The notes beneath the pieces are model-generated. The model ran no database searches. It saw only the letters and a program-made list of their open reading frames with translations, and had not been told where the DNA came from. Source: Mesorhizobium sp. B2-8-5 (GTDB lineage Bacteria > Pseudomonadota > Alphaproteobacteria > Rhizobiales > Rhizobiaceae). From it: 64,000 bases of DNA. The position numbers were made by a program, and so were the translations under genes. The stretch is taken from contig NZ_CP083951.1 in assembly GCF_006440675.2 (NCBI RefSeq), positions 5,737,501-5,801,500 of the forward strand, in the 5' to 3' direction. Shown here piece after piece: positions 1 through 64,000 of the stretch. How positions within the stretch are numbered: the stretch's first letter is position 1; each line of letters opens with the position of its first letter.

Positions 1-257
1 GCATGGTCGAGATCCTGGGTGATGCGGTCGTTGCGGACATCGATGATGCCGCCAAGACGCGGCATCACAACCCGCTTCAGGAACAGGTAGAAGACCCCGA
101 AGGTGATGACCAGCCACAGGATCTGCGACGGGAAGGTCTTGGCATCGAACGGCGGGAACGTTTCATGCTCCGCGGCAGGCACGGCGGTGCCTGCATGCGT
201 ATCGCCCTCGGCCGCGGCCGGCGCTGCTTCTTGCGCATAGGCAGATGTCACGAACAT
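1..257 (-). CDS. atpF': ATP synthase F0 subunit b' (3' end outside the window)
   Basis: This is the N-terminal 85 residues of the second b-type stator subunit of F0F1 ATP synthase; the gene runs off the left edge. The frame starts at ATG 257 behind AGGGGAATGAG and has no stop in the window. A short alanine-rich N-terminus (MFVTSAYAQEAAP) precedes FPPFDAKTFPSQ and one membrane segment at about residues 46-64, then PRLGGIIDVRNDRI, the start of the charged helix that reaches F1. Photosynthetic and alphaproteobacterial ATP synthases use two divergent b subunits; the position right after atpE and the extended N-terminus favour b' over b. It acts at the inner membrane as part of the peripheral stalk. 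It is co-oriented with atpE, atpB and atpI and presumably co-transcribed with them. Confidence 0.9.
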   Translation of the reverse strand, partial: MFVTSAYAQEAAPAAAEGDTHAGTAVPAAEHETFPPFDAKTFPSQILWLVITFGVFYLFLKRVVMPRLGGIIDVRNDRITQDLDH

Positions 258-318
258 CTCATTCCCCTGTCCCTAGAACGGGGCCGCACCATGCGGCCCC
301 TTTCGTCAGCTCTGGCTC

Positions 319-543
319 TTACTTGAAGACCAGGAGCAGAGCGATCAGGAGCGAGAAGATGCCCAGAGCTTCGGTCACGGCGAAGCCGAAGATCAGGCGG
401 CCGAACTGGCCGTCGGCAGCCGACGGGTTGCGGAGCGCACCCGAGAGGTAGCTGCCGAATATGTTGCCGAGGCCGATGCCCGCGCCGCCCATGCCGATGC
501 AGGCGATACCAGCGCCGATAGCAGCTGCTGCAGTTGCGTCCAT
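319..543 (-). CDS. atpE: ATP synthase F0 subunit c
   Basis: This 74-residue proteolipid forms the rotating c-ring of F0. It shows the full family pattern: a glycine-rich first helix ([17 protein letters not shown]), the polar loop RNP at residues 38-40, and a second helix with the proton-binding carboxylate Glu58 in [10 protein letters not shown]. The length and the Glu in helix 2 are typical of alphaproteobacterial c subunits. It lies between atpB and atpF' in the F0 operon. The Gly spacing and Glu58 suggest an H+-type rather than Na+-type ring, because the extra sodium-ligand residues of Na+ rings are not evident; that last point is inference. Confidence 0.97.
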
Positions 544-618
544 TTCAAAACTCCTGTGGTTTCTCTATTCGTTGCAGTTGGTACGTTGGGTAAGCTGGCG
601 CCGGGGCGCCGGTGAAAA

Positions 619-1380
619 TCAGTGGCTCGGATGCAGCGCGTCGTTCAGATACATGCAGGTCAGCACCGCGAACACATAGGCCTGCAGGAAGGCGACCAGC
701 AGTTCGAGCGCGGAGAGTGCAACGGCCATGGCAAGCGGCAGCACCGAGCCGGCGATACCGACGGCGCCGAACGCGCTCAGGCTGACGACGAAGCCCGAGA
801 ACACTTTGAGCGTGATGTGGCCGGCCAGCATGTTGGCGAAAAGACGAACCGAGAGGCTGACCGGGCGCGAGACGAAGGAGATGATTTCGATCGCCACCAC
901 CAGCGGCAGAAGGTAGCCCGGCACGCCCTGCGGCACGAACAGCTTGAGGAAGCCGAAGCCGTGCTTGGCGAAGCCGTAGACGAGGACCGTGCCGATGACC
1001 AGGATTGCCAGCGTGAAGGTGACGATGATGTGGCTGGTGACGGTGAAGAAATAAGGAAACAGACCGATCAGGTTGGCGACCAGCACGAACATGAACAGCG
1101 AGAACACCAGCGGGAAGAACTGCATGCCCTGCTTGCCGGCGGCGTCGCGCAGCATGTTGCCGACGAATTCGTAAGCCATCTCGGACACCGACTGCAGGCG
1201 GCCCGGAATGAGCGCGCGGCTGGCCGTGCTCATGTAGAGGAAGGCCGACGCCAGCACGATCGTCACGACCATGAACAGGGAGGAGTTGGTGAAAGAGACG
1301 TCGTAGCCGCCGATATGCAGCGGGATGATCGGATGGATCTGGAACTGGTGGATCGGATCGACCTTGTCAGCAGCAGCCAC
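619..1380 (-). CDS. atpB: ATP synthase F0 subunit a
   Basis: This 253-residue multi-pass membrane subunit forms the proton half-channels of F0 against the c-ring. The start is GTG at 1380, preceded by GGGGATTTAAA; the N-terminus [14 protein letters not shown] is the usual alphaproteobacterial form. The essential arginine lies in [14 protein letters not shown], followed by the conserved helix with [21 protein letters not shown]. Length and motifs fit the family closely. It lies between atpI (67 bases upstream) and atpE, all on the minus strand. Confidence 0.97.
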
Positions 1381-1446
1381 TTTAAATCCCCGTCAAAGCC
1401 ACAACCGGCTTTTTAAGTTCACTTCGGCGCCCTGCGGCGCCCCACT

Positions 1447-1839
1447 TCATTCTTTCGGCTCGCGCGGCTTGCCGCCCTGGCCGAATTCGGATGCAAGTCC
1501 CGCCGAGCGCAGGACATTGAGTATACCAGCGCCAAAGCCCAGCAACAGGCCGACGATCAGACCCCAGGGCGCTGTTCCCGCCAGGCGGTCGATGATCCAG
1601 CCCAAGCCGACACCAACCACCACTCCGGCGATGAACTCGCTGGACAGCTTCAGCGCCTGACCGTAACCGGTCGCAGCTCTCGCTTCGTCTTTCCCCTCGA
1701 ACCGGTCCGTGCGTCTCGTCGCAAGCGATGCTTCAAGACTACGCCGGCGGCGCTCAAGTTCGTCGTCGCGGATGGTGGCTTCTGGCTGCCTGCCGCGGCC
1801 GGTTTCTCCGGTTCCGTCTGGCCCGGTTTTGTCGGCCAT
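1447..1839 (-). CDS. atpI: AtpI-type ATP synthase assembly protein
   Basis: A 130-residue protein with a charged, hydrophilic N-terminal half (about residues 1-60) and two membrane helices (about 68-88 and 93-113) with the glycine-rich pattern GVGLGWIIDRL and LLLGFGAGILNVLR of the AtpI/AtpZ family. AtpI helps assemble the c-ring and is linked to magnesium or calcium transport in some bacteria. It is the first gene of the F0 operon; ATG 1839 follows AGGGGGGTTGCG. The long arginine-rich N-terminus is common in rhizobial versions. Confidence 0.9.
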   Translation of the reverse strand: MADKTGPDGTGETGRGRQPEATIRDDELERRRRSLEASLATRRTDRFEGKDEARAATGYGQALKLSSEFIAGVVVGVGLGWIIDRLAGTAPWGLIVGLLLGFGAGILNVLRSAGLASEFGQGGKPREPKE

Positions 1840-1896
1840 CGCAACCCCCCTGCCCGGGCAGACGATTGCCGTCCGTCCGCTTCTAAAGTCGCCGGC

Positions 1897-1925
1897 AACA
1901 TAGTTAGAGGGTCCGCCCCCGTCAA
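1897..1925 (-). promoter_or_regulatory. Candidate sigma-70 promoter of the F0 operon
   Basis: Read on the minus strand, TTGACG (1925-1920) is followed after 17 bases by TATGTT (1902-1897), a good match in sequence and spacing to a housekeeping promoter. Transcription would start near 1889, about 50 bases before the atpI start. The rest of the 289-base gap (1840-2128) shows no other gene. Confidence 0.6.
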
Positions 1926-2100
1926 GCCACGGACCGAACTTCCAAGCGATGTATTTTTTGTAGTTAAATCAATGATTTATCGAGGTGCGACATCGTGCCC
2001 TTCACGGCCGCGTGAGGACTCGGCGCGAATCCGCGCAACAAGGCGCGTCCGCCGAGGCATTGCCGGGCGTCGAAGGAAGGATAGCCGGGGCGGTGGTTAA

Positions 2101-2121
2101 GGCGGCTCAGATCGAGCCGCC
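2101..2121 (-). terminator. Hairpin after the cell-wall hydrolase gene
   Basis: GGCGGCTC (2101-2108) pairs with GAGCCGCC (2114-2121) around a 5-base loop, 7 bases beyond the stop of the minus-strand hydrolase gene. A short TTAA follows rather than a true T run, so intrinsic termination is only plausible. Confidence 0.4.
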
Positions 2122-2128
2122 AGCCGGC

Positions 2129-3310
2129 TCAGCTCCAGCCGCCGCCATAGGTGCGGTAGAAGATATGCAGGCCGATCCTGGTCATCTTGTGCATGGCTCG
2201 CGCCCAGCCCGGATGGACGTAATTGGCGTAGTAATGCGTCGACGAGCCGACCTCGGGAATGAAGATCTTACCGGCGGTCACTGCCATGGCGACCTCCTGG
2301 GCGGTCTTGTAGGAAGCCTGGTCGGTGATGGTCTTCTTCCTGCCGTCGCAGGCAAAGGAGAACTGGCAGCGGTTGAACCAGTTGTCGTTCTGGTAGACGA
2401 CGCCGCAGATCGTCTTGGGATAGGCGGGATTGCGGACGCGGTTGAGGATCACCTGGGCGACCGCCGCCTGGCCGCGCACGGGCTCGCTGCGCGCTTCGAA
2501 ATAGATGCCCTTGGCGAGGCACGCCTGTTCTGGCTGGGAGAAGACGCTTGCCGGCAGCGGGTTCTGGATCCACGAATGGTCGCCCTTGCCCATCGGCGGG
2601 ATGAAGCGGCCATCGTTCGGATCGTCCTGCAGCAGCGCCTCGAAGGGCGAGGCCTTGGCATAGTCGGGCGCGGACTGGGCATAGGCGGTGGCGAGGATAT
2701 CCGGCTTGTCGTTGTTGACGAGGGCGACAAGTGCCGCCGGCAGCGCCGGATCCGGCTTCTTGTCCTCGCGAAGATGGAAGGCCTGGGCGATCTGGACTTC
2801 CTTGCCCTTGATGCCGGGCTTGGCGAAGGTGAGCTTCAGCCCGCTGTCCATGCTCGGGCGAAGCAGCGAGGAGGTGCGCTCGAAGATCGAGCCGGCGCTG
2901 AAATTCTTGGGCGGCGCGACCGGTGCCACCTTGACCAAACGGCCCTTCTTGTCGGCGCGCATGACGCGGTCTTCGTCGGGCGTGGCGCCTGCGACATTGC
3001 CCTTGCCGCGAAAGGCCACCGTGCCGACGCCCGGCAGATCGACGCCGGAACCGGAGAGCGAGCCGGTGGTGAGGGAATCGACAAACGGCATTTCGGCGGC
3101 ATGCACCGAGCCGGCGGCGGATTTCTCGATATAGGCGTTCCAGCGGGTGTCGGACGATTCCAGGCCGGAGATCAGGCTTGCCATATCCTGATAGGCGACG
3201 GCCGACGGAAAGCCGATCCAAATGCCGAGCCCGAGCACCAAAGGAGGAAGAAAGGAACGTTTTTTCGCAACGGCGGCGGCGGCAAGCCGCAATGAAACGC
3301 GTCGATGCAC
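2129..3310 (-). CDS. Cell-wall hydrolase, SleB/CwlJ (Hydrolase_2) family
   Basis: A 393-residue exported or membrane-anchored protein. A basic N-terminus (RRVSLRLAAAAVAKKR) leads into a hydrophobic segment at about 20-40; the middle (about 45-240) is low-complexity and poorly conserved; the C-terminal 130 residues form the hydrolase domain with CLAKGIYFEARSEP, GQAAVAQVILNRVRNP, ICGVVYQ, CQFSFACDG and THYYANYV. This domain was named for spore cortex hydrolases but is widespread in non-sporing rhizobia, where a lytic transglycosylase or muramidase role in peptidoglycan remodelling is presumed. The start is GTG 3310, preceded by GGAGAGTTCA. TTAACC (3357-3362), GGTTAA (3372-3377) and a GANTC site (3341-3345) lie upstream, so cell-cycle control is conceivable but unproven. 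Confidence 0.85.
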   Translation of the reverse strand: MHRRVSLRLAAAAVAKKRSFLPPLVLGLGIWIGFPSAVAYQDMASLISGLESSDTRWNAYIEKSAAGSVHAAEMPFVDSLTTGSLSGSGVDLPGVGTVAFRGKGNVAGATPDEDRVMRADKKGRLVKVAPVAPPKNFSAGSIFERTSSLLRPSMDSGLKLTFAKPGIKGKEVQIAQAFHLREDKKPDPALPAALVALVNNDKPDILATAYAQSAPDYAKASPFEALLQDDPNDGRFIPPMGKGDHSWIQNPLPASVFSQPEQACLAKGIYFEARSEPVRGQAAVAQVILNRVRNPAYPKTICGVVYQNDNWFNRCQFSFACDGRKKTITDQASYKTAQEVAMAVTAGKIFIPEVGSSTHYYANYVHPGWARAMHKMTRIGLHIFYRTYGGGWS

Positions 3311-3412
3311 TGAACTCTCCAGAACGCTACTGACCCCGGAGAGTCAAAATGAAGCATTAACCTTGATGTGGGGTTAACGACATCGATCGTGTTCTTTTCA
3401 TGTTTGAGCGAA

Positions 3413-3442
3413 GCCGGCTTGCCGTTTCCGCGGCAAGCCGGC
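3413..3442 (-). terminator. Hairpin downstream of the MFS gene
   Basis: GCCGGCTTGCCG (3413-3424) and CGGCAAGCCGGC (3431-3442) form a perfect 12-bp stem with a 6-base loop, 19 bases past the MFS stop. A T-rich stretch follows only loosely on the minus strand, so it could be a terminator or simply a stable intergenic hairpin. Confidence 0.5.
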
Positions 3443-3461
3443 GAGGAATCAGACTGGTGAA

Positions 3462-4739
3462 TCAGGCCGGACGCAGGAAGATCGGCCAGGCGGCCGCCGC
3501 GCAGATCGCGGCCGCGAGCCACACGCCCGGCCATGCGAAGAACACCAACAGCCACGGAATGGCGATCGGCACCACGCAGAAACCGACGAACACAAAGCTG
3601 TTGGCCAGGCTGAGCGCGGTGCCGACATGGCAGGCACCGGCAAGCGTGGCAAGTTCGGTATAGGCGACGCCATGCCAGGCGGAGACGGATATGCCGGCAA
3701 CGATGACCATCAGCGGGAGCAGCGGCACCAGCGACGGTGCTCCGGCGGCGCCGATCACCAACAGCCAAAGCACCAGGAATGCCAGCGTGCTCAACGCGCT
3801 GCAGAGTTTCAGGAACGGCCGGCGGTTGCCGTGCCGGTCGGTGAAGCGCCCGCTCCAGATACGCATCACCATTGCGCCGGTCTGCACGGCGGCGAGGCTG
3901 GCGCTGGTCACAAAGGTGCCCATGCCGGCGAAGTCGTGCAGGAAGACCGAGGCGAAGGTCAGCACCGCGACCTGCGGGAAGCAGAGCAGGCCGATGGCGG
4001 TCGAGATGCGCCATACCTCGATGTTGCGCAAGGGTGCCGGGCCGCTTGTCGCGGCGGCGGCGCGGCCGCCGCTTGCCACCGGCGGCTCGTGCAGCCAGCG
4101 CCAGGCAAACCAGGCCGACAGAGCGGAGACGGCCGCAAGCAGGCCGAAGACCGCGGTGAAGCCCAAGGCCAGCGCCAGGGACGGCAGGACGAGCGCGCCC
4201 AGCCCGCCGCCAAGCGGCACCGCCGTCTGCCGGATGCTCATGGCGAAGCCGCGCTCGCCCTCGCCGAACCAGCCCATGATGGCGCGGCCGCTGGAGCCGT
4301 TGACGCTGCCGCCGAGCAGGCCGGCGACGAGCAGGCTTGCCGACAGCAGCGCGACGCCTGGAATGGCCGTTTTTGTCGGCACGACAAGCATGGCCATGAT
4401 GAGAAGCCACGCGGCTGTCGCGCCAAGTCCGGTCAGGAGCACGCGGCGGTCGCCCCAGCGATCGGTGAGCACGCCCCAGGGCAACTCGCTGAGCGCCACG
4501 CCGAGGCCGAGCAGCCCAAGCGCCAAACCCAGCGCGGCATTGTCGAGGTGATAGCCCTGGCGCATCGCCACCGCGGTCGCCGGGATGCCGGAGAAGGTGG
4601 CGGAGAAGCCGGCATTGGCGGCGACGCCGATGCCCAGCACCTTCCAGCGATGATTGGGACCGAAGGCGCGGCGAGCAGGGTTGCCGGCACTTTCTCCCGC
4701 GGGCGGCTGGCAGTCGTTTCGTGTGGCGATGGCGGACAT
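3462..4739 (-). CDS. MFS transporter
   Basis: A 425-residue integral membrane protein with about twelve hydrophobic helices. The A-like loop between helices 2 and 3 reads GVLTDRWGDRR, and a matching loop in the second half reads WSGRFTDRHGNRR, both diagnostic of the major facilitator superfamily. I chose ATG 4739 (behind GGGAATGGAAC) over an upstream TTG, because the longer form would run into the divergent LysR gene. The substrate cannot be read from the sequence. The divergent LysR gene, with palindromes between the two, suggests inducible expression by that regulator. Confidence 0.85.
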   Translation of the reverse strand: MSAIATRNDCQPPAGESAGNPARRAFGPNHRWKVLGIGVAANAGFSATFSGIPATAVAMRQGYHLDNAALGLALGLLGLGVALSELPWGVLTDRWGDRRVLLTGLGATAAWLLIMAMLVVPTKTAIPGVALLSASLLVAGLLGGSVNGSSGRAIMGWFGEGERGFAMSIRQTAVPLGGGLGALVLPSLALALGFTAVFGLLAAVSALSAWFAWRWLHEPPVASGGRAAAATSGPAPLRNIEVWRISTAIGLLCFPQVAVLTFASVFLHDFAGMGTFVTSASLAAVQTGAMVMRIWSGRFTDRHGNRRPFLKLCSALSTLAFLVLWLLVIGAAGAPSLVPLLPLMVIVAGISVSAWHGVAYTELATLAGACHVGTALSLANSFVFVGFCVVPIAIPWLLVFFAWPGVWLAAAICAAAAWPIFLRPA

Positions 4740-4810
4740 GGTTCCATTCCCGAGACGGCCGGCTGACGGCTTGACGGACGGGATGTAGCGCCATAGCTTT
4801 ATCCGTAAAA

Positions 4811-4847
4811 TCAGGAAGTTTTTGATCAACAATCCTGAAAATCAGGA
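4811..4847. promoter_or_regulatory. Palindromic operator cluster between MFS and LysR genes
   Basis: Three TCAGGA/TCCTGA hexamers sit here: TCAGGA 4811-4816, TCCTGA 4833-4838 and TCAGGA 4842-4847. The last two form the palindrome TCCTGAAAATCAGGA; the first two form a wider dyad. The position between divergent genes and just upstream of the LysR start fits an autoregulatory LysR-type site. Confidence 0.55.
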
Positions 4848-4854
4848 CAATGTC

Positions 4855-5775
4855 ATGCGCCGCGTCACTTTCGACCTCGACGTCCTCAGGACCTTCGTCA
4901 CCGGCATGGAGCTGGGCAGCTTCGCCAAGGCGGCCGAGCGGCTGGGACGCTCGACGTCCGCGGTCAGCGCGCAATTGAAAAAGCTCGAAGAACAGGCGGA
5001 CACGCCGGTCTTCCGCAAGGCGGGGCGCGGCCTGGCGCTGACCGAAGCCGGCGAGACGATGCTTGGCTATGCGCGGCGGCTGATCGAGCTCAACGACGAG
5101 GCGGCCTCCGCCATCCGAGACATCGAACTGGAAGGCTGGGTGCGACTCGGCCTGCAGGAGGATTTCGGCGAGGCCGTGCTGCCGGACGTGCTCGGCCGCT
5201 TCGCCCGCGCCCATCCCAAGGTCCGCATCGAAGCGCGGATCGGGCGCAGCCACGACCTGGCCGAGCGCGTCCTGTCAGGCAATCTCGACATCGCGCTCGC
5301 CTGGCATGACGGCATGACGCTGCCCTACAGCCGCCATGTCGCCGACGTGCAGGCGCGCTGGATCGGTCCGGCAATGCCGATCGAGGCCGGTCCGCGCAAG
5401 GGCGAGCCGCTGCCGCTGGTGGTGTTCGAGGCGCCGTGCCTGCTCAGAACCGTGGCGACCGAAACGCTCGACCGCGCCGGCATGCCCTGGCGCATGGCCT
5501 TTTCCAGCCCTAGTCTCGGCGGCATCTGGGCGGCGGTGGCGGCGGGTCTCGGCCTGACGATCCGCACCGATATCGGCCTGCCCGCCAATGTCAGGGCGAT
5601 CGCACCAGGGATTCTGGGACTTCCCGCCCTGCCGACGATGGCGCTGCATCTGCACCAGAAGGACGCCGAGCTCGATCCGGTGGCGGCGCGGCTGGCCGAG
5701 ATATTGCTGCAGGCGGCGATGGAGACGTTGCCTGAGGGGGCGCGAACCCGCGATGGGTTGCGAGAGGTCGCTTAG
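4855..5775 (+). CDS. LysR-family transcriptional regulator
   Basis: A 306-residue LysR regulator. The N-terminal winged HTH spans about residues 4-62 (DLDVLRTFVTGMELGSF, then AAERLGRSTSAVSAQLKKLEE), and the substrate-binding domain about 90-295. ATG 4855 lies 8 bases after AGGACA; an upstream TTG at 4822 would overlap the operator cluster and is less likely. It is divergent from an MFS transporter, which is its most likely target. The inducer is unknown. Confidence 0.88.
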   Translation: MRRVTFDLDVLRTFVTGMELGSFAKAAERLGRSTSAVSAQLKKLEEQADTPVFRKAGRGLALTEAGETMLGYARRLIELNDEAASAIRDIELEGWVRLGLQEDFGEAVLPDVLGRFARAHPKVRIEARIGRSHDLAERVLSGNLDIALAWHDGMTLPYSRHVADVQARWIGPAMPIEAGPRKGEPLPLVVFEAPCLLRTVATETLDRAGMPWRMAFSSPSLGGIWAAVAAGLGLTIRTDIGLPANVRAIAPGILGLPALPTMALHLHQKDAELDPVAARLAEILLQAAMETLPEGARTRDGLREVA

Positions 5776-5828
5776 CTTTTTCGGACAGGTAGTGCTGCGG
5801 ATCGAAGTATCCGGCGTCGCGTTCCGTC

Positions 5829-5986
5829 ACACCCCCCTCTGTCCTGCCGGACATCTCCCCGCAAGGGGGGAGATCAGACGTCACGCAGACTTTCGCTACT
5901 CTCCCACGTTGCAGGATCGGCGGCGCGCCGAAGCTGCCAATCTCCCCCCTTGCGGGGGAGATGCCCGGCAGGGCAGAGGGGGGTGC
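5829..5986. repeat. Inverted pair of G/C-run palindromic repeats
   Basis: Two copies of a roughly 46-base unit (core CTCCCCCCTTGCGGGGGAG, then GCCCGGCAGGGCAGAGGGGG) lie head to head at 5829-5873 and 5941-5986 around a 67-base unique centre. The same arrangement recurs at 15003-15178. It fills the gap between the LysR gene and der. Confidence 0.85.
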
Positions 5987-6033
5987 TGTCCCGCCAGCAT
6001 TGTGAGGATTTTACCCGCGACGGAGAATAGACC

Positions 6034-7464
6034 TCACCGCTTCTTCGCGCGCCCCGCAAACGGATTGTCCGACGTGCGCAGCGCCATGCGGATCGGCACG
6101 CCCGGCATGTCGAAGGCCTCGCGCAGGCTGTTGGTCAGGTAGCGGACGTAGGATTGCGGCATCGCGTCCGGCCGCGAGCAGGAGACGACGAAGCCCGGCG
6201 GGCGGGTCTTGGCCTGGGTGACATACTTGATCTTCAGGCGGCGGCCGGCGACGGCGGGCGGCGGGTGATGCGCGAGGATGCCTTCCAGCCAGCGGTTGAG
6301 CTTGCCGGTCGAGACGCGGCTGTTCCACACCTTGTGCGTCTTGATGACGCTTTCCATCAGCTTGTCGAGGCCGCGCCCGGTCTCGGCCGAGACCGTCACC
6401 GCCTGGATGCCGCGCACCTGCGGCAAGAGCCGCTCGGTCTTCTCGCGCAGTTCTGCTAGCAATTCCTGCGGATTGTCGATCAGGTCCCATTTGTTGAAGG
6501 CGATCACCGGCGCCCTGCCCTCGCGGGTGATCAGGTCCGCGATCTGCAGGTCCTGCTTCTCGAAGGGAATCGTGGCGTCGAGGACGATGATGACGATCTC
6601 GGCAAAACGGATGGCGCGCAGGCCGTCCTGCACCGAGAGCACTTCCAGCTTTTCATGGATCCTGGACTTGCGGCGCATGCCGGCGGTGTCGAACAGCTTT
6701 ATGCGGCGGCCGCGCCAGTCCCAGTCGACCGAGATCGAATCCCGCGTGATGCCGGCTTCCGGACCGGTCAACAGCCGCTCCTCGCCGATCAGCGCGTTGA
6801 TCAGCGTCGACTTGCCGGCGTTCGGGCGGCCGACGACGGCGATGCGCAGCGGCTTGGTATCGTCATAGGATGCTTCAGCGTCCGGGTCGGCGATGTCCTC
6901 GCCGATCAGCACTTCGCTCGCGGCGATCTCGTCGCTGCCGTCTTCCTCATCGTCGCCGAAGGCGCGCTCCTCGCCAAGCGCCGCAATCACCGCGTCGCGC
7001 AGGTCGGGCATGCCCTGGCCGTGCTCGGCCGAAACCGGGATCGGCTCGCCGAGGCCGAGTTCCCAGGCCTCCAGCATGCCTCCTTGAGCGCCGCGCGCCT
7101 CGGCCTTGTTGGCGACGAGCACGACCGGCTTGCCGGATTTGCGCACGACGTCGGCGAAGGTGCGGTCGTCGGGCAGCAGGCCGGACTTGGCATCGATGGT
7201 GAAGAAGATGAGGTCGGCTTCGCGGATGGCGATTTCGGTCTGCTGGCGCATGCGGCCGGGCAGCGTCGATGCGGCGGCATCCTCGAAGCCGGCGGTATCG
7301 ATGACGTCGAAGTGAAGGTCGTAGAGCTTGGCGGCGTGGACGCGGCGGTCGCGCGTGACGCCCGGCGTGTCGTCGACAAGCGCCAGCTTCTTTCCGACCA
7401 GCCGATTGAAAAGAGTCGATTTGCCGACGTTAGGCCGGCCGATGATGGCGACTTTGAAGCCCAT
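6034..7464 (-). CDS. der: Ribosome biogenesis GTPase Der (EngA)
   Basis: A 476-residue double-Era-like GTPase for 50S ribosome assembly. Domain 1 has G1 GRPNVGKST (residues 9-17), G3 DTAG (56-59) and a G4 of NKAE; domain 2 has GRPNAGKST (about 211), DTAGMRRK and NKWD; a C-terminal KH-like domain ends the protein. An acidic linker rich in D/E separates the two G domains, as is usual. The first-domain G4 reads NKAE rather than NKxD, a variation I believe is common in alphaproteobacteria. It lies 6 bases downstream of the TPR gene, on the same strand, so the two are probably co-transcribed. Confidence 0.97.
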
Positions 7465-7470
7465 CCAGGA

Positions 7471-8136
7471 TCACGACGCGTTGCCCGACCCGCGGATCAG
7501 CTCGGACATCAGCTGCGCCCGCTGGCGCACATTGCGCGGGGCGGCTTCATCCGAAGAGATCTGGTCGAACAGTTTGAGTGCGTCCGCCGACTTGCCGTCC
7601 TTCCAGGCGGCAAGGCCAAGCGCCTCGCGCGCCGAGTGGCGCAGCGGATTGGTGTCGGCGGTGAGCGCCTCGATGCGGCTGGAGACGTCGGCGTAGGAAC
7701 CATGGTCGACGAGCAGCAGCGCCGCCCTCAGCCGCGCGATGTCGCGAATGCCGGCCGGAATGGCGTTGTCGGCGGCGACCTCGTCGAAATCCTTGACCGC
7801 GCCGTCGACGTCGCCCTTGTCGGCCTTGACGGTCGCGGCGCGCATGCGGGCGAGCAGCGGATAGGCGCCGTAGCCGTCCTTCTCCAACTGGTCGAGCGCA
7901 GCGATCGCCTCGTCGTTCTTGCCGTCATTGGCGAGCTTGAGGGCCGCCGAGAAGGCGTCGCCGGAGCGGTTGGCGCGGGTCTCGTCCCAGTAGCGGTAGC
8001 CGACGACAGCGGCGGTGCCGAGCACGATGAGGATGGCAAGGCCGAGAATGGCCGGGCCAAAACGGTCCCATAGCTTCTGCGCCTGCTCGCGACGCATCTC
8101 TTCGTTGACTTCGCGGATAAAACTGTCGTCCGACAT
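7471..8136 (-). CDS. Inner-membrane TPR protein, YfgM/TPR_21 type
   Basis: A 221-residue protein with a cytoplasmic N-terminus (SDDSFIREVNEEMRREQAQ), one membrane helix at about residues 27-49 (GPAILGLAILIVLGTAAVVGY), then periplasmic helical repeats (FSAALKLANDGKNDEAIAAL and similar). This matches the YfgM family, which in E. coli associates with the SecYEG translocon and periplasmic chaperones; whether that holds here is inference. I took ATG 8136; a TTG sits one codon earlier. It lies immediately upstream of der, a conserved pairing in proteobacteria (yfgM-bamB-der), but bamB is missing between them here. Confidence 0.85.
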   Translation of the reverse strand: MSDDSFIREVNEEMRREQAQKLWDRFGPAILGLAILIVLGTAAVVGYRYWDETRANRSGDAFSAALKLANDGKNDEAIAALDQLEKDGYGAYPLLARMRAATVKADKGDVDGAVKDFDEVAADNAIPAGIRDIARLRAALLLVDHGSYADVSSRIEALTADTNPLRHSAREALGLAAWKDGKSADALKLFDQISSDEAAPRNVRQRAQLMSELIRGSGNAS

Positions 8137-8336
8137 CAATCAAAACCATTGCTGCCCCGGAAGGGGGCGCCTCTTGAGCCCGCGTTTTAGCGAAATTTTG
8201 TCGGCATGGAAGGGGGCGGACCGGAAAATCGGCTTGGAATGCCGGGCGCCCACAGCCCTTGCCTGAACGCAACCGCGCCACATTTGCGCGATAGCCGGCT
8301 TCCGATCAGCCGGAGACGTCCCGCCAGAGGTTGCCA

Positions 8337-9347
8337 ATGCTTCGTATGTACCGCTTCCTTGCATTCAGTCTCGCCTCGCTCGCCTCGGCCAATGCAGCCT
8401 TCGCCGATCCGCCGAAATCGCCGGCCGCTTCGCCCGCCAGACCCAAGCAGGTGGTGCTGATCTCGTTCGACGCCGCCCGCGAGATCTCGCAATGGCAACG
8501 CAGCCGTGCGCTGGCAAAGCGCACGGGCGCGCATTTCACCTATTTCCTGTCCTGCGTGTTCCTGCTCTCGCCGGAGACGCGGCAGGACTATGCCGGCCCC
8601 GGCAAGGGCGCCGGCAAATCCAATGTCGGCTTCGGCGCCTCGAAACAGGACGTGGCCGACCGGCTGGAGCAGGTCCGGCTGGCCGCGGCCGAGGGTCACG
8701 ACATCGGCAGCCATGCCTGCGGCCATTTCGATGGCAACGCGTGGAGCAAGGCGGACTGGCTGGCCGAATTCGCATCCGTCCGGCGCATTTTCGAGAACGC
8801 CTATGCGATCAACGGCATCCAGGAGCCGGCCGGCTGGCACGATTTCGCGCATCATGCGCTGGTCGGGTTCCGCGCGCCCTATCTCTCGACCGGCAAGGCG
8901 CTTTACGAAGCCCTGCCCGAGGCCGGTTTCCAGTATGACGCCAGCGGTGTCTCCAAAGGCCCGACCGTCCCGCCGACCCTGAATGGGACAACCCGCTTTG
9001 CCCTGCCGCTCATCCCGGAGGGACCGAAGGCGAAGCCGGTGATCGCCATGGATTACAATCTTTATGTCCGCCACTCGGACGGTACCGAGAAGCCGGCCAT
9101 GGCGGACGCATTCGCCGAGCGCGCCTACCAGGCGTTCCACGCCGCTTTCGAGGCTCAGTACAACAGCAAGCGCCTGCCGCTGGAGCTCGGCTTCCACTTC
9201 ACCCTGATGAATAACGGCGCGTACTGGAATGCGCTGGAGCGCTTTGCGGATGAGGTCTGCGTGATGCAGCAAGTCGAGTGCATCAGTTTCCGCGACTATG
9301 TCGCACGCCGGCGCGCCGGCCAGGCACAGGCGACCGCGGGCGGCTGA
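8337..9347 (+). CDS. Exported polysaccharide deacetylase-like (NodB-fold) protein
   Basis: A 336-residue protein with a cleavable signal peptide (hydrophobic residues 5-20, probable site AFA-DP at 23/24). The mature part has the markers of carbohydrate esterase family 4: an Asp in LISFDAA (Asp45), the histidine motif GHDIGSHACGH near residue 125, and VGFRAPYLS. The usual TFDDG is reduced to SFDAA, so the second Asp of the metal/base pair is absent and the enzyme may be divergent or have a different substrate. ATG 8337 follows AGAGG by six bases. The gene stands alone; its stop codon sits in the loop of a 9-bp GC hairpin. Confidence 0.75.
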   Translation: MLRMYRFLAFSLASLASANAAFADPPKSPAASPARPKQVVLISFDAAREISQWQRSRALAKRTGAHFTYFLSCVFLLSPETRQDYAGPGKGAGKSNVGFGASKQDVADRLEQVRLAAAEGHDIGSHACGHFDGNAWSKADWLAEFASVRRIFENAYAINGIQEPAGWHDFAHHALVGFRAPYLSTGKALYEALPEAGFQYDASGVSKGPTVPPTLNGTTRFALPLIPEGPKAKPVIAMDYNLYVRHSDGTEKPAMADAFAERAYQAFHAAFEAQYNSKRLPLELGFHFTLMNNGAYWNALERFADEVCVMQQVECISFRDYVARRRAGQAQATAGG

Positions 9348-9356
9348 GCCGCCCGC
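9336..9356 (+). terminator. Hairpin with the deacetylase stop codon in its loop
   Basis: GCGGGCGGC (9336-9344) and GCCGCCCGC (9348-9356) pair perfectly around the TGA stop codon. No T run follows directly, so a role in transcript 3' end formation is only suggested. Confidence 0.4.
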
Positions 9357-9395
9357 CGGATCGCTTATCTTTACGCTCTCCTGGGTTGCTCCAGA

Positions 9396-10655
9396 TCAGG
9401 CCGGGTCCTCAGCGCCCTGCCGAGCCAGATAGCGCCGGTCGATGTCTGGAAGCGGCTCGCCTTGGAGCGTCGCCTCGAAGGCGCGCAGGCGCTTGTGGAC
9501 CGACTGCAGTTCGACGATGGTCGACCAGGAATTCAGCAGGAACTGGAGCGAATTCGTCACCTTGCCGAAGGCATTCGAAATCTGGTTGAGCGCGCCGAAG
9601 GTGATCTTATGGGCGACCAGCGATGGGCCGAGGATCAGCAGCGAGAAGATGTTGTCCGCCTGCAGGTACGTGTACCGGACGACGTTGAAATAGATGTAGT
9701 GGAAATAGAGCCTGAAGTAGTTGCGGCGCACATTGGTGAACAGCTCCGCCGTCGTCGCCGGCTGCGCCCGATCGGGATGATCCTCGCCGTAGACAAGTTC
9801 CTTGCGGTAAGCCGCCTCGACGCGCTGATTGCGGAACTGGAGGCCCGGCAGCTTGATGCCTGCGAGCATCACCGAGGCCGTGCCGAACAGGCACCAGCCC
9901 AGAGCCGCAACGACCAGAGGCTGCGGCACCGCGCCGATGATCGGCAGCTCGGTGATGTGCGCCTGAAGCTGGATCATCACCGGCAGGAAGGCGATCAGGG
10001 TCATGATCGACTGGACGAAGCTGGAGCCCAGGTCCTCCATGATCTGCGAGAAACGCATCGTGTCTTCCTGGATGCGCTGCGAGGCGCCCTCGATATGGCG
10101 CAGCCGGCTCCAGTTGGCCACGAAGTAATTGTTCATCGCGGTTCGCCAGCGGAAGATCCAATGGCTGACGATGAAGGCGTTGATCACCTGCACGTTCATG
10201 CCGACCAGCGCCAGCCAGGAGAAGTCGGCCAATCCCTTGTAGAATTCGGTGTCGGTCGAGGCTGTCGTTCCCGACATCAGGCCCTGAACGTAGTCGAAGA
10301 AAGGACCATACCAGTTGTTGACCGCGACGGAGACCTGCACGTTGAAATAGATGAAGAACAGGATGACGGCGGTCATAAGGATCGACCAGTTCTGCCACGG
10401 ATGCGGCGCATACCAGCTCCAGAACGCATAGAAGACCGCCACGCAGGCCGCGAAGTAGATGTAGAACCACAGGAAGGGCTTCGACCACAGCACCGCGATA
10501 CCGATGATGGGCGGCGCGCCGGCCGCAGCGGGAGGGAAGCCTAAGACGGCTCCCAGTTGCTCGCCGCCGAAAAACCAGAACAGAATCGCCGCAAGGCTCC
10601 AGACGGCGGCCGAGGTGAAGAAGAGCTTCGGCTGCGGGAAAAAAGATACGAACAC
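9396..10655 (-). CDS. bacA: Peptide transporter BacA (SbmA/BacA family)
   Basis: A 419-residue inner-membrane protein matching SbmA/BacA over its full length: N-terminal FFPQPKLFF, HPWQNWSILMT, NVQVSVAVNNWYGPFFDY, a central HWIFRWRTAMNNYF, and C-terminal NRVEAAYRKE-like and QFLLNSWSTIVELQSVHKRL blocks. BacA imports antimicrobial and nodule-specific cysteine-rich peptides by proton motive force and affects very-long-chain fatty acids of lipid A; it is required for bacteroid survival in several legume symbioses. The start is GTG 10655, with GAGGAAA about 12 bases upstream. It is a single gene, flanked by a convergent deacetylase gene and a co-oriented MFS gene 123 bases upstream. No nod or nif genes are seen nearby, so it is a chromosomal copy. 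Confidence 0.93.
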   Translation of the reverse strand: MFVSFFPQPKLFFTSAAVWSLAAILFWFFGGEQLGAVLGFPPAAAGAPPIIGIAVLWSKPFLWFYIYFAACVAVFYAFWSWYAPHPWQNWSILMTAVILFFIYFNVQVSVAVNNWYGPFFDYVQGLMSGTTASTDTEFYKGLADFSWLALVGMNVQVINAFIVSHWIFRWRTAMNNYFVANWSRLRHIEGASQRIQEDTMRFSQIMEDLGSSFVQSIMTLIAFLPVMIQLQAHITELPIIGAVPQPLVVAALGWCLFGTASVMLAGIKLPGLQFRNQRVEAAYRKELVYGEDHPDRAQPATTAELFTNVRRNYFRLYFHYIYFNVVRYTYLQADNIFSLLILGPSLVAHKITFGALNQISNAFGKVTNSLQFLLNSWSTIVELQSVHKRLRAFEATLQGEPLPDIDRRYLARQGAEDPA

Positions 10656-10778
10656 TGTGGCGGGTTTCCTCGGTCTGACCGCAAATCAGCGGCGTTGCTG
10701 TTCGGCGGGCATAAGGTCACACAATAGGGGGAAAGAAAATGCCCGTGCCCGATGCCCGGCATCGAACAAGGCCGCAAA

Positions 10779-11939
10779 TCATGGCGATTTTGGCGCAGCC
10801 GACCAGGCAATGACGCCGGAGAGCAGCAAGGCGGCCGCCGCCATGATCGAGGCAAGCACGTAATTGCCCGATGCCTGAGCAAGCAGGCCGGCGGCGATCG
10901 GGCCGACGATCTGGCCAAGGCCGAAGGCTGCCGTCATCACCGCGAAGATGCGGCGCGGCGCCCGCGGCGCGAGCTGCCTGCCCATCTGTATGCCCAGCGC
11001 CGTGAGGGCGATGAAGGTGCCGCCGAGCAGGACGCCGGCAATCAACGGTCCGGCTGCGCCCTTGACGACGACGCTGGCGGTGACGCCGACCACCTCGACC
11101 AGGCAGCTCGCGGCATAAGCGGCATAAAGCCCTATCCGGCCGGCGAGCTTCTGCCACGCCCAAGTCGAGGGAAAGCCGGCAAGGCCGGCGACCATCCAGA
11201 CGGTGGCCTCGAAGACGCGCCCGCCGCCGCCTTGGCGCACGATGGCGACCAGGAAAGTGGCCGTCACCACATAGCCGAAGCCGAACAGCCCGTAGGCGAC
11301 GATCATCTTCACCAGGGAGCCGTCCTTCGGCAGCGCCGGCTCGCGCCCGTCGGTGACATTGGCCGGCGTGGTCGAGCCGGCGAGCAGCATGACGACGAGC
11401 AGGCCGACCGCCGAAAGCGCTCCGGACCAGAGCCAGCCGGCGGCCCAGCCCGCGTGTTCGGAGACGAGGATCGCCAGCAACGCCGAGGACGCGGCAATGC
11501 CGAGACCGACGCCACCGAAATGCAGCGCCTGCAAATCGCCGCGGCCGGCCTCAGCCAGATGGCTGAAGACGATCGAGGCCATGAACACCATGACGAAGGC
11601 GCTGGCGAGGCCGGCGAGGAAGCGGATGACGAGGAAGGCGGCCATGGTCTCATTGAGCCCCATGAGGGCCGCGAGCACGGCGCTGGCGGCAAGGCCGGCG
11701 AACATCAGCAGGCGCTCGCGGCCATGCGCCCAGCCGCCGGCCGCGGCGAGCGCGCCGATGAGGTAGCCGAGATAATTGGCGGAAGCGATCCAGCCGGCAT
11801 CGGCCGGCGTCAGGTGCAGTTCCTCCATCATGCCGGGCAGGATCGGCGTGTAGACGAAGCGGCCGATGCCCATGGCAACGGCGAGCGCGATCATGCCGGC
11901 AAGGGCAAGGCGCAGCGGAGATGGCGAGGTGGCGTTCAT
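10779..11939 (-). CDS. YbfB/YjiJ-family MFS transporter
   Basis: A 386-residue membrane protein with about twelve hydrophobic helices. MGIGRFVYTPILPGMMEEL near the N-terminus, and DAGWIASANYLGYLIGAL after it, are the signature of the YbfB/YjiJ subgroup of MFS proteins. The substrate is unknown. ATG 11939 was preferred to a TTG at 11975, since the longer N-terminus is not part of the family pattern. A perfect inverted repeat (11944-11960) lies just before the start and may be an operator. Confidence 0.85.
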   Translation of the reverse strand: MNATSPSPLRLALAGMIALAVAMGIGRFVYTPILPGMMEELHLTPADAGWIASANYLGYLIGALAAAGGWAHGRERLLMFAGLAASAVLAALMGLNETMAAFLVIRFLAGLASAFVMVFMASIVFSHLAEAGRGDLQALHFGGVGLGIAASSALLAILVSEHAGWAAGWLWSGALSAVGLLVVMLLAGSTTPANVTDGREPALPKDGSLVKMIVAYGLFGFGYVVTATFLVAIVRQGGGGRVFEATVWMVAGLAGFPSTWAWQKLAGRIGLYAAYAASCLVEVVGVTASVVVKGAAGPLIAGVLLGGTFIALTALGIQMGRQLAPRAPRRIFAVMTAAFGLGQIVGPIAAGLLAQASGNYVLASIMAAAALLLSGVIAWSAAPKSP

Positions 11940-11943
11940 TGCG

Positions 11944-11960
11944 GCGCACAATAAGTGCGC
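11944..11960 (-). promoter_or_regulatory. Inverted repeat at the MFS start
   Basis: GCGCAC-5-GTGCGC is a perfect 6-bp dyad 4 bases upstream of the MFS start codon. It could be an operator or a hairpin in the translation-initiation region. Confidence 0.4.
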
Positions 11961-12022
11961 GCGTCCGCGAAACAATGTGCTTGCGTTGGGCCAGCGCTGC
12001 CCCGCAACCGGGCCGAATGGCG

Positions 12023-12223
12023 TCAGAGACAGGTTGTGCCCACGATCTCGTATGCGGTGCGGCGGGCCGTCAGCCGGAAGGGCATGTCGCCGAGCTCGCG
12101 CTCCGACATGATGTCGAGCACCGGATGCGACAGCGGATCGGTGATCCAGCGGGTCATCACATCGTCATCGCGCGGCCTTGCCTCGGCGCCGGAAAGCCCT
12201 TTCAGCAAGGATAAAATCTTCAT
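12023..12223 (-). CDS. Small conserved-looking protein of unknown function
   Basis: A 66-residue open frame with ATG 12223 behind a very strong ribosome site (AGGAGGTGGCCC). It is soluble, with the segment WITDPLSHPVLDIMSERELG followed by DMPF, which looks like a structured motif rather than random translation; there is no signal peptide or membrane helix. I do not recognise the family. It is divergent from the GcvA-like LysR gene (96 bases between starts) and lies upstream of the MFS gene on the same strand, so it may be regulated by that LysR protein. Confidence 0.65.
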   Translation of the reverse strand: MKILSLLKGLSGAEARPRDDDVMTRWITDPLSHPVLDIMSERELGDMPFRLTARRTAYEIVGTTCL

Positions 12224-12319
12224 GGGCCACCTCCTGGCTCAAGGCTATTCCTGTTAAATTCCGCCCTTTCCTGTGGGGTTTCAATTGAGATTCCGATCCA
12301 TCTACTTTAGAAAAACTGA

Positions 12320-13234
12320 ATGGCTGTGCTCAATCGCGTCCATCTCAACGGCCTGCGTGCCGTGGAAACCGTCGCTCGGCTGGGATCGCTGGCGGGAGCG
12401 GCCGCCGAACTGAATGTCTCGGTCAGCGCCGTCAGCCAGCAGGTCAAGCGCACCGAAAAGCAGCTGGGGCAGGCGCTGTTCGAACGGACGCCGGGCGGGC
12501 TCGTGCCGACCGAATTCGGCGCCGCCTTCACGGCGAGGCTCAGCGCCGGCTTCCGCGAGATCGCGCAAGCGGTGGCGCTGGCCGACGAGGCCAACGAATG
12601 CACGCTGGTCGTCTCGGTGGCGCCGGCCTTCGCCTCGAAATGGCTGCTGCCCCGGCTATCGCGGCATTTCTCCCGACACCCGAACGTGCTTTTGCGCATC
12701 GACGCCTCGGCCAGGGTCGCCGATCTCGACCGCTCGGACGTCGATATCGCCATCCGGCTTGGCGATGGCAAATGGCCGGGCGACCGCGCCGAGCTTCTGC
12801 TTGCCCAGGAAGTGTTTCCGGTCTGCGCGCCATCGATCGCGGCCAGGCTGAAGTCGATCGGCGATCTGGCGCAGACCTGCGCCATCACCGACGAACGGGC
12901 GATGTTCAGCTGGGACCGCTGGTTCGAGGCGGCCGGCGTCGAGCCGGTCACCTTCCAGAAGCGAGCGCGTTTCACCGATCCGATGCTGTGCCTGGAATCG
13001 GCGATCGCCGGCCACGGCGTGATGCTCGCCTGGCAATTGCTCACCGCCGACGCGTTGGCCGACGGCCGGCTGGTCGCGCCCTTCGGTGTGCGGGCCGAGA
13101 GCGGGCTGGGTTACTGGCTGGTGACCTCAGCCACAAAAAGCGAAAGCCGCAAGGTGCGCGACTTCAAGGCCTGGATCCGCGAGGAGATCGAGGCGACCAT
13201 GGCGCAGTTCCGGGCGCTGGACAGCGCCGCCTGA
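12320..13234 (+). CDS. LysR regulator, GcvA-like
   Basis: A 304-residue LysR protein. Residues 5-65 form the HTH (LNGLRAVETVARLGSLAGAA, then LNVSVSAVSQQVKRTEKQLG), and the effector domain has the GcvA-subgroup features SVAPAFASKWLLPRLSRF-like and DIAIRLGDG. GcvA-type regulators often control amino-acid or beta-lactamase genes, but the target here is probably the divergent small gene and MFS transporter (inference). ATG 12320 has no obvious ribosome site, so translation may be leaderless or weak. Confidence 0.88.
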   Translation: MAVLNRVHLNGLRAVETVARLGSLAGAAAELNVSVSAVSQQVKRTEKQLGQALFERTPGGLVPTEFGAAFTARLSAGFREIAQAVALADEANECTLVVSVAPAFASKWLLPRLSRHFSRHPNVLLRIDASARVADLDRSDVDIAIRLGDGKWPGDRAELLLAQEVFPVCAPSIAARLKSIGDLAQTCAITDERAMFSWDRWFEAAGVEPVTFQKRARFTDPMLCLESAIAGHGVMLAWQLLTADALADGRLVAPFGVRAESGLGYWLVTSATKSESRKVRDFKAWIREEIEATMAQFRALDSAA

Positions 13235-13317
13235 ATCAGGCCCAGTCGATCGCGGTGGAAAGGCCAACCGCAGCGGTCTATGTAGGGACCGGACCCCAAC
13301 AAACGGCAGGCAGGACC

Positions 13318-14574
13318 ATGACCACACATTCGCGCGGCGTTTCGGCAACCATCGACCCGGTGAAGCTCGACAGGCTGGCGGAAGTCGCCATCAAGGTCGG
13401 GCTGCAGCTGCAGCCCGGACAGGATCTGGTGCTGACCTCGTCGATCGCGGCGCTGCCGCTGACCCGCCGCATCGTCGAGCACGCCTACAAGGCCGGCGCC
13501 GGGCTGGTGACGCCGATCTTCAACGACGACGAGATCACGCTGGCGCGTTTCCGCTACGGCGCCGACGCCGGCTTCGACCGCGCCGCCGGCTGGCTGTATG
13601 AAGGCATGGCGAAGGCCTTCTCGAACAATGCGGCGCGGCTCGCCGTGCGCGGCGAAGATCCGTCGCTGCTCTCGTCGCAAGATCCGGCCAAGGTGGCGCG
13701 CGCCAACAAGGCGAACTCGATGGCCTACCAGCCGGCGCTGGAAAAAATCACCGGCTTCGACATCAACTGGAACATAGTCGCCTATCCCGACCTTGCCTGG
13801 GCAAAACAGGTTTTTCCGGGCGAGGCGGACGACGTCGCGGTGGTGAAGCTCGCCGACGCCATCTTCTCGGCCTCGCGGGTCGACGTCGAGGACCCGATCG
13901 GCAACTGGAAGGCACACAACGCCGCCTTGGCCGAGCGCACGAAATGGCTGAACGGACATAGTTTCCACGCGCTGCATTTCACCGGTCCAGGCACCGACCT
14001 GACCGTCGGGCTGGCGGATGGCCATGAATGGATGGGCGGCGCCTCGACGGCGAAGAACGGCGTCATCTGCAACCCGAACATCCCGACCGAGGAAGTCTTC
14101 ACCACGCCGCATGCAAGGCGCGTCGAGGGCCATGTCTCCTCGACCAAGCCGCTCTCCTATCAGGGCACACTGATCGACGAGATTTCCGTGCGCTTCGAGG
14201 GCGGGCGGATCGTCGAGGCCAAGGCCTCGAAGGGCGAGGACGTCTTGAAGAAGGTGCTCGACACCGACGAGGGCGCGCGCCGCCTCGGCGAAGTGGCGCT
14301 GGTGCCGCATTCCTCGCCGATCTCGCGGAGTGGGCTGTTGTTCTTCAACACGCTGTTCGACGAAAACGCCGCCTGCCACATCGCGCTCGGACAGTGCTAT
14401 TCGAAGTGCTTCGTCGACGGCGCTTCGCTCAGCCAGGACGAGATCGCCGAGCGCGGCGGCAACAAGAGTTTCATCCACATCGACTGGATGATCGGCTCCG
14501 ACAAGATCGACATTGACGGCGTCGCCAAGGACGGCGGCCGCGTGCCGGTGATGCGCAAGGGCGAGTGGGCGTAA
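13318..14574 (+). CDS. Aminopeptidase, peptidase family M29
   Basis: A 418-residue cytoplasmic metallo-aminopeptidase of the AmpS/AmpT/PepS family. Metal-ligand segments are visible in the C-terminal half: PTEEVFTTPHARRVEGHV (Glu and His), HIALGQCYSKC, and FIHIDWMIGSDKIDIDG (His, Asp); the N-terminal domain starts DRLAEVAIKVGLQLQPGQDL. Length and motif order match the family. ATG 13318 lies after GGCAGGACC; a longer open frame upstream overlaps the LysR gene and is rejected. It probably works in peptide turnover with two bound metal ions. Confidence 0.92.
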   Translation: MTTHSRGVSATIDPVKLDRLAEVAIKVGLQLQPGQDLVLTSSIAALPLTRRIVEHAYKAGAGLVTPIFNDDEITLARFRYGADAGFDRAAGWLYEGMAKAFSNNAARLAVRGEDPSLLSSQDPAKVARANKANSMAYQPALEKITGFDINWNIVAYPDLAWAKQVFPGEADDVAVVKLADAIFSASRVDVEDPIGNWKAHNAALAERTKWLNGHSFHALHFTGPGTDLTVGLADGHEWMGGASTAKNGVICNPNIPTEEVFTTPHARRVEGHVSSTKPLSYQGTLIDEISVRFEGGRIVEAKASKGEDVLKKVLDTDEGARRLGEVALVPHSSPISRSGLLFFNTLFDENAACHIALGQCYSKCFVDGASLSQDEIAERGGNKSFIHIDWMIGSDKIDIDGVAKDGGRVPVMRKGEWA

Positions 14575-14596
14575 GAGGTCTGCCAGCGGAGATTTC

Positions 14597-14950
14597 ATGG
14601 CCTTCGACATAGCGGTGAAGCGCGTCTACGAGCCGCCGGCGAAAGCCGACGGCCAGCGGGTGCTCGTCGACCGAATCTGGCCGCGTGGCGTCAGCAAGAA
14701 GGACGCCGAACTGACGCTATGGCTGAAGGAGATCGCGCCGAGCGACGCGCTGCGCAAATGGTTCGGGCACGAGCCGGAGCGCTGGGCAGAGTTCCAGAAG
14801 CGATATCGGGCTGAGCTCGATGCGAATGGCGACGCGGTGGCAGAGCTGCGTGCGCTACTCGGCAGGGGCAAGGTGACGCTGCTCTACGGCGCGCATGACG
14901 AGGCACATAACAACGCGGTGGCGCTGGCGGGATATTTGCGAGGGGCGTGA
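14597..14950 (+). CDS. DUF488 family protein (YeaO-like)
   Basis: A 117-residue soluble protein with the DUF488 signature: VKRVYEPP near the N-terminus, VLVDRIWPRGVSKKDA, a central WLKEIAPSDALRKWFGH, and a C-terminal VTLLYGAHDEAHNNAVAL. The biochemical role is unknown; the Arg-rich VDRxWPRG motif and the terminal H-N pair are the conserved features. It lies 22 bases after the aminopeptidase stop and may be co-transcribed with it. Confidence 0.88.
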   Translation: MAFDIAVKRVYEPPAKADGQRVLVDRIWPRGVSKKDAELTLWLKEIAPSDALRKWFGHEPERWAEFQKRYRAELDANGDAVAELRALLGRGKVTLLYGAHDEAHNNAVALAGYLRGA

Positions 14951-15002
14951 GAGGATCTCTGCGCAACCTATCGGCGATTGACGAAAGCCGACACGACGTC
15001 CG

Positions 15003-15178
15003 ATCTCCCCCCTTGCGGGGGAGATGCCCGGCAGGGCAGAGGGGGGTGCTGTCCCTCAAACCCCTCAATAATCAAACCGCTTACCCGAGGCAGGTTCGCG
15101 TCGCGACGTTGGCCAACGCCGCGTTCCTTCACACCTCCCTCTGGCCTGCCGGCCATCTCCCCCGCAAGGGGGGAGATT
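15003..15178. repeat. Second inverted pair of G/C-run palindromic repeats
   Basis: Units at 15003-15049 and about 15130-15178 match those at 5829-5986, again facing each other (CTCCCCCCTTGCGGGGGAG and its complement) across a unique centre. The outer edge GCGTTCCTTCACACC also matches GCGTTCCGTCACACC at the first locus, so the element is longer than the G/C core. It lies between the convergent DUF488 and ArsC-like genes. Confidence 0.85.
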
Positions 15179-15199
15179 GGCAGCGTCGGCGTCCGGCCC

Positions 15200-15547
15200 C
15201 TATTTCACCGCCTCCTCATAGACCTCCGGCTTGAACCCTACCAAAATCCGATCCCCGACCTGCAGCACCGGGCGCTTGATCATCGTCGGCTTGGCGAGCA
15301 TCAGCTTCTTCGCCTTCTTCTCGTCCAGCCCGGCCTTGTCCGCCTCCGTCAGCTCACGAAAAGTGGTGCTGCCCTTGTTGAGCAGCTTTTCCCAGCCGAC
15401 CTTGCCGACCCAGCCGTTCAGCCTTTCCGCCTCGATCCCTTCGGCGCGGTAGTCATGGAAGCGATACGGCACGTCATGGCTCTCCAGCCAGACGCGCGCC
15501 TTCCTGATCGTGTCGCAGCTGGTGATGCCGTACATAGTGATGGGCAA
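15200..15547 (-). CDS. ArsC/Spx-family (arsenate reductase-like) protein
   Basis: A 115-residue thioredoxin-fold protein of the ArsC/Spx/YffB family. It begins ITMYGITSCDTIRKARVWL with a single Cys in SCDT (no CxxC), then HDYRAEGI, LLNKGSTTFREL, LAKPTMIKRPVL and VGFKPEVYEE. The YffB subgroup is linked to glutathione-dependent reduction, but true arsenate reduction is unproven and there is no ars operon here. The best-supported start is TTG 15547, seven bases after GAGG; the first ATG (15535) lacks a ribosome site and would cut the first beta strand. Confidence 0.85.
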   Translation of the reverse strand: MPITMYGITSCDTIRKARVWLESHDVPYRFHDYRAEGIEAERLNGWVGKVGWEKLLNKGSTTFRELTEADKAGLDEKKAKKLMLAKPTMIKRPVLQVGDRILVGFKPEVYEEAVK

Positions 15548-15694
15548 GGCAGGCCTCGGTGGGTTTGCGAATCTGAGCGAATCCTAGGCCCGCAGCAGCA
15601 GCTTTGCCAGCGCTTCACGAAGGCTCGTTTTTGGCTCTTGCCAACACTAAGGTTTTTTCCTAAGTATTATTCGAAACGCCAGAACCGAGGGCCA

Positions 15695-16051
15695 ATGATC
15701 AGCCTTGATACCGCCAGCCAGAGCCCGCCGCCCATCGACGGCATTTTTCGCGCGCTTGCCGATCCGACGCGCCGGGGTGTCGTGGAGCGGCTGAACAGAA
15801 GCCCAGCCTCGGTCAGCGAACTGGCGGAGCCGTTCGAGATGGCCCTGCCCTCCTTCGTCGAGCATCTCAAGGTGCTGGAGGGCTGCGGGCTGGTGCAGTC
15901 GCAAAAGACCGGCCGAGTCAGAACCTACAGTCTTTCGCCCGAGCCGCTGAAGCTTGCGGAAAACTGGCTCGCCGAACAGCGCGCGCTGTGGGAGCGCCGC
16001 CTCGACCAGTTCGACGCCTATGTGATGAGCCTCAAGGAGAGTGAAAAGTGA
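15695..16051 (+). CDS. ArsR-family transcriptional regulator
   Basis: A 118-residue winged-helix regulator: [39 protein letters not shown], then [20 protein letters not shown]. It lacks the CxC metal site of classical ArsR, and belongs to the SRPBCC-associated type. ATG 15695 follows GAGGGCC. Its last codons overlap the start of the SRPBCC gene by 4 bases (GTGA), a tight translational coupling typical of this two-gene module, in which the regulator usually represses its own operon. Confidence 0.92.
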
Positions 16052-16527
16052 GCTATCCGTTCAAGCCGAACCCGAAACTGGACCTGACGCTGGAGCGCTT
16101 TCTCGATGCGCCACGCGAATTGCTGTGGCGCGCCTGGACGACGCCGGAGCACGTCAAGCAGTGGTTCACGCCAAAACCGTGGGTCATCACCGATTGCGAG
16201 ATCGACTTCAGACCGGGCGGCCTGTTCCGCACGCGCATCCAGTCGCCCGACTGCAAGGAGGTGAGCGACCGCCATTGCTGCTATCTCGAGATCGTGCCGA
16301 ACGAACGCTTGGTGTGGACCGACGCGCTGCTGCCGGGCTACCGGCCGTCGGGCAAGCCGTTCATCACCGCGGTCATTACCCTGACACCGGAAGGCAAAGG
16401 CACGCGCTACACCGCCACCGCCATCCACCGCGACGAGGCGACGCGCAACAGCCACGAGGAGATGGGTTTCTTCGACGGCTGGGGCGCGGTGGCCGACCAG
16501 CTGGCTCAGTATGTGAAGACGATTTGA
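16048..16527 (+). CDS. SRPBCC/AHSA1-domain protein
   Basis: A 159-residue START-like protein of the AHSA1 (Aha1 C-terminal-like) family. The signature is [39 protein letters not shown], and a C-terminal [18 protein letters not shown]. These proteins form a hydrophobic ligand-binding pocket; the ligand is not known. The start is GTG 16048, overlapping the ArsR stop. The ArsR-AHSA1 pair is common in Rhizobiales and probably responds to a small-molecule stress. Confidence 0.9.
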
Positions 16528-16621
16528 GAAGCTGGCACGGCGACCGGAATATCTGCCCGGTCGCCATCCCTGATTTCAAATTTACGAGCGAAAGGAAGCA
16601 AAAAGCCTCAGCGCATCGGCC

Positions 16622-16975
16622 TCAATAGTAAAAACGCTCTTCGCTGATCTTGCCGTTCTTGACCGTGTAGAGGCCGACCTCGTCCATTTTGACACGTTCG
16701 CCGGTGGATTTGGGCGTAATATCGAAGCTGAAGCGCAAGGCGAACTGGTCGCCATTGACATAGGGACCCTCGACCGAGCCGCCGTGGACCTCGTGGTTCG
16801 CTTCCCACCACTCGCCCTTCTGCTTGACGGCTTCCTTGCCGTTGCACACGGCCATCGGGCCTTCCATGGCTTCGTAACTGACGATGTCGTCGGCATTGTA
16901 TTTCGCGGCGGCGCTATGGCTGTCGCCCTGCTTGAGGAGTTCGGTGAAGTCCTTGGCAATTTCGGCAGTGGTCAT
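16622..16975 (-). CDS. NTF2-like (SnoaL-type) protein
   Basis: A 117-residue single-domain protein with the cone-shaped NTF2 fold pattern: an N-terminal helix (IAKDFTELLKQGDSHSAAAKY), DIVSYEAMEG, KQKGEWWEANHEVHGG, and terminal beta strands (FALRFSFDIT, DEVGLYTVKNGKISEERFYY). ATG 16975 has a good ribosome site (GGGAGGATCCC); the longer form to 17056 lacks one. Such proteins may be small hydrolases, isomerases or ligand binders; no function can be assigned. Confidence 0.82.
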   Translation of the reverse strand: MTTAEIAKDFTELLKQGDSHSAAAKYNADDIVSYEAMEGPMAVCNGKEAVKQKGEWWEANHEVHGGSVEGPYVNGDQFALRFSFDITPKSTGERVKMDEVGLYTVKNGKISEERFYY

Positions 16976-17110
16976 GGGATCCTCCCGGTTTGGACCAGAC
17001 ATCAAGTAGGTATCGATCGTTCGCCCGCCACGGCTCGGTCGCTTCGCAGGTGACAATTCCTGTCAGCATGGCGAGGCCTGCGCGCTGACGATAAGGACGA
17101 TTTGAGATGC

Positions 17111-17746
17111 TCACATGACAGCATGCGCGTCATCCTGACCGTTCAATTGCCAGCGTCTGATGACCTGATAGCGGTCCTGACGCAGGAAGCTGTGTATCAG
17201 CACGAACTCGCGCACGGTCCAACCAATCGGCTCAATTGGCCGCTCATTGACTTTCGGAACACGCACTTTGTCACGCAGCAATGTGACGTGCGGCTCGATC
17301 GACTTCCCGACAAGCGGCTTAAACGGGCTGTCGGACAGCACAGCGGCGAGCGCTCGCCAGAAGGCCTGCAATGCGGGAACGCCGTCACTGCCGCGCAGAA
17401 CGAGAGCGCCGCCACCAAAAGCCGACAGACGGTCAAACGACACATCAAAGGCTTGACCTCGGACGAGAGAGCCTGCCGAGCAAGCGGCGTCGACCAGAGA
17501 TCTTGGCAATCCATCGTGATCGCCGAGCATGACAAGCGAAATATGCAGATGCCTGGTTCGAATGAGCTTTCCGCCGAGCCCTAACTCCCGCTGCCAAGTC
17601 ACGGCTCGTGAGGCCAGCATACGAGCAATCATCTCTTCGAGAAGGATGGCGAAGAACAGTCGGTCGTTGGGCTCCTGACTGGGCTCGTCCCAACGAAAAA
17701 AAGCCTGCCCATTCCTGCCGATCCCGAACCACGGTTGTTCGTTCAT
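17111..17746 (-). CDS. 2H phosphoesterase (2'-5' RNA ligase/LigT-like)
   Basis: A 211-residue protein of the LigT-like 2H superfamily. The two catalytic H-x-S/T motifs are both present: HLHISLVMLG in the N-terminal half and PHVTLLRDK in the C-terminal half. Members open 2',3'-cyclic nucleotides or seal 2'-5' RNA ends. It starts at ATG 17746 after AAGGGATCAGCC; an upstream start at 17773 adds nine residues without support. Base use is a little less GC-rich than neighbours, and the central part is divergent, so the specific substrate is open. Confidence 0.82.
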   Translation of the reverse strand: MNEQPWFGIGRNGQAFFRWDEPSQEPNDRLFFAILLEEMIARMLASRAVTWQRELGLGGKLIRTRHLHISLVMLGDHDGLPRSLVDAACSAGSLVRGQAFDVSFDRLSAFGGGALVLRGSDGVPALQAFWRALAAVLSDSPFKPLVGKSIEPHVTLLRDKVRVPKVNERPIEPIGWTVREFVLIHSFLRQDRYQVIRRWQLNGQDDAHAVM

Positions 17747-17803
17747 GGCTGATCCCTTTCGGATATCGTCCAAAGGATCAGATTAGAACAAATCAAGAAC
17801 AAT

Positions 17804-18790
17804 CTACAAGGGAGAATAACACCCGCGCTCGATCGCAAGCCGCCGCACCAGCGCCAGCACGGTGTCGATGGTCGGCGTCGGCTGACCGGTCAGGCGGCCG
17901 AGCTCCTGCACGGCGGTAACCAGCGCGTCGATCTCCATCGGGCGGCCGCGCTCGAGGTCCTGCAGCATCGAGGTCTTGTGCTCGCCGACATCGCCGGCGC
18001 CCTTGATGCGCCGGTCGACCGGGATGAGGAAGCGCACGCCGAGGCTCTCGCCGATCGCCTGCGCCTCCAGCATCATGGCGCGGGCCACGGCGCGCGTCGC
18101 TTCATCGGCGACGATCGCGGCAAGCGTGCTGCCGGTCAGCGCCGAGATCGGATTGAAGGAGAGATTGCCCCAAAGCTTCACCCAGATCTCCGAGCGGATG
18201 TCCTCGCGCACCGGCGCCTGCAGTCCGGCCTTGACCATTTCGCGGGCAAGCGCGGTGGCTCGCTCGCTCTTCTGGCCCGACGGTTCGCCCAGCGAAAAGC
18301 GCGCGCCCTCGACATGGCGGATCAGGCCGGGCGCGTCGACCTCGACGGCGGGATAGACAACCGAGCCGATGACCCGCTCCGGCCCGATGCGATCCCAGAT
18401 CGCACCGCCAGGATCGACCGCGTCGAGCCGCATGCCTTCGAGCGCGCCGCCGGCCTTGTGGAAATACCACCAGGGCACGCCGTTCTGCATGGTGACGACG
18501 GCGGTCCCCTCGCCCAGCAGCGGCGCGATCTGATCGAGCGCCGGCGCCAGCGAATGCGCCTTCAGCGCCAGCACGACATAGTCCTGTACGCCGAGTTCCT
18601 CGGCGTGTGCCGCCGCCCTGACCCGCGCCACCGTTTCCTTGCCGTTTTCAATCAGGCGAAGTCCATCGGCCTCGATCGCCTCCAGATGCGCGCCGCGCGC
18701 CACGATCGACAGATGGACCGAGCCGGCGATCGCGAGCTTCGCGGCGAGATAGCCACCGATGGCGCCGGCGCCGAAGACAGTGATGCGCAT
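17804..18790 (-). CDS. Ketopantoate reductase-family dehydrogenase (ApbA/PanE-like)
   Basis: A 328-residue NADPH-dependent 2-oxoacid reductase of the PanE family. The N-terminus ITVFGAGAIGGYLAAKL is the Rossmann motif; YVVLALKAHSL and VVTMQNGVPWW follow, and the C-terminal domain has EIWVKLWGNLSFNPISALTG with the catalytic Lys, and DRRIKGAGDVGEHKTSMLQD. The operon context (CoA ligase, gamma-glutamyltransferase and amine-type ABC genes) argues that this is a catabolic paralogue rather than the pantothenate enzyme. Its start overlaps the CoA ligase stop (ATGA at 18790), and it is the last gene of the operon. Confidence 0.88.
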   Translation of the reverse strand: MRITVFGAGAIGGYLAAKLAIAGSVHLSIVARGAHLEAIEADGLRLIENGKETVARVRAAAHAEELGVQDYVVLALKAHSLAPALDQIAPLLGEGTAVVTMQNGVPWWYFHKAGGALEGMRLDAVDPGGAIWDRIGPERVIGSVVYPAVEVDAPGLIRHVEGARFSLGEPSGQKSERATALAREMVKAGLQAPVREDIRSEIWVKLWGNLSFNPISALTGSTLAAIVADEATRAVARAMMLEAQAIGESLGVRFLIPVDRRIKGAGDVGEHKTSMLQDLERGRPMEIDALVTAVQELGRLTGQPTPTIDTVLALVRRLAIERGCYSPL

Positions 18791-20319
18791 CAGCCGAGAC
18801 CGAGCTTGGCCGCCAGCCCAATGCGCTGCAGCTTGCCGGTCGCGCCCTTCGGGATTTCGTCGAGGATCAGCACCTTGCGCGGCACCTTGAAATCGGCGAG
18901 CCGCGTCGAGGCAAAGCCGCGAATGTCTGCCTCGCTGGCGCTCTGGCCTTCGCGAAGCACGACAGCGGATGCTACCTCTTCACCCAGCTTGTCATGCGGC
19001 ATGGCGAAGGTGACGACCTGCGCCACCGCCGGATGGTCCATCAGCACTTCGTCGACCTCGAGCGGCGAGATCTTTTCGCCACCGCGATTGATGATCTCCT
19101 TCAGCCGGCCGGTGACGCGCAGGTAGCTGTCCTCGTCGAGCACGCCCTGGTCGCCGGTGTGGAACCAGCCATGAGCGAAGGCGCTGGCGTTGGCGTCCGG
19201 GTTCTTCTCATAGCCGGCGGTGACGTTGGGGCCGCGAATGACGATCTCGCCGATCTCGCCGGGTTTGAGCAGCCGCCCGTCCTGCGCCATGACGGCGACT
19301 TCCGGTCCCGCCGACGCGCCGACGCTGCCGGGCTTGCGCAGTCCAGGCGGCAGGCGGTTGGACGCCATCTGGTGCGCGGCCTCGGTCATGCCGTAGGCCT
19401 CGATCACCGGACAGGCGAAGGTGGATTCGAGCTCGGCCATCACTTGCGCCGGGAGCGAAGCCGACGACGAGCGGACGAAGCGCAGCTTCGCTTCGGCGAG
19501 CTGCTCGGGGTTGCGGGCGGCGCGCGGCAGGATCGCCTGGTGCATGGTGGGCACGGCGGTGTACCAACTGGGCTTGGCTTCGGAGAGCCACTGGAAGAAA
19601 CGCAGCGCGTTGAAACCGGGTGTGCAGAAAACGCTGCCGCCGGCGGCGAGCGAGGAGAGCACCGCCGCGATCAGGCCATGGATGTGGAACAACGGCATGA
19701 TGTTGAGGCAGCGGTCGGCTGGCGTCAGGCCGAGCGTCGCGCCGATATGCGTTGCCGAGGCCGCGAGATTGGCGTGGCTGAGCGGCACCAGTTTCGGACG
19801 CGACGTGGTGCCGGAGGTATGCAGAAGGAGCGCGACATCGCCGTCGGCGGCCAGACCGGATGCGACAGGCGGCCCGACGGGGTTGCCCTCGATCGTGAAC
19901 ACGCCGGACGGCGCGCCTTGCGGCGCCGCCAGCCGCAGCACCGGGATGCCGAGGCGCCCGGCGACTTCGACCGAAGGGCCCTGCTCGTCCCTGCCGACGA
20001 GGATCGCCTTGACGCCGATGTCGCTCAGATAGAAATCGAGCTCGTCGGCCCGGTAGGCCGGATTGAGCGGCGCGGTGGACGCGGCCGCAGCAACGGCGAT
20101 GAAAGCCGTCGCCATTTCCGGACCGTTCGGCAGCACGATGGCGACACGGTCGCCGCGGCCGATGCCCAGCGCGTTGAGCCGCGCCACGGTATCGCCGATC
20201 AGGCGGCGCAGTCCGCCATGCGAAAGGGCCGTCCGTTCGGGCGCGGCGATGGCCGGCGCGTCGTCGGCGCCAGGCGCAAGGCGATGGGCGAGATCGGTGG
20301 CGTCTTCGCTGTTTGTCAT
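18790..20319 (-). CDS. Acyl-CoA ligase of the ANL superfamily (oxalyl-CoA synthetase-like)
   Basis: A 509-residue AMP-forming ligase. The P-loop motif is LLLHTSGTTSRPKLVPLSH (about 155-175), followed by MPLFHIHGL, EAYGMTEAAHQM, the WFHTGDQGVL motif, the hinge GRLKEIINRGGEKISP, and the catalytic Lys in PKGATGKLQR near the C-terminus. The combination HTSGTTSRPK with GGEKISPLEVDEVL resembles the oxalate-CoA ligase (Pcs60/AAE3) group, which would predict a short dicarboxylic acid substrate; this is a family-level guess. It lies between ggt and the reductase in a minus-strand operon. Confidence 0.9.
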   Translation of the reverse strand: MTNSEDATDLAHRLAPGADDAPAIAAPERTALSHGGLRRLIGDTVARLNALGIGRGDRVAIVLPNGPEMATAFIAVAAAASTAPLNPAYRADELDFYLSDIGVKAILVGRDEQGPSVEVAGRLGIPVLRLAAPQGAPSGVFTIEGNPVGPPVASGLAADGDVALLLHTSGTTSRPKLVPLSHANLAASATHIGATLGLTPADRCLNIMPLFHIHGLIAAVLSSLAAGGSVFCTPGFNALRFFQWLSEAKPSWYTAVPTMHQAILPRAARNPEQLAEAKLRFVRSSSASLPAQVMAELESTFACPVIEAYGMTEAAHQMASNRLPPGLRKPGSVGASAGPEVAVMAQDGRLLKPGEIGEIVIRGPNVTAGYEKNPDANASAFAHGWFHTGDQGVLDEDSYLRVTGRLKEIINRGGEKISPLEVDEVLMDHPAVAQVVTFAMPHDKLGEEVASAVVLREGQSASEADIRGFASTRLADFKVPRKVLILDEIPKGATGKLQRIGLAAKLGLG

Positions 20320-20364
20320 GGTTCCAGACTATGTTTCGAACGATCGGCCGATGTCCAGCGCTGC

Positions 20365-21951
20365 TCAATATCCGAGCGCCAGGCCGTCCTTGCGCGGATC
20401 TGACGCGCCGGTCAGCGTGCCCTTTTCCCAATCGATCAGCACCGCCTGACCGCCGCCCAGCGGATGACCGGGCTCGACCACCTTGTGGCCAAGCCGGCGC
20501 AAGTCTCCGATCGTCTCGGCACGCACGCTTCGCTCGGCCTCGACGACGTCGTGGTTGTAGAACACCCGCGCGGCATCGATCGCCTGCTGCGGGTCCATGC
20601 CGAAGTCGATCATGTTGGTCAGCACATGGACATGGCCGAAGGGCTGATAGCCGCCGCCCATCACGCCGAAGGGCATCATGGCGCGGCCGTTGCCCGTCAC
20701 CATGCCCGGCATGATCGTGTGCATCGGCCGCTTGCCCGGCGCGATTGCGTTCGGGTGCTTCGGATCGAGGCGGAAGCTGGAACCGCGGTTCTGCAGCACG
20801 ACGCCGGTCTTCGGGCCGACGACGCCGCTGCCGAAGGAATAATAGGTCGAGTTGATGAAGCTCACCGCATTGCGGTCGTGATCGACGACGCTGATATAGA
20901 CCGTGTCGCTGCCAGGGAGATCCAGGCGCGGCAGATCGGTCATGGCGCGCTCGGGATCGATCGCAGCGCGCAGGCGATCGGCATAGGCGCCGGAAAGCAG
21001 CGCCTGGACCGGCACGTCGACATGATCCTGATCGGCGAAAAACGCATCGCGGTCCTGGTAGGCGAGCCGGCCCGCCTCGATCTCGAGGTGCAGGCGCGCG
21101 GCGCCGTCCGGATCGAGCTTGCCCAGATCAAAGCCCGAGAGCAGGTTCAGCATCAGAAGCGCGGTGAGGCCCTGATTGTTGGGCGGCATCTGGTGGATGT
21201 CGTAGCCGCGATAGGAGGTGCTGACCGGGGTCCGGTAATCGCCCTTGGTGGCGGCGAAATCGTCGAGCGTATGCAGGCCGCCGAGCGCGCGAAGCCGCCC
21301 GACCAGATCGTCCGCGACCGCGCCCTCGTAGAAACCGGCGCGGCCTTTCCTGGCGATGACGCGCAGCGTCTCAGCCAGCTCCGGCTGGCGATGGACGTCA
21401 CCCGCCTTCGGCGGCTTGCCGCCCGGCAGGAAGATGCGCGTCGCGACCTCGTCGGCCGACAGGTCGGTCTCGGGATCCTCCCAGTCGAAGGCGACGCGGT
21501 CGTGCACGACATAGCCTTCTTCCGCGTAACGAATGGCCGGAGCGAGCGCGTCGGCCAAACCCTTGCGGCCGTGATCCTCCAACAAGCGGCACCAGGCGTC
21601 GATGGCGCCGGGAACGGTGACCGCGTGCGGCCCCTGTTTCGGCAGTTCGCTGAATCCCTTGTCCCGGTACCAGTCGACGGTCGCGGCGGCGGGTGCGCGG
21701 CCCGAGCCGTTGAAGGCCAGCACGTTGCCGTCGCCGTTCGGGCAATAGAGGACAAAGCAATCGCCGCCGATGCCAGTCGATTGCGGCTCGACCACGGCCT
21801 GCACCGCGGCCGCGCAGACCGCGGCGTCCATGGCGTTGCCGCCGGAGCGCAGCATGTCGATTGCCGCAAGCGTGGCGAGCGGATGCGAGGTCGCGGCCAC
21901 GGCCTCGGTGGCGCGAACCGGCGAGCGGCCTGGAAACTGGAAGTCACGCAT
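20365..21951 (-). CDS. ggt: Gamma-glutamyltransferase
   Basis: A 528-residue Ntn-hydrolase that transfers or hydrolyses gamma-glutamyl groups. The N-terminus has ATSHPLATLAAIDMLRSGGN and the oxyanion-related GGDCFVL; the autoprocessing site is before Thr350 in GSDTVYISVVD, aligned to the catalytic Thr of GGT, giving a large subunit of about 349 residues and a small subunit of about 179. The C-terminal part has MPGMV, MGGGYQPFGHVHVLTNMID. No signal peptide is visible, so it is probably cytoplasmic, unlike E. coli Ggt. It sits between the ABC permeases and the CoA ligase, suggesting that it acts on an imported gamma-glutamyl compound. Confidence 0.93.
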   Translation of the reverse strand: MRDFQFPGRSPVRATEAVAATSHPLATLAAIDMLRSGGNAMDAAVCAAAVQAVVEPQSTGIGGDCFVLYCPNGDGNVLAFNGSGRAPAAATVDWYRDKGFSELPKQGPHAVTVPGAIDAWCRLLEDHGRKGLADALAPAIRYAEEGYVVHDRVAFDWEDPETDLSADEVATRIFLPGGKPPKAGDVHRQPELAETLRVIARKGRAGFYEGAVADDLVGRLRALGGLHTLDDFAATKGDYRTPVSTSYRGYDIHQMPPNNQGLTALLMLNLLSGFDLGKLDPDGAARLHLEIEAGRLAYQDRDAFFADQDHVDVPVQALLSGAYADRLRAAIDPERAMTDLPRLDLPGSDTVYISVVDHDRNAVSFINSTYYSFGSGVVGPKTGVVLQNRGSSFRLDPKHPNAIAPGKRPMHTIMPGMVTGNGRAMMPFGVMGGGYQPFGHVHVLTNMIDFGMDPQQAIDAARVFYNHDVVEAERSVRAETIGDLRRLGHKVVEPGHPLGGGQAVLIDWEKGTLTGASDPRKDGLALGY

Positions 21952-21972
21952 GCGGTTCTGGGTATCCCTGTA

Positions 21973-22773
21973 TCAACGTCCGCGGCCGAAAAGTTGGGCA
22001 GCGGACAACAAGACGATCGATAGCACGATCAGGCAAGTCGAAATGGCGGCGATCGTCGGATCGATCTGGTCGCGCAGCGCATTGAACATGCGGCGCGTCA
22101 GCGTCGTGGTCTCGCCGCCGGAGATGAACAGCGACACCACCACCTCGTCGAAGGAGGTGATGAAGGCGAACAGTGCGCCCGAGACGATGGAGAATCTTAT
22201 TTGCGGCATCGTCACCTGGAAGAAGGCGGAGAAACGGCCGGCGCCGAGGCTGCGGGCGACCATCTCCTGGTTCATGTCATAGGACCGCAAGCCCGAGAGC
22301 ACGGTCAGCACGACCAGCGGCAGCGCCTGCACTGTGTGCGCGATGACGAGGCCGGTCAGCGTGTTGTTGAGGCCGATGCGGGCATAGAGAAAGAATGTGC
22401 CGATGCCGATCAGGATGACCGGGATGATCAGCGAGGCGGTGAGCAGCGCGTTGATCAAGCCGGTCAGCCGCAGCGTGCGGGCGTTGATGGCGTAGGCCGC
22501 GGCGGTGCCGAGCAGGGTTGCGACGATCGCCGTCATCACCGCGACCTTGACCGACACGATGGTGGCGTCGCGCCATTCGACGGAGCCGAAATAGCTCTCA
22601 TACCAGCGCAGCGACCATTCCTGCGGCGGGAACTGCAGCAGCGTCGAACCGGAGAAGGACATGATGACGATGATCACCGACGGGGCGATCAGGAACAGCA
22701 TGACGAGGCAGCCGAGCGCGTAGAGCCAGAGGCGTTGCCGATGCGAGATGGGCAGGGCGTTTTCCATGCTCAT
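21973..22773 (-). CDS. ABC transporter permease, PotC-like
   Basis: A 266-residue inner-membrane permease with about six helices and the EAA-type cytoplasmic loop EMVARSLGAGRFSAFFQVTMPQ. The start at ATG 22773 gives MSMENALPISHRQR and an ATGA overlap with the preceding permease gene; the longer open frame upstream belongs to another reading frame. It belongs to the polyamine/opine/thiamine-type importer class and pairs with the permease at 22770-23693. Confidence 0.92.
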   Translation of the reverse strand: MSMENALPISHRQRLWLYALGCLVMLFLIAPSVIIVIMSFSGSTLLQFPPQEWSLRWYESYFGSVEWRDATIVSVKVAVMTAIVATLLGTAAAYAINARTLRLTGLINALLTASLIIPVILIGIGTFFLYARIGLNNTLTGLVIAHTVQALPLVVLTVLSGLRSYDMNQEMVARSLGAGRFSAFFQVTMPQIRFSIVSGALFAFITSFDEVVVSLFISGGETTTLTRRMFNALRDQIDPTIAAISTCLIVLSIVLLSAAQLFGRGR

Positions 22774-23693
22774 CGCCGGCTCCAGACCCCGGTGGCGCGG
22801 GCGCCGAGCAGCCACTGGAAGAGGCCAAGCAGCGCCAGCGTGACGCCAAGCAGCACGACGCCGAGCGCGGCGCCCGCGCCCCAGTTGGAATAGAGGCTGG
22901 TGGTCTGCTCCATGCGCATCGCCCACATGATCACCTTGCCGCCGCCCATCAGCGCCGGGGTGACGAAGAAGCCGAGGCACAGCACGAAGACGATGACCAC
23001 GCCCGAGGCGAGACCGGGCAGCGACAGCGGCAGGAAAATCTGCCGGAAAGTGGCGGCCGGGCTGGCGCCGAGATTCATGCCGGCGCGCAGGCAGTCGGTG
23101 TCGATGCTCTTCATCGACGCGTAGAGCGGCAGGACCAGGAAGGGCAGCATGATGTGGGTCATGCCGATGACCACGCCGGCGAAATTGTTGGCGAGCGGCA
23201 GCGGCTGGGAGATGACGCCGAGGTCGATCAGCCAGCTGTTGACCAGGCCCTTGCGCTGCAGGATGACCAGCCAGGCATAGGTGCGCACCAGCACCGAGGT
23301 CCAGAACGGCAGGATGACGAAGATCAGGCAGACCCCCGCGGCGCGGCGCGGCAGTTGCGACAGCATATAGGCCAGCGGATAACCGAACAGCACGCAGGCG
23401 CCGGTAACGACGAAGGCCACCTTGAAGGTGGTGACGAAGGTCTTGATGTAGGAGGCCTGCTCGAAAAAGCGCGCGTAATTGGCGGCGCTGAGTTGGCCGG
23501 CCTCGTCGAACAGCGACAGCCAGAACAGCCAGCCGATCGGCACGATGATGACGGCGAAGACCAGAAGCAGCCCGGGCGACAAAAGCGCGAGCAGGCCGCG
23601 CGCCTCCCGTCGCGCGTCGGCGTTGAGCGCATCGGCATTGATCGCCCTATCGGGCCGGCCGGCATGACTGAGACTGGCGGATGCGAGGCTCAT
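22770..23693 (-). CDS. ABC transporter permease, PotB-like
   Basis: A 307-residue permease with a cytoplasmic N-terminus of about 45 residues, then helices starting at LLALLSPGLLLVFAVIIVPI, and the EAA loop CLRAGMNLGASPAATFRQIF. It starts at ATG 23693 inside the stop of the ATPase gene (ATGA), and its own stop overlaps the next permease start. This four-base coupling on both sides shows a tightly organised operon. The importer substrate is unknown; the family covers polyamines and related cations. Confidence 0.92.
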   Translation of the reverse strand: MSLASASLSHAGRPDRAINADALNADARREARGLLALLSPGLLLVFAVIIVPIGWLFWLSLFDEAGQLSAANYARFFEQASYIKTFVTTFKVAFVVTGACVLFGYPLAYMLSQLPRRAAGVCLIFVILPFWTSVLVRTYAWLVILQRKGLVNSWLIDLGVISQPLPLANNFAGVVIGMTHIMLPFLVLPLYASMKSIDTDCLRAGMNLGASPAATFRQIFLPLSLPGLASGVVIVFVLCLGFFVTPALMGGGKVIMWAMRMEQTTSLYSNWGAGAALGVVLLGVTLALLGLFQWLLGARATGVWSRR

Positions 23694-24775
23694 TGGTCTG
23701 CCACCAGAACGACGTCTTGGGCGTCGATGCCGAGCGTTATCGGCTCGCCCGGCGCCGGCAGTTTCGCCAGCACGTCGGAACGGCAATAGTCGCGCAACGT
23801 CACCTGTCGCCCATCCCTGAGCGTCGCGTAGCAGACGAAGCTGTCGCCCTGGTAAATGACATCGCCGACAATTGCCGGCAGCGCATTGACGTCGCCTGCA
23901 GGTTCGCCGGCGATCACGCGCAGCTTTTCTGGCCGCACCACCATCAGGTGCCGGCCCGATGACGGCATTGGATTCTTCATGCGCAGCTTGCTCCCCTCAT
24001 GCCAGACGCCGCCATTGCGGCATTCGACCGGAATGAAGCTGGATTCGCCGATGAAGCCGGCGACAAATTTGGTCTTCGGCCTCGCATAAAGGGCTTCGGG
24101 CTGGTCGATCTGCTCGATGCGCCCGGCATTCATGACGGCGACGCGGTCCGACATGGTGATCGCCTCGCGCTGGTCGTGCGTGACATAGACCGTCGTCATG
24201 CCGAGCCTTCGGTGCAGGTTGCGCAGCTCGATCTGCATATGCTCGCGCAGGCTCTTGTCGAGCGCCGACAGCGGCTCATCCATCAGCACGATGCGCGGCT
24301 CGAAGACAATGGCGCGGGCCAAGGCCACACGCTGGCGCTGACCGCCGGAGAGCTGGTCGACACGGCGCTCGCCGAGGCCTTTGAGTTGCACAAGGTCCAG
24401 CGCCCTCTCGACACGCTCGACCGTTTCGGCCGTCGACACGCGGCGCTGCTTCAGCGGAAAGGCGATGTTGTGGAAGACGTTCATATGCGGGAACAGCGCA
24501 TAGTTCTGGAACACCATGCCGATGTTGCGCTTGTGCGGCGGCATGGTGATGATCTCCTCGCCACCGACCTTGATAGAGCCGGCATTGGCCCGCACGAAAC
24601 CGGCCAGGATCATCAACAGCGTCGTCTTTCCCGAGCCGGACGGCCCGAGCAGCGTCAGGAACTCGCCCGCGGCGACATCGAGGCCGAGGTCATGCAGCAC
24701 GGACACGCCGCCGAAGCGCTTCTCGATACCGCTGATACCGATGGGAAGCGCGGTCTGCGCGAGAGACAAGAGCAT
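23690..24775 (-). CDS. ABC transporter ATP-binding protein, PotA-like
   Basis: A 361-residue ATPase. Walker A is GPSGSGKTT, Q-loop VFQNYALFPH, signature LSGGQRQRVALARA, Walker B VLMDEPLSALD, and the H-loop His in YVTHDQ; residues from about 245 form the TOBE regulatory domain. Start: ATG 24775 directly abuts AAGGAG with no spacer, while TTG 24769 two codons later has the ideal six-base spacing, so the real start may be the TTG. It energises the two following permeases. Confidence 0.92.
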   Translation of the reverse strand: MLLSLAQTALPIGISGIEKRFGGVSVLHDLGLDVAAGEFLTLLGPSGSGKTTLLMILAGFVRANAGSIKVGGEEIITMPPHKRNIGMVFQNYALFPHMNVFHNIAFPLKQRRVSTAETVERVERALDLVQLKGLGERRVDQLSGGQRQRVALARAIVFEPRIVLMDEPLSALDKSLREHMQIELRNLHRRLGMTTVYVTHDQREAITMSDRVAVMNAGRIEQIDQPEALYARPKTKFVAGFIGESSFIPVECRNGGVWHEGSKLRMKNPMPSSGRHLMVVRPEKLRVIAGEPAGDVNALPAIVGDVIYQGDSFVCYATLRDGRQVTLRDYCRSDVLAKLPAPGEPITLGIDAQDVVLVADQ

Positions 24776-24849
24776 CTCCTTCAACTCCGGATCATTTTTC
24801 GCGAAACGATGCGGAGCGGCGTCTCGCCGACGCCGCTCCAACAGGATCG

Positions 24850-25890
24850 CTATTGCTGGATCAGGTTGTTGAACTTCTCGGTCGCCTCGACGAGGGTGTC
24901 GCGCCAGAAGGCTGGATCCTGCAGCACCTGCTTCTTGACGTTCTCGGGCGCGGAATTGATGTCCTTGATGCGCTCCGGCGGGATTTTGCCGGTCTCGAAG
25001 GCCTTCTCGTTGGCGGGGCCATTGTCGACATAGAGCGGCAGATTGGCCTGGAGATCGGGGCTGACGAACTTGGCCAGCGCCTTCATCGCGATGTCCTTGT
25101 TCTTCGACCCCTTCAGGATGACCATGCAGTCGGCGGTGAGCACGCCCTGGTCGAAGGAGAAGCTCACGGGCGCGCCTTCCTTCTTCAAGGTGCCGGCGCG
25201 GCCGTTCCAGATGCTCGCCATGTCGACCTCGCCGTCCTTGACGAGCTGCATGGCCTGCGCGCCGGATGTCCACCAGGCATCGATGTGGCCGCGGATCTTG
25301 TCCACCGACTGCAGCGCGCCGTCGATGTCGACCGGATAGACCTTGTCGATCGGAATGCCCTTGGCGAGTGCCGCAACGCTCAGCGTTTCGGTCGACTGGC
25401 TGCCGGAAAGCGCGCGGCGGCCGGGGAATTTTTCGACGTCCCAGAAATCGGCCCAGGTCTTCGGGCCTTTGTCGCCGAAGACATCGGTGCGATAGATCAG
25501 CACCACGGAGGTGTAGGAGATGCCGACCCAGTCGTCGTGGACAAGCTTCGGGTTGATGCCGCTCTTGTCGATGACGTTGTAGTCGAGTTTTTCGAACAGA
25601 CCTTCCTTGGAGCCGCGCGCGCATTCGTCGGCGCCAAGCTCGGTGATGTCCCATTTGACGGCATTGCCGGTGACCTGCAGGCGCACGTCGTCGAGGCCGT
25701 TGGTGGTGTCCTGCTTGATGGTGATGCCGAGTTCCTTGGCCGTCGGATCGAAGAAGGCCTTGGTCTGCGCTTCCTGATAGGTGCCGCCCCATGAGGCGAC
25801 GGTAATGGTGTCGGCGGCCGACGCCGGAACGACGACCGTGGCCAGCAGGCCGGCGACGGCCATCCCGTGAATACAAAGTCTCTTCGTCAT
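24850..25890 (-). CDS. Periplasmic substrate-binding protein, PotD/spermidine type
   Basis: A 346-residue binding protein with a signal peptide (MTKRLCIHGMAVAGLLATV, cleavage near ASA-AD). The mature N-terminus DTITVASWGGTYQEAQTKAFF is characteristic of polyamine/opine-type class F binding proteins; later conserved blocks are YTSVVLIYRTDVFG and MASIWNGRAG. I chose ATG 25890, eight bases after GGAG; upstream starts would carry the GntR operator into the coding part. It is the first gene of the operon, controlled from the 25891-26109 intergenic region. Confidence 0.92.
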   Translation of the reverse strand: MTKRLCIHGMAVAGLLATVVVPASAADTITVASWGGTYQEAQTKAFFDPTAKELGITIKQDTTNGLDDVRLQVTGNAVKWDITELGADECARGSKEGLFEKLDYNVIDKSGINPKLVHDDWVGISYTSVVLIYRTDVFGDKGPKTWADFWDVEKFPGRRALSGSQSTETLSVAALAKGIPIDKVYPVDIDGALQSVDKIRGHIDAWWTSGAQAMQLVKDGEVDMASIWNGRAGTLKKEGAPVSFSFDQGVLTADCMVILKGSKNKDIAMKALAKFVSPDLQANLPLYVDNGPANEKAFETGKIPPERIKDINSAPENVKKQVLQDPAFWRDTLVEATEKFNNLIQQ

Positions 25891-25940
25891 TTTCGCTTCT
25901 CCAACCGGTGTTCCCGTTATCGTTGATTTGGTATGCGAAT

Positions 25941-25950
25941 TTGTATACAA
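25941..25950. promoter_or_regulatory. GntR-type operator (TTGTATACAA)
   Basis: A perfect 10-base palindrome, TTGTATACAA, lies in the AT-rich gap between the divergent binding-protein and GntR genes. FCD-type GntR regulators commonly bind such TNGTNNACNA sites, so it probably lets the adjacent regulator control both sides. Confidence 0.65.
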
Positions 25951-26109
25951 TTTTGAGTGTATTTTTTCGGAGGCCGATGTCAACTCGGGTTTTCGCGTTT
26001 TTTGGTTGCGGTAGAGGACGACCGTTCCGCGGGGGCAATGCCTCCGGCGAAATGCTCCTGTTCAAGCCTGCCCTAAAACGAACTAAGCTCGCGAATCCGT
26101 GACGCAACG

Positions 26110-26823
26110 TTGGAGACGGAACGCTTGAAGGAGAGAAAGAACACGCTGCGCGACTCGGTGTTCGAGGCGCTGAAGGCGTTGATCATCACCGGCCAGATCC
26201 CACCGGGCGGCCGCGTGACGGAAAACGAGATCGCCGAGCGCCTGAAGGTGAGCCGCACGCCCGTGCGCGAGGCCTTCAACCGGCTGGAGCGCGACGGGCT
26301 GGTGATCGGGCGGCCGCGCCAGGGCTATGTGGTGGCAGAGTTCAATCTCACCATGTTCCGCGAGGCTTTCGACATCCGCGAACTGCTCGACGGGCGCGCG
26401 ACCGAACTGGCGGCAGCCAACGCGACCGCCGCCGACAAGGCGAAACTGCGCGACATGCTCGCCGAATGCGAACGGCTGGCGGCGATTCCGGATCGCAGCA
26501 CCAGGGAGAAATTCGAGGAGTTGCAGGTCGGCATCGACCTGCACCGGGTGATCGCGGAGATCAGCGGCAACGAGATGCTGCACGGCATGCTTTGCGGCAT
26601 CCTCGACAAATGCCAGCAATATGTCTGGACAGAGCTTCTGTGGCTGGACGAATGGAAGCTCACCCGCGAGGAACATGCCGGCATCGTCGACGCGATCTGC
26701 GCCGGCGATGTCACGCTGGCCGGCGAGCGCGCCCGTTCGCATGTGCGCGGCTCGCGCGAGAACATCCTGCGCCTGCTGCAGGCCAAGTCCGATTATCAGG
26801 GATTCTTCGCCAAGGCGTCTTGA
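26110..26823 (+). CDS. GntR-family regulator (FadR subfamily, FCD domain)
   Basis: A 237-residue regulator with an N-terminal winged HTH (LRDSVFEALKALIITGQIPPGG, EIAERLKVSRTPVREAFNRLE) and an FCD effector domain containing the usual Asp and His ligands (FDIRELLDGRATELA; DLHRVIAEISGN; EEHAGIVDAI). The frame opens at TTG 26110; TTG 26125 has a better GGAG-like site, so the start is uncertain by five residues. It is divergent from the ABC-GGT operon and is the likely repressor, released by a carboxylate effector bound through a metal in the FCD domain (family knowledge). Confidence 0.9.
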   Translation: METERLKERKNTLRDSVFEALKALIITGQIPPGGRVTENEIAERLKVSRTPVREAFNRLERDGLVIGRPRQGYVVAEFNLTMFREAFDIRELLDGRATELAAANATAADKAKLRDMLAECERLAAIPDRSTREKFEELQVGIDLHRVIAEISGNEMLHGMLCGILDKCQQYVWTELLWLDEWKLTREEHAGIVDAICAGDVTLAGERARSHVRGSRENILRLLQAKSDYQGFFAKAS

Positions 26824-26838
26824 ACCAACGCTTTCGCA

Positions 26839-27981
26839 TCAGTTGGAAAGCATGGGACAGTTGGCGCCGCGCCGCAGGCTGACATGCGCCACGTCGCCGA
26901 CGCTGAATTGTGAACCGTCGGCACGGCGCGGGGCATCGATGACGATCGCGGTCCCCTCACCCAGTTCGGCATGCAGGCGCAGCGTGCGGCCATGGAAGAC
27001 GACGCCGCTCACCCGTACCGGCGCGGTTCCCTCGGCGGCTTCACCGGCGGCCAGAAGATCCTCCGGCCGCACGCCGATGGTGCGCGTGTCGCCGACAGCC
27101 GGCGTCTCGCCGCTGTCGGATGTAGCCTCCAGCGGCAACTCACCTGCGGCGAAGCGCAGGCGCTCGCCGTCGCGTCCGACGAAATGCGACTGTAAGAGGT
27201 TCATCGTGCCGATGAAGGAAGCAACGAAGCGCGTCGCCGGCCGATCGTAGAGCGTCGCCGGCGCAGCAGTCTGCTCGATGCGGCCCTTGTTCATGACGAC
27301 GATGCGGTCCGAAATCGACAACGCCTCGGTCTGATCATGCGTGACCATGACGAAGGTGGTGCCGAGCCGCGACTGCAGCCGCTTCAATTCGACCTGCATC
27401 TGCTCGCGCAGATGCGCGTCGAGCGCCGACAGCGGCTCGTCGAGCAGCAGCACGCGCGGCTCGCAGACGATGGCGCGGGCCAAAGCGACGCGTTGGCGCT
27501 GGCCGCCGGAAAGCTCCGAGACGCGGGCGCGCAGCTTGTCGGCGAGGCCTACCATGTCGAGAGCCTCGCGGACCCGTTTGGCCTGCTCGGCTCCGGTGAG
27601 TTTGCGCAGCGACAGGCCGAAGCCGACATTGGCCGCGACGTCCATATGCGGGAACAAGGCATAGTCCTGGAAGACGGTGTTGACCGGGCGATCGAAGGGC
27701 CGCAGCCCGGTGATGTCGCGGCCATCGAGCAGGACATTGCCGCTGGTCGGACTTTCGAAGCCGGCGATGACCCGCAGGCTCGTCGTCTTGCCGCAGCCGG
27801 ACGGACCGAGCAAGGTCAGGAACTCACCGGTGGCGATATCCAGATCGACGGCATCGAGGCCGACCACGCCACCGGGAAAGACTTTCGAGACTTTCCGGAG
27901 CCGAACCAATGGTTCTCGCAATTCCGGACGGAAAACCGCTTCACACTTTTCCTGGAATTGCTCTGAGGCGTCACGCGCCAT
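26839..27981 (-). CDS. ABC transporter ATP-binding protein, PotA-like (second system)
   Basis: A 380-residue ATPase with Walker A GPSGCGKTT, Q-loop VFQDYALFPH, signature LSGGQRQRVALARA, Walker B LLLDEPLSALD, and a C-terminal TOBE region. It begins at ATG 27981 behind GAGGTG and overlaps the XRE gene stop by 11 bases. Residues about 6-21 (EQFQEKCEAVFRPEL) are encoded by a palindromic intergenic-type repeat (27918-27964), so the N-terminal extension before VRLRKVSKVF is recent and not part of the fold. It serves the permeases at 29961-31678, separated from them by the XRE gene and a repeat. Confidence 0.92.
   Translation of the reverse strand: MARDASEQFQEKCEAVFRPELREPLVRLRKVSKVFPGGVVGLDAVDLDIATGEFLTLLGPSGCGKTTSLRVIAGFESPTSGNVLLDGRDITGLRPFDRPVNTVFQDYALFPHMDVAANVGFGLSLRKLTGAEQAKRVREALDMVGLADKLRARVSELSGGQRQRVALARAIVCEPRVLLLDEPLSALDAHLREQMQVELKRLQSRLGTTFVMVTHDQTEALSISDRIVVMNKGRIEQTAAPATLYDRPATRFVASFIGTMNLLQSHFVGRDGERLRFAAGELPLEATSDSGETPAVGDTRTIGVRPEDLLAAGEAAEGTAPVRVSGVVFHGRTLRLHAELGEGTAIVIDAPRRADGSQFSVGDVAHVSLRRGANCPMLSN
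27918..27964. repeat. Palindromic repeat inside the ABC ATPase 5' coding region
   Basis: The 47 bases start GCAATTCC and end GGAATTGCTCT, with the 8-base ends perfectly inverted (27918-27925 with 27954-27961). The inner part CACACTTTTCCT recurs at 39021-39032. I recall this as an abundant Mesorhizobium intergenic repeat. Here it is in frame within coding sequence. Confidence 0.75.
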
Positions 27982-28579
27982 CGCGCACCTCTGACGGTTT
28001 TGTCGTGTTGACCCACAGGATCTGGCAGCGCTCGGCGCCGGGATTGCGGAAGGCATGCAGCAGCGTGCTCTTGAAGGCAAAACTGTCGCCGGCTTTCAGC
28101 ACATAGGTCGTGGCGTCCACCACCAGTTCGACCTCGCCCGCCATCACGAAGCCGAATTCATGGCCGGCATGGGCATAGGCTTCCGCCGTGCCGCCGCCGG
28201 CCTCGACCGTGACCAGCATGCCGGTGAGCGTCGCGGCAGGCGGCGACAGCAGCGCCTTGGCGATGCCCTCGGATTTCACCGGGATCGCGCGCCGCTTGTC
28301 GGCGCGCACGCAATAGAGATCGTTGACCGCTTCATTGCCGTCGGCGATGAGCGCCGAAGGCTCGATGTCGAGCGCGGCGGCGAGCGGCCAGATCACCTTG
28401 ACGCGCAGCGAGGACATGCCGCGCTCGATCTGGCTGAGCGCGCCGATGGAGATGCCGGCCTTGGCCGCGAGCTCGGCCAGCGACAGCTTGCGCTCGAGCC
28501 TGAGCGCCCGCACGCGCCGGCCGACGCGGATATCGGCATCGTCTTTCGGCTTCGCCGCCGCTTCGTCGAGAATGTCCAT
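27971..28579 (-). CDS. XRE-cupin transcriptional regulator (PuuR-like)
   Basis: A 202-residue regulator: an N-terminal XRE helix-turn-helix (about residues 16-72: RVRALRLERKLSLAELAAKA and SIGALSQIERGMSSL) and a C-terminal cupin (about 125-195: HAGHEFGFVMAGEVELVV). This architecture is shared with PuuR, the putrescine-utilisation repressor. ATG 28579 has GAGGACC eight bases upstream; the longer form includes intergenic repeat sequence. It lies inside the transporter operon and, with the PuuB-like oxidase, suggests amine-responsive control. Confidence 0.9.
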   Translation of the reverse strand: MDILDEAAAKPKDDADIRVGRRVRALRLERKLSLAELAAKAGISIGALSQIERGMSSLRVKVIWPLAAALDIEPSALIADGNEAVNDLYCVRADKRRAIPVKSEGIAKALLSPPAATLTGMLVTVEAGGGTAEAYAHAGHEFGFVMAGEVELVVDATTYVLKAGDSFAFKSTLLHAFRNPGAERCQILWVNTTKPSEVRDGA

Positions 28580-28604
28580 GCAATGGTCCTCGTTGCAGTC
28601 AATT

Positions 28605-28630
28605 AGGCCGGCAATTGACCAAGCCGGCCT
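28605..28630 (-). promoter_or_regulatory. Inverted repeat upstream of the XRE-cupin gene
   Basis: AGGCCGGC (28605-28612) and GCCGGCCT (28623-28630) form a perfect 8-bp dyad around AATTGACCAA, 25 bases upstream of the start codon. It may be an operator for XRE autoregulation or a hairpin after the binding-protein gene. Confidence 0.45.
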
Positions 28631-28666
28631 CATTATTAAGTTTCTTATCCTGCCGGACGCTGGCAC

Positions 28667-28838
28667 TGCCCCTCATCGCCCTGCCAGTTCCTTCTCCCCG
28701 TATAGTGACGGGGAGAAGGAACTGGCCGCAACGCTGGCGCCAGTCCTGCGACGAGGTGATTGGCGAAACCGCCGGCGACAGCGCCCCTCTCCCCGTCACT
28801 ATACGGGGAGAGGATGCCGGCAGGCAGGTGAGGGGCAG
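28667..28838. repeat. Composite palindromic element with two GC hairpins
   Basis: A 17-bp perfect stem with a 6-base loop (28685-28701/28708-28724) and a second 11-bp stem (28786-28796/28803-28813) share the core CCCCGTATAGTGACGGGG in opposite orientations; the outer ends read CCCCTCA and TGAGGGG. It lies between the binding-protein gene and the XRE gene, inside what is otherwise an operon, and may limit read-through. Confidence 0.8.
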
Positions 28839-28862
28839 CGCAAAACTTCGGCAATTAATCGC

Positions 28863-29933
28863 TCAGCCCCCTGCCTTCACCTTTTCGAACATCTTGGCCA
28901 CGTCGTCATTCTGCTTCATCGGGCCGGTGAAGATGGTGCTCTTCAGCATCACGTCCGGATCGGCCGGCAGTTGCAGCTTGTCGAGCTCCTCCTTCGACAC
29001 GCCGGCGAAGGCGGTCGAGAGCGAGCTGCCATAGCCGTAGGACTGGATCAGGAACTTGCCGGAGTCGGCGTCGAGCCGGCTGTTGATGAAGTCATAGGCG
29101 AGGTCGACGTTCTTGGCGTCCTTCAGCATGACGAAGCCGCAGGCCCAGGTCAGCATGCCTTCCTTCGGCTTCATGAATTCGACAGGCACGCCCTGCTTCT
29201 TCAGCGAGGTGGCCGAGGCATTCCAGGTCATGGCGGCGACCAGCTGGCCGCTCGCCAAAGCCTGCTCGACCGAGGTCATGTCGGTGGTGTAGCTCGACAG
29301 CAGCGGCCGCTGCTCGCGCAGCTTTTCGGCCACCTTGTCCATCTGGTCCGGCGTCATGTCGAAGGGGTTCACGCCGGCCAGGAGGGCGGCGACGATCGGC
29401 GTGTCGTGCACGGCGTCGATGGTCGCCATGCGGCCGGCATATTGCTTGTCCCACAGAAGGTTCCAGCTCGCCTCGGGGTTCTTCACCAGATCGGTGCGGT
29501 AGAGGATCGAGGTGTTGCCCCAGTCCCACGGCACCATCCAGACCTTGCCGTCCCCGGCCTGCAGGTCGGGCAAGTTCTTGAACACCGGGAAGATCGAATC
29601 CCAGTTCTTGATGCGCTTGGTGTCGATCGGCTGAAGCAGGCCTTCCTTGTTCCAGCGCGCCACCTTGTCGTAGCAGGGGTGAGCGATGTCGGGGCGGAAG
29701 CCGGCCTTGACCTTGGTGAAGGCGTCGTCGTCATCGCCGAAGATCGTCGCCTCGACGCCATCGGGATGCGCGGCAAGGAAGCTCTTGTTGAAGTCGGGCA
29801 ATTCGTAGCCCGACCAGGTGAAGTATTGCAGCTTGTCGGCGGCCAGAGCGACCGTCGACGACAGCGCGAGCGCCAGTGCGGCAAGGCCGGCCCGGGCTTT
29901 GTGTCCGGCGATCGATTTCAGGTGGAATGTCAT
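28863..29933 (-). CDS. Periplasmic substrate-binding protein, PotD/PotF-like (second system)
   Basis: A 356-residue binding protein with a signal peptide (hydrophobic GLAALALALSSTVALA, cleavage at ALA-AD near residue 32). The mature start DKLQYFTWSGYELPDF and later YDKVARWNKEGLLQP, VWMVPWDWGNTSILYRTDLV are typical of the spermidine/putrescine class. ATG 29933 follows GAGGAGAACGAAA. It is 27 bases downstream of the permease stop and separated from the XRE and ATPase genes by a composite repeat, which could permit higher binding-protein expression. Confidence 0.92.
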   Translation of the reverse strand: MTFHLKSIAGHKARAGLAALALALSSTVALAADKLQYFTWSGYELPDFNKSFLAAHPDGVEATIFGDDDDAFTKVKAGFRPDIAHPCYDKVARWNKEGLLQPIDTKRIKNWDSIFPVFKNLPDLQAGDGKVWMVPWDWGNTSILYRTDLVKNPEASWNLLWDKQYAGRMATIDAVHDTPIVAALLAGVNPFDMTPDQMDKVAEKLREQRPLLSSYTTDMTSVEQALASGQLVAAMTWNASATSLKKQGVPVEFMKPKEGMLTWACGFVMLKDAKNVDLAYDFINSRLDADSGKFLIQSYGYGSSLSTAFAGVSKEELDKLQLPADPDVMLKSTIFTGPMKQNDDVAKMFEKVKAGG

Positions 29934-29960
29934 TTTCGTTCTCCTCTTCTTTGTTGTGGT

Positions 29961-30779
29961 TCAGGCTGGATTGCGGCGCGCAGTTCCAAGACCGCGGTGG
30001 CGAAGGATTTCGGCGGTGCCGGCGATGATGAAGGAGACAGTGAGGATCACCGTGCCGAGCGCCATCACGGTTGGCAGCGAGCGCGGGAAGCGCAGCTGGC
30101 TCCAGATGTAGAGCGGCAGCGTCGGCTCGGTGCCGGCGAGGAAAAAGACGACGATGAACTCGTCGAAGGAAATCAGGAAGGAGAGCATGAAAGCCGACAG
30201 CACGGCTGGCAGGCTGAGCGGCAGCATGACGCGCCGGAACGTCGTCCAGTCGGAAGCGCCGAGGTCGAGCGCCGCTTCGCGGATCGTCTTCGGGATGGCG
30301 GCGAAGCGGCTGCGCATCACCACCACGGTGGTCGGCAGCGCGACGAGGATGTGACCGAGCACGATGGAAACGCGCGATGGCCCAAGGCCGATGAGGTTGA
30401 CCAGGATCAACAGCGAAATGCCGACGATGACGCCCGGGATCAGGATCGGCAGCCGGGCGATGGCGCTGATCGTGGCAGCGAGCGGCGAGCGGCCGTAGAG
30501 GTCCATATAGGAGACAGTGATGCCGCAGAGCGTCGCGCCGGAGGCGGCGATGACGCCGATGACCAGGCTGTTGGCCAAAGCGCCGGAAAGCGCCGGGTTG
30601 CCGTAGAGCGTGCGGTACCATTCGAGCGTGAAGCCCCGCAGCGGAAACGCCGCCTGGATGGAGTTGTTGAAGGAAAACAGCGGGATCAAAAGCACCGGCA
30701 GATAGAGGAAGACGAGATAGCCAAGCACATAGAGCCCGAGCCAGCGGCCGTCGCTGCTGGTGTCAGCCCGGGCGCTCAT
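29961..30779 (-). CDS. ABC transporter permease, PotC-like (second system)
   Basis: A 272-residue permease with six hydrophobic helices and the EAA loop IREAALDLGASDWTTFRRVMLP. Its start overlaps the stop of the upstream permease (ATGA at 30776-30779). It pairs with that permease in the second polyamine-type importer. Confidence 0.92.
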   Translation of the reverse strand: MSARADTSSDGRWLGLYVLGYLVFLYLPVLLIPLFSFNNSIQAAFPLRGFTLEWYRTLYGNPALSGALANSLVIGVIAASGATLCGITVSYMDLYGRSPLAATISAIARLPILIPGVIVGISLLILVNLIGLGPSRVSIVLGHILVALPTTVVVMRSRFAAIPKTIREAALDLGASDWTTFRRVMLPLSLPAVLSAFMLSFLISFDEFIVVFFLAGTEPTLPLYIWSQLRFPRSLPTVMALGTVILTVSFIIAGTAEILRHRGLGTARRNPA

Positions 30780-31678
30780 GTGCGACTGCCAAATCTGCTG
30801 TCGGCGCCGCGCGCGACGAGCACCACGCAGAGGATGACCAGCATGACGCAGACCGAGAGCGCGGCGCCGAACGGCCAGTCATTGGCCTTGCCGAACTGCG
30901 ACTGGATCAGCGTGCCGATCATGGTGCTGGCAGGACCGCCGACCATGGCCGGCGTCACATAATCGCCGACCGTCGGCACGAAGACGACGAGTGCTGCCGC
31001 TAGCACGCCCGGCATGGAATTCGGCAGCACGACGCGGCGGAAGCTGGTGAACGGCCGCGCACCAAGATCGGACGCGGCTTCGAGCAGCGATTTCGGGATC
31101 GTGTCCAGCGCCACATAGATCGGCAGAATGGCGAAAGGTGCGTAGGCGTGGGCGAGCGTCACCACCACCGCTGCCGGCGTGTTGAGGAAGGCAAGCGTCG
31201 GCTGTGACCAGAGGCCGGTCTCGATGAAGGCCGAGTTCAGAACGCCATTATAGGCGAGCACGATCTTCCAGGCGAAGACGCGCAGCAGATAGCTGGTCCA
31301 GAACGGCAACGTGACCAAGAAGAGCAGCAGGTTGCGCCGCCGGCCGGCGTGGAAGGCGAGGTAATAGGCGACGGGATAGGCGGTGGCGACGGTGGCGAGC
31401 GTGACCAGGCCGGCGATGACCAGCGAGCGCAGCGTCACCGTCCAGTAGAGCGGATCGGTAGCGACGGTGACGAAATTCTCCGCCGTCAGGCCGACGCCGA
31501 GCAGCGAGCCGTCATTGCCCCTGAAGGCGAGGAAGACCACCAGGCCAAGCGCGAACAGGATCAGGAAGAAGGTGACCAGTCCGCCCGGCAGCAGCATGGC
31601 GAAGCGAAACACCGGCGAGATGCGGTTTTCCGGCAGGGGCCGCGTTGCAGCGATGGTCGACGACATCGAACTGTCCAT
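30776..31678 (-). CDS. ABC transporter permease, PotB-like (second system)
   Basis: About 300 residues with a short cytoplasmic N-terminus, a first helix at FRFAMLLPGGLVTFFLILFA and the EAA loop LLEAASDLGARPFTSFRRVVLP. Two ATG starts are possible: 31678, and 31666, which has GGACAG six bases upstream; the difference is four residues. It is the first transporter gene of this block and lies 82 bases downstream of the FAD oxidase gene, on the same strand. Confidence 0.9.
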   Translation of the reverse strand: MDSSMSSTIAATRPLPENRISPVFRFAMLLPGGLVTFFLILFALGLVVFLAFRGNDGSLLGVGLTAENFVTVATDPLYWTVTLRSLVIAGLVTLATVATAYPVAYYLAFHAGRRRNLLLFLVTLPFWTSYLLRVFAWKIVLAYNGVLNSAFIETGLWSQPTLAFLNTPAAVVVTLAHAYAPFAILPIYVALDTIPKSLLEAASDLGARPFTSFRRVVLPNSMPGVLAAALVVFVPTVGDYVTPAMVGGPASTMIGTLIQSQFGKANDWPFGAALSVCVMLVILCVVLVARGADSRFGSRT

Positions 31679-31760
31679 CGAAATTCTGAAATAACCCAAT
31701 GATTTTTCATATTCCTGAAACTGTCAAGCTGAATCGCTTGTGCGCCGCACGCGTTCGGGG

Positions 31761-33044
31761 TCAGCGCTCGAACGCGTCGAGCATCCGGTACCAGGTGATC
31801 GCCGCGGCGACGCCGACCTGGCGGAAAGCGTGGAACGGGATCGGCTTGATCGGCGACAGCGGGAACGGCAATTGCCTGGCATCGCCGCTCGCGAGGTAAT
31901 TCGCCATGCGCTTGCCCAGCGCGCTCATCAGGCCGACGCCCCTGCCCTGGCAGCCGACGACCGCGAGCAGACCTTTCTCCGGCTCATGCAGATGCAGCAG
32001 ATGATCCGGTGTCAGCGCCACGCGGCCGAACCAGCGCTTTTCGATGGCGACGCCCGCGAGCGCCGGATAGAGGCGGGTGAGCGCGCGTTCGCAATGCGCC
32101 CAGTCCGCAGGGCTGGAGGGCAGCGCCATGCGGCCGCGGCCGCCCAGCACCATCCGGCCATCGGGACTCCGGCGATAGTAGACGAGGATGCGACGGGAAT
32201 CGGAAACGGCTTGCCCGCCCGGCAGGATGCTGGCTGCAAGGTCCGCCGGCAGCGGCGCGGTGGCGATCTGGAAGGAATGCAGCGGCACGATCGTCTGTGC
32301 GAGGCCAGGCAGCAGGCCGTCCGTATAGGCGTTGGTGGCGAGCACGACCGACCTGGCGCGCAATTCGGCGCCGCCTTGCGTCGAAACCCGCCAGACGCCG
32401 GCCTCCTTGGCGAGTTTCACCACCCTTTGCTGCTCGGCGCTCTTCACGCCGGCGGCCGAGGCGACGCGCGCCAATTCCATCGTGTAGGACAGCGGATCGA
32501 TGACGCCGGCGCGGCGGTCGAGCCAGCCGCCGAGATAGCCCCTGGCGCCGGTCATCGCCGCGATCCCTGCCTTGTCGAGCAGCTCGACGTCGGCGCCGCG
32601 CGAGCGCCATTGGCGATCCCGGTTCGCTGCCGCGGTCAAAGCGGTTTCGGTGTGGGCCGCCTGGATCCAGCCGTTGCGCGTGAACGGCACCGCCAGCTTC
32701 TCGTCGCGGATCACATCGAACACGGCGTCGGCCGTCGAAGCGGCGAATTCCACCAGGGCTTCGCCGCGCTCCTTGCCGAAATGCCTGAGCAGCCATTCGG
32801 GATCGTTTTTGAGGCCTGGAATGACCTGGCCGCCATTGAGGCCCGAAGCGCCCTGTCCGATCGCGCCGGCGTCAAGCACCTGAATGGAAAGCCCCTCGCG
32901 CGCCGCATGCAGCGCCGTCGATAATCCCATGATGCCGCCGCCGACGATGACCGCGTCGAGCGTGCCGCCAGCCGACAAGCTCGATTGAAATGCCAGGGCA
33001 GCCTGCGGCCTTTGCCAAATCGGATCGGAAAAGGCTGCGGGCAA
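31761..33044 (-). CDS. FAD-dependent amine/amino-acid oxidase (PuuB/DadA-like)
   Basis: A 427-residue DAO-family flavoenzyme. The dinucleotide-binding motif DAVIVGGGIMGLSTALHAARE lies at residues 30-50, GQGASGLNGGQVIPG follows, and the C-terminal part has GCQGRGVGLMSALGKRMANY. The N-terminal segment of about 28 residues before the FAD motif is typical of gamma-glutamylputrescine oxidase-like enzymes. The start is TTG 33044, six bases after GAGGTGATC; no ATG is better placed. With the PuuR-like regulator and polyamine-type transporter it probably oxidises an imported amine, releasing aldehyde, ammonia and hydrogen peroxide. Confidence 0.87.
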   Translation of the reverse strand: MPAAFSDPIWQRPQAALAFQSSLSAGGTLDAVIVGGGIMGLSTALHAAREGLSIQVLDAGAIGQGASGLNGGQVIPGLKNDPEWLLRHFGKERGEALVEFAASTADAVFDVIRDEKLAVPFTRNGWIQAAHTETALTAAANRDRQWRSRGADVELLDKAGIAAMTGARGYLGGWLDRRAGVIDPLSYTMELARVASAAGVKSAEQQRVVKLAKEAGVWRVSTQGGAELRARSVVLATNAYTDGLLPGLAQTIVPLHSFQIATAPLPADLAASILPGGQAVSDSRRILVYYRRSPDGRMVLGGRGRMALPSSPADWAHCERALTRLYPALAGVAIEKRWFGRVALTPDHLLHLHEPEKGLLAVVGCQGRGVGLMSALGKRMANYLASGDARQLPFPLSPIKPIPFHAFRQVGVAAAITWYRMLDAFER

Positions 33045-33238
33045 AGATCACCTCGGCGCTGGAACTTCGTGAAAATCCTATTGTTGATTTCATGAATTTG
33101 AAAGCGCGTTTCGATGGGCCAGCCGGCTACGCTTTTGATGACAGGGACAACTGGCCCACGAACCGGGCTACAAACGGCATGGACGTTTGACCCAAATCCG
33201 GGGAAAGTGCCGCGCGACAGTTGAGAGGAAGCATCACC

Positions 33239-34396
33239 ATGACCGATCCGACCCGCCTGCCCGCCGACGGCCTCTTCGTCGGCCGCGCCAGGACAAGCGA
33301 AGCTACTCATCCGCTGGTGGTCACGGTGCGCGACGGCCAGGTCATCGACATCACCTCGAGCGCGGCGCCCACGGTGCGCGATGTCTGCGAGCTGAAGGAT
33401 CCGGCCGGCTATCTGCGCTCGGCCAAGGGCAAGGCGATCGGCGCGCTCGCCGAGATCGCGGCCAACAGCTTCGAAGACAAACGCGATGCGAAGAGGCCGA
33501 TCCTGCTTTCGCCCGTCGACCTGCAGGCGGTGAAGGCTTCCGGCGTCACCTTCGTCGTCAGCCTGCTCGAGCGCGTCATCGAGGAACAGGCGCGCGGTTC
33601 GGCCGAAAAAGCCGACGCCATCCGCGCCGACATCGCCGGGCTGATCGGCCACGACCTGTCGAAGCTCAAGCCCGGCTCGCCGGAGGCGATGGAGATCAAG
33701 GCCAAGCTGATTTCGCGCGGGGCCTGGTCGCAATATCTGGAAGTGGGGATCGGCCCGGATGCCGAGATCTTCACCAAATGCCAGCCTATGGCCTCGGTCG
33801 GCTTCGGCGCCGATGTCGGACTGCATCCGGTCTCCACCTGGAACAATCCGGAGCCGGAGATCGCCATGATCGCCGACAGTTCGGGGCGCATCGTCGGCGC
33901 CACGCTCGGCAACGACGTCAATCTGCGCGACGTCGAGGGGCGCTCGGCGCTGCTGCTCGGCAAGGCCAAGGACAACAATGCTTCCGCTTCGCTCGGCCCC
34001 TTCATCCGGCTGTTCGACGAGACGTTTTCCATCGCCGACGTGAAGCGCGCCACGGTGCGGCTCAGCGTCGAGGGCGAGGACGGCTTCTCGCTGCAGGGCG
34101 CGAGCTCGATGGCGGAAATCAGCCGCTCGCCGGAAGAGCTGGTCAAGGCCGCGATGGGGCCGCATCACCAGTATCCGGACGGATTGGCGCTTTATCTCGG
34201 CACCATGTTCGTGCCGTCGAAGGATCGCGGCGAGAAGGGCAAGGGCTTTACCCACAAGGTCGGCGACATCGTCACCATCTCGTCGGAAAAGCTCGGTGCG
34301 CTCACCAACCGCGTGCGCCTGTCGCCGGACTGCCCGCACTGGACCTACGGCGCCAGCCACCTGATGCGCGACCTGGCCAAGGCGGGCCTTCTCTAA
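33239..34396 (+). CDS. Fumarylacetoacetate hydrolase (FAH)-family enzyme
   Basis: A 385-residue protein whose C-terminal two-thirds is the FAH fold. The metal-binding acidic motif PEPEIAMI, GATLGNDVNLRDVEG and KAKDNNASASLGPFIRLF are conserved; the N-terminal 100 residues form an extra domain. FAH members cleave C-C bonds or dehydrate 2-keto-3-deoxy sugar acids. Directly upstream of a sugar ABC operon, a 2-keto-3-deoxy-aldonate dehydratase role is the best guess, comparable to GguC next to the Agrobacterium gguAB transporter. ATG 33239 is preceded by GAGAGGAAG. It is divergent from the FAD oxidase. Confidence 0.82.
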   Translation: MTDPTRLPADGLFVGRARTSEATHPLVVTVRDGQVIDITSSAAPTVRDVCELKDPAGYLRSAKGKAIGALAEIAANSFEDKRDAKRPILLSPVDLQAVKASGVTFVVSLLERVIEEQARGSAEKADAIRADIAGLIGHDLSKLKPGSPEAMEIKAKLISRGAWSQYLEVGIGPDAEIFTKCQPMASVGFGADVGLHPVSTWNNPEPEIAMIADSSGRIVGATLGNDVNLRDVEGRSALLLGKAKDNNASASLGPFIRLFDETFSIADVKRATVRLSVEGEDGFSLQGASSMAEISRSPEELVKAAMGPHHQYPDGLALYLGTMFVPSKDRGEKGKGFTHKVGDIVTISSEKLGALTNRVRLSPDCPHWTYGASHLMRDLAKAGLL

Positions 34397-34662
34397 CGCC
34401 GCACCAGAAGGGCGTTTGCTTGGAGGCCACCGTGCAGCGGATGGTCGATGGTGCCGCTTGCCCAACGAATATCACCGTTGCTGATGCAATCTGATGGGAT
34501 TGGTGATGGCGTGCGCGCCTGTGCCAACATCCACTGACGATGGAGGCTTGCCACCGCCCGAAAAAGAGAATGCTCTGGACGTTCCGGTCGGCGCTGGCAG
34601 GAGATGCGGGTTCCAAGGTCGCATCGCGCTGATCCAGGAGTTTCAACATGGGAGGAAATCGA
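34397..34662 (+). other. Intergenic region before the sugar-binding protein gene
   Basis: 266 bases with no supported gene. I see no clear terminator for the FAH gene and no convincing promoter match; a good ribosome site (GGGAGGAAATCG) precedes the binding-protein start. The length suggests a separate promoter for the transporter. Confidence 0.4.
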
Positions 34663-35595
34663 ATGCTTTCGCGGCTAAGACTACTCGTGCTTGGCTTGAT
34701 CGCGGCACTCGCCATTCCGGCGATGGCCGAGGCCAAGACGTTCTACTGGATTTCGCATGGCGGCCCGGCCGATCCGGTCTGGACCTACTTCCTGGCCGGA
34801 GCCAAGCAATGGGCCAAGGACACGGGCAACACGGTCAACACCTCGTTCCACAATGGCGACGTCGCGTCCCAGCAGGAAGCCGTGCGCGCCGCGATCGCGG
34901 CCAAGGCCGACGGCATCGCCACCACCAGCCCCGATCCGGGCAGCCTGGTCGAGATCGTCAAGGAGGCCCGCGCGGCCAACATCCCGATCATCAACTTCAA
35001 CACGCCCGATCCGAAAGCCAACTTCAACGCCTATGTCGGCGGCGACAACGTCACCTTCGGCAAGCACTGGGCGCAGTATCTGGTCGACAAGGGCCTGGTG
35101 AAGAAGGGCGACTTCGTCTGGATGCCGGTCGAGATCCCTGGCGCCACCTATGGCGTGCAGGAAGAAGAAGGCATCAAGAGCGTGTTCGAGCCGGCCGGCA
35201 TCACCTATGAGGTGACCGAGGCGACGCTCGACCAAGCCGAAGCGATCAACCGCATGGTCGACTACCTCACCGCTCACAAGGGCAAGGTGAAGGCGATCAT
35301 CGGCCTCGGCGATCTCGTCACCGGCTCGATCAAGCGCGTGTTCGACCAGGTCGGCGTCAAGCCGGGCGAAATCCCAGTCGTCGGCTGGGGCAACTCGCTC
35401 GACACCACACAGGAAGTGCTGAACGGCTACGTCAATGCCGGGCAGTGGCAGGACCCGCAGGCGACCAGCTATATTGCGCTGTCGATGGCCAACATGGCCG
35501 CCAGCGGCATCCCCCCGGGCTTCAACGTCATCACCGGCGCGCTTTACGAGAAGGACACCGCCGGCGTCTACGACAAGATCCTGTCCGGCAAATAA
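34663..35595 (+). CDS. Sugar ABC transporter binding protein (ribose/CUT2 type)
   Basis: A 310-residue periplasmic binding protein type 1. A signal peptide (LRLLVLGLIAALAIPAMAEA) ends near AEA-KT; the mature part has FYWISHGGPADPVWTYFLAGA, DGIATTSPDPG, and VGWGNSLDTTQEVLNGYVNA. The pattern HGGPxDPVW is characteristic of a carbohydrate-uptake (CUT2) subgroup. I took ATG 34663, six bases after GGAGGA; ATG 34648 includes the ribosome site itself. It leads the operon with a permease and an ATPase and is followed by a strong terminator. Confidence 0.92.
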   Translation: MLSRLRLLVLGLIAALAIPAMAEAKTFYWISHGGPADPVWTYFLAGAKQWAKDTGNTVNTSFHNGDVASQQEAVRAAIAAKADGIATTSPDPGSLVEIVKEARAANIPIINFNTPDPKANFNAYVGGDNVTFGKHWAQYLVDKGLVKKGDFVWMPVEIPGATYGVQEEEGIKSVFEPAGITYEVTEATLDQAEAINRMVDYLTAHKGKVKAIIGLGDLVTGSIKRVFDQVGVKPGEIPVVGWGNSLDTTQEVLNGYVNAGQWQDPQATSYIALSMANMAASGIPPGFNVITGALYEKDTAGVYDKILSGK

Positions 35596-35605
35596 TCCTC
35601 AAGCG

Positions 35606-35638
35606 AAACGGTCGCGACACCCTGTCGCGACCGTTTTT
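35606..35638 (+). terminator. Intrinsic terminator after the binding-protein gene
   Basis: AAACGGTCGCGACA (35606-35619) and TGTCGCGACCGTTT (35623-35636) make a perfect 14-bp stem with a 3-base loop and five Ts. It is 10 bases after the stop and probably allows more binding protein than permease by partial read-through. Confidence 0.88.
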
Positions 35639-35690
35639 CCTTCTCCCCGCGCCGTCCCCATCGGGCGGCCGCGCTTACGTCGCGGGTTCA

Positions 35691-36677
35691 ATGGAAAACC
35701 ATTCCTTCGTCCAACGCCTTGTCGCGCGGCCGGAATTCGGTCCGCTGGTGCTGCTCGTCGTCGAGCTCGTCGTCTTCTGGGGCATCAATCCCGACTTCCT
35801 GTCGCCGCAGAACATTTCGAACATCCTGGCCTTCACAGTCGAGCTCGGCCTGATCGCGCTGGCAATGACCTTGCTGATGACATCCGGAGAATTCGACCTC
35901 TCGGTCGGCTCGCTGTTCGGCTTCTCGCCGGTGCTGATGTGGACGCTCTTCAACAGCGGCGTCACTTCGCTGGAGATGGGCCTGCTGATCGCGCTGATCG
36001 TCGCTGCCCTGGTCGGGCTGGTGAATGGCTGGTTCGTCACCCAGCTCAAGATCCCGTCCTTCCTGGTGACGCTCGGCATGCTGCTGGTCGTGCGCGGCAC
36101 GGCATTGTTCATCACCGACGGTTTCCCACAGCGCACCTGGAGCGCGGAAGGCAGCTGGCTGGCGAACATCCTGGTCGGCGACTTCTATGTCGGCCCGTTC
36201 CGAATCTATGCCTCGCTGTTCTGGTTCATCGGCGCCGCGATCGTGCTCGGCTATGTGCTGACGCAGAGCCGCACCGGCAACTGGATCCAGGCCGCCGGCG
36301 GCAATCCGAACGCGGCCCGCGCGCGCGGCGTCAACGTCAACCGCGTCAAGGTCGGCCTGTTCATCCTGTCGGCGGTGATGGCGTCGCTCGCCGGCGTCAT
36401 CTCGTCGCTGCGCACGTCCGCGGCCAACCCCAACAGCGGCACCGGCTACGAGCTCGAGGTCATCGCCATGGTGGTGATCGGCGGCACGGCGCTGACCGGC
36501 GGACGCGGCACCATCATCGGCACGGTGCTCGGCATCCTGATCCTGCGCGTCATGCGCAACGGCATCGTGCTGATCGGCGTGCCGGGGCTCGCCTACAACA
36601 TCTTCATCGGCGCGATCATCCTCGGCATGATGGCGCTGCACTCCTGGCTCGAACGCCGGCACCAGGCAGGAACCTGA
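35691..36677 (+). CDS. Sugar ABC transporter permease (CUT2/RbsC-like)
   Basis: A 328-residue permease with about ten hydrophobic segments and motifs of the ribose-type family: TSGEFDLSVGSLFGFSPVL, FLVTLGMLLVVRGTALFIT, GGNPNAARARGVNVNRVK, and VIGGTALTGGRGTIIGT. ATG 35691 has only a weak GGG upstream and sits after the terminator hairpin. The long open frame to the left overlaps the binding-protein gene in another frame and is not used. Confidence 0.92.
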   Translation: MENHSFVQRLVARPEFGPLVLLVVELVVFWGINPDFLSPQNISNILAFTVELGLIALAMTLLMTSGEFDLSVGSLFGFSPVLMWTLFNSGVTSLEMGLLIALIVAALVGLVNGWFVTQLKIPSFLVTLGMLLVVRGTALFITDGFPQRTWSAEGSWLANILVGDFYVGPFRIYASLFWFIGAAIVLGYVLTQSRTGNWIQAAGGNPNAARARGVNVNRVKVGLFILSAVMASLAGVISSLRTSAANPNSGTGYELEVIAMVVIGGTALTGGRGTIIGTVLGILILRVMRNGIVLIGVPGLAYNIFIGAIILGMMALHSWLERRHQAGT

Positions 36678-36680
36678 ACC

Positions 36681-37475
36681 ATGGCCGAACCACTGATCCG
36701 CATGGAAAACATCCGCAAGTCCTACGGGCGCGTGCAGGCGCTGGTGGACGCCAATTTCCACGTCAACGAAAAGGAGATCGTTGGCCTGCTCGGCGACAAC
36801 GGCGCGGGCAAGTCGACGCTGATCAAGGTGCTGTCGGGCGCCGTGCCGCTGACCAGCGGCGACATCTTCATCCGCGGCAAGAAGGTCACGCTGCGCAGCA
36901 CCAGCGACGCCATCGCTCACGGCATCGAGACGATCTACCAGGACTCGGCCCTCGTCACGCAGCTGTCGATCGCGCGCAACCTGTTCCTCGGGCGCGAGCC
37001 GATCAGGGCGCCGCGCTTCCTGAACCGCATGGACCAGGACGCAATGAACGCGGTGGCGCGCGACCTGCTCAGGCAGGTCGGCATCACCAAGAACATCCCG
37101 CCGACGACACCGATCGGCTCGCTGTCGGGCGGCGAGCGGCAGGCCGTGGCGATCGCGCGCGCCATGCATTTCGACAGCGATCTCATCATCCTCGACGAAC
37201 CGACCAACAATCTCGGCGTCGCCGAGACGCAAGGGGTGCTGAGCTTCGTGCGCAGCGCCCGTGATTCCGGGCACTCCTGCATCTTCATCGCGCACAACAT
37301 CCATCACGTCTTCCAGGTGGTCGACCGCATCGTGGTGATGCGCCGGGGCAAGGTGGTGGCCGACGACATCGATCCGAAAAAGACGACGGTCGCCGAGGTC
37401 GAACGCGTCATCACCGGCATGTCGGACAAGGAGATCCGGGACGCGATTTCCGACGGCCCGCAGCGGCATGGCTGA
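36681..37475 (+). CDS. Sugar ABC transporter ATPase (single-domain, FrcA-like)
   Basis: A 264-residue ATPase with Walker A LLGDNGAGKST, signature LSGGERQAVAIARA, Walker B LIILDEPTNN, and the H-loop His in FIAHNIHHVF. Classic RbsA has two ATPase domains of about 500 residues; this single-domain form matches FrcA-like rhizobial transporters and presumably acts as a homodimer. It starts 3 bases after the permease stop. Confidence 0.92.
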   Translation: MAEPLIRMENIRKSYGRVQALVDANFHVNEKEIVGLLGDNGAGKSTLIKVLSGAVPLTSGDIFIRGKKVTLRSTSDAIAHGIETIYQDSALVTQLSIARNLFLGREPIRAPRFLNRMDQDAMNAVARDLLRQVGITKNIPPTTPIGSLSGGERQAVAIARAMHFDSDLIILDEPTNNLGVAETQGVLSFVRSARDSGHSCIFIAHNIHHVFQVVDRIVVMRRGKVVADDIDPKKTTVAEVERVITGMSDKEIRDAISDGPQRHG

Positions 37476-37552
37476 CGGTCTGGCGTCGATTTGGCCCGGT
37501 GTCCGTTTGGCCTGACGTTGAATTGTCCTGACAGGGGCTCGCTTCCCATCCT

Positions 37553-38587
37553 ATGACTGGACTCATGAAAGCCACGGTAGCCGACATCGCCAGAAGCTGC
37601 GGCCTGTCGACCGCGACCGTCGACAGGGTGCTCAACAACCGGCCAGGGGCAAGTGCTGCCAACCGGCAGCGGGTGATGGAGGCGGCCAAGCAGCTCGGCT
37701 ATCTGCCAACGCTCGATCAGGTGGTTTTGCCGTCGAAGCCGGCGCACCTGGAATTCTTCCTGCCGATCGGGTCCAACGGCTTCATGGCCGATCTTGCGCA
37801 TCACATCGAGGATTATGCGGCACGCCTGCCGCTGGTCGCCTCCTGCCGCATCCACAACCTTGCCGGCATTTCGCCGGGCGCGCTGCAAGGCGCGGTGGAG
37901 AACCTGTCGCTCAAAGCCAACGGCGTCGGCGTCATCGCCGTCGACCACCCGCGCACGCGCAACATCCTGCGCGAGCTGGTCGATGCCGGGATCAGGCTGG
38001 TCACGCTGATCTCGGATGTGCCGGCGGCACCGCGCTCGGCCTATGTCGGCATCGACAACCGGGTGGCGGGCCGCACCGCGGCGCTGCTGATGGGCCGCTT
38101 CCTCGGCGGCCGTACAGGACATCTGGCGATGGTGGTCGGCTCGCGCTCCTATCGCGGCCACGAGGAGCGCGAGATGGGTTTTCGTTCGGTGCTGAGCGAG
38201 GAGTTCCCCAATCTCACGGTCTCAAGCGCCGCCGAGAGCAATGACGACCCGGACGCCAGCTACCGCGCGACCATCAAGGCGCTGCACAACGAACCGGACC
38301 TGCTCGGCATCTACTGCGTCGGCGCCGGACGATCAGGCGTGGCCAAGGCCTTGCTCGAGGTCAAGCCGCGCAAGAAGCCGGTCTTCATCTGCCACGACCT
38401 GACCAAGGAAACGCGCCGCTATCTCGTCGACGATCTCGCCGACGTCGTCATCGACCAGAATGCGCGGCTGATCGCCGAGCAGTCGGTGATCCGCCTGCTC
38501 GGATCCATCGCGTCGTCGGCGCCGTATCTGACGAAAAAGTTCATCGAGCCGCGGCTGATCTTCAAGGAAAACGTGCCGGTGCAATAA
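37553..38587 (+). CDS. LacI-family transcriptional regulator
   Basis: A 344-residue regulator. The N-terminal HTH is ATVADIARSCGLSTATVDRVL followed by the hinge NNRPGASAANRQRVMEAAKQLGY; the ligand domain from about residue 65 contains FLPIGSNGFMADLAHHI and YVGIDNRVAGRTAALLMGRF. It follows the transporter genes by 77 bases in the same direction and probably responds to the imported sugar or its acid. The ligand is unknown. Confidence 0.92.
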   Translation: MTGLMKATVADIARSCGLSTATVDRVLNNRPGASAANRQRVMEAAKQLGYLPTLDQVVLPSKPAHLEFFLPIGSNGFMADLAHHIEDYAARLPLVASCRIHNLAGISPGALQGAVENLSLKANGVGVIAVDHPRTRNILRELVDAGIRLVTLISDVPAAPRSAYVGIDNRVAGRTAALLMGRFLGGRTGHLAMVVGSRSYRGHEEREMGFRSVLSEEFPNLTVSSAAESNDDPDASYRATIKALHNEPDLLGIYCVGAGRSGVAKALLEVKPRKKPVFICHDLTKETRRYLVDDLADVVIDQNARLIAEQSVIRLLGSIASSAPYLTKKFIEPRLIFKENVPVQ

Positions 38588-38618
38588 ACCAGCGGGTGGG
38601 CGCACGAAGGCGGCCTTA

Positions 38619-38722
38619 ATGCATGTCGCGCAAAAGTGTGCAGCGGTTTTGCGATAACGACATGCATGAAAACACAGGCTTAAAGCGCGTCGCCTGAATC
38701 CGCTTCAGCGCGACGCGCTTTA
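38619..38722. repeat. Palindromic intergenic repeat element
   Basis: Two nested palindromes: ATGCATGTCG (38619-38628) with CGACATGCAT (38658-38667), and TAAAGCGCGTCG (38681-38692) with CGACGCGCTTTA (38711-38722) around an inner CTGAA/TTCAG stem. I recall similar elements scattered between genes in Rhizobiales. It lies 31 bases after the LacI gene and just before the small RNA. Confidence 0.7.
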
Positions 38723-38809
38723 GCATTTGTCCGACGATTGATCCCGCAATTCTGCACACCAGCTATGCAGGTTTCGCAATTGCCGAATCGTTAGGCAGCC
38801 CGTATTTGT

Positions 38810-38930
38810 CTGGGTGTCGGCCGTCTCCTCCTCCCAGATGTGATGCCGACGCTGAGTACGGCACACCTCCTCCCGTGCCGTATTCGAAATCAAGCCCGCT
38901 GCCACCTCCTCCCGGCAGCGGGCTTTTTCT
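38810..38930 (+). ncRNA. Small RNA with repeated anti-Shine-Dalgarno loops (alpha-r14/'cuckoo' type)
   Basis: Three copies of CCTCCTCCC occur within 90 bases. In two of them the copy sits exactly in the loop of a perfect hairpin: stem 38857-38864/38875-38882 (8 bp, loop ACCTCCTCCC) and stem 38892-38903/38914-38925 (12 bp, same loop) followed by TTTTT, a rho-independent terminator. The first copy lies in a wider loop bounded by GTCGGC (38816-38821) and GCCGAC (38845-38850), and could alternatively pair with TCTGGG (38809-38814). This architecture matches the alphaproteobacterial alpha-r14 family (Smr7C in Sinorhizobium) and the related CcsR/cuckoo RNAs. The loops are complementary to ribosome-binding sites, so it should base-pair with mRNAs. 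The 5' end is estimated; TTGCCG near 38780 could be its -35 element. Confidence 0.85.
38892..38928 (+). terminator. Terminator hairpin of the small RNA
   Basis: A perfect 12-bp GC-rich stem with a 10-base CCTCCTCCC-containing loop and a T run. It ends the small RNA; the minus-strand methyltransferase stop lies 115 bases beyond. Confidence 0.88.
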
Positions 38931-39015
38931 TTGCCCGCACGGCGATGATGCGGAGGCGGCGCCAGCCCCGTGGAGCGAGCGTCCATCCGACGTTACAGCG
39001 AAGGCGCGGAGCCCA

Positions 39016-39044
39016 ACCGCTCACACTTTTCCTTGAATTGCTCT
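39016..39044. repeat. Partial copy of the CACACTTTTCCT repeat
   Basis: ACCGCTCACACTTTTCCT followed by TGAATTGCTCT differs from the 27935-27964 repeat by one missing base and one substitution. It abuts the methyltransferase stop codon (39043-39045). Confidence 0.65.
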
Positions 39045-39891
39045 AGGCTTTGGCTGTCGCCAGGTTGGCGCTGAGTTCGAAAGCGACTCCCGATCCATCG
39101 GAGTGGGACTGCAGCACGGCAGCGCTCCCGCTCACGATGTCCTCCACAACGCGCTTGCGTTCCTGATCGGTCATTGCCTTGCAGGCAGCACTCATGCCGA
39201 CCAGCGCCATCGTATTCAATCGCAGGAGGGGCGCGCCGTCCTCAAAGCGTATGATACGCGATATTGTCCTTGATCGAACGTCGTGGAAGCCGACGTCCCG
39301 GAGCAGCGCCTCGAGCGGCGCCGAGTTCCCAAAGCTGTGGCGCAGGTCTGCGATTGGGCCGAGGAGTCGCTCGGCGACGCGGCGGAGTTCTCGAAAGAAG
39401 GGGATTTCCTCATCGGACCGCCAAGTGGCAACCGCCAACATGCCGCCCTGCGCCAGCGCTCGCCGCATCTCCGCCGCCGCAGCGGGCTTGTCGGGAACGA
39501 ACTGCAGCCCCTGCTGACAGACGACCACGTCGAACTGCTCTCCGTCACGGAGTGGCAGCGCACTGGCATTGCCGGCGCGCCAGTCGATGTCCGGCGCCAC
39601 GGTGCGCGCGACGGCGAGCATATCCGGGCTGATGTCGATGCCGACAACATATCCGGCGGCACCAAGCCGTTCCTTGGCAACGCGCGCAACTATCCCTGTA
39701 CCACAAGCGATGTCCAAGACACGATGGCCTGGGGACAGCCTTACCTCTTCGAAGGTCACTTCGGCCCAAGGGCGAAAGAGAGGACCCACGAGCCAGCGCT
39801 CATACATCTCCGGAAAACTTGCCTGACCCATTGCATGGCCGGGCGCCTGATTCTGAGACAGGATCACAGAGTCAGGATGAGGCGAAGACAT
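39043..39891 (-). CDS. SAM-dependent methyltransferase (class I)
   Basis: A 282-residue methyltransferase. Motif I is VLDIACGTGIVARVAKERLG, with VGIDISPDMLAVAR as the second SAM-binding strand and FDVVVCQQGLQF as motif II. The substrate is not predictable; the overall shape is of small-molecule methyltransferases. Its start overlaps the TetR stop by one base (TGATG), so it is co-transcribed with the repressor on the opposite side of the RND operator region. Confidence 0.88.
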   Translation of the reverse strand: MSSPHPDSVILSQNQAPGHAMGQASFPEMYERWLVGPLFRPWAEVTFEEVRLSPGHRVLDIACGTGIVARVAKERLGAAGYVVGIDISPDMLAVARTVAPDIDWRAGNASALPLRDGEQFDVVVCQQGLQFVPDKPAAAAEMRRALAQGGMLAVATWRSDEEIPFFRELRRVAERLLGPIADLRHSFGNSAPLEALLRDVGFHDVRSRTISRIIRFEDGAPLLRLNTMALVGMSAACKAMTDQERKRVVEDIVSGSAAVLQSHSDGSGVAFELSANLATAKA

Positions 39892-40475
39892 CAGCGCGCC
39901 CGGAATGAGGCGATCAGGCTTTCGGCCATGCGCACGAATTGCGCGCTCGGGCCTTCGGCGCCGACGCTCTGCATCGAGACGCGCGCGCCTTCGAGCAGCA
40001 GCGACAGTGTGTCGGCGAGCAGCTCGGCCTGGCCGATGCCGGCATCGCGGCAAAGCGCAACCAGCTTCTCGCGCTGGGCCTCCTTCAGTTCCTTGATGAC
40101 GCGCCTGGCCGGGTGATCGGTCTCGGTGAGCTCGACGGCGGCATTGGCCATGTCGCAGCCGCGGCTGTCGGCGCTGAGCAGTTCGGAAGCCTTTTGGACC
40201 CAGGCATGCAACTGGGCGAGCTTGTCGCCGGGATGCTTGGCCTCGAACTCGTCCCAGATCCTTGACGCCTTCGCCGCCGTGGCGCGCAGGCATTCGACGA
40301 TCAATTCGTCCTTGGATTCGAAGTGACGGTAAAGCGTCATCTTGTTCGTGCCGGCAGCCTCGGTGATGGCGTCGACGCCAACACCCTTGATGCCGTGCTT
40401 GTGGAACATGTCTTGCGCCGTCTCCAGGATTCGATCCCGGGGGCGGGAACGCTCCGCGACGCCGTCAGTCATCAT
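39891..40475 (-). CDS. TetR/AcrR-family repressor
   Basis: A 194-residue repressor. The HTH is RDRILETAQDMFHKHGIKGVG, then ITEAAGTNKMTLYRHFESKDELI; the C-terminal domain (about 80-190) binds ligand and dimerises. ATG 40475 (or the adjacent ATG 40472) follows AAAGGAGATC. It is divergent from an RND pump, with two TetR-type palindromes between, and so very probably represses the pump and itself. Confidence 0.92.
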   Translation of the reverse strand: MMTDGVAERSRPRDRILETAQDMFHKHGIKGVGVDAITEAAGTNKMTLYRHFESKDELIVECLRATAAKASRIWDEFEAKHPGDKLAQLHAWVQKASELLSADSRGCDMANAAVELTETDHPARRVIKELKEAQREKLVALCRDAGIGQAELLADTLSLLLEGARVSMQSVGAEGPSAQFVRMAESLIASFRAR

Positions 40476-40523
40476 GATCTCCTTTCGTCGTTTCCAAAAA
40501 AACCGTCGCCACCTCTTGACTAG

Positions 40524-40570
40524 GGTGTTACCGGTCTGTAACTTCCAGCATGTTACTTACTGGTAACACC
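40524..40570. promoter_or_regulatory. Tandem TetR-type operator between regulator and RND genes
   Basis: Two 16-base sites, GTTACCGGTCTGTAAC (40527-40542) and GTTACTTACTGGTAAC (40552-40567), share the form GTTAC-6-GTAAC, 25 bases apart. The outer ends also form a 9-bp dyad (GGTGTTACC/GGTAACACC). A TTGACT (40516-40521) next to them could be the -35 box for the pump operon. Confidence 0.75.
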
Positions 40571-40722
40571 TATATCGCTCGCCGTCAAACGACAAGGCCT
40601 CCGATAGCCCTGCCAGAGTGAGATAGGACGCAAAACCTGCCTGTCATGCGGCTTCGGCCGGTGAAGAACGAGAAAAAGCGGCCCGTGATCAATCGATGCG
40701 GGCCGAGCAAGGAGCCGCTCCT

Positions 40723-40962
40723 ATGCAAAAGCGCAAAGACCTGACGATCGACGAAGCCATCCGGGATCCGATGATCCGGCTGGTGATGAAGGCGGACGGG
40801 ATCGACCCCAAAGCCTTCGAACGGATGCTGCGCTCACGCGCGGCGGAACAGGCGCCGGGCGACGATGACCCGCCATCCTTCCTGGCGGATTCCGGCTCCG
40901 GCCGGGCCCGGCGCCTGCGCCATTTCGCGAAACCGTTCGGCGAGGCGTCCGCATCATGGTGA
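40723..40962 (+). CDS. Small protein preceding the RND pump gene
   Basis: A 79-residue soluble protein with the N-terminal sequence KRKDLTIDEAIRDPMIRLVM and LRSRAAEQ, then a Pro/Asp-rich and Arg-rich tail; no membrane segment. ATG 40723 is eight bases after AAGGAG. Its last 7 bases overlap the RND permease start, implying translational coupling. I do not recognise a family, but the helical N-terminal part and its placement suggest a real gene, perhaps regulatory or simply a leader. Confidence 0.7.
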   Translation: MQKRKDLTIDEAIRDPMIRLVMKADGIDPKAFERMLRSRAAEQAPGDDDPPSFLADSGSGRARRLRHFAKPFGEASASW

Positions 40963-43900
40963 ACTTCTTCATCCACCGCCCGATCTTCGCGTCGGCGATC
41001 GCCATCATCATGGTGCTCGCCGGTGCGATCGCCTATTTCCTGTTGCCGGTCTCGCAGTTCCCCGACATCACGCCCCCGCAAGTCGTGGTCAGCGCCCATT
41101 ATCCGGGCGCCAGCGCGCAGGTCGTGGCCGATACGGTCACCACGCCGCTCGAGCAGCAGATCAACGGCGTGCAGGGCATGACCTACATGTCGTCGACGAG
41201 CTCGAATGATGGCTCCTCGACCATCACCATCACCTTCGACGTCGGCTATCCGCTGAGCACGGCGGCCGTCGACGTGCAGAATCGCGTCTCGCAAGCGGCA
41301 TCCTCCCTGCCGGCCATCGTCAACCAGGGCGGCGTGACGATCAAGAAGCAAAACCCCAATTTCGTGCTGATCGTCGACCTCACCTCGCCGGACGGCTCGG
41401 TCGATCCGGTGGCGCTGAGCAACCTCGCCTATCTGCAGGTGGTCGATCCGCTGAAGCGCCTGCCCGGCGTCGGCGACGTGCAGATCTTCGGCGAGCGCCG
41501 CTATTCGATGCGCGTCTGGCTCGACCCGGACAAGCTTGCCAATCTCGGCATCACCGCCGTCGACGTGCAGAACGCGATCGCCGAGCAGAACGTGCAGGTG
41601 GCGGCCGGCAAGATCGGCCAGTCGCCGGCGCCCGCCGGCACCGCCTTCGAAATGCAGGTCAACGCCGTCGGCCGCCTCAGCGACCCGAAGGAATTCGGTG
41701 ACATCGTCGTGCGCGCCAATTCGCAGAACGGCTCGCTGGTGCGCCTTCGCGACGTTGCCCGCATCGAGCTCGGCGCGCTGCAATATTCTTCCTCCGCCTT
41801 CTTCGGCAAGGACCCGACGGTGGTTTTGGCCGTCTACCAGATGCCCGGCTCCAACGCCCTCGACCTGCAGCAGCGGGTCAAGGACAAGATGCAGGAGCTG
41901 TCGCAGCGCTTCCCGAAGGGCGTCAACTACGCCATGCATTACGACACGACGCGCTTCGTGTCGGCTTCGATGCATGACGTGCTGATCACGCTCGGCGAAG
42001 CGTTGGTGCTGGTCGTGGCGGTGGTGTTCGTCTTCCTGCAGAGCTGGCGCACCACGATCATCCCGACCATCGCCATTCCCGTCTCGCTGATCGCGACATT
42101 GGCGATCATGTATATGCTGGGCTTCTCGCTCAACATGCTCTCGCTGCTCGGCATGGTGCTGGCGATCGGTCTTGTGGTCGACGACGCTATCGTCGTGGTC
42201 GAGAATGTCGAGCGACAGCTGGAGGCCGGGCTCAAGCCGCTTGCCGCGACGCGCGCGGCGATGGCCGAGGTGACCGGGCCGATCATCGCCACCACGGCGG
42301 TGCTGATGGCGGTGTTCGTTCCCGTCGCCTTCATCCCTGGCGTCTCCGGCCGGCTCTACAATCAGTTCGCGTTGACAGTCGCGATCTCTGTCGGCATTTC
42401 CGCCTTCAACTCGCTGACGCTGTCGCCTGCGCTGAGCGCCGCCTTCCTGCGCCATCGCGGCGAGACCCAGTTCGTGCTGTTCCGCTGGTTCAACGCCGGC
42501 TTCGACTGGCTGTCGCATGCCTATGCGCATGGCGTGCGTATCCTGATCAAGCTGCGCTGGGCGATGCTCGGCCTGTTCGCGGCCGGCCTGGTCGCCACCT
42601 ATTTCGTCTGGCAGAAACTGCCCTCGACCTTCCTGCCGGTCGAAGACCAAGGCTATTTCTTCGTCGTCATCCAGCTGCCGGACGGCGCTTCGCTCGAACG
42701 CACGGATGCGGTGGCGCAGAAGGCACGCGACATCCTGCAGAACACGCCCGGCGTCGACATCGTGGGCTCGATCAGCGGCCTGAACTTCCTGACCAGCGCC
42801 GCCCAATCGAACTCGGCCGTGGAGTTCGCGATCCTCAAGCCATGGGACCAACGCGGCCCAGACCAGAGCGCGTCGAAACTGGTCGAGCAGGTGCGCGGCA
42901 AGCTGTTGCAGATGCCGGATGCGTTCGCGCTGTCCTTCGACCCACCCTCGATCCCCGGCATAGGCACCACCGGCGGCTTCGAGTTCCAGGTGGAGGATCT
43001 CTCCGGACGCGGCAGTGCGGCGCTGAACGATGTCACGCAGGCGCTGATCGCGGAGGCGCGCAAGCAGCCGGAGCTCAACCCGCAACAGCTGTTCTCGTCC
43101 TTCTCGACCTCGACGCCGCAGTTCAACTACGACCTCGACCGCAGCAAGGCGAAGCTTCTCGGCCTCAACCTGCCGGACGTGTTCAACACGCTGCAGATCT
43201 ATCTCGGCTCGCTCTACGTCAACGACTTCAACCTGTTCGGCCGCACCTTCCGCGTGACCATCCAGGCCGACAAGGACGCGCGCGCCGACGCCACCGACAT
43301 CTCGCGGCTCTATGTGCGCAATGCGTCGGGCGGCATGGTGCCGCTGAGCACGCTGGGCAGGCTGGTGCCGATCGTCGGTCCAGAGACCGTGCCGCACTAC
43401 AACAACAATGCCTCGGCCCTCATCAATGGCGGCGCTGCCCCCGGCTTCTCGTCCGGACAGGCGGTGGCGGCCATGGAGCGGGCGGCAGCGAACGTGCTGC
43501 CGCGCGACTTCGGCTACGAGTGGACCGGCATCACCTATCAGGAGCTCAAGGCCGGATCGATCGCTTCGGTCGTGTTCGGGTTGGCGATCGTCTTCGTCTT
43601 CCTGATCCTGGCGGCGCAGTATGAAAGCTGGGCGATGCCCTTCATGGTGCTGCTCGCCGTGCCGCTCGCTTTGTTCGGCGCGTTCGTGGTGCTCCTGCTG
43701 CGCGGCATGCAGATCGACGTCTACTCGCAGATCGGCTTCGTCATGCTGATCGGCCTGGCGGCCAAGAACGCGATCCTGATCGTCGAGTTCGCCAGACGCC
43801 GGCGCGAGGAAGGGCTCACCATCGTCGAAGCGGCGATGGAAGCCGCGAGGCTTCGCCTGCGGCCGATCCTGATGACGGCCTTCGCCTTCATCCTCGGGGT

Positions 43901-44153
43901 GCTGCCGCTGATGTTCGCGACCGGCGCCGGTGCGGCCAGCCGTCAGTCGATCGGCACCACCGTCTTCGGCGGCATGGTGGCGGCGACGATCCTGTCGCTG
44001 GTCTTCGTGCCGGTCTTCTACGCGGTGATCGAGCAGCTGCGCGAACGCGGCGAAAAGGAACCGGACAAGGGCCACCATGACGCCCCTCGGCCAGAAGAAA
44101 TTGAACCGACCGCCGAGCCGGCGCTTCAGCCGCTGGCCCAGGCGGCTGAATAG
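40956..44153 (+). CDS. RND multidrug efflux permease (HAE-1, AcrB/MexB-like)
   Basis: A 1065-residue trimeric inner-membrane pump subunit. It starts NFFIHRPIFASAIAIIMVLAG; the proton-relay Asp pair lies in GLVVDDAIVVVENV and the relay Lys in GLAAKNAILIVEFARRR. Two large periplasmic loops and 12 membrane helices, with the central LPVEDQGYFFVVIQLPDGAS, are typical. The length is normal (AcrB has 1049). The gene precedes its adaptor, the reverse of the common acrAB order, and no TolC-type outer-membrane gene follows, so it must share one encoded elsewhere. A 15-base direct repeat spans its stop codon. Confidence 0.97.
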   Translation: MVNFFIHRPIFASAIAIIMVLAGAIAYFLLPVSQFPDITPPQVVVSAHYPGASAQVVADTVTTPLEQQINGVQGMTYMSSTSSNDGSSTITITFDVGYPLSTAAVDVQNRVSQAASSLPAIVNQGGVTIKKQNPNFVLIVDLTSPDGSVDPVALSNLAYLQVVDPLKRLPGVGDVQIFGERRYSMRVWLDPDKLANLGITAVDVQNAIAEQNVQVAAGKIGQSPAPAGTAFEMQVNAVGRLSDPKEFGDIVVRANSQNGSLVRLRDVARIELGALQYSSSAFFGKDPTVVLAVYQMPGSNALDLQQRVKDKMQELSQRFPKGVNYAMHYDTTRFVSASMHDVLITLGEALVLVVAVVFVFLQSWRTTIIPTIAIPVSLIATLAIMYMLGFSLNMLSLLGMVLAIGLVVDDAIVVVENVERQLEAGLKPLAATRAAMAEVTGPIIATTAVLMAVFVPVAFIPGVSGRLYNQFALTVAISVGISAFNSLTLSPALSAAFLRHRGETQFVLFRWFNAGFDWLSHAYAHGVRILIKLRWAMLGLFAAGLVATYFVWQKLPSTFLPVEDQGYFFVVIQLPDGASLERTDAVAQKARDILQNTPGVDIVGSISGLNFLTSAAQSNSAVEFAILKPWDQRGPDQSASKLVEQVRGKLLQMPDAFALSFDPPSIPGIGTTGGFEFQVEDLSGRGSAALNDVTQALIAEARKQPELNPQQLFSSFSTSTPQFNYDLDRSKAKLLGLNLPDVFNTLQIYLGSLYVNDFNLFGRTFRVTIQADKDARADATDISRLYVRNASGGMVPLSTLGRLVPIVGPETVPHYNNNASALINGGAAPGFSSGQAVAAMERAAANVLPRDFGYEWTGITYQELKAGSIASVVFGLAIVFVFLILAAQYESWAMPFMVLLAVPLALFGAFVVLLLRGMQIDVYSQIGFVMLIGLAAKNAILIVEFARRRREEGLTIVEAAMEAARLRLRPILMTAFAFILGVLPLMFATGAGAASRQSIGTTVFGGMVAATILSLVFVPVFYAVIEQLRERGEKEPDKGHHDAPRPEEIEPTAEPALQPLAQAAE

Positions 44154-44172
44154 CTCGCCAGGCGGCTGAATA
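44138..44172 (+). repeat. Short tandem direct repeat at the RND stop codon
   Basis: CCAGGCGGCTGAATA occurs at 44138-44152 and 44158-44172, with a 20-base period. The first copy contains the last codons and stop of the pump gene. It looks like a slippage duplication. Confidence 0.75.
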
Positions 44173-44188
44173 AGGATTGGAGAAAAAA

Positions 44189-45337
44189 ATGCGTAGATGG
44201 AAAATCGCTTTGGGGACGGCCGTCGCGCTGGGCGCGATCTCGGTGGCAAGTGTCCACCTGCTCGACATGGGCAATCTCAGCGGAGGCACGGCGGGCGCCG
44301 CGCCAGCGCCGGCAGCCTTCGTCATGCCGGTGCCAGTGGTGAATGTCGTGAAAAGGACGCTGCCGATCTATCTCGACTACGCCGCGCGGGTCGAGTCGAT
44401 CCGCAGCATCACGCTGCAGGCGCGCGTGCCGGGCTATCTGCAGGAGCAGACCGCGGCCGACGGCAGCGACGTCAAGCAGGGCGATATGCTCTACCGCATC
44501 GCGCCCGATGACTATCAGGCCGCGCTGGACCAGGCGAAGGCCCAGGTGCAGCGCGATACCGCGACGCTCGACTATGCAAAATCCAATCTCGGCCGCGGCA
44601 CCGATCTTGCCAAGGCCGGTTACCTCGACAAGGACAGTTTCGACCAGCGCACCAGCAATCTGCGCACGGCGCAAGCCGCCCTTGCCGTCGACCAGGCGGC
44701 GGTGCGGACGGCCGAGCTCAATCTCGGCTATGCCGAGATCAAGGCGCCGTTCCCGGGTCGTATCGGCCGCAACCAGGCCTCGGTCGGCACGCTGGTCAGC
44801 GTCGCCGGAACGGTGCTCAACACGCTGGTGCAGCTCGATCCGATCTATGTGACCTTCAATCCGAGCGAGACCGACCTCGTCCAGATCGAGCAGGCGAAGG
44901 CCAACGGTCCGATCGCCGTCGACGTGCTCCTGCCTGGCGAGACCCAGCCCAGCCAGAAGGGCGAGCTCACCTTCATCGACAACACGATCGACCACTCGAC
45001 CGGCACGATCACGGCGCGCGCCACGATCGGCAACGCCAAGTTCACGCTGCTGCCGGGACAGTATGTGCGGGTGCGGCTGCATGTGAAGGAGCAGCCCAAC
45101 ACGCTGATGGTGCCGCAGGTGGCGCTGGGTTCCAGCCAGCTCGGCAAGTACCTCTATGTCATCGGCAAGGGCAACACCGTCGACCAGAAGCTGGTGTCGC
45201 TTGGGCCTACCGATGGCGACCTGATTTCCGTGACCTCCGGAATCTCCGAGTCCGATCAGGTGATCACGGGCAATCTGCAGAAAATCGGACCCGGAATGCC
45301 GGTCTCTCCCTTGCCGCAACCGAAACCGGCCAGCTGA
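44189..45337 (+). CDS. RND periplasmic adaptor (membrane fusion protein)
   Basis: A 382-residue adaptor with an N-terminal membrane anchor (WKIALGTAVALGAISVASVHL) and no lipobox Cys. The lipoyl halves (SITLQARVPGYLQEQ and IKAPFPGRIGRNQASVG), a coiled-coil hairpin between about 110 and 165, and the beta-barrel domain (DPIYVTFNPSE; LLPGQYVRVRL) are in the usual order. ATG 44189 has GGAG six bases before. It connects the pump to an outer-membrane channel and is followed by a strong terminator. Confidence 0.95.
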   Translation: MRRWKIALGTAVALGAISVASVHLLDMGNLSGGTAGAAPAPAAFVMPVPVVNVVKRTLPIYLDYAARVESIRSITLQARVPGYLQEQTAADGSDVKQGDMLYRIAPDDYQAALDQAKAQVQRDTATLDYAKSNLGRGTDLAKAGYLDKDSFDQRTSNLRTAQAALAVDQAAVRTAELNLGYAEIKAPFPGRIGRNQASVGTLVSVAGTVLNTLVQLDPIYVTFNPSETDLVQIEQAKANGPIAVDVLLPGETQPSQKGELTFIDNTIDHSTGTITARATIGNAKFTLLPGQYVRVRLHVKEQPNTLMVPQVALGSSQLGKYLYVIGKGNTVDQKLVSLGPTDGDLISVTSGISESDQVITGNLQKIGPGMPVSPLPQPKPAS

Positions 45338-45361
45338 TAACCCCCATCAGTTTCCGGTCCG

Positions 45362-45399
45362 ACGGCGCCCTCGACACCCACGTCGAGGGCGCCGTTTTT
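45362..45399 (+). terminator. Intrinsic terminator of the RND operon
   Basis: ACGGCGCCCTCGAC (45362-45375) pairs perfectly with GTCGAGGGCGCCGT (45382-45395); a run of Ts follows. It marks the end of the efflux operon. Confidence 0.88.
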
Positions 45400-45453
45400 G
45401 CTATGAGGGTTCAGGCGGCTCCCGACGCTGGCTCCGTGCGCGGCTTAGTGGAA

Positions 45454-46347
45454 TTACTTGCCAAGCAGCGCGACCAATCCGGTAATATCCGCGCGTTCCG
45501 CCTTCGCCGGCAGCATGAAGGCGCAATAAGGCTGGCCGAGACGAACCGAGACGGACGACAGGGCGATCAATCGGCCCGCCTCAAGATCGGCATTCGCCAT
45601 CACCCTTTGTCCCAGGGCTACCCCCAACCCCAGCCGCGCCGCGCCGATCGCCAGGCTGGACAGGCCGACGCGGCGGCCATGCGAAGGGTCCGGCGCGCGG
45701 CTGCCGCCGGCGGCGGCGAACCAGTCCGCCCAGCTCGGGTGCGAGGCATAGTTCGGCCCCCAATTGGTGTGGATGAAGTGGCTCTCATGCACGTCCGCCA
45801 AGCTGGCGGCGCCATTGCCGTGACGCTGCCAGAAATCGGGCGCGGCGACCGGCAGCACCTCGTCATGAACGAGCCGCACCATCTTCAACGCCGGATAGTG
45901 GTAGTCGCCATAGGAGATGCGCAGGTCGATATTCTGGCGCACCACGTCGACGGGATCGTCCTCGACCCGCACATCGATCGCCATCCGCGGAAAACCGTCG
46001 AGCAGCACGCCAAGCCTCGGCGCCAGCCACAGCTCGGCAAGCGAGAACGGCACGCTCACCACGAGGCGCGTGCGCAAGCCGCCTTCCAGCATGCGCCGGC
46101 CGACCGCCGCGATCTCGCCCAGTGCGTGCGCCGTCTGCGGATAGATAGCGTGGCCGGCATCGGTCAGCGCGATGCGATTGCCGTTGCGCATGAAGAGCTG
46201 CTTGCCGAACCAGTCTTCCAGGTTGCGGATCTGCTGGCTGACCGCGGCCGACGACACACCGAGCTCGCTTGCGGCGAGCGTGAAGCTGCCGGCGCGCGCA
46301 GCGACCTCGAAAGTCCTCATCGCGTTCAATGGCGGAAGCTTGTCCAC
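45454..46347 (-). CDS. LysR regulator, GcvA-like (second)
   Basis: A 297-residue LysR protein with HTH LNAMRTFEVAARAGSFTLAA, LGVSSAAVSQQIRNLEDWFG, and the GcvA-type effector domain (SVPFSLAELWLAPRLG; DLRISYGDYHYP). The start is GTG 46347 behind GAGGGAAAC. It is divergent from the 2OG oxygenase gene (98 bases apart) and probably controls it. Confidence 0.9.
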   Translation of the reverse strand: MDKLPPLNAMRTFEVAARAGSFTLAASELGVSSAAVSQQIRNLEDWFGKQLFMRNGNRIALTDAGHAIYPQTAHALGEIAAVGRRMLEGGLRTRLVVSVPFSLAELWLAPRLGVLLDGFPRMAIDVRVEDDPVDVVRQNIDLRISYGDYHYPALKMVRLVHDEVLPVAAPDFWQRHGNGAASLADVHESHFIHTNWGPNYASHPSWADWFAAAGGSRAPDPSHGRRVGLSSLAIGAARLGLGVALGQRVMANADLEAGRLIALSSVSVRLGQPYCAFMLPAKAERADITGLVALLGK

Positions 46348-46445
46348 GTTTCCCTCGAAAGTTTTTCTTGGGAGAGCCTAACAATTTTCCGCGTTGCGGC
46401 AAAGATTTCCTTGCCGTGTAGTGACCTCGGATTTCGGAGGACGCT

Positions 46446-47237
46446 ATGATCGAAAACATTCTCGACCTGGACCGCTACCCGCTCGACCGCGAGGGCAGTG
46501 CCGAATGGCAGCGGCTGGTGGACGAGTCCAAGGCCGCGCTGGCGGCAAACGGCATGTTCAATCTGGAAGGGTTCCTGCGCCCGGGCATTGCCGAAAAGGC
46601 GGTCGCCGAGATCCGGCCGGTAATGGACACGCGCTCGCATGTCCACAGGCGCATGCACAACATCTACTTCAAGCCGTCGATCCCGGAGCTTTCGCCGGAC
46701 CATCCGGCGCTGCGCAAGGTCGAGACGATCAGCCATACGGTCTGCGCCGACCAGATTCCCGGCAGCACCGTGCTTTCAATCTACGAATACGCGCCGCTGG
46801 CGCGGTTCCTGGCGGCGACGATGGACAAGCCGCAATTGCATGTCATGCAGGATCCGCTGGCCCGCGCCAATGTCATGGGCTACCGCGCCGGCGAAGCGCT
46901 CAACTGGCATTTCGACCGCTCGGAATTCACCACGACGTTGTTGCTGCAAGCCCCGGAGGTCGGCGGCGACTTCGAATACCGCACCGACCTGCGCTCGGAC
47001 GACAACCCGAACTATGACGGCGTGGCCAAGCTGCTCGAGGGACGCGATCCCGAAGCCAAGATCCTGCGCATCAATGCCGGCACGCTCAACGTCTTCCGCG
47101 GCAAGAACACCGCGCACCGCGTGACCACCGTTGAAGGCAACCGCGAGCGCATGATCGCGGTGTTTTCCTATTACGAACGTCCTGGCGTCATGTTCACCGA
47201 TGAGGAGCGGATCGGCTTCTACGGGCGAGCGGCTTGA
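46446..47237 (+). CDS. 2OG-Fe(II) oxygenase, HalD/ArpA-like
   Basis: A 263-residue non-haem iron oxygenase. The facial triad appears intact: His and Asp in NWHFDRSEFTTTLLLQ and the distal His in GKNTAHRVT, with ERMIAVFSYYE carrying the 2-oxoglutarate-binding Arg. I recognise the YEYAPLARFLAATM, PLARANVMGYRAGEALNWHF-like and GGDFEYRT pattern of the HalD/BesD/ArpA group, which includes amino-acid hydroxylases and halogenases. The Asp of HxD is present, which predicts hydroxylation; the halogenases replace it. ATG 46446 follows GGAGGACGCT. It may form or process a hydroxylated amino acid; the next operon contains a hydroxyproline-dehydratase-like enzyme. Confidence 0.82.
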   Translation: MIENILDLDRYPLDREGSAEWQRLVDESKAALAANGMFNLEGFLRPGIAEKAVAEIRPVMDTRSHVHRRMHNIYFKPSIPELSPDHPALRKVETISHTVCADQIPGSTVLSIYEYAPLARFLAATMDKPQLHVMQDPLARANVMGYRAGEALNWHFDRSEFTTTLLLQAPEVGGDFEYRTDLRSDDNPNYDGVAKLLEGRDPEAKILRINAGTLNVFRGKNTAHRVTTVEGNRERMIAVFSYYERPGVMFTDEERIGFYGRAA

Positions 47238-47282
47238 GGCTGCCGGTTCAAAACCCGGAATTCACGGAAATCGGCTCTTGTT

Positions 47283-47298
47283 AGATTGTCGACAATCT
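47283..47298. promoter_or_regulatory. Perfect 16-base GntR-type palindrome
   Basis: AGATTGTCGACAATCT is a perfect palindrome 37 bases before the GntR start. The inner TTGTCGACAA fits FCD-type GntR operators, so it is likely the autoregulatory site of the operon. Confidence 0.75.
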
Positions 47299-47334
47299 GC
47301 TTGTCTTGCAGAAGTTCCTCTCGGGAGTCGACAC

Positions 47335-48024
47335 ATGGCAAAGCCGGATTTCAGTCCGATCGCGGATACGACGCGCAGGGCGGAGATCGTCGCCCTGCTG
47401 AGGCGCGCCATCCTGACCGGACAGCTGGAACCGGGGCAAAAGCTTAATGAGCTCAGGATTTCCGAACAGATGCGGGTGAGCCGCGCGCCATTGCGCGAGG
47501 CGATGCGCGAGCTGGTGCAGGAAGGCATCCTGACCAGCATCCCCTATGCCGGAACCTTCGTCATCGAGGTCACCGCCAAGGATATCGTCGACGCCTATTC
47601 CCTGAACCAGGTGCTGGACGAGTTCGCCATCGAGAAGACCTGGCCGCAGCGCGACCAGCGCTTCTTCGACGAGCTCGACCGCCGCCATGAAGCGGTGAAG
47701 CAGGCGACGCGGGCGAAGGACACCACGCGCCAGATCGAGACGGCGCTGCAGCTGCACGGGCTGATCTACGAATGGGCCGACAATTCGGTGCTGCTGGAGA
47801 CCTGGCAGCGCCTGACCAGCCGGCTGCAGATGTATTTCGCCCTGCACCAGCGCGCCCGCAACGAGCCGGTGCCGGCCGAGGATGTGCACGAAACCTATGT
47901 GGCGCTGATGAAGGGCTCGGACATGCGCGCCGCCCAGCGCCATGCGCGCGAGCATATCGGCCTCGATTTCGAAGAGCTTCTTGCCTATGCGCGCGGCCTC
48001 GAAAAGCGCGCATCGAAGAACTGA
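47335..48024 (+). CDS. GntR-family regulator (FCD domain)
   Basis: A 229-residue regulator with a winged HTH (AEIVALLRRAILTGQLEPGQ, RISEQMRVSRAPLREAMREL) and an FCD effector domain with the ligands DAYSLNQVLDEFAIEK, LHGLIYEWADN and the C-terminal HAREHIGLDFEE. ATG 47335 lies seven bases after GGGAG. It is the first gene of an operon with two enolase-superfamily enzymes and sits beside a perfect palindrome, pointing to autorepression relieved by a substrate such as a sugar acid or hydroxyamino acid. Confidence 0.9.
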   Translation: MAKPDFSPIADTTRRAEIVALLRRAILTGQLEPGQKLNELRISEQMRVSRAPLREAMRELVQEGILTSIPYAGTFVIEVTAKDIVDAYSLNQVLDEFAIEKTWPQRDQRFFDELDRRHEAVKQATRAKDTTRQIETALQLHGLIYEWADNSVLLETWQRLTSRLQMYFALHQRARNEPVPAEDVHETYVALMKGSDMRAAQRHAREHIGLDFEELLAYARGLEKRASKN

Positions 48025-48050
48025 CAGACGTACGGACAACGGACACGAAC

Positions 48051-49154
48051 ATGAAGATCAAGAGCATCAAGGCCTATCATGTCGTCCAGCCCTTCGTGGA
48101 CGGACCTTACCGCATGTCCAAGGGGCGCGTTGCCGACTGCTTCGACGCGGTGATCGTCGCCATCACGTCCGACAGCGGCGTGACCGGATGGGGCGAGATG
48201 GCGCCGCTCGGCAATTTCTATTCGGCCGCGTTTCCGGCGGGAACACGCGCGGGCGTGCCGGAGATCGCGCCGCATCTCATCGGCCAGGATCCGCGCGGGC
48301 TGGCCGGCATCGGCCGGCTGATGGACACGGTGTTCAAGGGCCATCCCTACATCAAGTCGGCGCTCGACATGGCGTGCTGGGATCTCGCCGCTCGCGCGGC
48401 CGACGTGCCTCTGGTGACGATGCTCGGCGGGCGCGAGAGCGACATGGCGGAGACCTACCGGGTCGTCACCCACGGCACGCTCGACCAGATGTCGGCGCTG
48501 GCCAAGCGGATCATCGCCGAAGGGTGCCGGCGCCTGCAGGTCAAGGTCGGCGGCAATGTGCATGACGACATCGAGCGGGTCACGGCGGTGGCCGCCGCCG
48601 TGACGAAGGGCACGGTGATCTTCTGCGACGCCAATGCCGGCTGGACGCCTTACCAGGCGCGGCAGTTCGCCGACGCCACGCGAGGCATCGACTACACGTT
48701 CGAGCAGCCCTGCACGACCATCGAGGAGAACATGTCGGTGCGCCGCATGCTCGACAAGCCGATGGTGCTGGACGAATCCGTCACTTCGCTGGGCGAAATG
48801 CTGGAGATCCACCGCAGGGGTGCCGCCGACGGTTTGACGCTGAAGATTTCGCGCTTGGGCGGGGTGACGCAGACAAGGCTGATCCGCGACGTTGCCGTCG
48901 ATCTCGGCTTCATGATCACGGTCGAGGATACGGGCGGCGCCGAGATCGACACCGCGGCCATGGCGCATCTGTCGCTGTCGACGCCGCAAGAGCGCCGGCT
49001 GCATGCGATCGCTTTCCACGAATGGGTGACGGTGCGCACCGCCAGGAATGCTCCGCCGGTGACCGGCAGCCATATGGGCATTCCCGACGGCGCCGGCCTC
49101 GGCATCGACGTCGACCCGGGCCTGCTCGGCGAACCCTTCTTCGAGATCGGCTGA
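48051..49154 (+). CDS. Enolase-superfamily enzyme, HpbD/cis-3-hydroxyproline dehydratase-like
   Basis: A 367-residue enzyme of the muconate-lactonising subgroup. The capping domain covers residues 1-120; the barrel has RLQVKVGG (catalytic Lys), FCDANAGW (first metal Asp), TFEQPC (Glu), MVLDESVTS (Asp-Glu), and LTLKISRLGG (second Lys). The KVGG and EQPCTTIEE pattern recalls hydroxyproline-betaine epimerase (HpbD) and cis-3-hydroxy-L-proline dehydratase. The reaction would start by removing an alpha proton from an amino-acid substrate; the exact product is not settled. It is 27 bases after GntR and one base from the next enzyme. Confidence 0.85.
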   Translation: MKIKSIKAYHVVQPFVDGPYRMSKGRVADCFDAVIVAITSDSGVTGWGEMAPLGNFYSAAFPAGTRAGVPEIAPHLIGQDPRGLAGIGRLMDTVFKGHPYIKSALDMACWDLAARAADVPLVTMLGGRESDMAETYRVVTHGTLDQMSALAKRIIAEGCRRLQVKVGGNVHDDIERVTAVAAAVTKGTVIFCDANAGWTPYQARQFADATRGIDYTFEQPCTTIEENMSVRRMLDKPMVLDESVTSLGEMLEIHRRGAADGLTLKISRLGGVTQTRLIRDVAVDLGFMITVEDTGGAEIDTAAMAHLSLSTPQERRLHAIAFHEWVTVRTARNAPPVTGSHMGIPDGAGLGIDVDPGLLGEPFFEIG

Positions 49155-49155
49155 A

Positions 49156-50340
49156 ATGAAGATCAGGCGCGTCAAGGCAACACCGATCAATTACAGGCTG
49201 GAGGCCCCTTATGTCTGGGTTTTTGGCGAGCTCGACGGTTTCTCGCCGACCATCGTCGAGGTCGAGACCGAGGACGGACTTGTCGGCATCGGCGAGGCGC
49301 CGACGCCAGGCGCGGCCGCCGTCATCAATGACGTGCTGGCGCCGAGGCTTGCCGGGCGCGACGCCTTCGACATCGCCGGAGCGGAGGAAGTCTGCCTGCC
49401 CTTCTGGAGCGGCGTGCAATCGACCAACGACCGCATCCGCATCATGGCCTTCGGCGCCATCGAGATGGCGCTGTGGGACCTGCGCGGCAAGGCCTGGAAG
49501 CAGCCGCTCTATCAGTTGCTCGGCGGTGCGATGCGCAAGGACATTCCCTTCACCGACTATTTTTCGCTGCGCGGCGATGGAGCCAAGGTGAAAGGCGAGA
49601 AGACGCCGGAAGAAGTCGCCGACTACTGCGTCGAACTCAACGAGCGCCACGGCACGACCTTCTTCGAGGGCAAGTTCTCGACGCACGATCCGAAAGTTTC
49701 GCTGAAGATGGTCGAGCTCATCCGCAAGAAGCTTGGCGACGATGCGATGATCCGCATCGATTCCAACCAGGCCTATTCGCTGGCGACCGCCAGACAGTTG
49801 ACGCGGCCGCTGGAAGAGCTCGGCGTGCGCAACTGGGAGGATCCGGTGGCGACCAACGAGGAGATGCGCGAGCTTCGCCGCCACACCTCGATCCCGTTCT
49901 CGACCCATAACATCGACATTGCCCGCGCCATTGAGCTGAAGGTTCCGGACGCCTTCGTCGGCAACCCGACGGCGCATGGCGGCATAAACCGGATGCTGCG
50001 CTTCGTCGGCGCCTGCGAGCACGCCGGCATCGATTACTGGTGCTACAGCGGCGACACCGGCATCGGCAGCGCCTGCTACCTGCATCTGTGCGCCGCGCTC
50101 GGCTGGATCAGGGAGCCCAACCAGTCGCTGTTTCGCATGCAGCCGATGGACATCATCGAGGAAGGCCCGTTCGCGCCGAAAAACAACGTCGTACGGGTGC
50201 CTGAAGGCCACGGCCTCGGGGTCACGCTGTCGCGGGAACGGCTTGCCGCCTGCCATCGCGACTTCGTCGAAAACGGCCCCTGCAACAAATATCACGACCC
50301 GGAAAAGCCCGGGACCTACCGCAGATTGCCGCTGAATTAG
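49156..50340 (+). CDS. Enolase-superfamily enzyme, mandelate racemase/glucarate dehydratase-like
   Basis: A 394-residue barrel enzyme. After an N-terminal capping domain come GTTFFEGKFSTHDP (Lys), MIRIDSNQAY (Asp), RNWEDPVATN (Glu), and STHNIDIA (His or Asn ligand region), then the C-terminal VPEGHGLGVTLSRE, close to glucarate dehydratase-type C-termini. A role in dehydrating an acid sugar or related substrate is likely. Its start is one base after the stop of the previous gene, so the two are translationally coupled; two different enolase-family dehydratases side by side suggest action on sequential or stereoisomeric substrates. Confidence 0.82.
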   Translation: MKIRRVKATPINYRLEAPYVWVFGELDGFSPTIVEVETEDGLVGIGEAPTPGAAAVINDVLAPRLAGRDAFDIAGAEEVCLPFWSGVQSTNDRIRIMAFGAIEMALWDLRGKAWKQPLYQLLGGAMRKDIPFTDYFSLRGDGAKVKGEKTPEEVADYCVELNERHGTTFFEGKFSTHDPKVSLKMVELIRKKLGDDAMIRIDSNQAYSLATARQLTRPLEELGVRNWEDPVATNEEMRELRRHTSIPFSTHNIDIARAIELKVPDAFVGNPTAHGGINRMLRFVGACEHAGIDYWCYSGDTGIGSACYLHLCAALGWIREPNQSLFRMQPMDIIEEGPFAPKNNVVRVPEGHGLGVTLSRERLAACHRDFVENGPCNKYHDPEKPGTYRRLPLN

Positions 50341-50577
50341 GAGGATGTCGAAAAGTAAACAGGACTTATCGAAAAAAGGGCGGCCACGGGCCGCCTGGCC
50401 GACAGACAATCCATCAAGAAAATCTGACTTTTCCGTCCCAAGGAGCGGATGGACCGGTCGGAACCGCATGCTACTGTATATCGACCGATACCGAGTGCCT
50501 GGACCGGAGAACTCCACGGAACTCGTCTACTGGAATGCACCCGCCAACCATAACAACTGGGGAAAGGGCTTAGACCC
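50341..50577 (+). other. Intergenic region before the first peptide-type binding protein
   Basis: 237 bases. A GGCGGCC/GGCCGCC hairpin (50379-50395) and a TATCG-AC-CGATA dyad (50479-50490) are visible; the dyad may be an operator. A 78-codon open frame (50345-50581) is not supported. Confidence 0.45.
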
Positions 50578-52239
50578 ATGAGCAAGAACTATCGCATTCT
50601 CGATCTGATCCGGCGCGGCCGGACGCCACTCGAAAACCACCTCATCGACGGCCTGATCGACGGCCGCATCAGCCGCCGCGAATTCGTGCGCCACGGCAGC
50701 CTGCTCGGCCTGTCGCTGCCGCTGCTCGGCCGCATCGGCATGGCCGCCGGCTTCGGCGCGGCACCCTCGCTCGCTCGCGCCGGCGCGCCCGGCGCCACCA
50801 TCCGCGTCGGCAGCAGCGTGCCGGCAGCGGCGATCGACCCGGTCACCATCGCCGACGCCGGTGGCCTGCTCGTCATGCAACAGGTCGCGGAATTCCTCTG
50901 CGTCGACGGTCCGGACCTCGTTCTGAAGCCGGCACTGGCGGAAAGCTGGTCGCCGAACACCGACGGCACGGTGTGGACCTTCAAGCTGCGCAAGGGCGTG
51001 AAATTCCACTCGGGCGGCGAGATGAAGGCCGACGACGTGGTGGCCAGCATCGACCGGCTTGCCGATCCGGCAAACTCGTCCAACGCGCTGTCGGTATTCA
51101 CAGGTATCCTGCAGAAGGGCGCCTCGAAGAAGGTCGATGACTACACCGTCGAATTCCACCTCGATGCGCCGAACGGCAACTTCCCCTACATGCTGTCCTC
51201 CGACAACTACAACGCCGTCATCATCCCGGCGAGCTACAAGGGCGGCTACGAGCAGAGCTTCGACGGCACCGGGCCGTTCAAGCTCGAAAAATACACGCCC
51301 AAGGTCGGCGCCTCCTTCGTGCGCAACGACGATTACTGGGGCGAAAAGGCTCTGCCGGACCGCACCGAATTCACCTTCTTCACCGACATCCAGCCGCAGA
51401 TCCTGGCGCTGCAGGGCGGCCAGATCGACATCATCAACCAGATGCCGGTGCTGGCGGGCGTCGCGGTGCTGAACGATCCGAATGTCGACGTCATCAGCCT
51501 GAAGTCGTCCGCGCATCAGCAGCTGCATATGCATTGCGACGAGGGCCCGACCAAGGACGCTCGCGTGCGCCGCGCCATCGCGCTCTGCCTCGACCGTGAA
51601 AAGCTCGCCGCCGGCCTGATGAAAGGGCGTTCGGCACTCGGCAACGATAGCCCATTCGCCCCTGTCTACCCTTCGACGGACACCAGCGTGCCGCAACGCA
51701 AGCAGGACATCGCCCAGGCCAAGCAACTGATGGAAGCGGCGGGCGCCGGCCAGGGCTTCAAGATGACGCTCACCACCGAGCGCTATCTGGAAATCCCGGA
51801 ATACGCCCAGCTCATCCAGAACTGGGTCAAGGAAATTGGCATCGAGCTTGAGCTCAACATCTTGGACCAGAGCGCCTATTATGGCGATGCCGTGTTCGGC
51901 AAGTCAAACTGGCTGGATTCGGCGATGGGCATCACCGATTACGGCCACCGCGGCGTGCCCAACGTCTATCTGGCGGCACCCTTGAAGAGCGACGGCACCT
52001 GGAATGCCGCCCACTTCAAGAACAAGGACTACGACCAGATGGCGGCGAGCTATATCGCGGCCCTCGACTTCGAGGCGCAGAAGGCCACCGCCGGCAAGAT
52101 CCAGAAGCTGCTGCTCGAGGAAACGCCGGTCATCTTCGGTTATTTCTACGACTACCTGACGGCGACGGCGAAAGGCGTGGCGGGCGTGCAGCCCACCGCC
52201 ATGTCGCAGTTGTTCCTCGAGAAGGCGTCGAAAGGCTGA
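50578..52239 (+). CDS. Peptide-type ABC binding protein (class C), first paralogue
   Basis: A 553-residue solute-binding protein of the Opp/Dpp/nickel class. The N-terminus has about 40 cytoplasmic residues, then SRREFVRHGSLLGLSLPLLG, a twin-arginine export signal (Tat), unusual for this class. The mature domain begins GATIRVGSSVPAAAIDPV and contains ALAESWSPNTDGTVWTFKLR, FNGTGPFKL-like and the Thr-Asp ligand region. It lies upstream of the molybdoenzyme and permeases. It is a clear paralogue of the protein at 59627-61285, down to the Tat signal. Confidence 0.92.
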   Translation: MSKNYRILDLIRRGRTPLENHLIDGLIDGRISRREFVRHGSLLGLSLPLLGRIGMAAGFGAAPSLARAGAPGATIRVGSSVPAAAIDPVTIADAGGLLVMQQVAEFLCVDGPDLVLKPALAESWSPNTDGTVWTFKLRKGVKFHSGGEMKADDVVASIDRLADPANSSNALSVFTGILQKGASKKVDDYTVEFHLDAPNGNFPYMLSSDNYNAVIIPASYKGGYEQSFDGTGPFKLEKYTPKVGASFVRNDDYWGEKALPDRTEFTFFTDIQPQILALQGGQIDIINQMPVLAGVAVLNDPNVDVISLKSSAHQQLHMHCDEGPTKDARVRRAIALCLDREKLAAGLMKGRSALGNDSPFAPVYPSTDTSVPQRKQDIAQAKQLMEAAGAGQGFKMTLTTERYLEIPEYAQLIQNWVKEIGIELELNILDQSAYYGDAVFGKSNWLDSAMGITDYGHRGVPNVYLAAPLKSDGTWNAAHFKNKDYDQMAASYIAALDFEAQKATAGKIQKLLLEETPVIFGYFYDYLTATAKGVAGVQPTAMSQLFLEKASKG

Positions 52240-52263
52240 GCATGAGGCAAGCATAGATCCCGC

Positions 52264-52292
52264 ACCGCCAGTCTCGAAAGGGGGCTGGCGGT
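52264..52292 (+). terminator. Hairpin between binding protein and molybdoenzyme genes
   Basis: ACCGCCAG (52264-52271) pairs with CTGGCGGT (52285-52292), loop of 13 bases. No T run follows, so it is more likely an mRNA stabiliser or attenuator than a full terminator. Confidence 0.5.
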
Positions 52293-52347
52293 TCGCGGCC
52301 GGTCGGAGCAGGGCGACAAGGCACCCTGCCCCGACCGTCGTGGCTGG

Positions 52348-54714
52348 ATGATGCGTCCCATGGGAACCGCAACCCTGCTCACCACCATGCATTGGGGGAC
52401 GTACGAGATCCGCGCCGAGAACGGCCGGCTCGTCGGCGTCGAGCCGTGGAGCGGCGATCCCGACCCGTCGCCGATTGGCCGATCGATGCTCGGCACGGTG
52501 CAAGGCGAGCTGCGCGTCGCCCGCCCGGCCATCAGGCGCGGCTGGCTGGAGGGAGACAGGTCCAGCCCGGCAAGCCGGCGAAGCGACGAGCCCTTCGTGG
52601 AAGTGTCCTGGGAAATCGCGCTGGACATCGTGGCGGCTGAGCTGGAGCGCGTTCGCTCGACGCATGGCAACAGCGCGATCTATGCAGGCTCGTATGGATG
52701 GGCGAGCGCCGGGCGCTTCCACCATGCGCAGGGCCAGGTCCACCGCTTCCTCAACACGATCGGCGGCTATACCGGCTCGGTGCTGAGTTATTCCTATGGC
52801 GCGGCCGAGATGATCCTGCCGCATGTGCTGGGCAGCACCGACGCGCTGACCGGCAACCACACCACCTGGGACGGAATCGAAGAACATGCCAAGCTGATCG
52901 TCGCCTTCGGCGGGCTGCCATGGCGCAACACGCAGGTGCAGGGCGGCGGCTCGGCGCGGCACGAGGCGTCGGCGGCCTTGCGCAACGCCGTCGCCAATGG
53001 CGCACGGTTGATCAATGTCTCGCCGGTGCGCGACGACGCGCCGCGCGGCGTCGACACCGAATGGCTGCCGCTGCGGCCGAACAGCGACACCGCCGTGATG
53101 CTGGCGCTTTGCCATGCGCTGATCGGCAAGGGTCTGCACGACGAAGCGTTCCTCGCACGCTATTGCACCGGCTTCGACATCGTGCGCGCCTATCTCATGG
53201 GCGAAAGCGACGGCCAGCCGAAGGATCCGGCCTGGGCGGCGAAACTCAGTGGCGTCGACGCGGCGACGATCGAAGCACTCGCCGGGGAGATGGCCGCCAA
53301 GCGCACCATGCTGATGGTCAGCTGGTCGCTGCAGCGCGCCGATCATGGCGAGCAGCCCTATTGGGCGGCGATCACGCTCGCCGCGTTGCTCGGCCAGATC
53401 GGGCTGCCAGGCGGCGGCATCGGCTTCGGCTATTCGTCGACCAATGGCGCCGGCAGGCCGGAGATGGGATTCCGCTGGCCTTCGGTGCCGCAGGGCAAGA
53501 ATGCCGTGGCGCATTTCATCCCTGTCGCGCGCATGGCCGACATGCTGCTCAATCCAGGCGGATCGTTCGACTTCAACGGCGCTGCGCTGACCTATCCCGA
53601 CATCAGGCTCGTCTACTGGGCCGGCGGCAATCCGTTCCACCACCACCAGGATCTCAATCGTCTGGTCGAGGCCTGGCGGCGGCCCGAGACGGTGATCGTC
53701 AACGAGCAATTCTGGACGGCGACGGCGCGTCATGCCGACATCGTGCTGCCGGTGACGACAGCGCTGGAGCGCAACGACCTCGCCTTCTCGAACCGTGAAA
53801 ACCTCATCGTCGCCATGAAGCAGGCGATCGAGCCGTTCGAAGAGGCGCGCGACGATTTTGCCATCTTCGCCGATTTGGCAGTGCGGCTCGGCACGAGCGA
53901 TGCCTTCACCGAAGGGCGCGGCGCCGACGAATGGATCCGGCATCTCTACGGCCAGGCGGTGGAGAATGCCGGCGCGGCCGGTGTGAAGATGCCGCCCTTC
54001 GACCGGTTCTGGCAGGACGGCCATGCCGAGCTCGTGCGCTCGGTGACATCGCAGACCTTCCTTGGCGCCTTCCGGGCCGATCCGGAGCGGCATCCCTTGG
54101 CGACGCCGTCCGGACGCATCGAGCTTTTCTCGGCGACGGTCGAGTCGTTCGGCTATGACGACTGCCCCGGCCACGCCGTATGGCGCGAGCCGCGGGAGTG
54201 GCTGGGCAATACCGGCCTGGCGGAGAATTTTCCGCTGCATCTCTTGTCGCCGCAGCCGGCCGACAAGCTGCACAGCCAGTACGACCATGGGTCAGTCAGC
54301 CGGGCGAACAAGGTCGCGGGCCGCGCGCCGCTGCTGATCAATCGCGAGGACGCGACGGCACGCGGCATCTTGGACGGCGCGGTGGTCAAAGTTTTCAATG
54401 ATCGCGGATCGTGCCTCGCCGGCGCCGTGCTCACCGACAGCCTGATCCCCGGCGTCGTGCAGTTGCCGACCGGCGCCTGGTTCGATCCGGCCCGGCCGGG
54501 CGAGCCGGAGGGCCTCGAAAAGCACGGCAATCCGAATGTGCTGACGCCCGATCGCGGCACGTCGCGGCTTGCGCAATCGCCGACCTGCAATTCGACGCTG
54601 GTTCAGGTGTCGCGGTTTACGGGAGCCGTTCCGCCCGTGACAGCCTTCGATCCGCCTGCCACTATGAGCTTGTCCGATGCATCCGGCCCGGCTGGGCGCA
54701 AAGGTCTTTCGTAA
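52348..54714 (+). CDS. Molybdopterin-dependent S/N-oxide reductase, BisC-like (DMSO reductase family)
   Basis: A 788-residue molybdoenzyme. The SYGWASAGRFHHAQ segment carries the Tyr/Trp of the active-site funnel, and the Ser of SYSYGAAEMILPHVLG is expected to ligate molybdenum, as in BisC/TorA/DorA. GNPFHHHQDLNRL, VVTTALERNDLA-like and the C-terminal cofactor domain with LLSPQPADKLHSQYDHGS are in place. No N-terminal Fe-S cysteines or Tat signal are seen, so it is a cytoplasmic single-subunit enzyme like biotin/methionine sulfoxide reductase. ATG 52348, 52351 or 52360 are possible starts. The operon position suggests that the imported substrate is an S- or N-oxide, or yields one. Confidence 0.88.
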   Translation: MMRPMGTATLLTTMHWGTYEIRAENGRLVGVEPWSGDPDPSPIGRSMLGTVQGELRVARPAIRRGWLEGDRSSPASRRSDEPFVEVSWEIALDIVAAELERVRSTHGNSAIYAGSYGWASAGRFHHAQGQVHRFLNTIGGYTGSVLSYSYGAAEMILPHVLGSTDALTGNHTTWDGIEEHAKLIVAFGGLPWRNTQVQGGGSARHEASAALRNAVANGARLINVSPVRDDAPRGVDTEWLPLRPNSDTAVMLALCHALIGKGLHDEAFLARYCTGFDIVRAYLMGESDGQPKDPAWAAKLSGVDAATIEALAGEMAAKRTMLMVSWSLQRADHGEQPYWAAITLAALLGQIGLPGGGIGFGYSSTNGAGRPEMGFRWPSVPQGKNAVAHFIPVARMADMLLNPGGSFDFNGAALTYPDIRLVYWAGGNPFHHHQDLNRLVEAWRRPETVIVNEQFWTATARHADIVLPVTTALERNDLAFSNRENLIVAMKQAIEPFEEARDDFAIFADLAVRLGTSDAFTEGRGADEWIRHLYGQAVENAGAAGVKMPPFDRFWQDGHAELVRSVTSQTFLGAFRADPERHPLATPSGRIELFSATVESFGYDDCPGHAVWREPREWLGNTGLAENFPLHLLSPQPADKLHSQYDHGSVSRANKVAGRAPLLINREDATARGILDGAVVKVFNDRGSCLAGAVLTDSLIPGVVQLPTGAWFDPARPGEPEGLEKHGNPNVLTPDRGTSRLAQSPTCNSTLVQVSRFTGAVPPVTAFDPPATMSLSDASGPAGRKGLS

Positions 54715-54726
54715 GGAGACGCTGCC

Positions 54727-55680
54727 ATTCTAGCTTTCCTCGTCCGGCGCCTGGCACTGTCGCTCGTCACGCTGTTCCTGCTCAGCGTCATGGTGTTCCT
54801 TGGCGGCCAGGTGCTGCCTGGCAATGTCGGGCGGGCCATTCTGGGGCCGTTCGCCGACCAGCGCGCGGTGGATGCGCTGAACCATTCGCTCGGCGTCGAC
54901 CGGCCGTTGCTCGTCCAATATGGCAGCTGGATCTGGAATTTTCTCCACGGCGACATGGGCACCTCCTATGTCTTTCGCGCGCCGGTGGCGCCGTTCGTCG
55001 TCGATGCCTTGGGCAATTCGATGAAGCTGGCGCTGGTCGCCTTCGTGCTGGTGGTGCCGATCGGCATCCTCGGCGGGGTGATCGCCGCGCTCAATTTCAA
55101 CCGGCCGCTCGACCGCATCATCAGCCTCGGCGGCCTGTCGGTCACGGTGCTGCCCGAGTTCGTCACCGGCATCATCCTGATCCTGATCTTCGGAGTGTGG
55201 CTGCGCTGGCTGCCGATCGCCGCCGCCTGGCCAAAGGGCGCCGGCGTCCTCACCCAGCTCTACTATCTCATCCTGCCCTCGCTGCCGCTGTTTTTGGTGC
55301 TGTTCGGCTATATCGCGCGCATGGCGCGCTCCGGCATGATCGAGGCGCTCGATTCCGACTATACGCGCACCGCGGTGCTGAAGGGCCTGCCCTGGCGAAC
55401 GGTGATCTGGCGCCATGTGCTGCGCAACGCGCTGTTGCCGACCATCACGGTGATCGCCACCCAGACCGGCTATCTCATCGGCGGCCTGGTCGTGATCGAG
55501 ACGCTGTTCCGCTACCAGGGCATCGGCTCGCTGATCTTCACTGCCGCGCGCGGCAAGGACTTTCCGATGCTCGAAGCCGGCATCCTCACCATCGGCATCG
55601 TCTATGCGGTGGCGACCTTGATCGCCGACTTCCTCTATTCCGTGCTCAATCCGCGCATCCGGCTGGGAGCAGAGCAATGA
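54727..55680 (+). CDS. Peptide-type ABC permease (OppB/DppB-like), apparent ATT start
   Basis: About 317 residues. The first helix, LAFLVRRLALSLVTLFLLSV, is the standard N-terminus of DppB-type permeases, but there is no ATG, GTG or TTG before it. The codon at its start is ATT 54727, eight bases after a perfect AAGGAG (54713-54718), which itself overlaps the stop of the molybdoenzyme gene. Starting at the first ATG (54790) would drop the N-terminal 21 residues and lose the ribosome site. The rest is normal (TSYVFRAPVAPFVVDALGNS; MARSGMIEALDSDYTRTAVL, the EAA loop). Confidence 0.85.
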   Translation: MLAFLVRRLALSLVTLFLLSVMVFLGGQVLPGNVGRAILGPFADQRAVDALNHSLGVDRPLLVQYGSWIWNFLHGDMGTSYVFRAPVAPFVVDALGNSMKLALVAFVLVVPIGILGGVIAALNFNRPLDRIISLGGLSVTVLPEFVTGIILILIFGVWLRWLPIAAAWPKGAGVLTQLYYLILPSLPLFLVLFGYIARMARSGMIEALDSDYTRTAVLKGLPWRTVIWRHVLRNALLPTITVIATQTGYLIGGLVVIETLFRYQGIGSLIFTAARGKDFPMLEAGILTIGIVYAVATLIADFLYSVLNPRIRLGAEQ

Positions 55681-56558
55681 GCGCGACAGACACCCAAGCC
55701 AGCCTGCCGGCGCCCGATACCGCACAGCGCAGCCCTTGGGGCGAAGTGCTGCATTCGCTCTCCAGGTCCGGCACCTTCCTAACCGGGCTTTTCATCCTTT
55801 TGTTCTGGGTCGTCTGCGCGCTGTTCGGCCAGCACTTCGTCCCCTACGACCCGCTGGCAAGCGACATCATCAACGCCCTCACGCCGCCGGCGGCCGATCA
55901 CTGGTTCGGCACCGACCAGCTCGGCCGCGACGTGTTCTCGCGCGTCATCGTCGGCTCGCGCGACATCCTGACGGTGGCGCCGCTGGCCACCATCCTTGCG
56001 ACCATCGCCGGCACCGCGCTCGGCCTCGTCATCGGCTATTTCCGCGGCATCGTCGACGACGTCGTCAGCCGCGTGCTCGAAGCCTTCATGGCGATCCCGG
56101 TGGTGATCATCGCGCTGCTCGCCATCGTCGCGCTCGGCACCTCGAAGATCACCGTCATCGTCGTCATCGGCCTGAGCTTCGCGCCGATCATCGCGCGCAC
56201 CGTGCGCTCGGCGGTGCTGGCCGAACGCGAGCTCGACTACGTGGCCGCGGCAAAGCTGCGCCACGAGGGCGCGCTGCACACCATGTTCGTCGAGATCCTG
56301 CCCAACGTCATCCCGCCGATCCTGGTCGAGACGACGGTGCGGCTGGGCTACGCCATCTTCGCGGTGGCCACGCTTTCCTTCATGGGCTTCGGCATCCAGC
56401 CGCCCTCGCCCGACTGGGGCCTGTCGATTTCCTCCAATTACGGCATGATCGGCGGCGGCTTCTGGTGGACGGTGCTGTTCGATGCCCTGGCCATCGCCTC
56501 GCTGGTGATCGGCGTCAACCTGGTGGCCGACGGCGTGCATGGAGCGTTCAATGACTGA
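55677..56558 (+). CDS. Peptide-type ABC permease (OppC/DppC-like)
   Basis: A 293-residue permease: cytoplasmic N-terminal tail, helix 1 near residue 33, the family motif HWFGTDQLGRDVFSRVIVGS, and the EAA loop ELDYVAAAKLRHEGALHTMF. Its start lies in the stop of the upstream permease (ATGA). Together they form the translocation pore of the importer. Confidence 0.93.
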   Translation: MSATDTQASLPAPDTAQRSPWGEVLHSLSRSGTFLTGLFILLFWVVCALFGQHFVPYDPLASDIINALTPPAADHWFGTDQLGRDVFSRVIVGSRDILTVAPLATILATIAGTALGLVIGYFRGIVDDVVSRVLEAFMAIPVVIIALLAIVALGTSKITVIVVIGLSFAPIIARTVRSAVLAERELDYVAAAKLRHEGALHTMFVEILPNVIPPILVETTVRLGYAIFAVATLSFMGFGIQPPSPDWGLSISSNYGMIGGGFWWTVLFDALAIASLVIGVNLVADGVHGAFND

Positions 56559-58584
56559 GCCTAGCCAAGCCGCCAACGCGCTCGAGCTGAAGGACCTCTC
56601 GGTCGCCTATCGCGTCGGCCGCCGCAACCGCGCGGTGCTGCGCAACGTCAACCTGACCATCGGGGCCGGCGAAGCCTACGGGCTGGTCGGTGAATCCGGC
56701 TGCGGCAAATCCACCGTGGCACTTTCGGTGGTGCGCTATCTGCCGCGCAACGGCTCCATCACCGGCGGCTCGATCGCGCTCGACGGCAAGGATGTGATGA
56801 AGCTCGACGCGGAAGCGCTGCGGCGCGCCCGCGCGGACAGCGTGTCGATGGTCTACCAGGATCCCGGCAAGGCGCTGAACCCGTCGCTGCGCATCGGCCG
56901 CCAGCTGACCGAGATTTTCGAGCTTACCGGCGTCACCGGACAGGCGGCGCAAGACAAGGCGCTCGCCATGCTGAACCGGGTGCGCATCTCCGATCCGGCC
57001 AGCGTCATGCAGCGCTATCCGCATCAGCTTTCCGGCGGCATGCAGCAGCGCGTGGCGATCGCCATGGCCTTGGCCAACGACCCCTCGATGCTGATCCTCG
57101 ACGAGCCGACGACGGGCCTCGACGCCACGGTCGAAGCGGAAGTGCTCGACCTGATCGGGCAGTTGCGGCGCGAGCTGTCTGCCTCGATCCTGTTCATCAG
57201 CCACAACCTCGCCGTCGTCTCCAACATGTGCGACCGCGTCGGCGTGCTCTATGCCGGCATGCTGGTCGAGGAAGGCTCGACCAAGGACGTCTTCAACGAT
57301 CCGCGCCATCCTTACACGGTGGCGCTGCTGCGCTGCCTGCCGCGCGGCGGCCAGCGCAAGGACCAGGGCCGGCTCGACACCATTCCGGGCTTCCTGCCCG
57401 GCATCGGCGCCACCATCACCGGCTGCGCCTTCGCCGACCGCTGCGCTTTGGCCACCGAACGCTGCCGCGCCGAGCCGCCGCCGCTCTACGAGCTCGGCGA
57501 TGGCCGCCTGTCGCGCTGCCACTATCACGACAAGGCGCAGTCGCTGCCGCGCGCCACGCCCGCCGAGATCGCTGCCGTCCCGCCGAAGCAGGCGCCGCCG
57601 GTGCTGCAGGTCGAGGGGCTGAACAAGACCTATGCCAGCCACGGCCGCCCGCTGCGGGCGGTGAAGGACGTCTCGGTCAGCCTGAGCCCCGGCGAGACTC
57701 TTGGCCTGGTCGGCGAATCCGGCAGCGGCAAGACCACCTTCGCGCGGCTCCTGCTCGGCCTCGTCGCACCGGACGACGGCGGCTCGATCGAGCTCGAGGG
57801 CAAGCAGTTGGCGCCGCGGCTCGCCAGCCGCTCGGAAGACCAGGTCAAGGCAGTGCAGATCGTCTTCCAGAATCCGGACTCGGCGCTCAACCGCTCGCAT
57901 TCGATCCGGCATATATTGAGCCGAGCCCTGAAGCGGCTGGGCGGGCTCAGCGGCAAGACGCTGGATACACGCCTGGAAGAGCTCGTCCGCTCGGTGCGGC
58001 TCACCGACCGGCATCTCGCGGTGAAGCCGAGGCAGCTGTCGGGCGGGCTGAAGCAGCGCGTGGCGATCGCGCGCGCCTTCGCCGGCGATCCGCGCATCGT
58101 CGTGTGCGACGAGCCGACCTCGGCGCTCGACGTCTCGGTGCAGGCGGCGATCCTCAACCTTCTGGCCGACCTGCAGTCGAGGCAGGATGTCAGCTATATC
58201 TTCATCTCGCACGACCTTGGCGTGGTGCGCTATCTCTCCGACAAGATCGCAGTGCTTTATCTTGGCCGCATCATGGAGTTCGGGCCGTCGGAGGCGGTGT
58301 TTTCCGGCCCGCACCATCCCTACACCGAAGCGCTGCTGTCGGCGGTTCCAAAACTCGACCGCACCGAGAGCTCGCGCATCCGTCTCGACGGCGAAATCCC
58401 AAGTGCGGCCAACCCGCCGACGGGCTGTGTCTTCCACACGCGCTGCCCACGCAAGATCGGCGCCATCTGCGAGACGCAGGAGCCTGACCTCACCGAGGCC
58501 CAACCAGGCCACACGATCCGCTGCCATATCCCCTTCGCCGAACTGGCGAGGCTGCAAAAGCCGAAGGCCGTGGAGCCGGCGTGA
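56551..58584 (+). CDS. Peptide-type ABC ATPase, fused DppD-DppF form
   Basis: A 677-residue protein with two complete ATPase domains. Domain 1 has GESGCGKST, LSGGMQQRVAIAMA, LILDEPTTGLD and the Cys-rich GCAFADRCALATERC tail; domain 2 has GESGSGKTT, LSGGLKQRVAIARA and VVCDEPTSALD, ending with CVFHTRCPRKIGAICE. The Cys clusters are typical of the oligopeptide ATPase C-terminal domain. ATG 56551 follows GGAG and overlaps the permease stop by eight bases. A fused pair is common in rhizobial importers. Confidence 0.94.
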   Translation: MTEPSQAANALELKDLSVAYRVGRRNRAVLRNVNLTIGAGEAYGLVGESGCGKSTVALSVVRYLPRNGSITGGSIALDGKDVMKLDAEALRRARADSVSMVYQDPGKALNPSLRIGRQLTEIFELTGVTGQAAQDKALAMLNRVRISDPASVMQRYPHQLSGGMQQRVAIAMALANDPSMLILDEPTTGLDATVEAEVLDLIGQLRRELSASILFISHNLAVVSNMCDRVGVLYAGMLVEEGSTKDVFNDPRHPYTVALLRCLPRGGQRKDQGRLDTIPGFLPGIGATITGCAFADRCALATERCRAEPPPLYELGDGRLSRCHYHDKAQSLPRATPAEIAAVPPKQAPPVLQVEGLNKTYASHGRPLRAVKDVSVSLSPGETLGLVGESGSGKTTFARLLLGLVAPDDGGSIELEGKQLAPRLASRSEDQVKAVQIVFQNPDSALNRSHSIRHILSRALKRLGGLSGKTLDTRLEELVRSVRLTDRHLAVKPRQLSGGLKQRVAIARAFAGDPRIVVCDEPTSALDVSVQAAILNLLADLQSRQDVSYIFISHDLGVVRYLSDKIAVLYLGRIMEFGPSEAVFSGPHHPYTEALLSAVPKLDRTESSRIRLDGEIPSAANPPTGCVFHTRCPRKIGAICETQEPDLTEAQPGHTIRCHIPFAELARLQKPKAVEPA

Positions 58585-58590
58585 CAGCAA

Positions 58591-59499
58591 CTAAGGTGCG
58601 GACGCGTCCGCCATACTGAGGGCGCGATCTCCCTCGGCGAAGCCGCTTGCGTCCGACCAGTCCCTTACCAGCATGCGGAGGCCTTTCAGCGCAATGTCGA
58701 GAGCATCGGACGATGCCGGATTGGCGGGATAGGCAAGATAGATCGGGCGCTGGAACACCGGCGTATCCTCGACGCGCTTCAGCTCGCCGCGCTCGATATG
58801 CGAGCTGACCGCGCTGAGCGGCAAGTAAGCGGCCGCCTTCTGCGACAGGACGTGCTGCAGGCCGATGAACACCAGCCCGGCCGAGATCGCCGGCTTCACC
58901 ATGCCGGCAAAGGCACGGTCGTGCTCGATACGGAACTCCAGCCCCCAGTCCATCAGGATGTAGTTGTCGGTCCACGATCCTGGCTGCTCGGCGTGCTGGA
59001 CGAGCACCACCTGATCGACAGCAAATGTCTCGTAGACGATGCCGGGATGCGGCTTGGGCAAATAGAGGATGCAGATGTCGAGCAGGCCTTCGGCGATCTG
59101 GTCGACCGCCAGATCCGGGAAACTGCCTTCCAGCCTGAGCGCCACATTCGGCCGCTTCGCCCGCATCCATTCGATCCAAGGCGAAGTGATGCTATCCCAG
59201 AGATAGGCGGGCGCGGTCAGTCTCAGCAGCGTTTCGTAACCATCGGGAACGGCGATGTCCTGGCGCGACTGCTCCCAGGTGCGGGTGATCGTCGAGGCAT
59301 GCGGCAGGAATTGCCGGCCGGCCGGCGTCAGCGTGATGCCGTCACTATCGCGAACGAACAGCTTGCGCCCCAACTGTTCCTCGAGGCCGCGAATGCGCGC
59401 GCTGACGGTGGACTGGGCGAGGTTCAGCCGATGAGCGGCGACGGTAAAGCTGCCATGCGCCGCGACCTCCAGGAAACTGCGCAGAGTCTCGGTGTCCAT
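58591..59499 (-). CDS. LysR-family regulator of the peptide-type cluster
   Basis: A 302-residue LysR protein. HTH: TLRSFLEVAAHGSFTVAAHR, LAQSTVSARIRGLEEQLG; effector domain about 90-290. It is convergent with the ATPase gene (six bases between stops) and divergent from the second binding protein. A 6-bp dyad, CCATCG-7-CGATGG (59524-59542), lies in the shared region. It probably regulates the second binding-protein/DUF427 operon, and perhaps the whole cluster. Confidence 0.9.
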   Translation of the reverse strand: MDTETLRSFLEVAAHGSFTVAAHRLNLAQSTVSARIRGLEEQLGRKLFVRDSDGITLTPAGRQFLPHASTITRTWEQSRQDIAVPDGYETLLRLTAPAYLWDSITSPWIEWMRAKRPNVALRLEGSFPDLAVDQIAEGLLDICILYLPKPHPGIVYETFAVDQVVLVQHAEQPGSWTDNYILMDWGLEFRIEHDRAFAGMVKPAISAGLVFIGLQHVLSQKAAAYLPLSAVSSHIERGELKRVEDTPVFQRPIYLAYPANPASSDALDIALKGLRMLVRDWSDASGFAEGDRALSMADASAP

Positions 59500-59523
59500 G
59501 GTTCCTCGCCTTTTCAGTGGATG

Positions 59524-59542
59524 CCATCGAAAATTCCGATGG
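59524..59542. promoter_or_regulatory. LysR-type dyad between LysR and second binding protein genes
   Basis: CCATCG (59524-59529) and CGATGG (59537-59542) form an inverted repeat with 7 bases between, close to the T-N11-A form of LysR operators, 25 bases before the LysR start. Confidence 0.6.
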
Positions 59543-59626
59543 CTGCAATCAAAAAATATCGCTTTCCGGTCGCGGTCAACAGTGGCCTAAATGCCAATGC
59601 CCCCGCGACAAACAAGGAATGCCGCC

Positions 59627-61285
59627 ATGCCGGAGCATTTCAGGACGATCGACGCCGCTCGCAAAACCCTCGGCGCAATCGAAAATTCCGCTGTCGACGA
59701 ATTGCTTGCCGGCAGGATCGGCCGGCGCGAATTCCTGCGCCATGGCAGCGTGCTCGGCCTGTCGCTGCCCTTCCTCGGCGGCATCGCCTCGGCGGCCGGC
59801 CTCGGCGCTCCGCAGGCGCGCGCCGAAGGCAAGCCCGGCGGCACGGTGCGCGCCGGCGTCGCCGTGCCGGGCGGTGCCATCGATCCCGTCACCTTCTATG
59901 ACAGCGGCAGCTATCAGCTGGTTTTCCAGACTGCCGAGTTCCTCTGCGTGACGCAGCCGGACCTGACGCTGAAGCCGGTGCTGGCCGAAAGCTGGTCGCC
60001 CAACGCTGACGGCAGCGTGTGGATCTTCAAGCTGCGCAAGGGCGTGAAATTCCACAATGGCGAGACTTTCAAAGCCGACGACGTCGTGGCAACCTTCGAT
60101 CGCCTTGCCGACCCGAACGGCACGTCCAACGCTCTCTCGGTGTTCAAGGGCCTGCTGTCGAAGGGCGGCACGCGCAAGGTCGACGACCACACCGTCGAAT
60201 TCCATCTCGACGCGCCGAACGGCAGCTTCCCCTATTCGGTGTCGATCGACAATTACAACGCCGTCATCCTGCCGGCGAGCTACAAGGGCGACTACGAGAA
60301 GACCTTCGAAGGCACCGGTCCGTTCCGGCTCGAAAGCTACACGCCGAAGGTCGGCGCGAGCTTCGTGCGCAATCCCGACTATTGGGGCGAGAAGGCCTTG
60401 CCTGACCGGCTCGAGTTCAAATTCTACGGCGACGTGCAGCCTCGCATCCTGGCGCTGCAGGCGGGCGAGGTCGACGTTCTCGACGCGATCCCGCTCGACG
60501 TCAGCCAGGTGGTGCTGGGCAATCCCGACATCACCGTGCTGCGCGTCGCCTCGACCGCGCATCGCCAGTTCCATATGCGCTGCGACATGGCGCCCTTCAC
60601 CGACAAGCGCGTGCGCCAGGCGCTGGCCTTGTGCATCGACCGCTCCCAACTGGTCGACGGTCTCTGCCGCGGCATGGCGGCTACCGGCAATGACAGCCCG
60701 TTCGCGCCGGCTTTCCCGGTCACCGACAAGTCGGTAACGCAACGCACGCAGGACATCGCCAAGGCCAAGCAACTGATGGAAGCGGCGGGGCTCGCCAACG
60801 GCTTCGACATGACGCTGACGACGCTGCGCTATTCCGACATTCCCGGCTACGCGCAACTGTTCCAGAACTTCGCCAAGGAGATCGGCGCCCGCATCTCGCT
60901 CAACATCGAGGACCAGGACAAATACTACGGCAAGGCGGTGTTCGGCCAGTCGGACTGGCTGGACAGCCCGCTCGGCATCACCGACTACGCGCACCGCAGC
61001 GTGCCGAACGTCTTCCTCAAGAGCCCGTTGGTCAGCGATGGCCCGTGGAACGCGGCGCATTTCAAGAACGCGACCTATGACGGCATGGTCGCCAGCTATT
61101 TGAAGGCGCTCGACCTCGACGCGCAGCGCAAGGCCGCTTCCGACATCCAGAAGCTGCTGCTCGACGAGACGCCGGTGATCTTCAGCTATTTCCCGGACCT
61201 CCTGGTGCCGGTGCGCAAGAATGTCAGCGGCCTGCCGCCGATCGCCGCCGGCCTGCTGCTCGATCGTGTATCGGTGGCGTCATGA
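59627..61285 (+). CDS. Peptide-type ABC binding protein (class C), second paralogue
   Basis: A 552-residue solute-binding protein, closely similar along its length to that at 50578-52239, including a Tat signal GRREFLRHGSVLGLSLPFLG. Shared blocks: LAESWSPNADGSVWIFKLRK, YKGDYEKTFEGTGPF, NDSPFAPAFPVTDKSV and the C-terminal KLLLDETPVIFSY. ATG 59627 is preceded by AAGGAA; a start at 59591 adds 12 residues without a ribosome site. No second permease set accompanies it, so it may feed the same transporter with a different substrate. It overlaps the DUF427 gene start (ATGA). Confidence 0.92.
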   Translation: MPEHFRTIDAARKTLGAIENSAVDELLAGRIGRREFLRHGSVLGLSLPFLGGIASAAGLGAPQARAEGKPGGTVRAGVAVPGGAIDPVTFYDSGSYQLVFQTAEFLCVTQPDLTLKPVLAESWSPNADGSVWIFKLRKGVKFHNGETFKADDVVATFDRLADPNGTSNALSVFKGLLSKGGTRKVDDHTVEFHLDAPNGSFPYSVSIDNYNAVILPASYKGDYEKTFEGTGPFRLESYTPKVGASFVRNPDYWGEKALPDRLEFKFYGDVQPRILALQAGEVDVLDAIPLDVSQVVLGNPDITVLRVASTAHRQFHMRCDMAPFTDKRVRQALALCIDRSQLVDGLCRGMAATGNDSPFAPAFPVTDKSVTQRTQDIAKAKQLMEAAGLANGFDMTLTTLRYSDIPGYAQLFQNFAKEIGARISLNIEDQDKYYGKAVFGQSDWLDSPLGITDYAHRSVPNVFLKSPLVSDGPWNAAHFKNATYDGMVASYLKALDLDAQRKAASDIQKLLLDETPVIFSYFPDLLVPVRKNVSGLPPIAAGLLLDRVSVAS

Positions 61286-62178
61286 CCATGGTTGCGCGAA
61301 AGAACCCGGCCGCAGGCGACGAGAAGAGGACGACGACCATTCGCAAGCCCCATCTGCGCGGCCGCGGGCCGCATTTCCCGGTGCTCGACAACATCGTGCA
61401 GTACGAGTTCGAACCGGGCTATGTCGCCTTCACCATGCCCTCGCCCAAGCGGCTGCGCGTGCAGGTCGGGTCGATGATCGTCGCCGATACCACCAAGGCG
61501 CTGGTATTCCAGGAGAGCGACCATCTGCCCGTATACTACTTCCCGATGAGCGACGTGCGGGAAGAGTTCCTGCTGCCGAGCCGGACGACGACCGAAGACC
61601 CGTTCAAGGGTGTCGCCACGCATTACTCGCTGAACACCGGCATCACGCTGGTCGAGGACGGCGCCTGGCGCTACCTCGACCCCGTCAAGGGCTGTCCGCC
61701 GATCGGCGACTACATCTCCTTCTATTGGCCGAAGATGACCCATTGGTATGAAGAGGACGAAGAGATCTTCGTGCACGCCCGCGATCCGTTCCGCCGCGTC
61801 GACTGCCTGCCTTCATCGCGGCGCGTGCAGGTGATCCTCGACGGCGAGCAGGTGGCCGATTCGCGGCGCGGCGTGTTCCTGTTCGAGACCGGACATCCGG
61901 TACGGCATTATCTGCCGATCTCGGACACGCGGCTCGATATGTTTTCGCTGAGCCGCTACATCTCGCGCTGCCCCTACAAGGGCATCTCCAATTATTACCA
62001 TGTGACGACCCCGAAGAAGCGGCACGAGAACCTGGTCTGGTACTATCCAGAGCCGGTGCACGAGGCCGAGCGGATCAAGGGGCTGGTCTGCTTCCACCAT
62101 GAACTGGTCGACAAGATCCTGGTCGACGGCGTGGAAATCCCGAAGGAAGCGACGGCGGCGTCGGACGGCTATTTCTGA
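61282..62178 (+). CDS. Tandem DUF427 protein
   Basis: A 298-residue cytoplasmic protein made of two DUF427 units. Unit 1 (about 48-150) contains RLRVQVGSMIVADTTKALVF, YFPMSDVREEFL, KGVATHYSL; unit 2 (about 178-285) contains RRVQVILDGEQVADSRRGVF, HYLPISDTRLDMF, KGISNYYHV and WYYPEPVHEAERIKGLVCF. Proteins of this domain have no established reaction; conserved Tyr/Asp and Lys-Gly-x-x-x-Tyr motifs suggest a small-molecule active site. Its ATGA overlap with the binding-protein gene ties it to the importer, so it is probably an enzyme for the imported substrate. Confidence 0.9.
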   Translation: MTMVARKNPAAGDEKRTTTIRKPHLRGRGPHFPVLDNIVQYEFEPGYVAFTMPSPKRLRVQVGSMIVADTTKALVFQESDHLPVYYFPMSDVREEFLLPSRTTTEDPFKGVATHYSLNTGITLVEDGAWRYLDPVKGCPPIGDYISFYWPKMTHWYEEDEEIFVHARDPFRRVDCLPSSRRVQVILDGEQVADSRRGVFLFETGHPVRHYLPISDTRLDMFSLSRYISRCPYKGISNYYHVTTPKKRHENLVWYYPEPVHEAERIKGLVCFHHELVDKILVDGVEIPKEATAASDGYF

Positions 62179-62279
62179 ACTTCATGCTCGACCGGCCAGG
62201 ACCTGGCTCAGCCTGAGTTTCGCTTTTTGCGTCCGCCCCGCGGCGGTGCTATTTTGCGGCGCGCGGCGGACGTCTGCTT

Positions 62280-62861
62280 ATGAGGAAAGCATTCCATCAT
62301 GCGGTTTGGCCCTGGCTTGTCGTCCTGGCGGCGACGCCGATGCCAGCGTTTGCCGAAAATGCTCCCGGTCTCGAACTGAAGCTCGACATCGACCAGGATG
62401 GCAAGACCGACCGGGCGGTCGTGGTGCAGGAGGCTGGCGGTCCCGCCGATCTCTACATCTATCTGGGCGAGGAGAAGCCCGATCCCGCGCGCCAGCCGGA
62501 TTTCGTCAGGAAAGGACTGACAGAAGACCGCGTCATCGACCTCCAAAGCAAGGGCAAGGGATCGCTGGCGGTCACGTCATGCTTCGGCTGTGGCGCCAGC
62601 AAATCGACGGAAGAGACGCTGACGATCGTCAATCGCCACGGCAAGTTTCTGGTCGGCGGCTATAGCCGCAACTGGGACTGGAACCAGCAGACGTCAGGCG
62701 GCGTCGAGACGACGCTTGGCGATTGCGACATCAACTATCTCACCGGCAGGGCCACCGCCTCCAAGGATCTGGAAGAGGGCAAACCGATCAAGGGCAAATT
62801 CAGGCCGGTGCCGTTGAAGGACTGGTCCGCCGTCAAGCGCCCCAAGGCCTGCGAGTTTTGA
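62280..62861 (+). CDS. Exported protein of unknown function with a Ca-type DxDxD loop
   Basis: A 193-residue protein with a signal peptide (cleavage near AFA-EN at 25/26). The mature start LELKLDIDQDGKTDRAVVVQ is a DxDxDG loop as in FG-GAP/EF-hand-like calcium sites, followed by VTSCFGCGAS with two Cys and a C-terminal Cys, probably disulphides. No family is recognised with confidence. It stands 101 bases after the DUF427 gene and faces the FMO gene; the start lacks a clear ribosome site. Confidence 0.7.
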   Translation: MRKAFHHAVWPWLVVLAATPMPAFAENAPGLELKLDIDQDGKTDRAVVVQEAGGPADLYIYLGEEKPDPARQPDFVRKGLTEDRVIDLQSKGKGSLAVTSCFGCGASKSTEETLTIVNRHGKFLVGGYSRNWDWNQQTSGGVETTLGDCDINYLTGRATASKDLEEGKPIKGKFRPVPLKDWSAVKRPKACEF

Positions 62862-62893
62862 GGGCCACGTCGTGGCGCTGCCGGCCCTCGCCT

Positions 62894-64000
62894 TTACTCC
62901 GCCGCCACGCCTTTCACCTCGAGATAGCTCTCCATGGAATCGTCCAGCGCCTGCAGCCAGGGCGTATGGTGGATCGGCGCCATGGTGCCGGTCATCAGCG
63001 AGCGATAGGCGTTGTCGCGGAAGGTCATGATGTTTTCCATCTTGTGGTGCTCCCACTCCATGAAGGTGCGGTTGACCGCCTCGACGTCGAAGCCCGGATA
63101 GTCGGTCTGGTCCATCAGCTCCTTGGTGTAGTCGCCCTGGAACCAGATCATCTGCTCGGCGTCCTCCAGCGTCTCCTCGCGTGCGCGCCACTTGGCGCCG
63201 TGCTCGGCCATCGCCTGGGCCGACGGCAGCTTGATGCGGCCCATGATGACGTCGCGGGCGAACCAGGCCTGCGCGTCGAACATGTTGAAGGTGTAGAACT
63301 GGTCCTGCATGCCGATGTAGAAAAGCTTCGGGTTCTTCTCCCAGACGACGCCTTCGTAGAGATCGAGCGGCCACATCCGGTTGGCGGTCTTGAGCTTCAG
63401 GTCGTCGGTGAGAAAAGGGAAGGAATGCAGATAGCCGGTGCACAGGATGATGGCATCGACGTCCTTTGTGGTGCCGTCCTTGAAGTGCGCCGTCTTGCCG
63501 ACGACTTTCTGTAAGAGCGGCACCTCCTTCCAGTTCTCCGGCCACTTGAAGCCCATCGGCTTCGAGCGATAGCTGGAGGTGATCGACTTGGCGCCGTATT
63601 TGTAGCATTGCGAGCCGATGTCCTCGGCCGAATAGGAGCGGCCGATGATCAGGATGTCCTTGCCCTTGAATTCCATCGCGTCGCGGAAATCGTGGCTGTG
63701 CAGGATGCGGCCGTTGAATGTCGAAAAACCCTCGAAATAGGGCACGTTGGGCACGGAGAAATGCCCTGAGGCGACGACGACATTGTCGAACTCTTCGGAG
63801 TAGGTGACGTCGTTGCCGCGGTCATGCGCGGTGACGGTGAACTTTTTGGTCTCGTCCGAAAACGTCACCATGCGCACCGGGCTGTTGAAACGCACCCATT
63901 CGCGCAGGCCTGATTTCTCGACGCGGCCCTTGATATAATCCCACAGTACGGCGCGCGGCGGATAGGAGCCGATCGGCCTGCCGAAATGCTCCTCGAACGT
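62894..64000 (-). CDS. tmm: Trimethylamine monooxygenase-like flavin monooxygenase (5' end outside the window)
   Basis: The C-terminal 368 residues of a bacterial flavin-containing monooxygenase; the start and the FAD-binding motif lie beyond 64000. Visible are [20 protein letters not shown] at the edge, the FMO motif [38 protein letters not shown] (NADPH-binding GxSxxA form), [16 protein letters not shown], and [20 protein letters not shown]. This matches the mFMO/Tmm group, which converts trimethylamine to its N-oxide, closely. Other amine or sulfide substrates are possible. Stop codon at 62894-62896. Confidence 0.85.

Follow-up and report, generated by a model that had tools for sequence, protein, structure and literature searches.

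The small RNA (sRNA) locus described here lies on the forward strand of a 64-kb stretch of the Mesorhizobium sp. B2-8-5 genome, which was analysed as a whole and is referred to below as the window. The features of the locus, several of them predicted, are as follows:

37553..38587, + strand: LacI-family regulator with a Peripla_BP_4 domain, conserved upstream neighbour (Pfam, synteny)
38753..38769, − strand: probable LsrB/VtlR operator, a predicted site reading TGCACACCAGCTATGCA on the plus strand and TGCATAGCTGGTGTGCA on the minus strand, the latter containing GCAT-N3-TG-N3-T
38779..38784, + strand: likely −35 element ATTGCC (4/6 against CTTGAC; a varying first base, then TTGCC in all 33 loci), a putative assignment
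38780..38798, no strand: second conserved dyad TTGCCGAATCGTTAGGCAG over the core promoter, in which TGCCGAATCGTTAGGCA (38781–38797) fits the NtrC pattern TGC-N11-GCA, with a putative role
38802..38807, + strand: likely −10 element GTATTT (4/6 against CTATAT) after a 17-base spacer, likewise a putative assignment
38812..38930, + strand: ar14 (alpha-r14/NfeR1-type) small RNA of about 119 bases (RF02344 score, folding z, covariation)
38813..38853, + strand: hairpin 1, with anti-Shine-Dalgarno (anti-SD) motif 1 at 38827–38835 in its apical part
38854..38885, + strand: hairpin 2, 11 pairs, with anti-SD motif 2 at 38866–38874
38892..38930, + strand: hairpin 3 and intrinsic terminator, a 12-pair stem and 10-base loop with anti-SD motif 3 at 38905–38913, followed by a T tract
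39894..40475, − strand: TetR-family regulator, conserved downstream neighbour (Pfam, synteny)

A methyltransferase ORF is placed between the sRNA and the TetR gene in this genome. It should also be noted that a repeat element (38612–38728) sits between the LacI gene and the sRNA promoter. It weakly resembles RF02600 (48.3 bits, cut-off 59.8) and has 146 candidates in the genome, of which all 40 that were scored matched, the window copy included.

The covariance model of the Rfam family ar14 (RF02344) matched 38812–38930(+) with 79.3 bits against a cut-off of 58.8 and was aligned from its first to its last position, this being the only family with an above-cut-off Rfam match within the 64-kb window. 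The membership of the alpha-r14 family proposed in a preliminary description of this DNA was thereby borne out. Judged by its sequence, 38812–38930(+) is a further, well-supported member of the alpha-r14/NfeR1 family and thus a known kind of RNA. The founding member, NfeR1 of Sinorhizobium meliloti, silences mRNAs through anti-SD motifs (PMC10746234). The contacts with many mRNAs that the preliminary description expected of the motif are thus a reasonable prediction for the window RNA. A survey from 2011 describes the CCUCCUCCC-loop families SmelA075 and SmelA099 as having several copies per genome and being presumed blockers of ribosome sites (PMC3927594), and a review gives the range of alpha-r14 as Rhizobiaceae, Brucellaceae and Phyllobacteriaceae, with six copies in S. 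meliloti (PMC7143759).

The motif CCTCCTCCC occurs at 38827, 38866 and 38905 (+), and these are the sole three exact matches on both strands of the window; shuffled windows held 0.69 on average, and three anywhere in the window were reached by 1 of 100 shuffles. The predicted fold of the RNA consists of three hairpins with a minimum free energy of −62.6 kcal/mol (z = −8.4, 0/200 shuffles as low). Hairpin 2 is formed by the arms TACGGCAC and GTGCCGTA (11 predicted pairs) and hairpin 3 by the arms AAGCCCGCTGCC and GGCAGCGGGCTT (12 pairs), the latter followed by T5, with the motif in a 10-base loop in each case. The exact scan and the predicted fold together thus agree with the earlier claim of three copies of the motif, two of them in 10-base hairpin loops. 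In the ensemble, motifs 2 and 3 were unpaired with a probability of 1.00 and motif 1 with 0.73 on average. The window RNA therefore has the three hairpins, with CCUCCUCCC unpaired in each and with variable stems, by which ar14 is recognised. The role of terminator previously given to the last hairpin was also upheld by its 12-pair stem and T5 (38892–38930). A simple terminator scan called no terminator, because its rule admits loops of 3–8 bases and the loop of hairpin 3 has 10.

Homologous loci were where the preliminary description had placed one of its possible refutations, and the stems were found to be kept there by compensatory changes. Among the 34 distinct sequences of the 38 window-type loci, 94.7% of cells were paired and 12 of the 37 pairs had changed on both sides, nine of them among the 11 pairs of hairpin 2. 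With slid partners as a control, 32–48% of cells were paired and 1–3 pairs had changed on both sides. One of the five covariation measures used (further pair types) was matched by 41/500 shuffles. For the inner part of hairpin 1, the pairing CATCT/AGATG was rejected, with no compensatory pair, and RNAalifold paired CATC with the second GATG instead (two compensated pairs). In relatives, CATC could pair with one or the other of two GATG, which would allow a mild register slip inside hairpin 1.

The family is widespread around this genome. Four ar14 copies over the cut-off were found in Mesorhizobium sp. B2-8-5 itself. In a first sample of 61 genomes ar14 was detected at E <= 0.001 in 46 and over the cut-off in 37; the E <= 0.001 hits took in this genome and all 36 same-genus genomes drawn in that sample. 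In a family sample it was present at E <= 1e-6 in 114 of 121 genomes and over the cut-off in 108. A total of 122 loci were compared, namely 92 from the same genus (31 of class A, 38 of class B including the window, and 23 of class C) and 30 from other genera. Every one of these carries exactly three CTCCTCCC motifs, a count that holds partly by construction because the ar14 model was used to retrieve every locus. The first motif is flanked by a stem of five or more pairs in 115/122 and the second in 120/122, and the third motif has a stem of 10 or more pairs in 122/122. These stems comprise 58, 59 and 42 distinct forms for the first, second and third motif, respectively. In four of the other-genus loci (L151, L153, L154 and L156), an extra CCTCCTCCC was seen immediately upstream of the three motifs, perhaps a four-hairpin form.

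The classes differ in their surroundings. The class A locus of this genome consists of a pair of DUF1127 genes (matching Pfam PF06568 with 61.8 and 54.9 bits) followed by two ar14 RNAs; this DUF1127/tandem ar14 operon (L167, genome positions 3680600–3683600) has an LsrB-type box upstream. A DUF1127-like frame within 700 bases upstream was present in 30/31 class A loci, 0/38 of class B and 0/23 of class C. No such frame was found upstream of the class B window RNA, which falls outside the cuckoo group in its CcsR/CIN1 sense. The earlier placement in the cuckoo family thus stands as a wider grouping only, the window copy being free-standing with its own promoter and the DUF1127-linked arrangement occurring at another locus. 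The class C copy of this genome (L092, 6094455–6094570) has an upstream TGCATCAAAACGTCGCA that fits the NtrC pattern.

Among the 37 other class B loci, 32 share a neighbour with the window (LacI and ABC ATPase both in 30, TetR without LacI in two) and five have none of the tested neighbours. Window-type copies elsewhere in some genomes (L056, L076, L080, L083 and L096) were observed to have a different upstream sequence and to lack the tested neighbours. When named genomes were scanned for exact occurrences of the class B terminator hairpin, 29 stretches were obtained, 26 from Mesorhizobium, one from Nitratireductor and two from metagenome-assembled genomes without a genus name. The ABC, LacI and TetR proteins of the window had no match in the 30 other-genus ar14 loci of about 3 kb. 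As no neighbours shared with these 30 loci were found, class B may be either the NfeR1 orthologue or a parallel copy.

The promoter was analysed in an alignment of 33 syntenic class B loci, the five of 38 without the tested neighbours being left out. Two blocks upstream of the RNA are conserved, TGCACAnCAGCTATGCA (38753–38769) and TTGCCGAATCnTTnGGCA (38780–38797, with a few variable positions), and TA at 38803–38804 is invariant in the 33 loci. The spacing of ATTGCC-N17-GTATTT is that of the alpha-proteobacterial CTTGAC-N17-CTATAT, with four of six bases matching in each element; the sigma-70 form published for NfeR1 is printed as CTTAGAC-N17-CTATAT (PMC10746234). Transcription would be expected to start near 38812–38816. 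A simple promoter scan called no promoter upstream of 38812. On the strength of the alignment, the window copy appears to have its own conserved promoter, and it lies in a conserved neighbourhood.

The first of the two blocks probably contains a binding site for a known stress-sensing regulator. The consensus of LsrB/VtlR is GCAT-N3-TG-N3-T (PMC8844928, PMC7486931) and the motif of Brucella VtlR is given as CAATGCAGCCATGCA (PMC12595884); GCATAGCTGGTGT is found on the minus strand of the window's first conserved block. The exact consensus was present on the minus strand in 25 of the 33 orthologous loci, compared with 39 of 6600 shuffled upstreams on either strand, and was absent from the other eight. 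In these 25 loci the site lies upstream of the core promoter, as in NfeR1-type promoters, with a gap to the RNA of 41–43 bases. The short consensus occurs seven times in the 64-kb window and for this reason is no proof alone, the weight lying on its conservation and place.

The class B loci and those of other genera were used to build a longer pattern, TGCATWGCTGCNNTGCA. When at most one mismatch was allowed, four matches were found in the 6.46 Mb of this genome (none in the backwards control). Two lie at ar14 loci, one at the window RNA, whose box is one base off the pattern, and one upstream of the DUF1127/tandem ar14 operon. The other two lie beside what we take to be a transporter-like gene and a CNNM/CorC-like gene. 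In the same-genus set, matches were obtained in 37/37 genomes (173 in all; backwards control, 9). Among the matches listed (142 distinct places in 32 of the 37 genomes), 25 were 40–47 bases before an ar14 RNA (24 of class B, one unclassed), 31 were 419–441 bases before a first tandem copy and 86 were elsewhere, the distances being measured to listed ar14 places that mostly hold one copy per tandem. Two of these 32 genomes had no operator near ar14 among the matches listed, and the rough chance expectation for all near places was 0.04. The class B matches are there by construction because the pattern was built on class B, which does not apply to those of class A. Within the other-genus ar14 loci, a box with up to two mismatches was found 40–41 bases upstream in 9/30, with 0/40 shuffles as good in each, and at 78–99 bases upstream in five more, leaving 16/30 without a match within two mismatches. 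The box of the window and those of the nine other-genus promoters face in opposite directions. Class C copies were rejected as LsrB targets, the consensus being found in 1/23.

The genome also encodes the regulator. A LysR protein matches PDB 9hh1 over residues 1–298 (E 5.8e-142); the entry 9HH1 is LsrB, for which a trxB-lsrB operon is described (PMC11975290). The lsrB orthologue lies between trxB and AbcR1, with 72 bases separating it from the former at its start and 776 from the latter at its end. The arrangement trxB – lsrB – AbcR1 was seen at L178:2527–3423 and L162. The short LsrB consensus is also present upstream of AbcR1, with a gap of 49 as against 43 for the window RNA. In S. meliloti NfeR1 is activated by LsrB and repressed by NtrC (PMC10746234), and Brucella VtlR controls DUF1127 genes and AbcR2 (PMC12595884). 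No description of an LsrB box for DUF1127-ar14 operons or for Mesorhizobium ar14 loci was found, a weak negative given that the main cuckoo, alpha-r14 and 2017 NfeR1 papers lie outside the literature covered.

The second conserved dyad could be an NtrC site, a second LsrB half-site or an element of promoter structure, and it could signal a regulator other than LsrB. LysR-type regulators can contact two such sites. In the whole window the pattern TGC-N11-GCA has 18 matches (0.039 per 140 bases); upstream of the RNA it was found twice in 32/33 class B loci, once in the LsrB box (38753–38769) and once as TGCCGAATCGTTAGGCA. Upstream of ar14 loci it was present in 22/23 of class C (within 140 bases), 7/30 of other genera and 0/31 of class A; it also lies near dusB, the gene preceding ntrBC in this genome. 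The published NtrC pattern TGC-N11-GCA is at −101 to −116 of NfeR1 (PMC10746234). The pattern was not found at this place in the window, where the sequence is that of the repeat element. NtrC control of the window RNA is thus possible from the pattern matches.

The promoter also bears on whether the RNA is a primary transcript. It could instead be cut from the 3′ end of an mRNA in the manner of cuckoo RNAs, with read-through from the LacI gene supplying the precursor, as RNase E releases the Rhodobacter CcsR RNAs from a DUF1127 operon (PMC10253847). Some weight is lent to this by the tandem ar14 copies at another locus of the genome, which directly follow two DUF1127 genes as the CcsR RNAs do. 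However, all 38 window-type loci are without a DUF1127-like frame within 700 bases upstream, which 30/31 class A loci have, the sRNA is immediately preceded by a conserved promoter block, and the repeat element separates LacI from the promoter in this genome, so that such an origin is considered very unlikely. It is very unlikely, too, that the window copy is a silent or redundant relic whose structure is kept with little or no expression while other ar14 loci are active. The presence of four copies in this genome fits such a relic, and one of the six copies of S. meliloti was reliably seen by northern blot (PMC7143759), for which reason the window copy may be weakly expressed; a relic would not, however, be expected to keep its promoter blocks, position and RNA structure, all of which are conserved across the genus.

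Still less probable is the conformational switch that had been suggested for the 5′ part, in which GTCGGC/GCCGAC would alternate with TCTGGG/CCCAGA and so hide or expose the first anti-SD copy. The complementary hexamers TCTGGG and CCCAGA are present, and five or six of the six pairs are possible in 22/33 orthologous loci. Complete pairing is nevertheless limited to seven of the 33, another 15 having five of six pairs. In the ensemble of the RNA starting at 38807, the pair 38811–38836 had a probability of 0.000 as against 1.00 for 38816–38850 (GTCGGC/GCCGAC). The TCTGGG arm (38809–38814) is moreover the promoter edge, at or before the likely RNA start. For these reasons the switch was rejected.

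The reading preferred here is that of a free-standing, trans-acting alpha-r14 sRNA with its own, probably LsrB-activated promoter and its own terminator, whose anti-SD loops block several mRNAs; we regard it as likely. The RNA family, the predicted structure, the covariation, the conserved promoter, the operator match and the lsrB orthologue in the genome support it directly, while transcription of 38812–38930(+), LsrB binding and the silencing of targets are parts that we infer. The sRNA would be transcribed from a sigma-70-type promoter of its own, which the LysR-type redox regulator LsrB probably activates from 38753–38769. It would end at its own terminator and expose three anti-SD copies in hairpin loops, and these may pair with purine-rich ribosome-binding sites and so keep translation from starting on several mRNAs, probably in a redundant manner. 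By analogy with NfeR1, activity of LsrB would lead to synthesis of the window RNA and thereby to the masking of such sites.

NfeR1 silences ntrB and ABC-transporter mRNAs via redundant anti-SD motifs (PMC10746234). The putative ntrB of this genome, an ORF so named because it is directly upstream of a gene matching TIGR01818 ntrC, has only a short GGAG before the chosen start codon. Its duplex energy with the anti-SD loop was −8.7, compared with −5.7 to −10.0 for three other genes tried; ntrB was thus not supported as a special target here, its complementarity not being outstanding among the four genes. The full complement, GGGAGGAGG-N3-9-ATG, occurs at six sites in the genome (backwards control, 0), four of which have an open frame of >100 aa; these sites are not put forward as an enrichment. 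The genes concerned (L173, L174, L176 and L177) presumably include a LacI-like regulator and an ABC-ATPase-like protein, the labels being assigned by eye.

Beyond the window, LsrB may drive an anti-SD set in Mesorhizobium made up of AbcR1, the window RNA and the ar14 RNAs ending the DUF1127 operon, with the window operator used inverted, a proposal for which we see about even chances. If true, several translation blockers would be released at once in response to oxidative or symbiotic signals, and with them DUF1127 proteins; proteins of that kind help to process such RNAs in Rhodobacter. A further and weaker step would be for NtrC to act on the window RNA via the core-promoter dyad and on the class C copies via TGCATCAAAACGTCGCA. 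This provides a comparative case of one genus wiring several copies of the same translation-blocking RNA: the window copy has an LsrB-type promoter and the DUF1127-linked pair the same kind of operator, whereas class C is without it but has an NtrC-like pattern. In this way it becomes testable why alpha-rhizobia maintain several RNAs of this type.

Compared with known systems, the window RNA is closest in layout to NfeR1/alpha-r14 of S. meliloti, which likewise has three hairpins with CCUCCUCCC loops, a terminator hairpin, its own promoter and an LsrB-type box upstream of the core promoter, the last being a prediction for the window. The lengths are similar, with about 123 nt for the NfeR1 transcript and about 119 bases predicted here. 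It differs in that the window box is inverted relative to the NfeR1-type promoters of the nine other-genus loci and in having no NtrC-pattern match at −101 to −116. The Cuckoo RNAs CcsR1-4 of Rhodobacter sphaeroides (RF02791) also carry CCUCCUCCC in hairpin loops and are presumed to have an anti-SD action. However, RS0680a (CcsR) has two hairpins (PMC3927594) and the window RNA three, CcsR is cut from a DUF1127 operon (PMC10253847) and the window RNA has no DUF1127 gene upstream, and the CcsR1 model gave 18.5 bits on the window RNA against a cut-off of 65.3. AbcR1 (alpha-r15, RF02345) belongs to an Rfam family of its own, which has matches at two other sites in this genome, and is likewise an anti-SD sRNA under LsrB/VtlR, with the consensus here at a similar distance.
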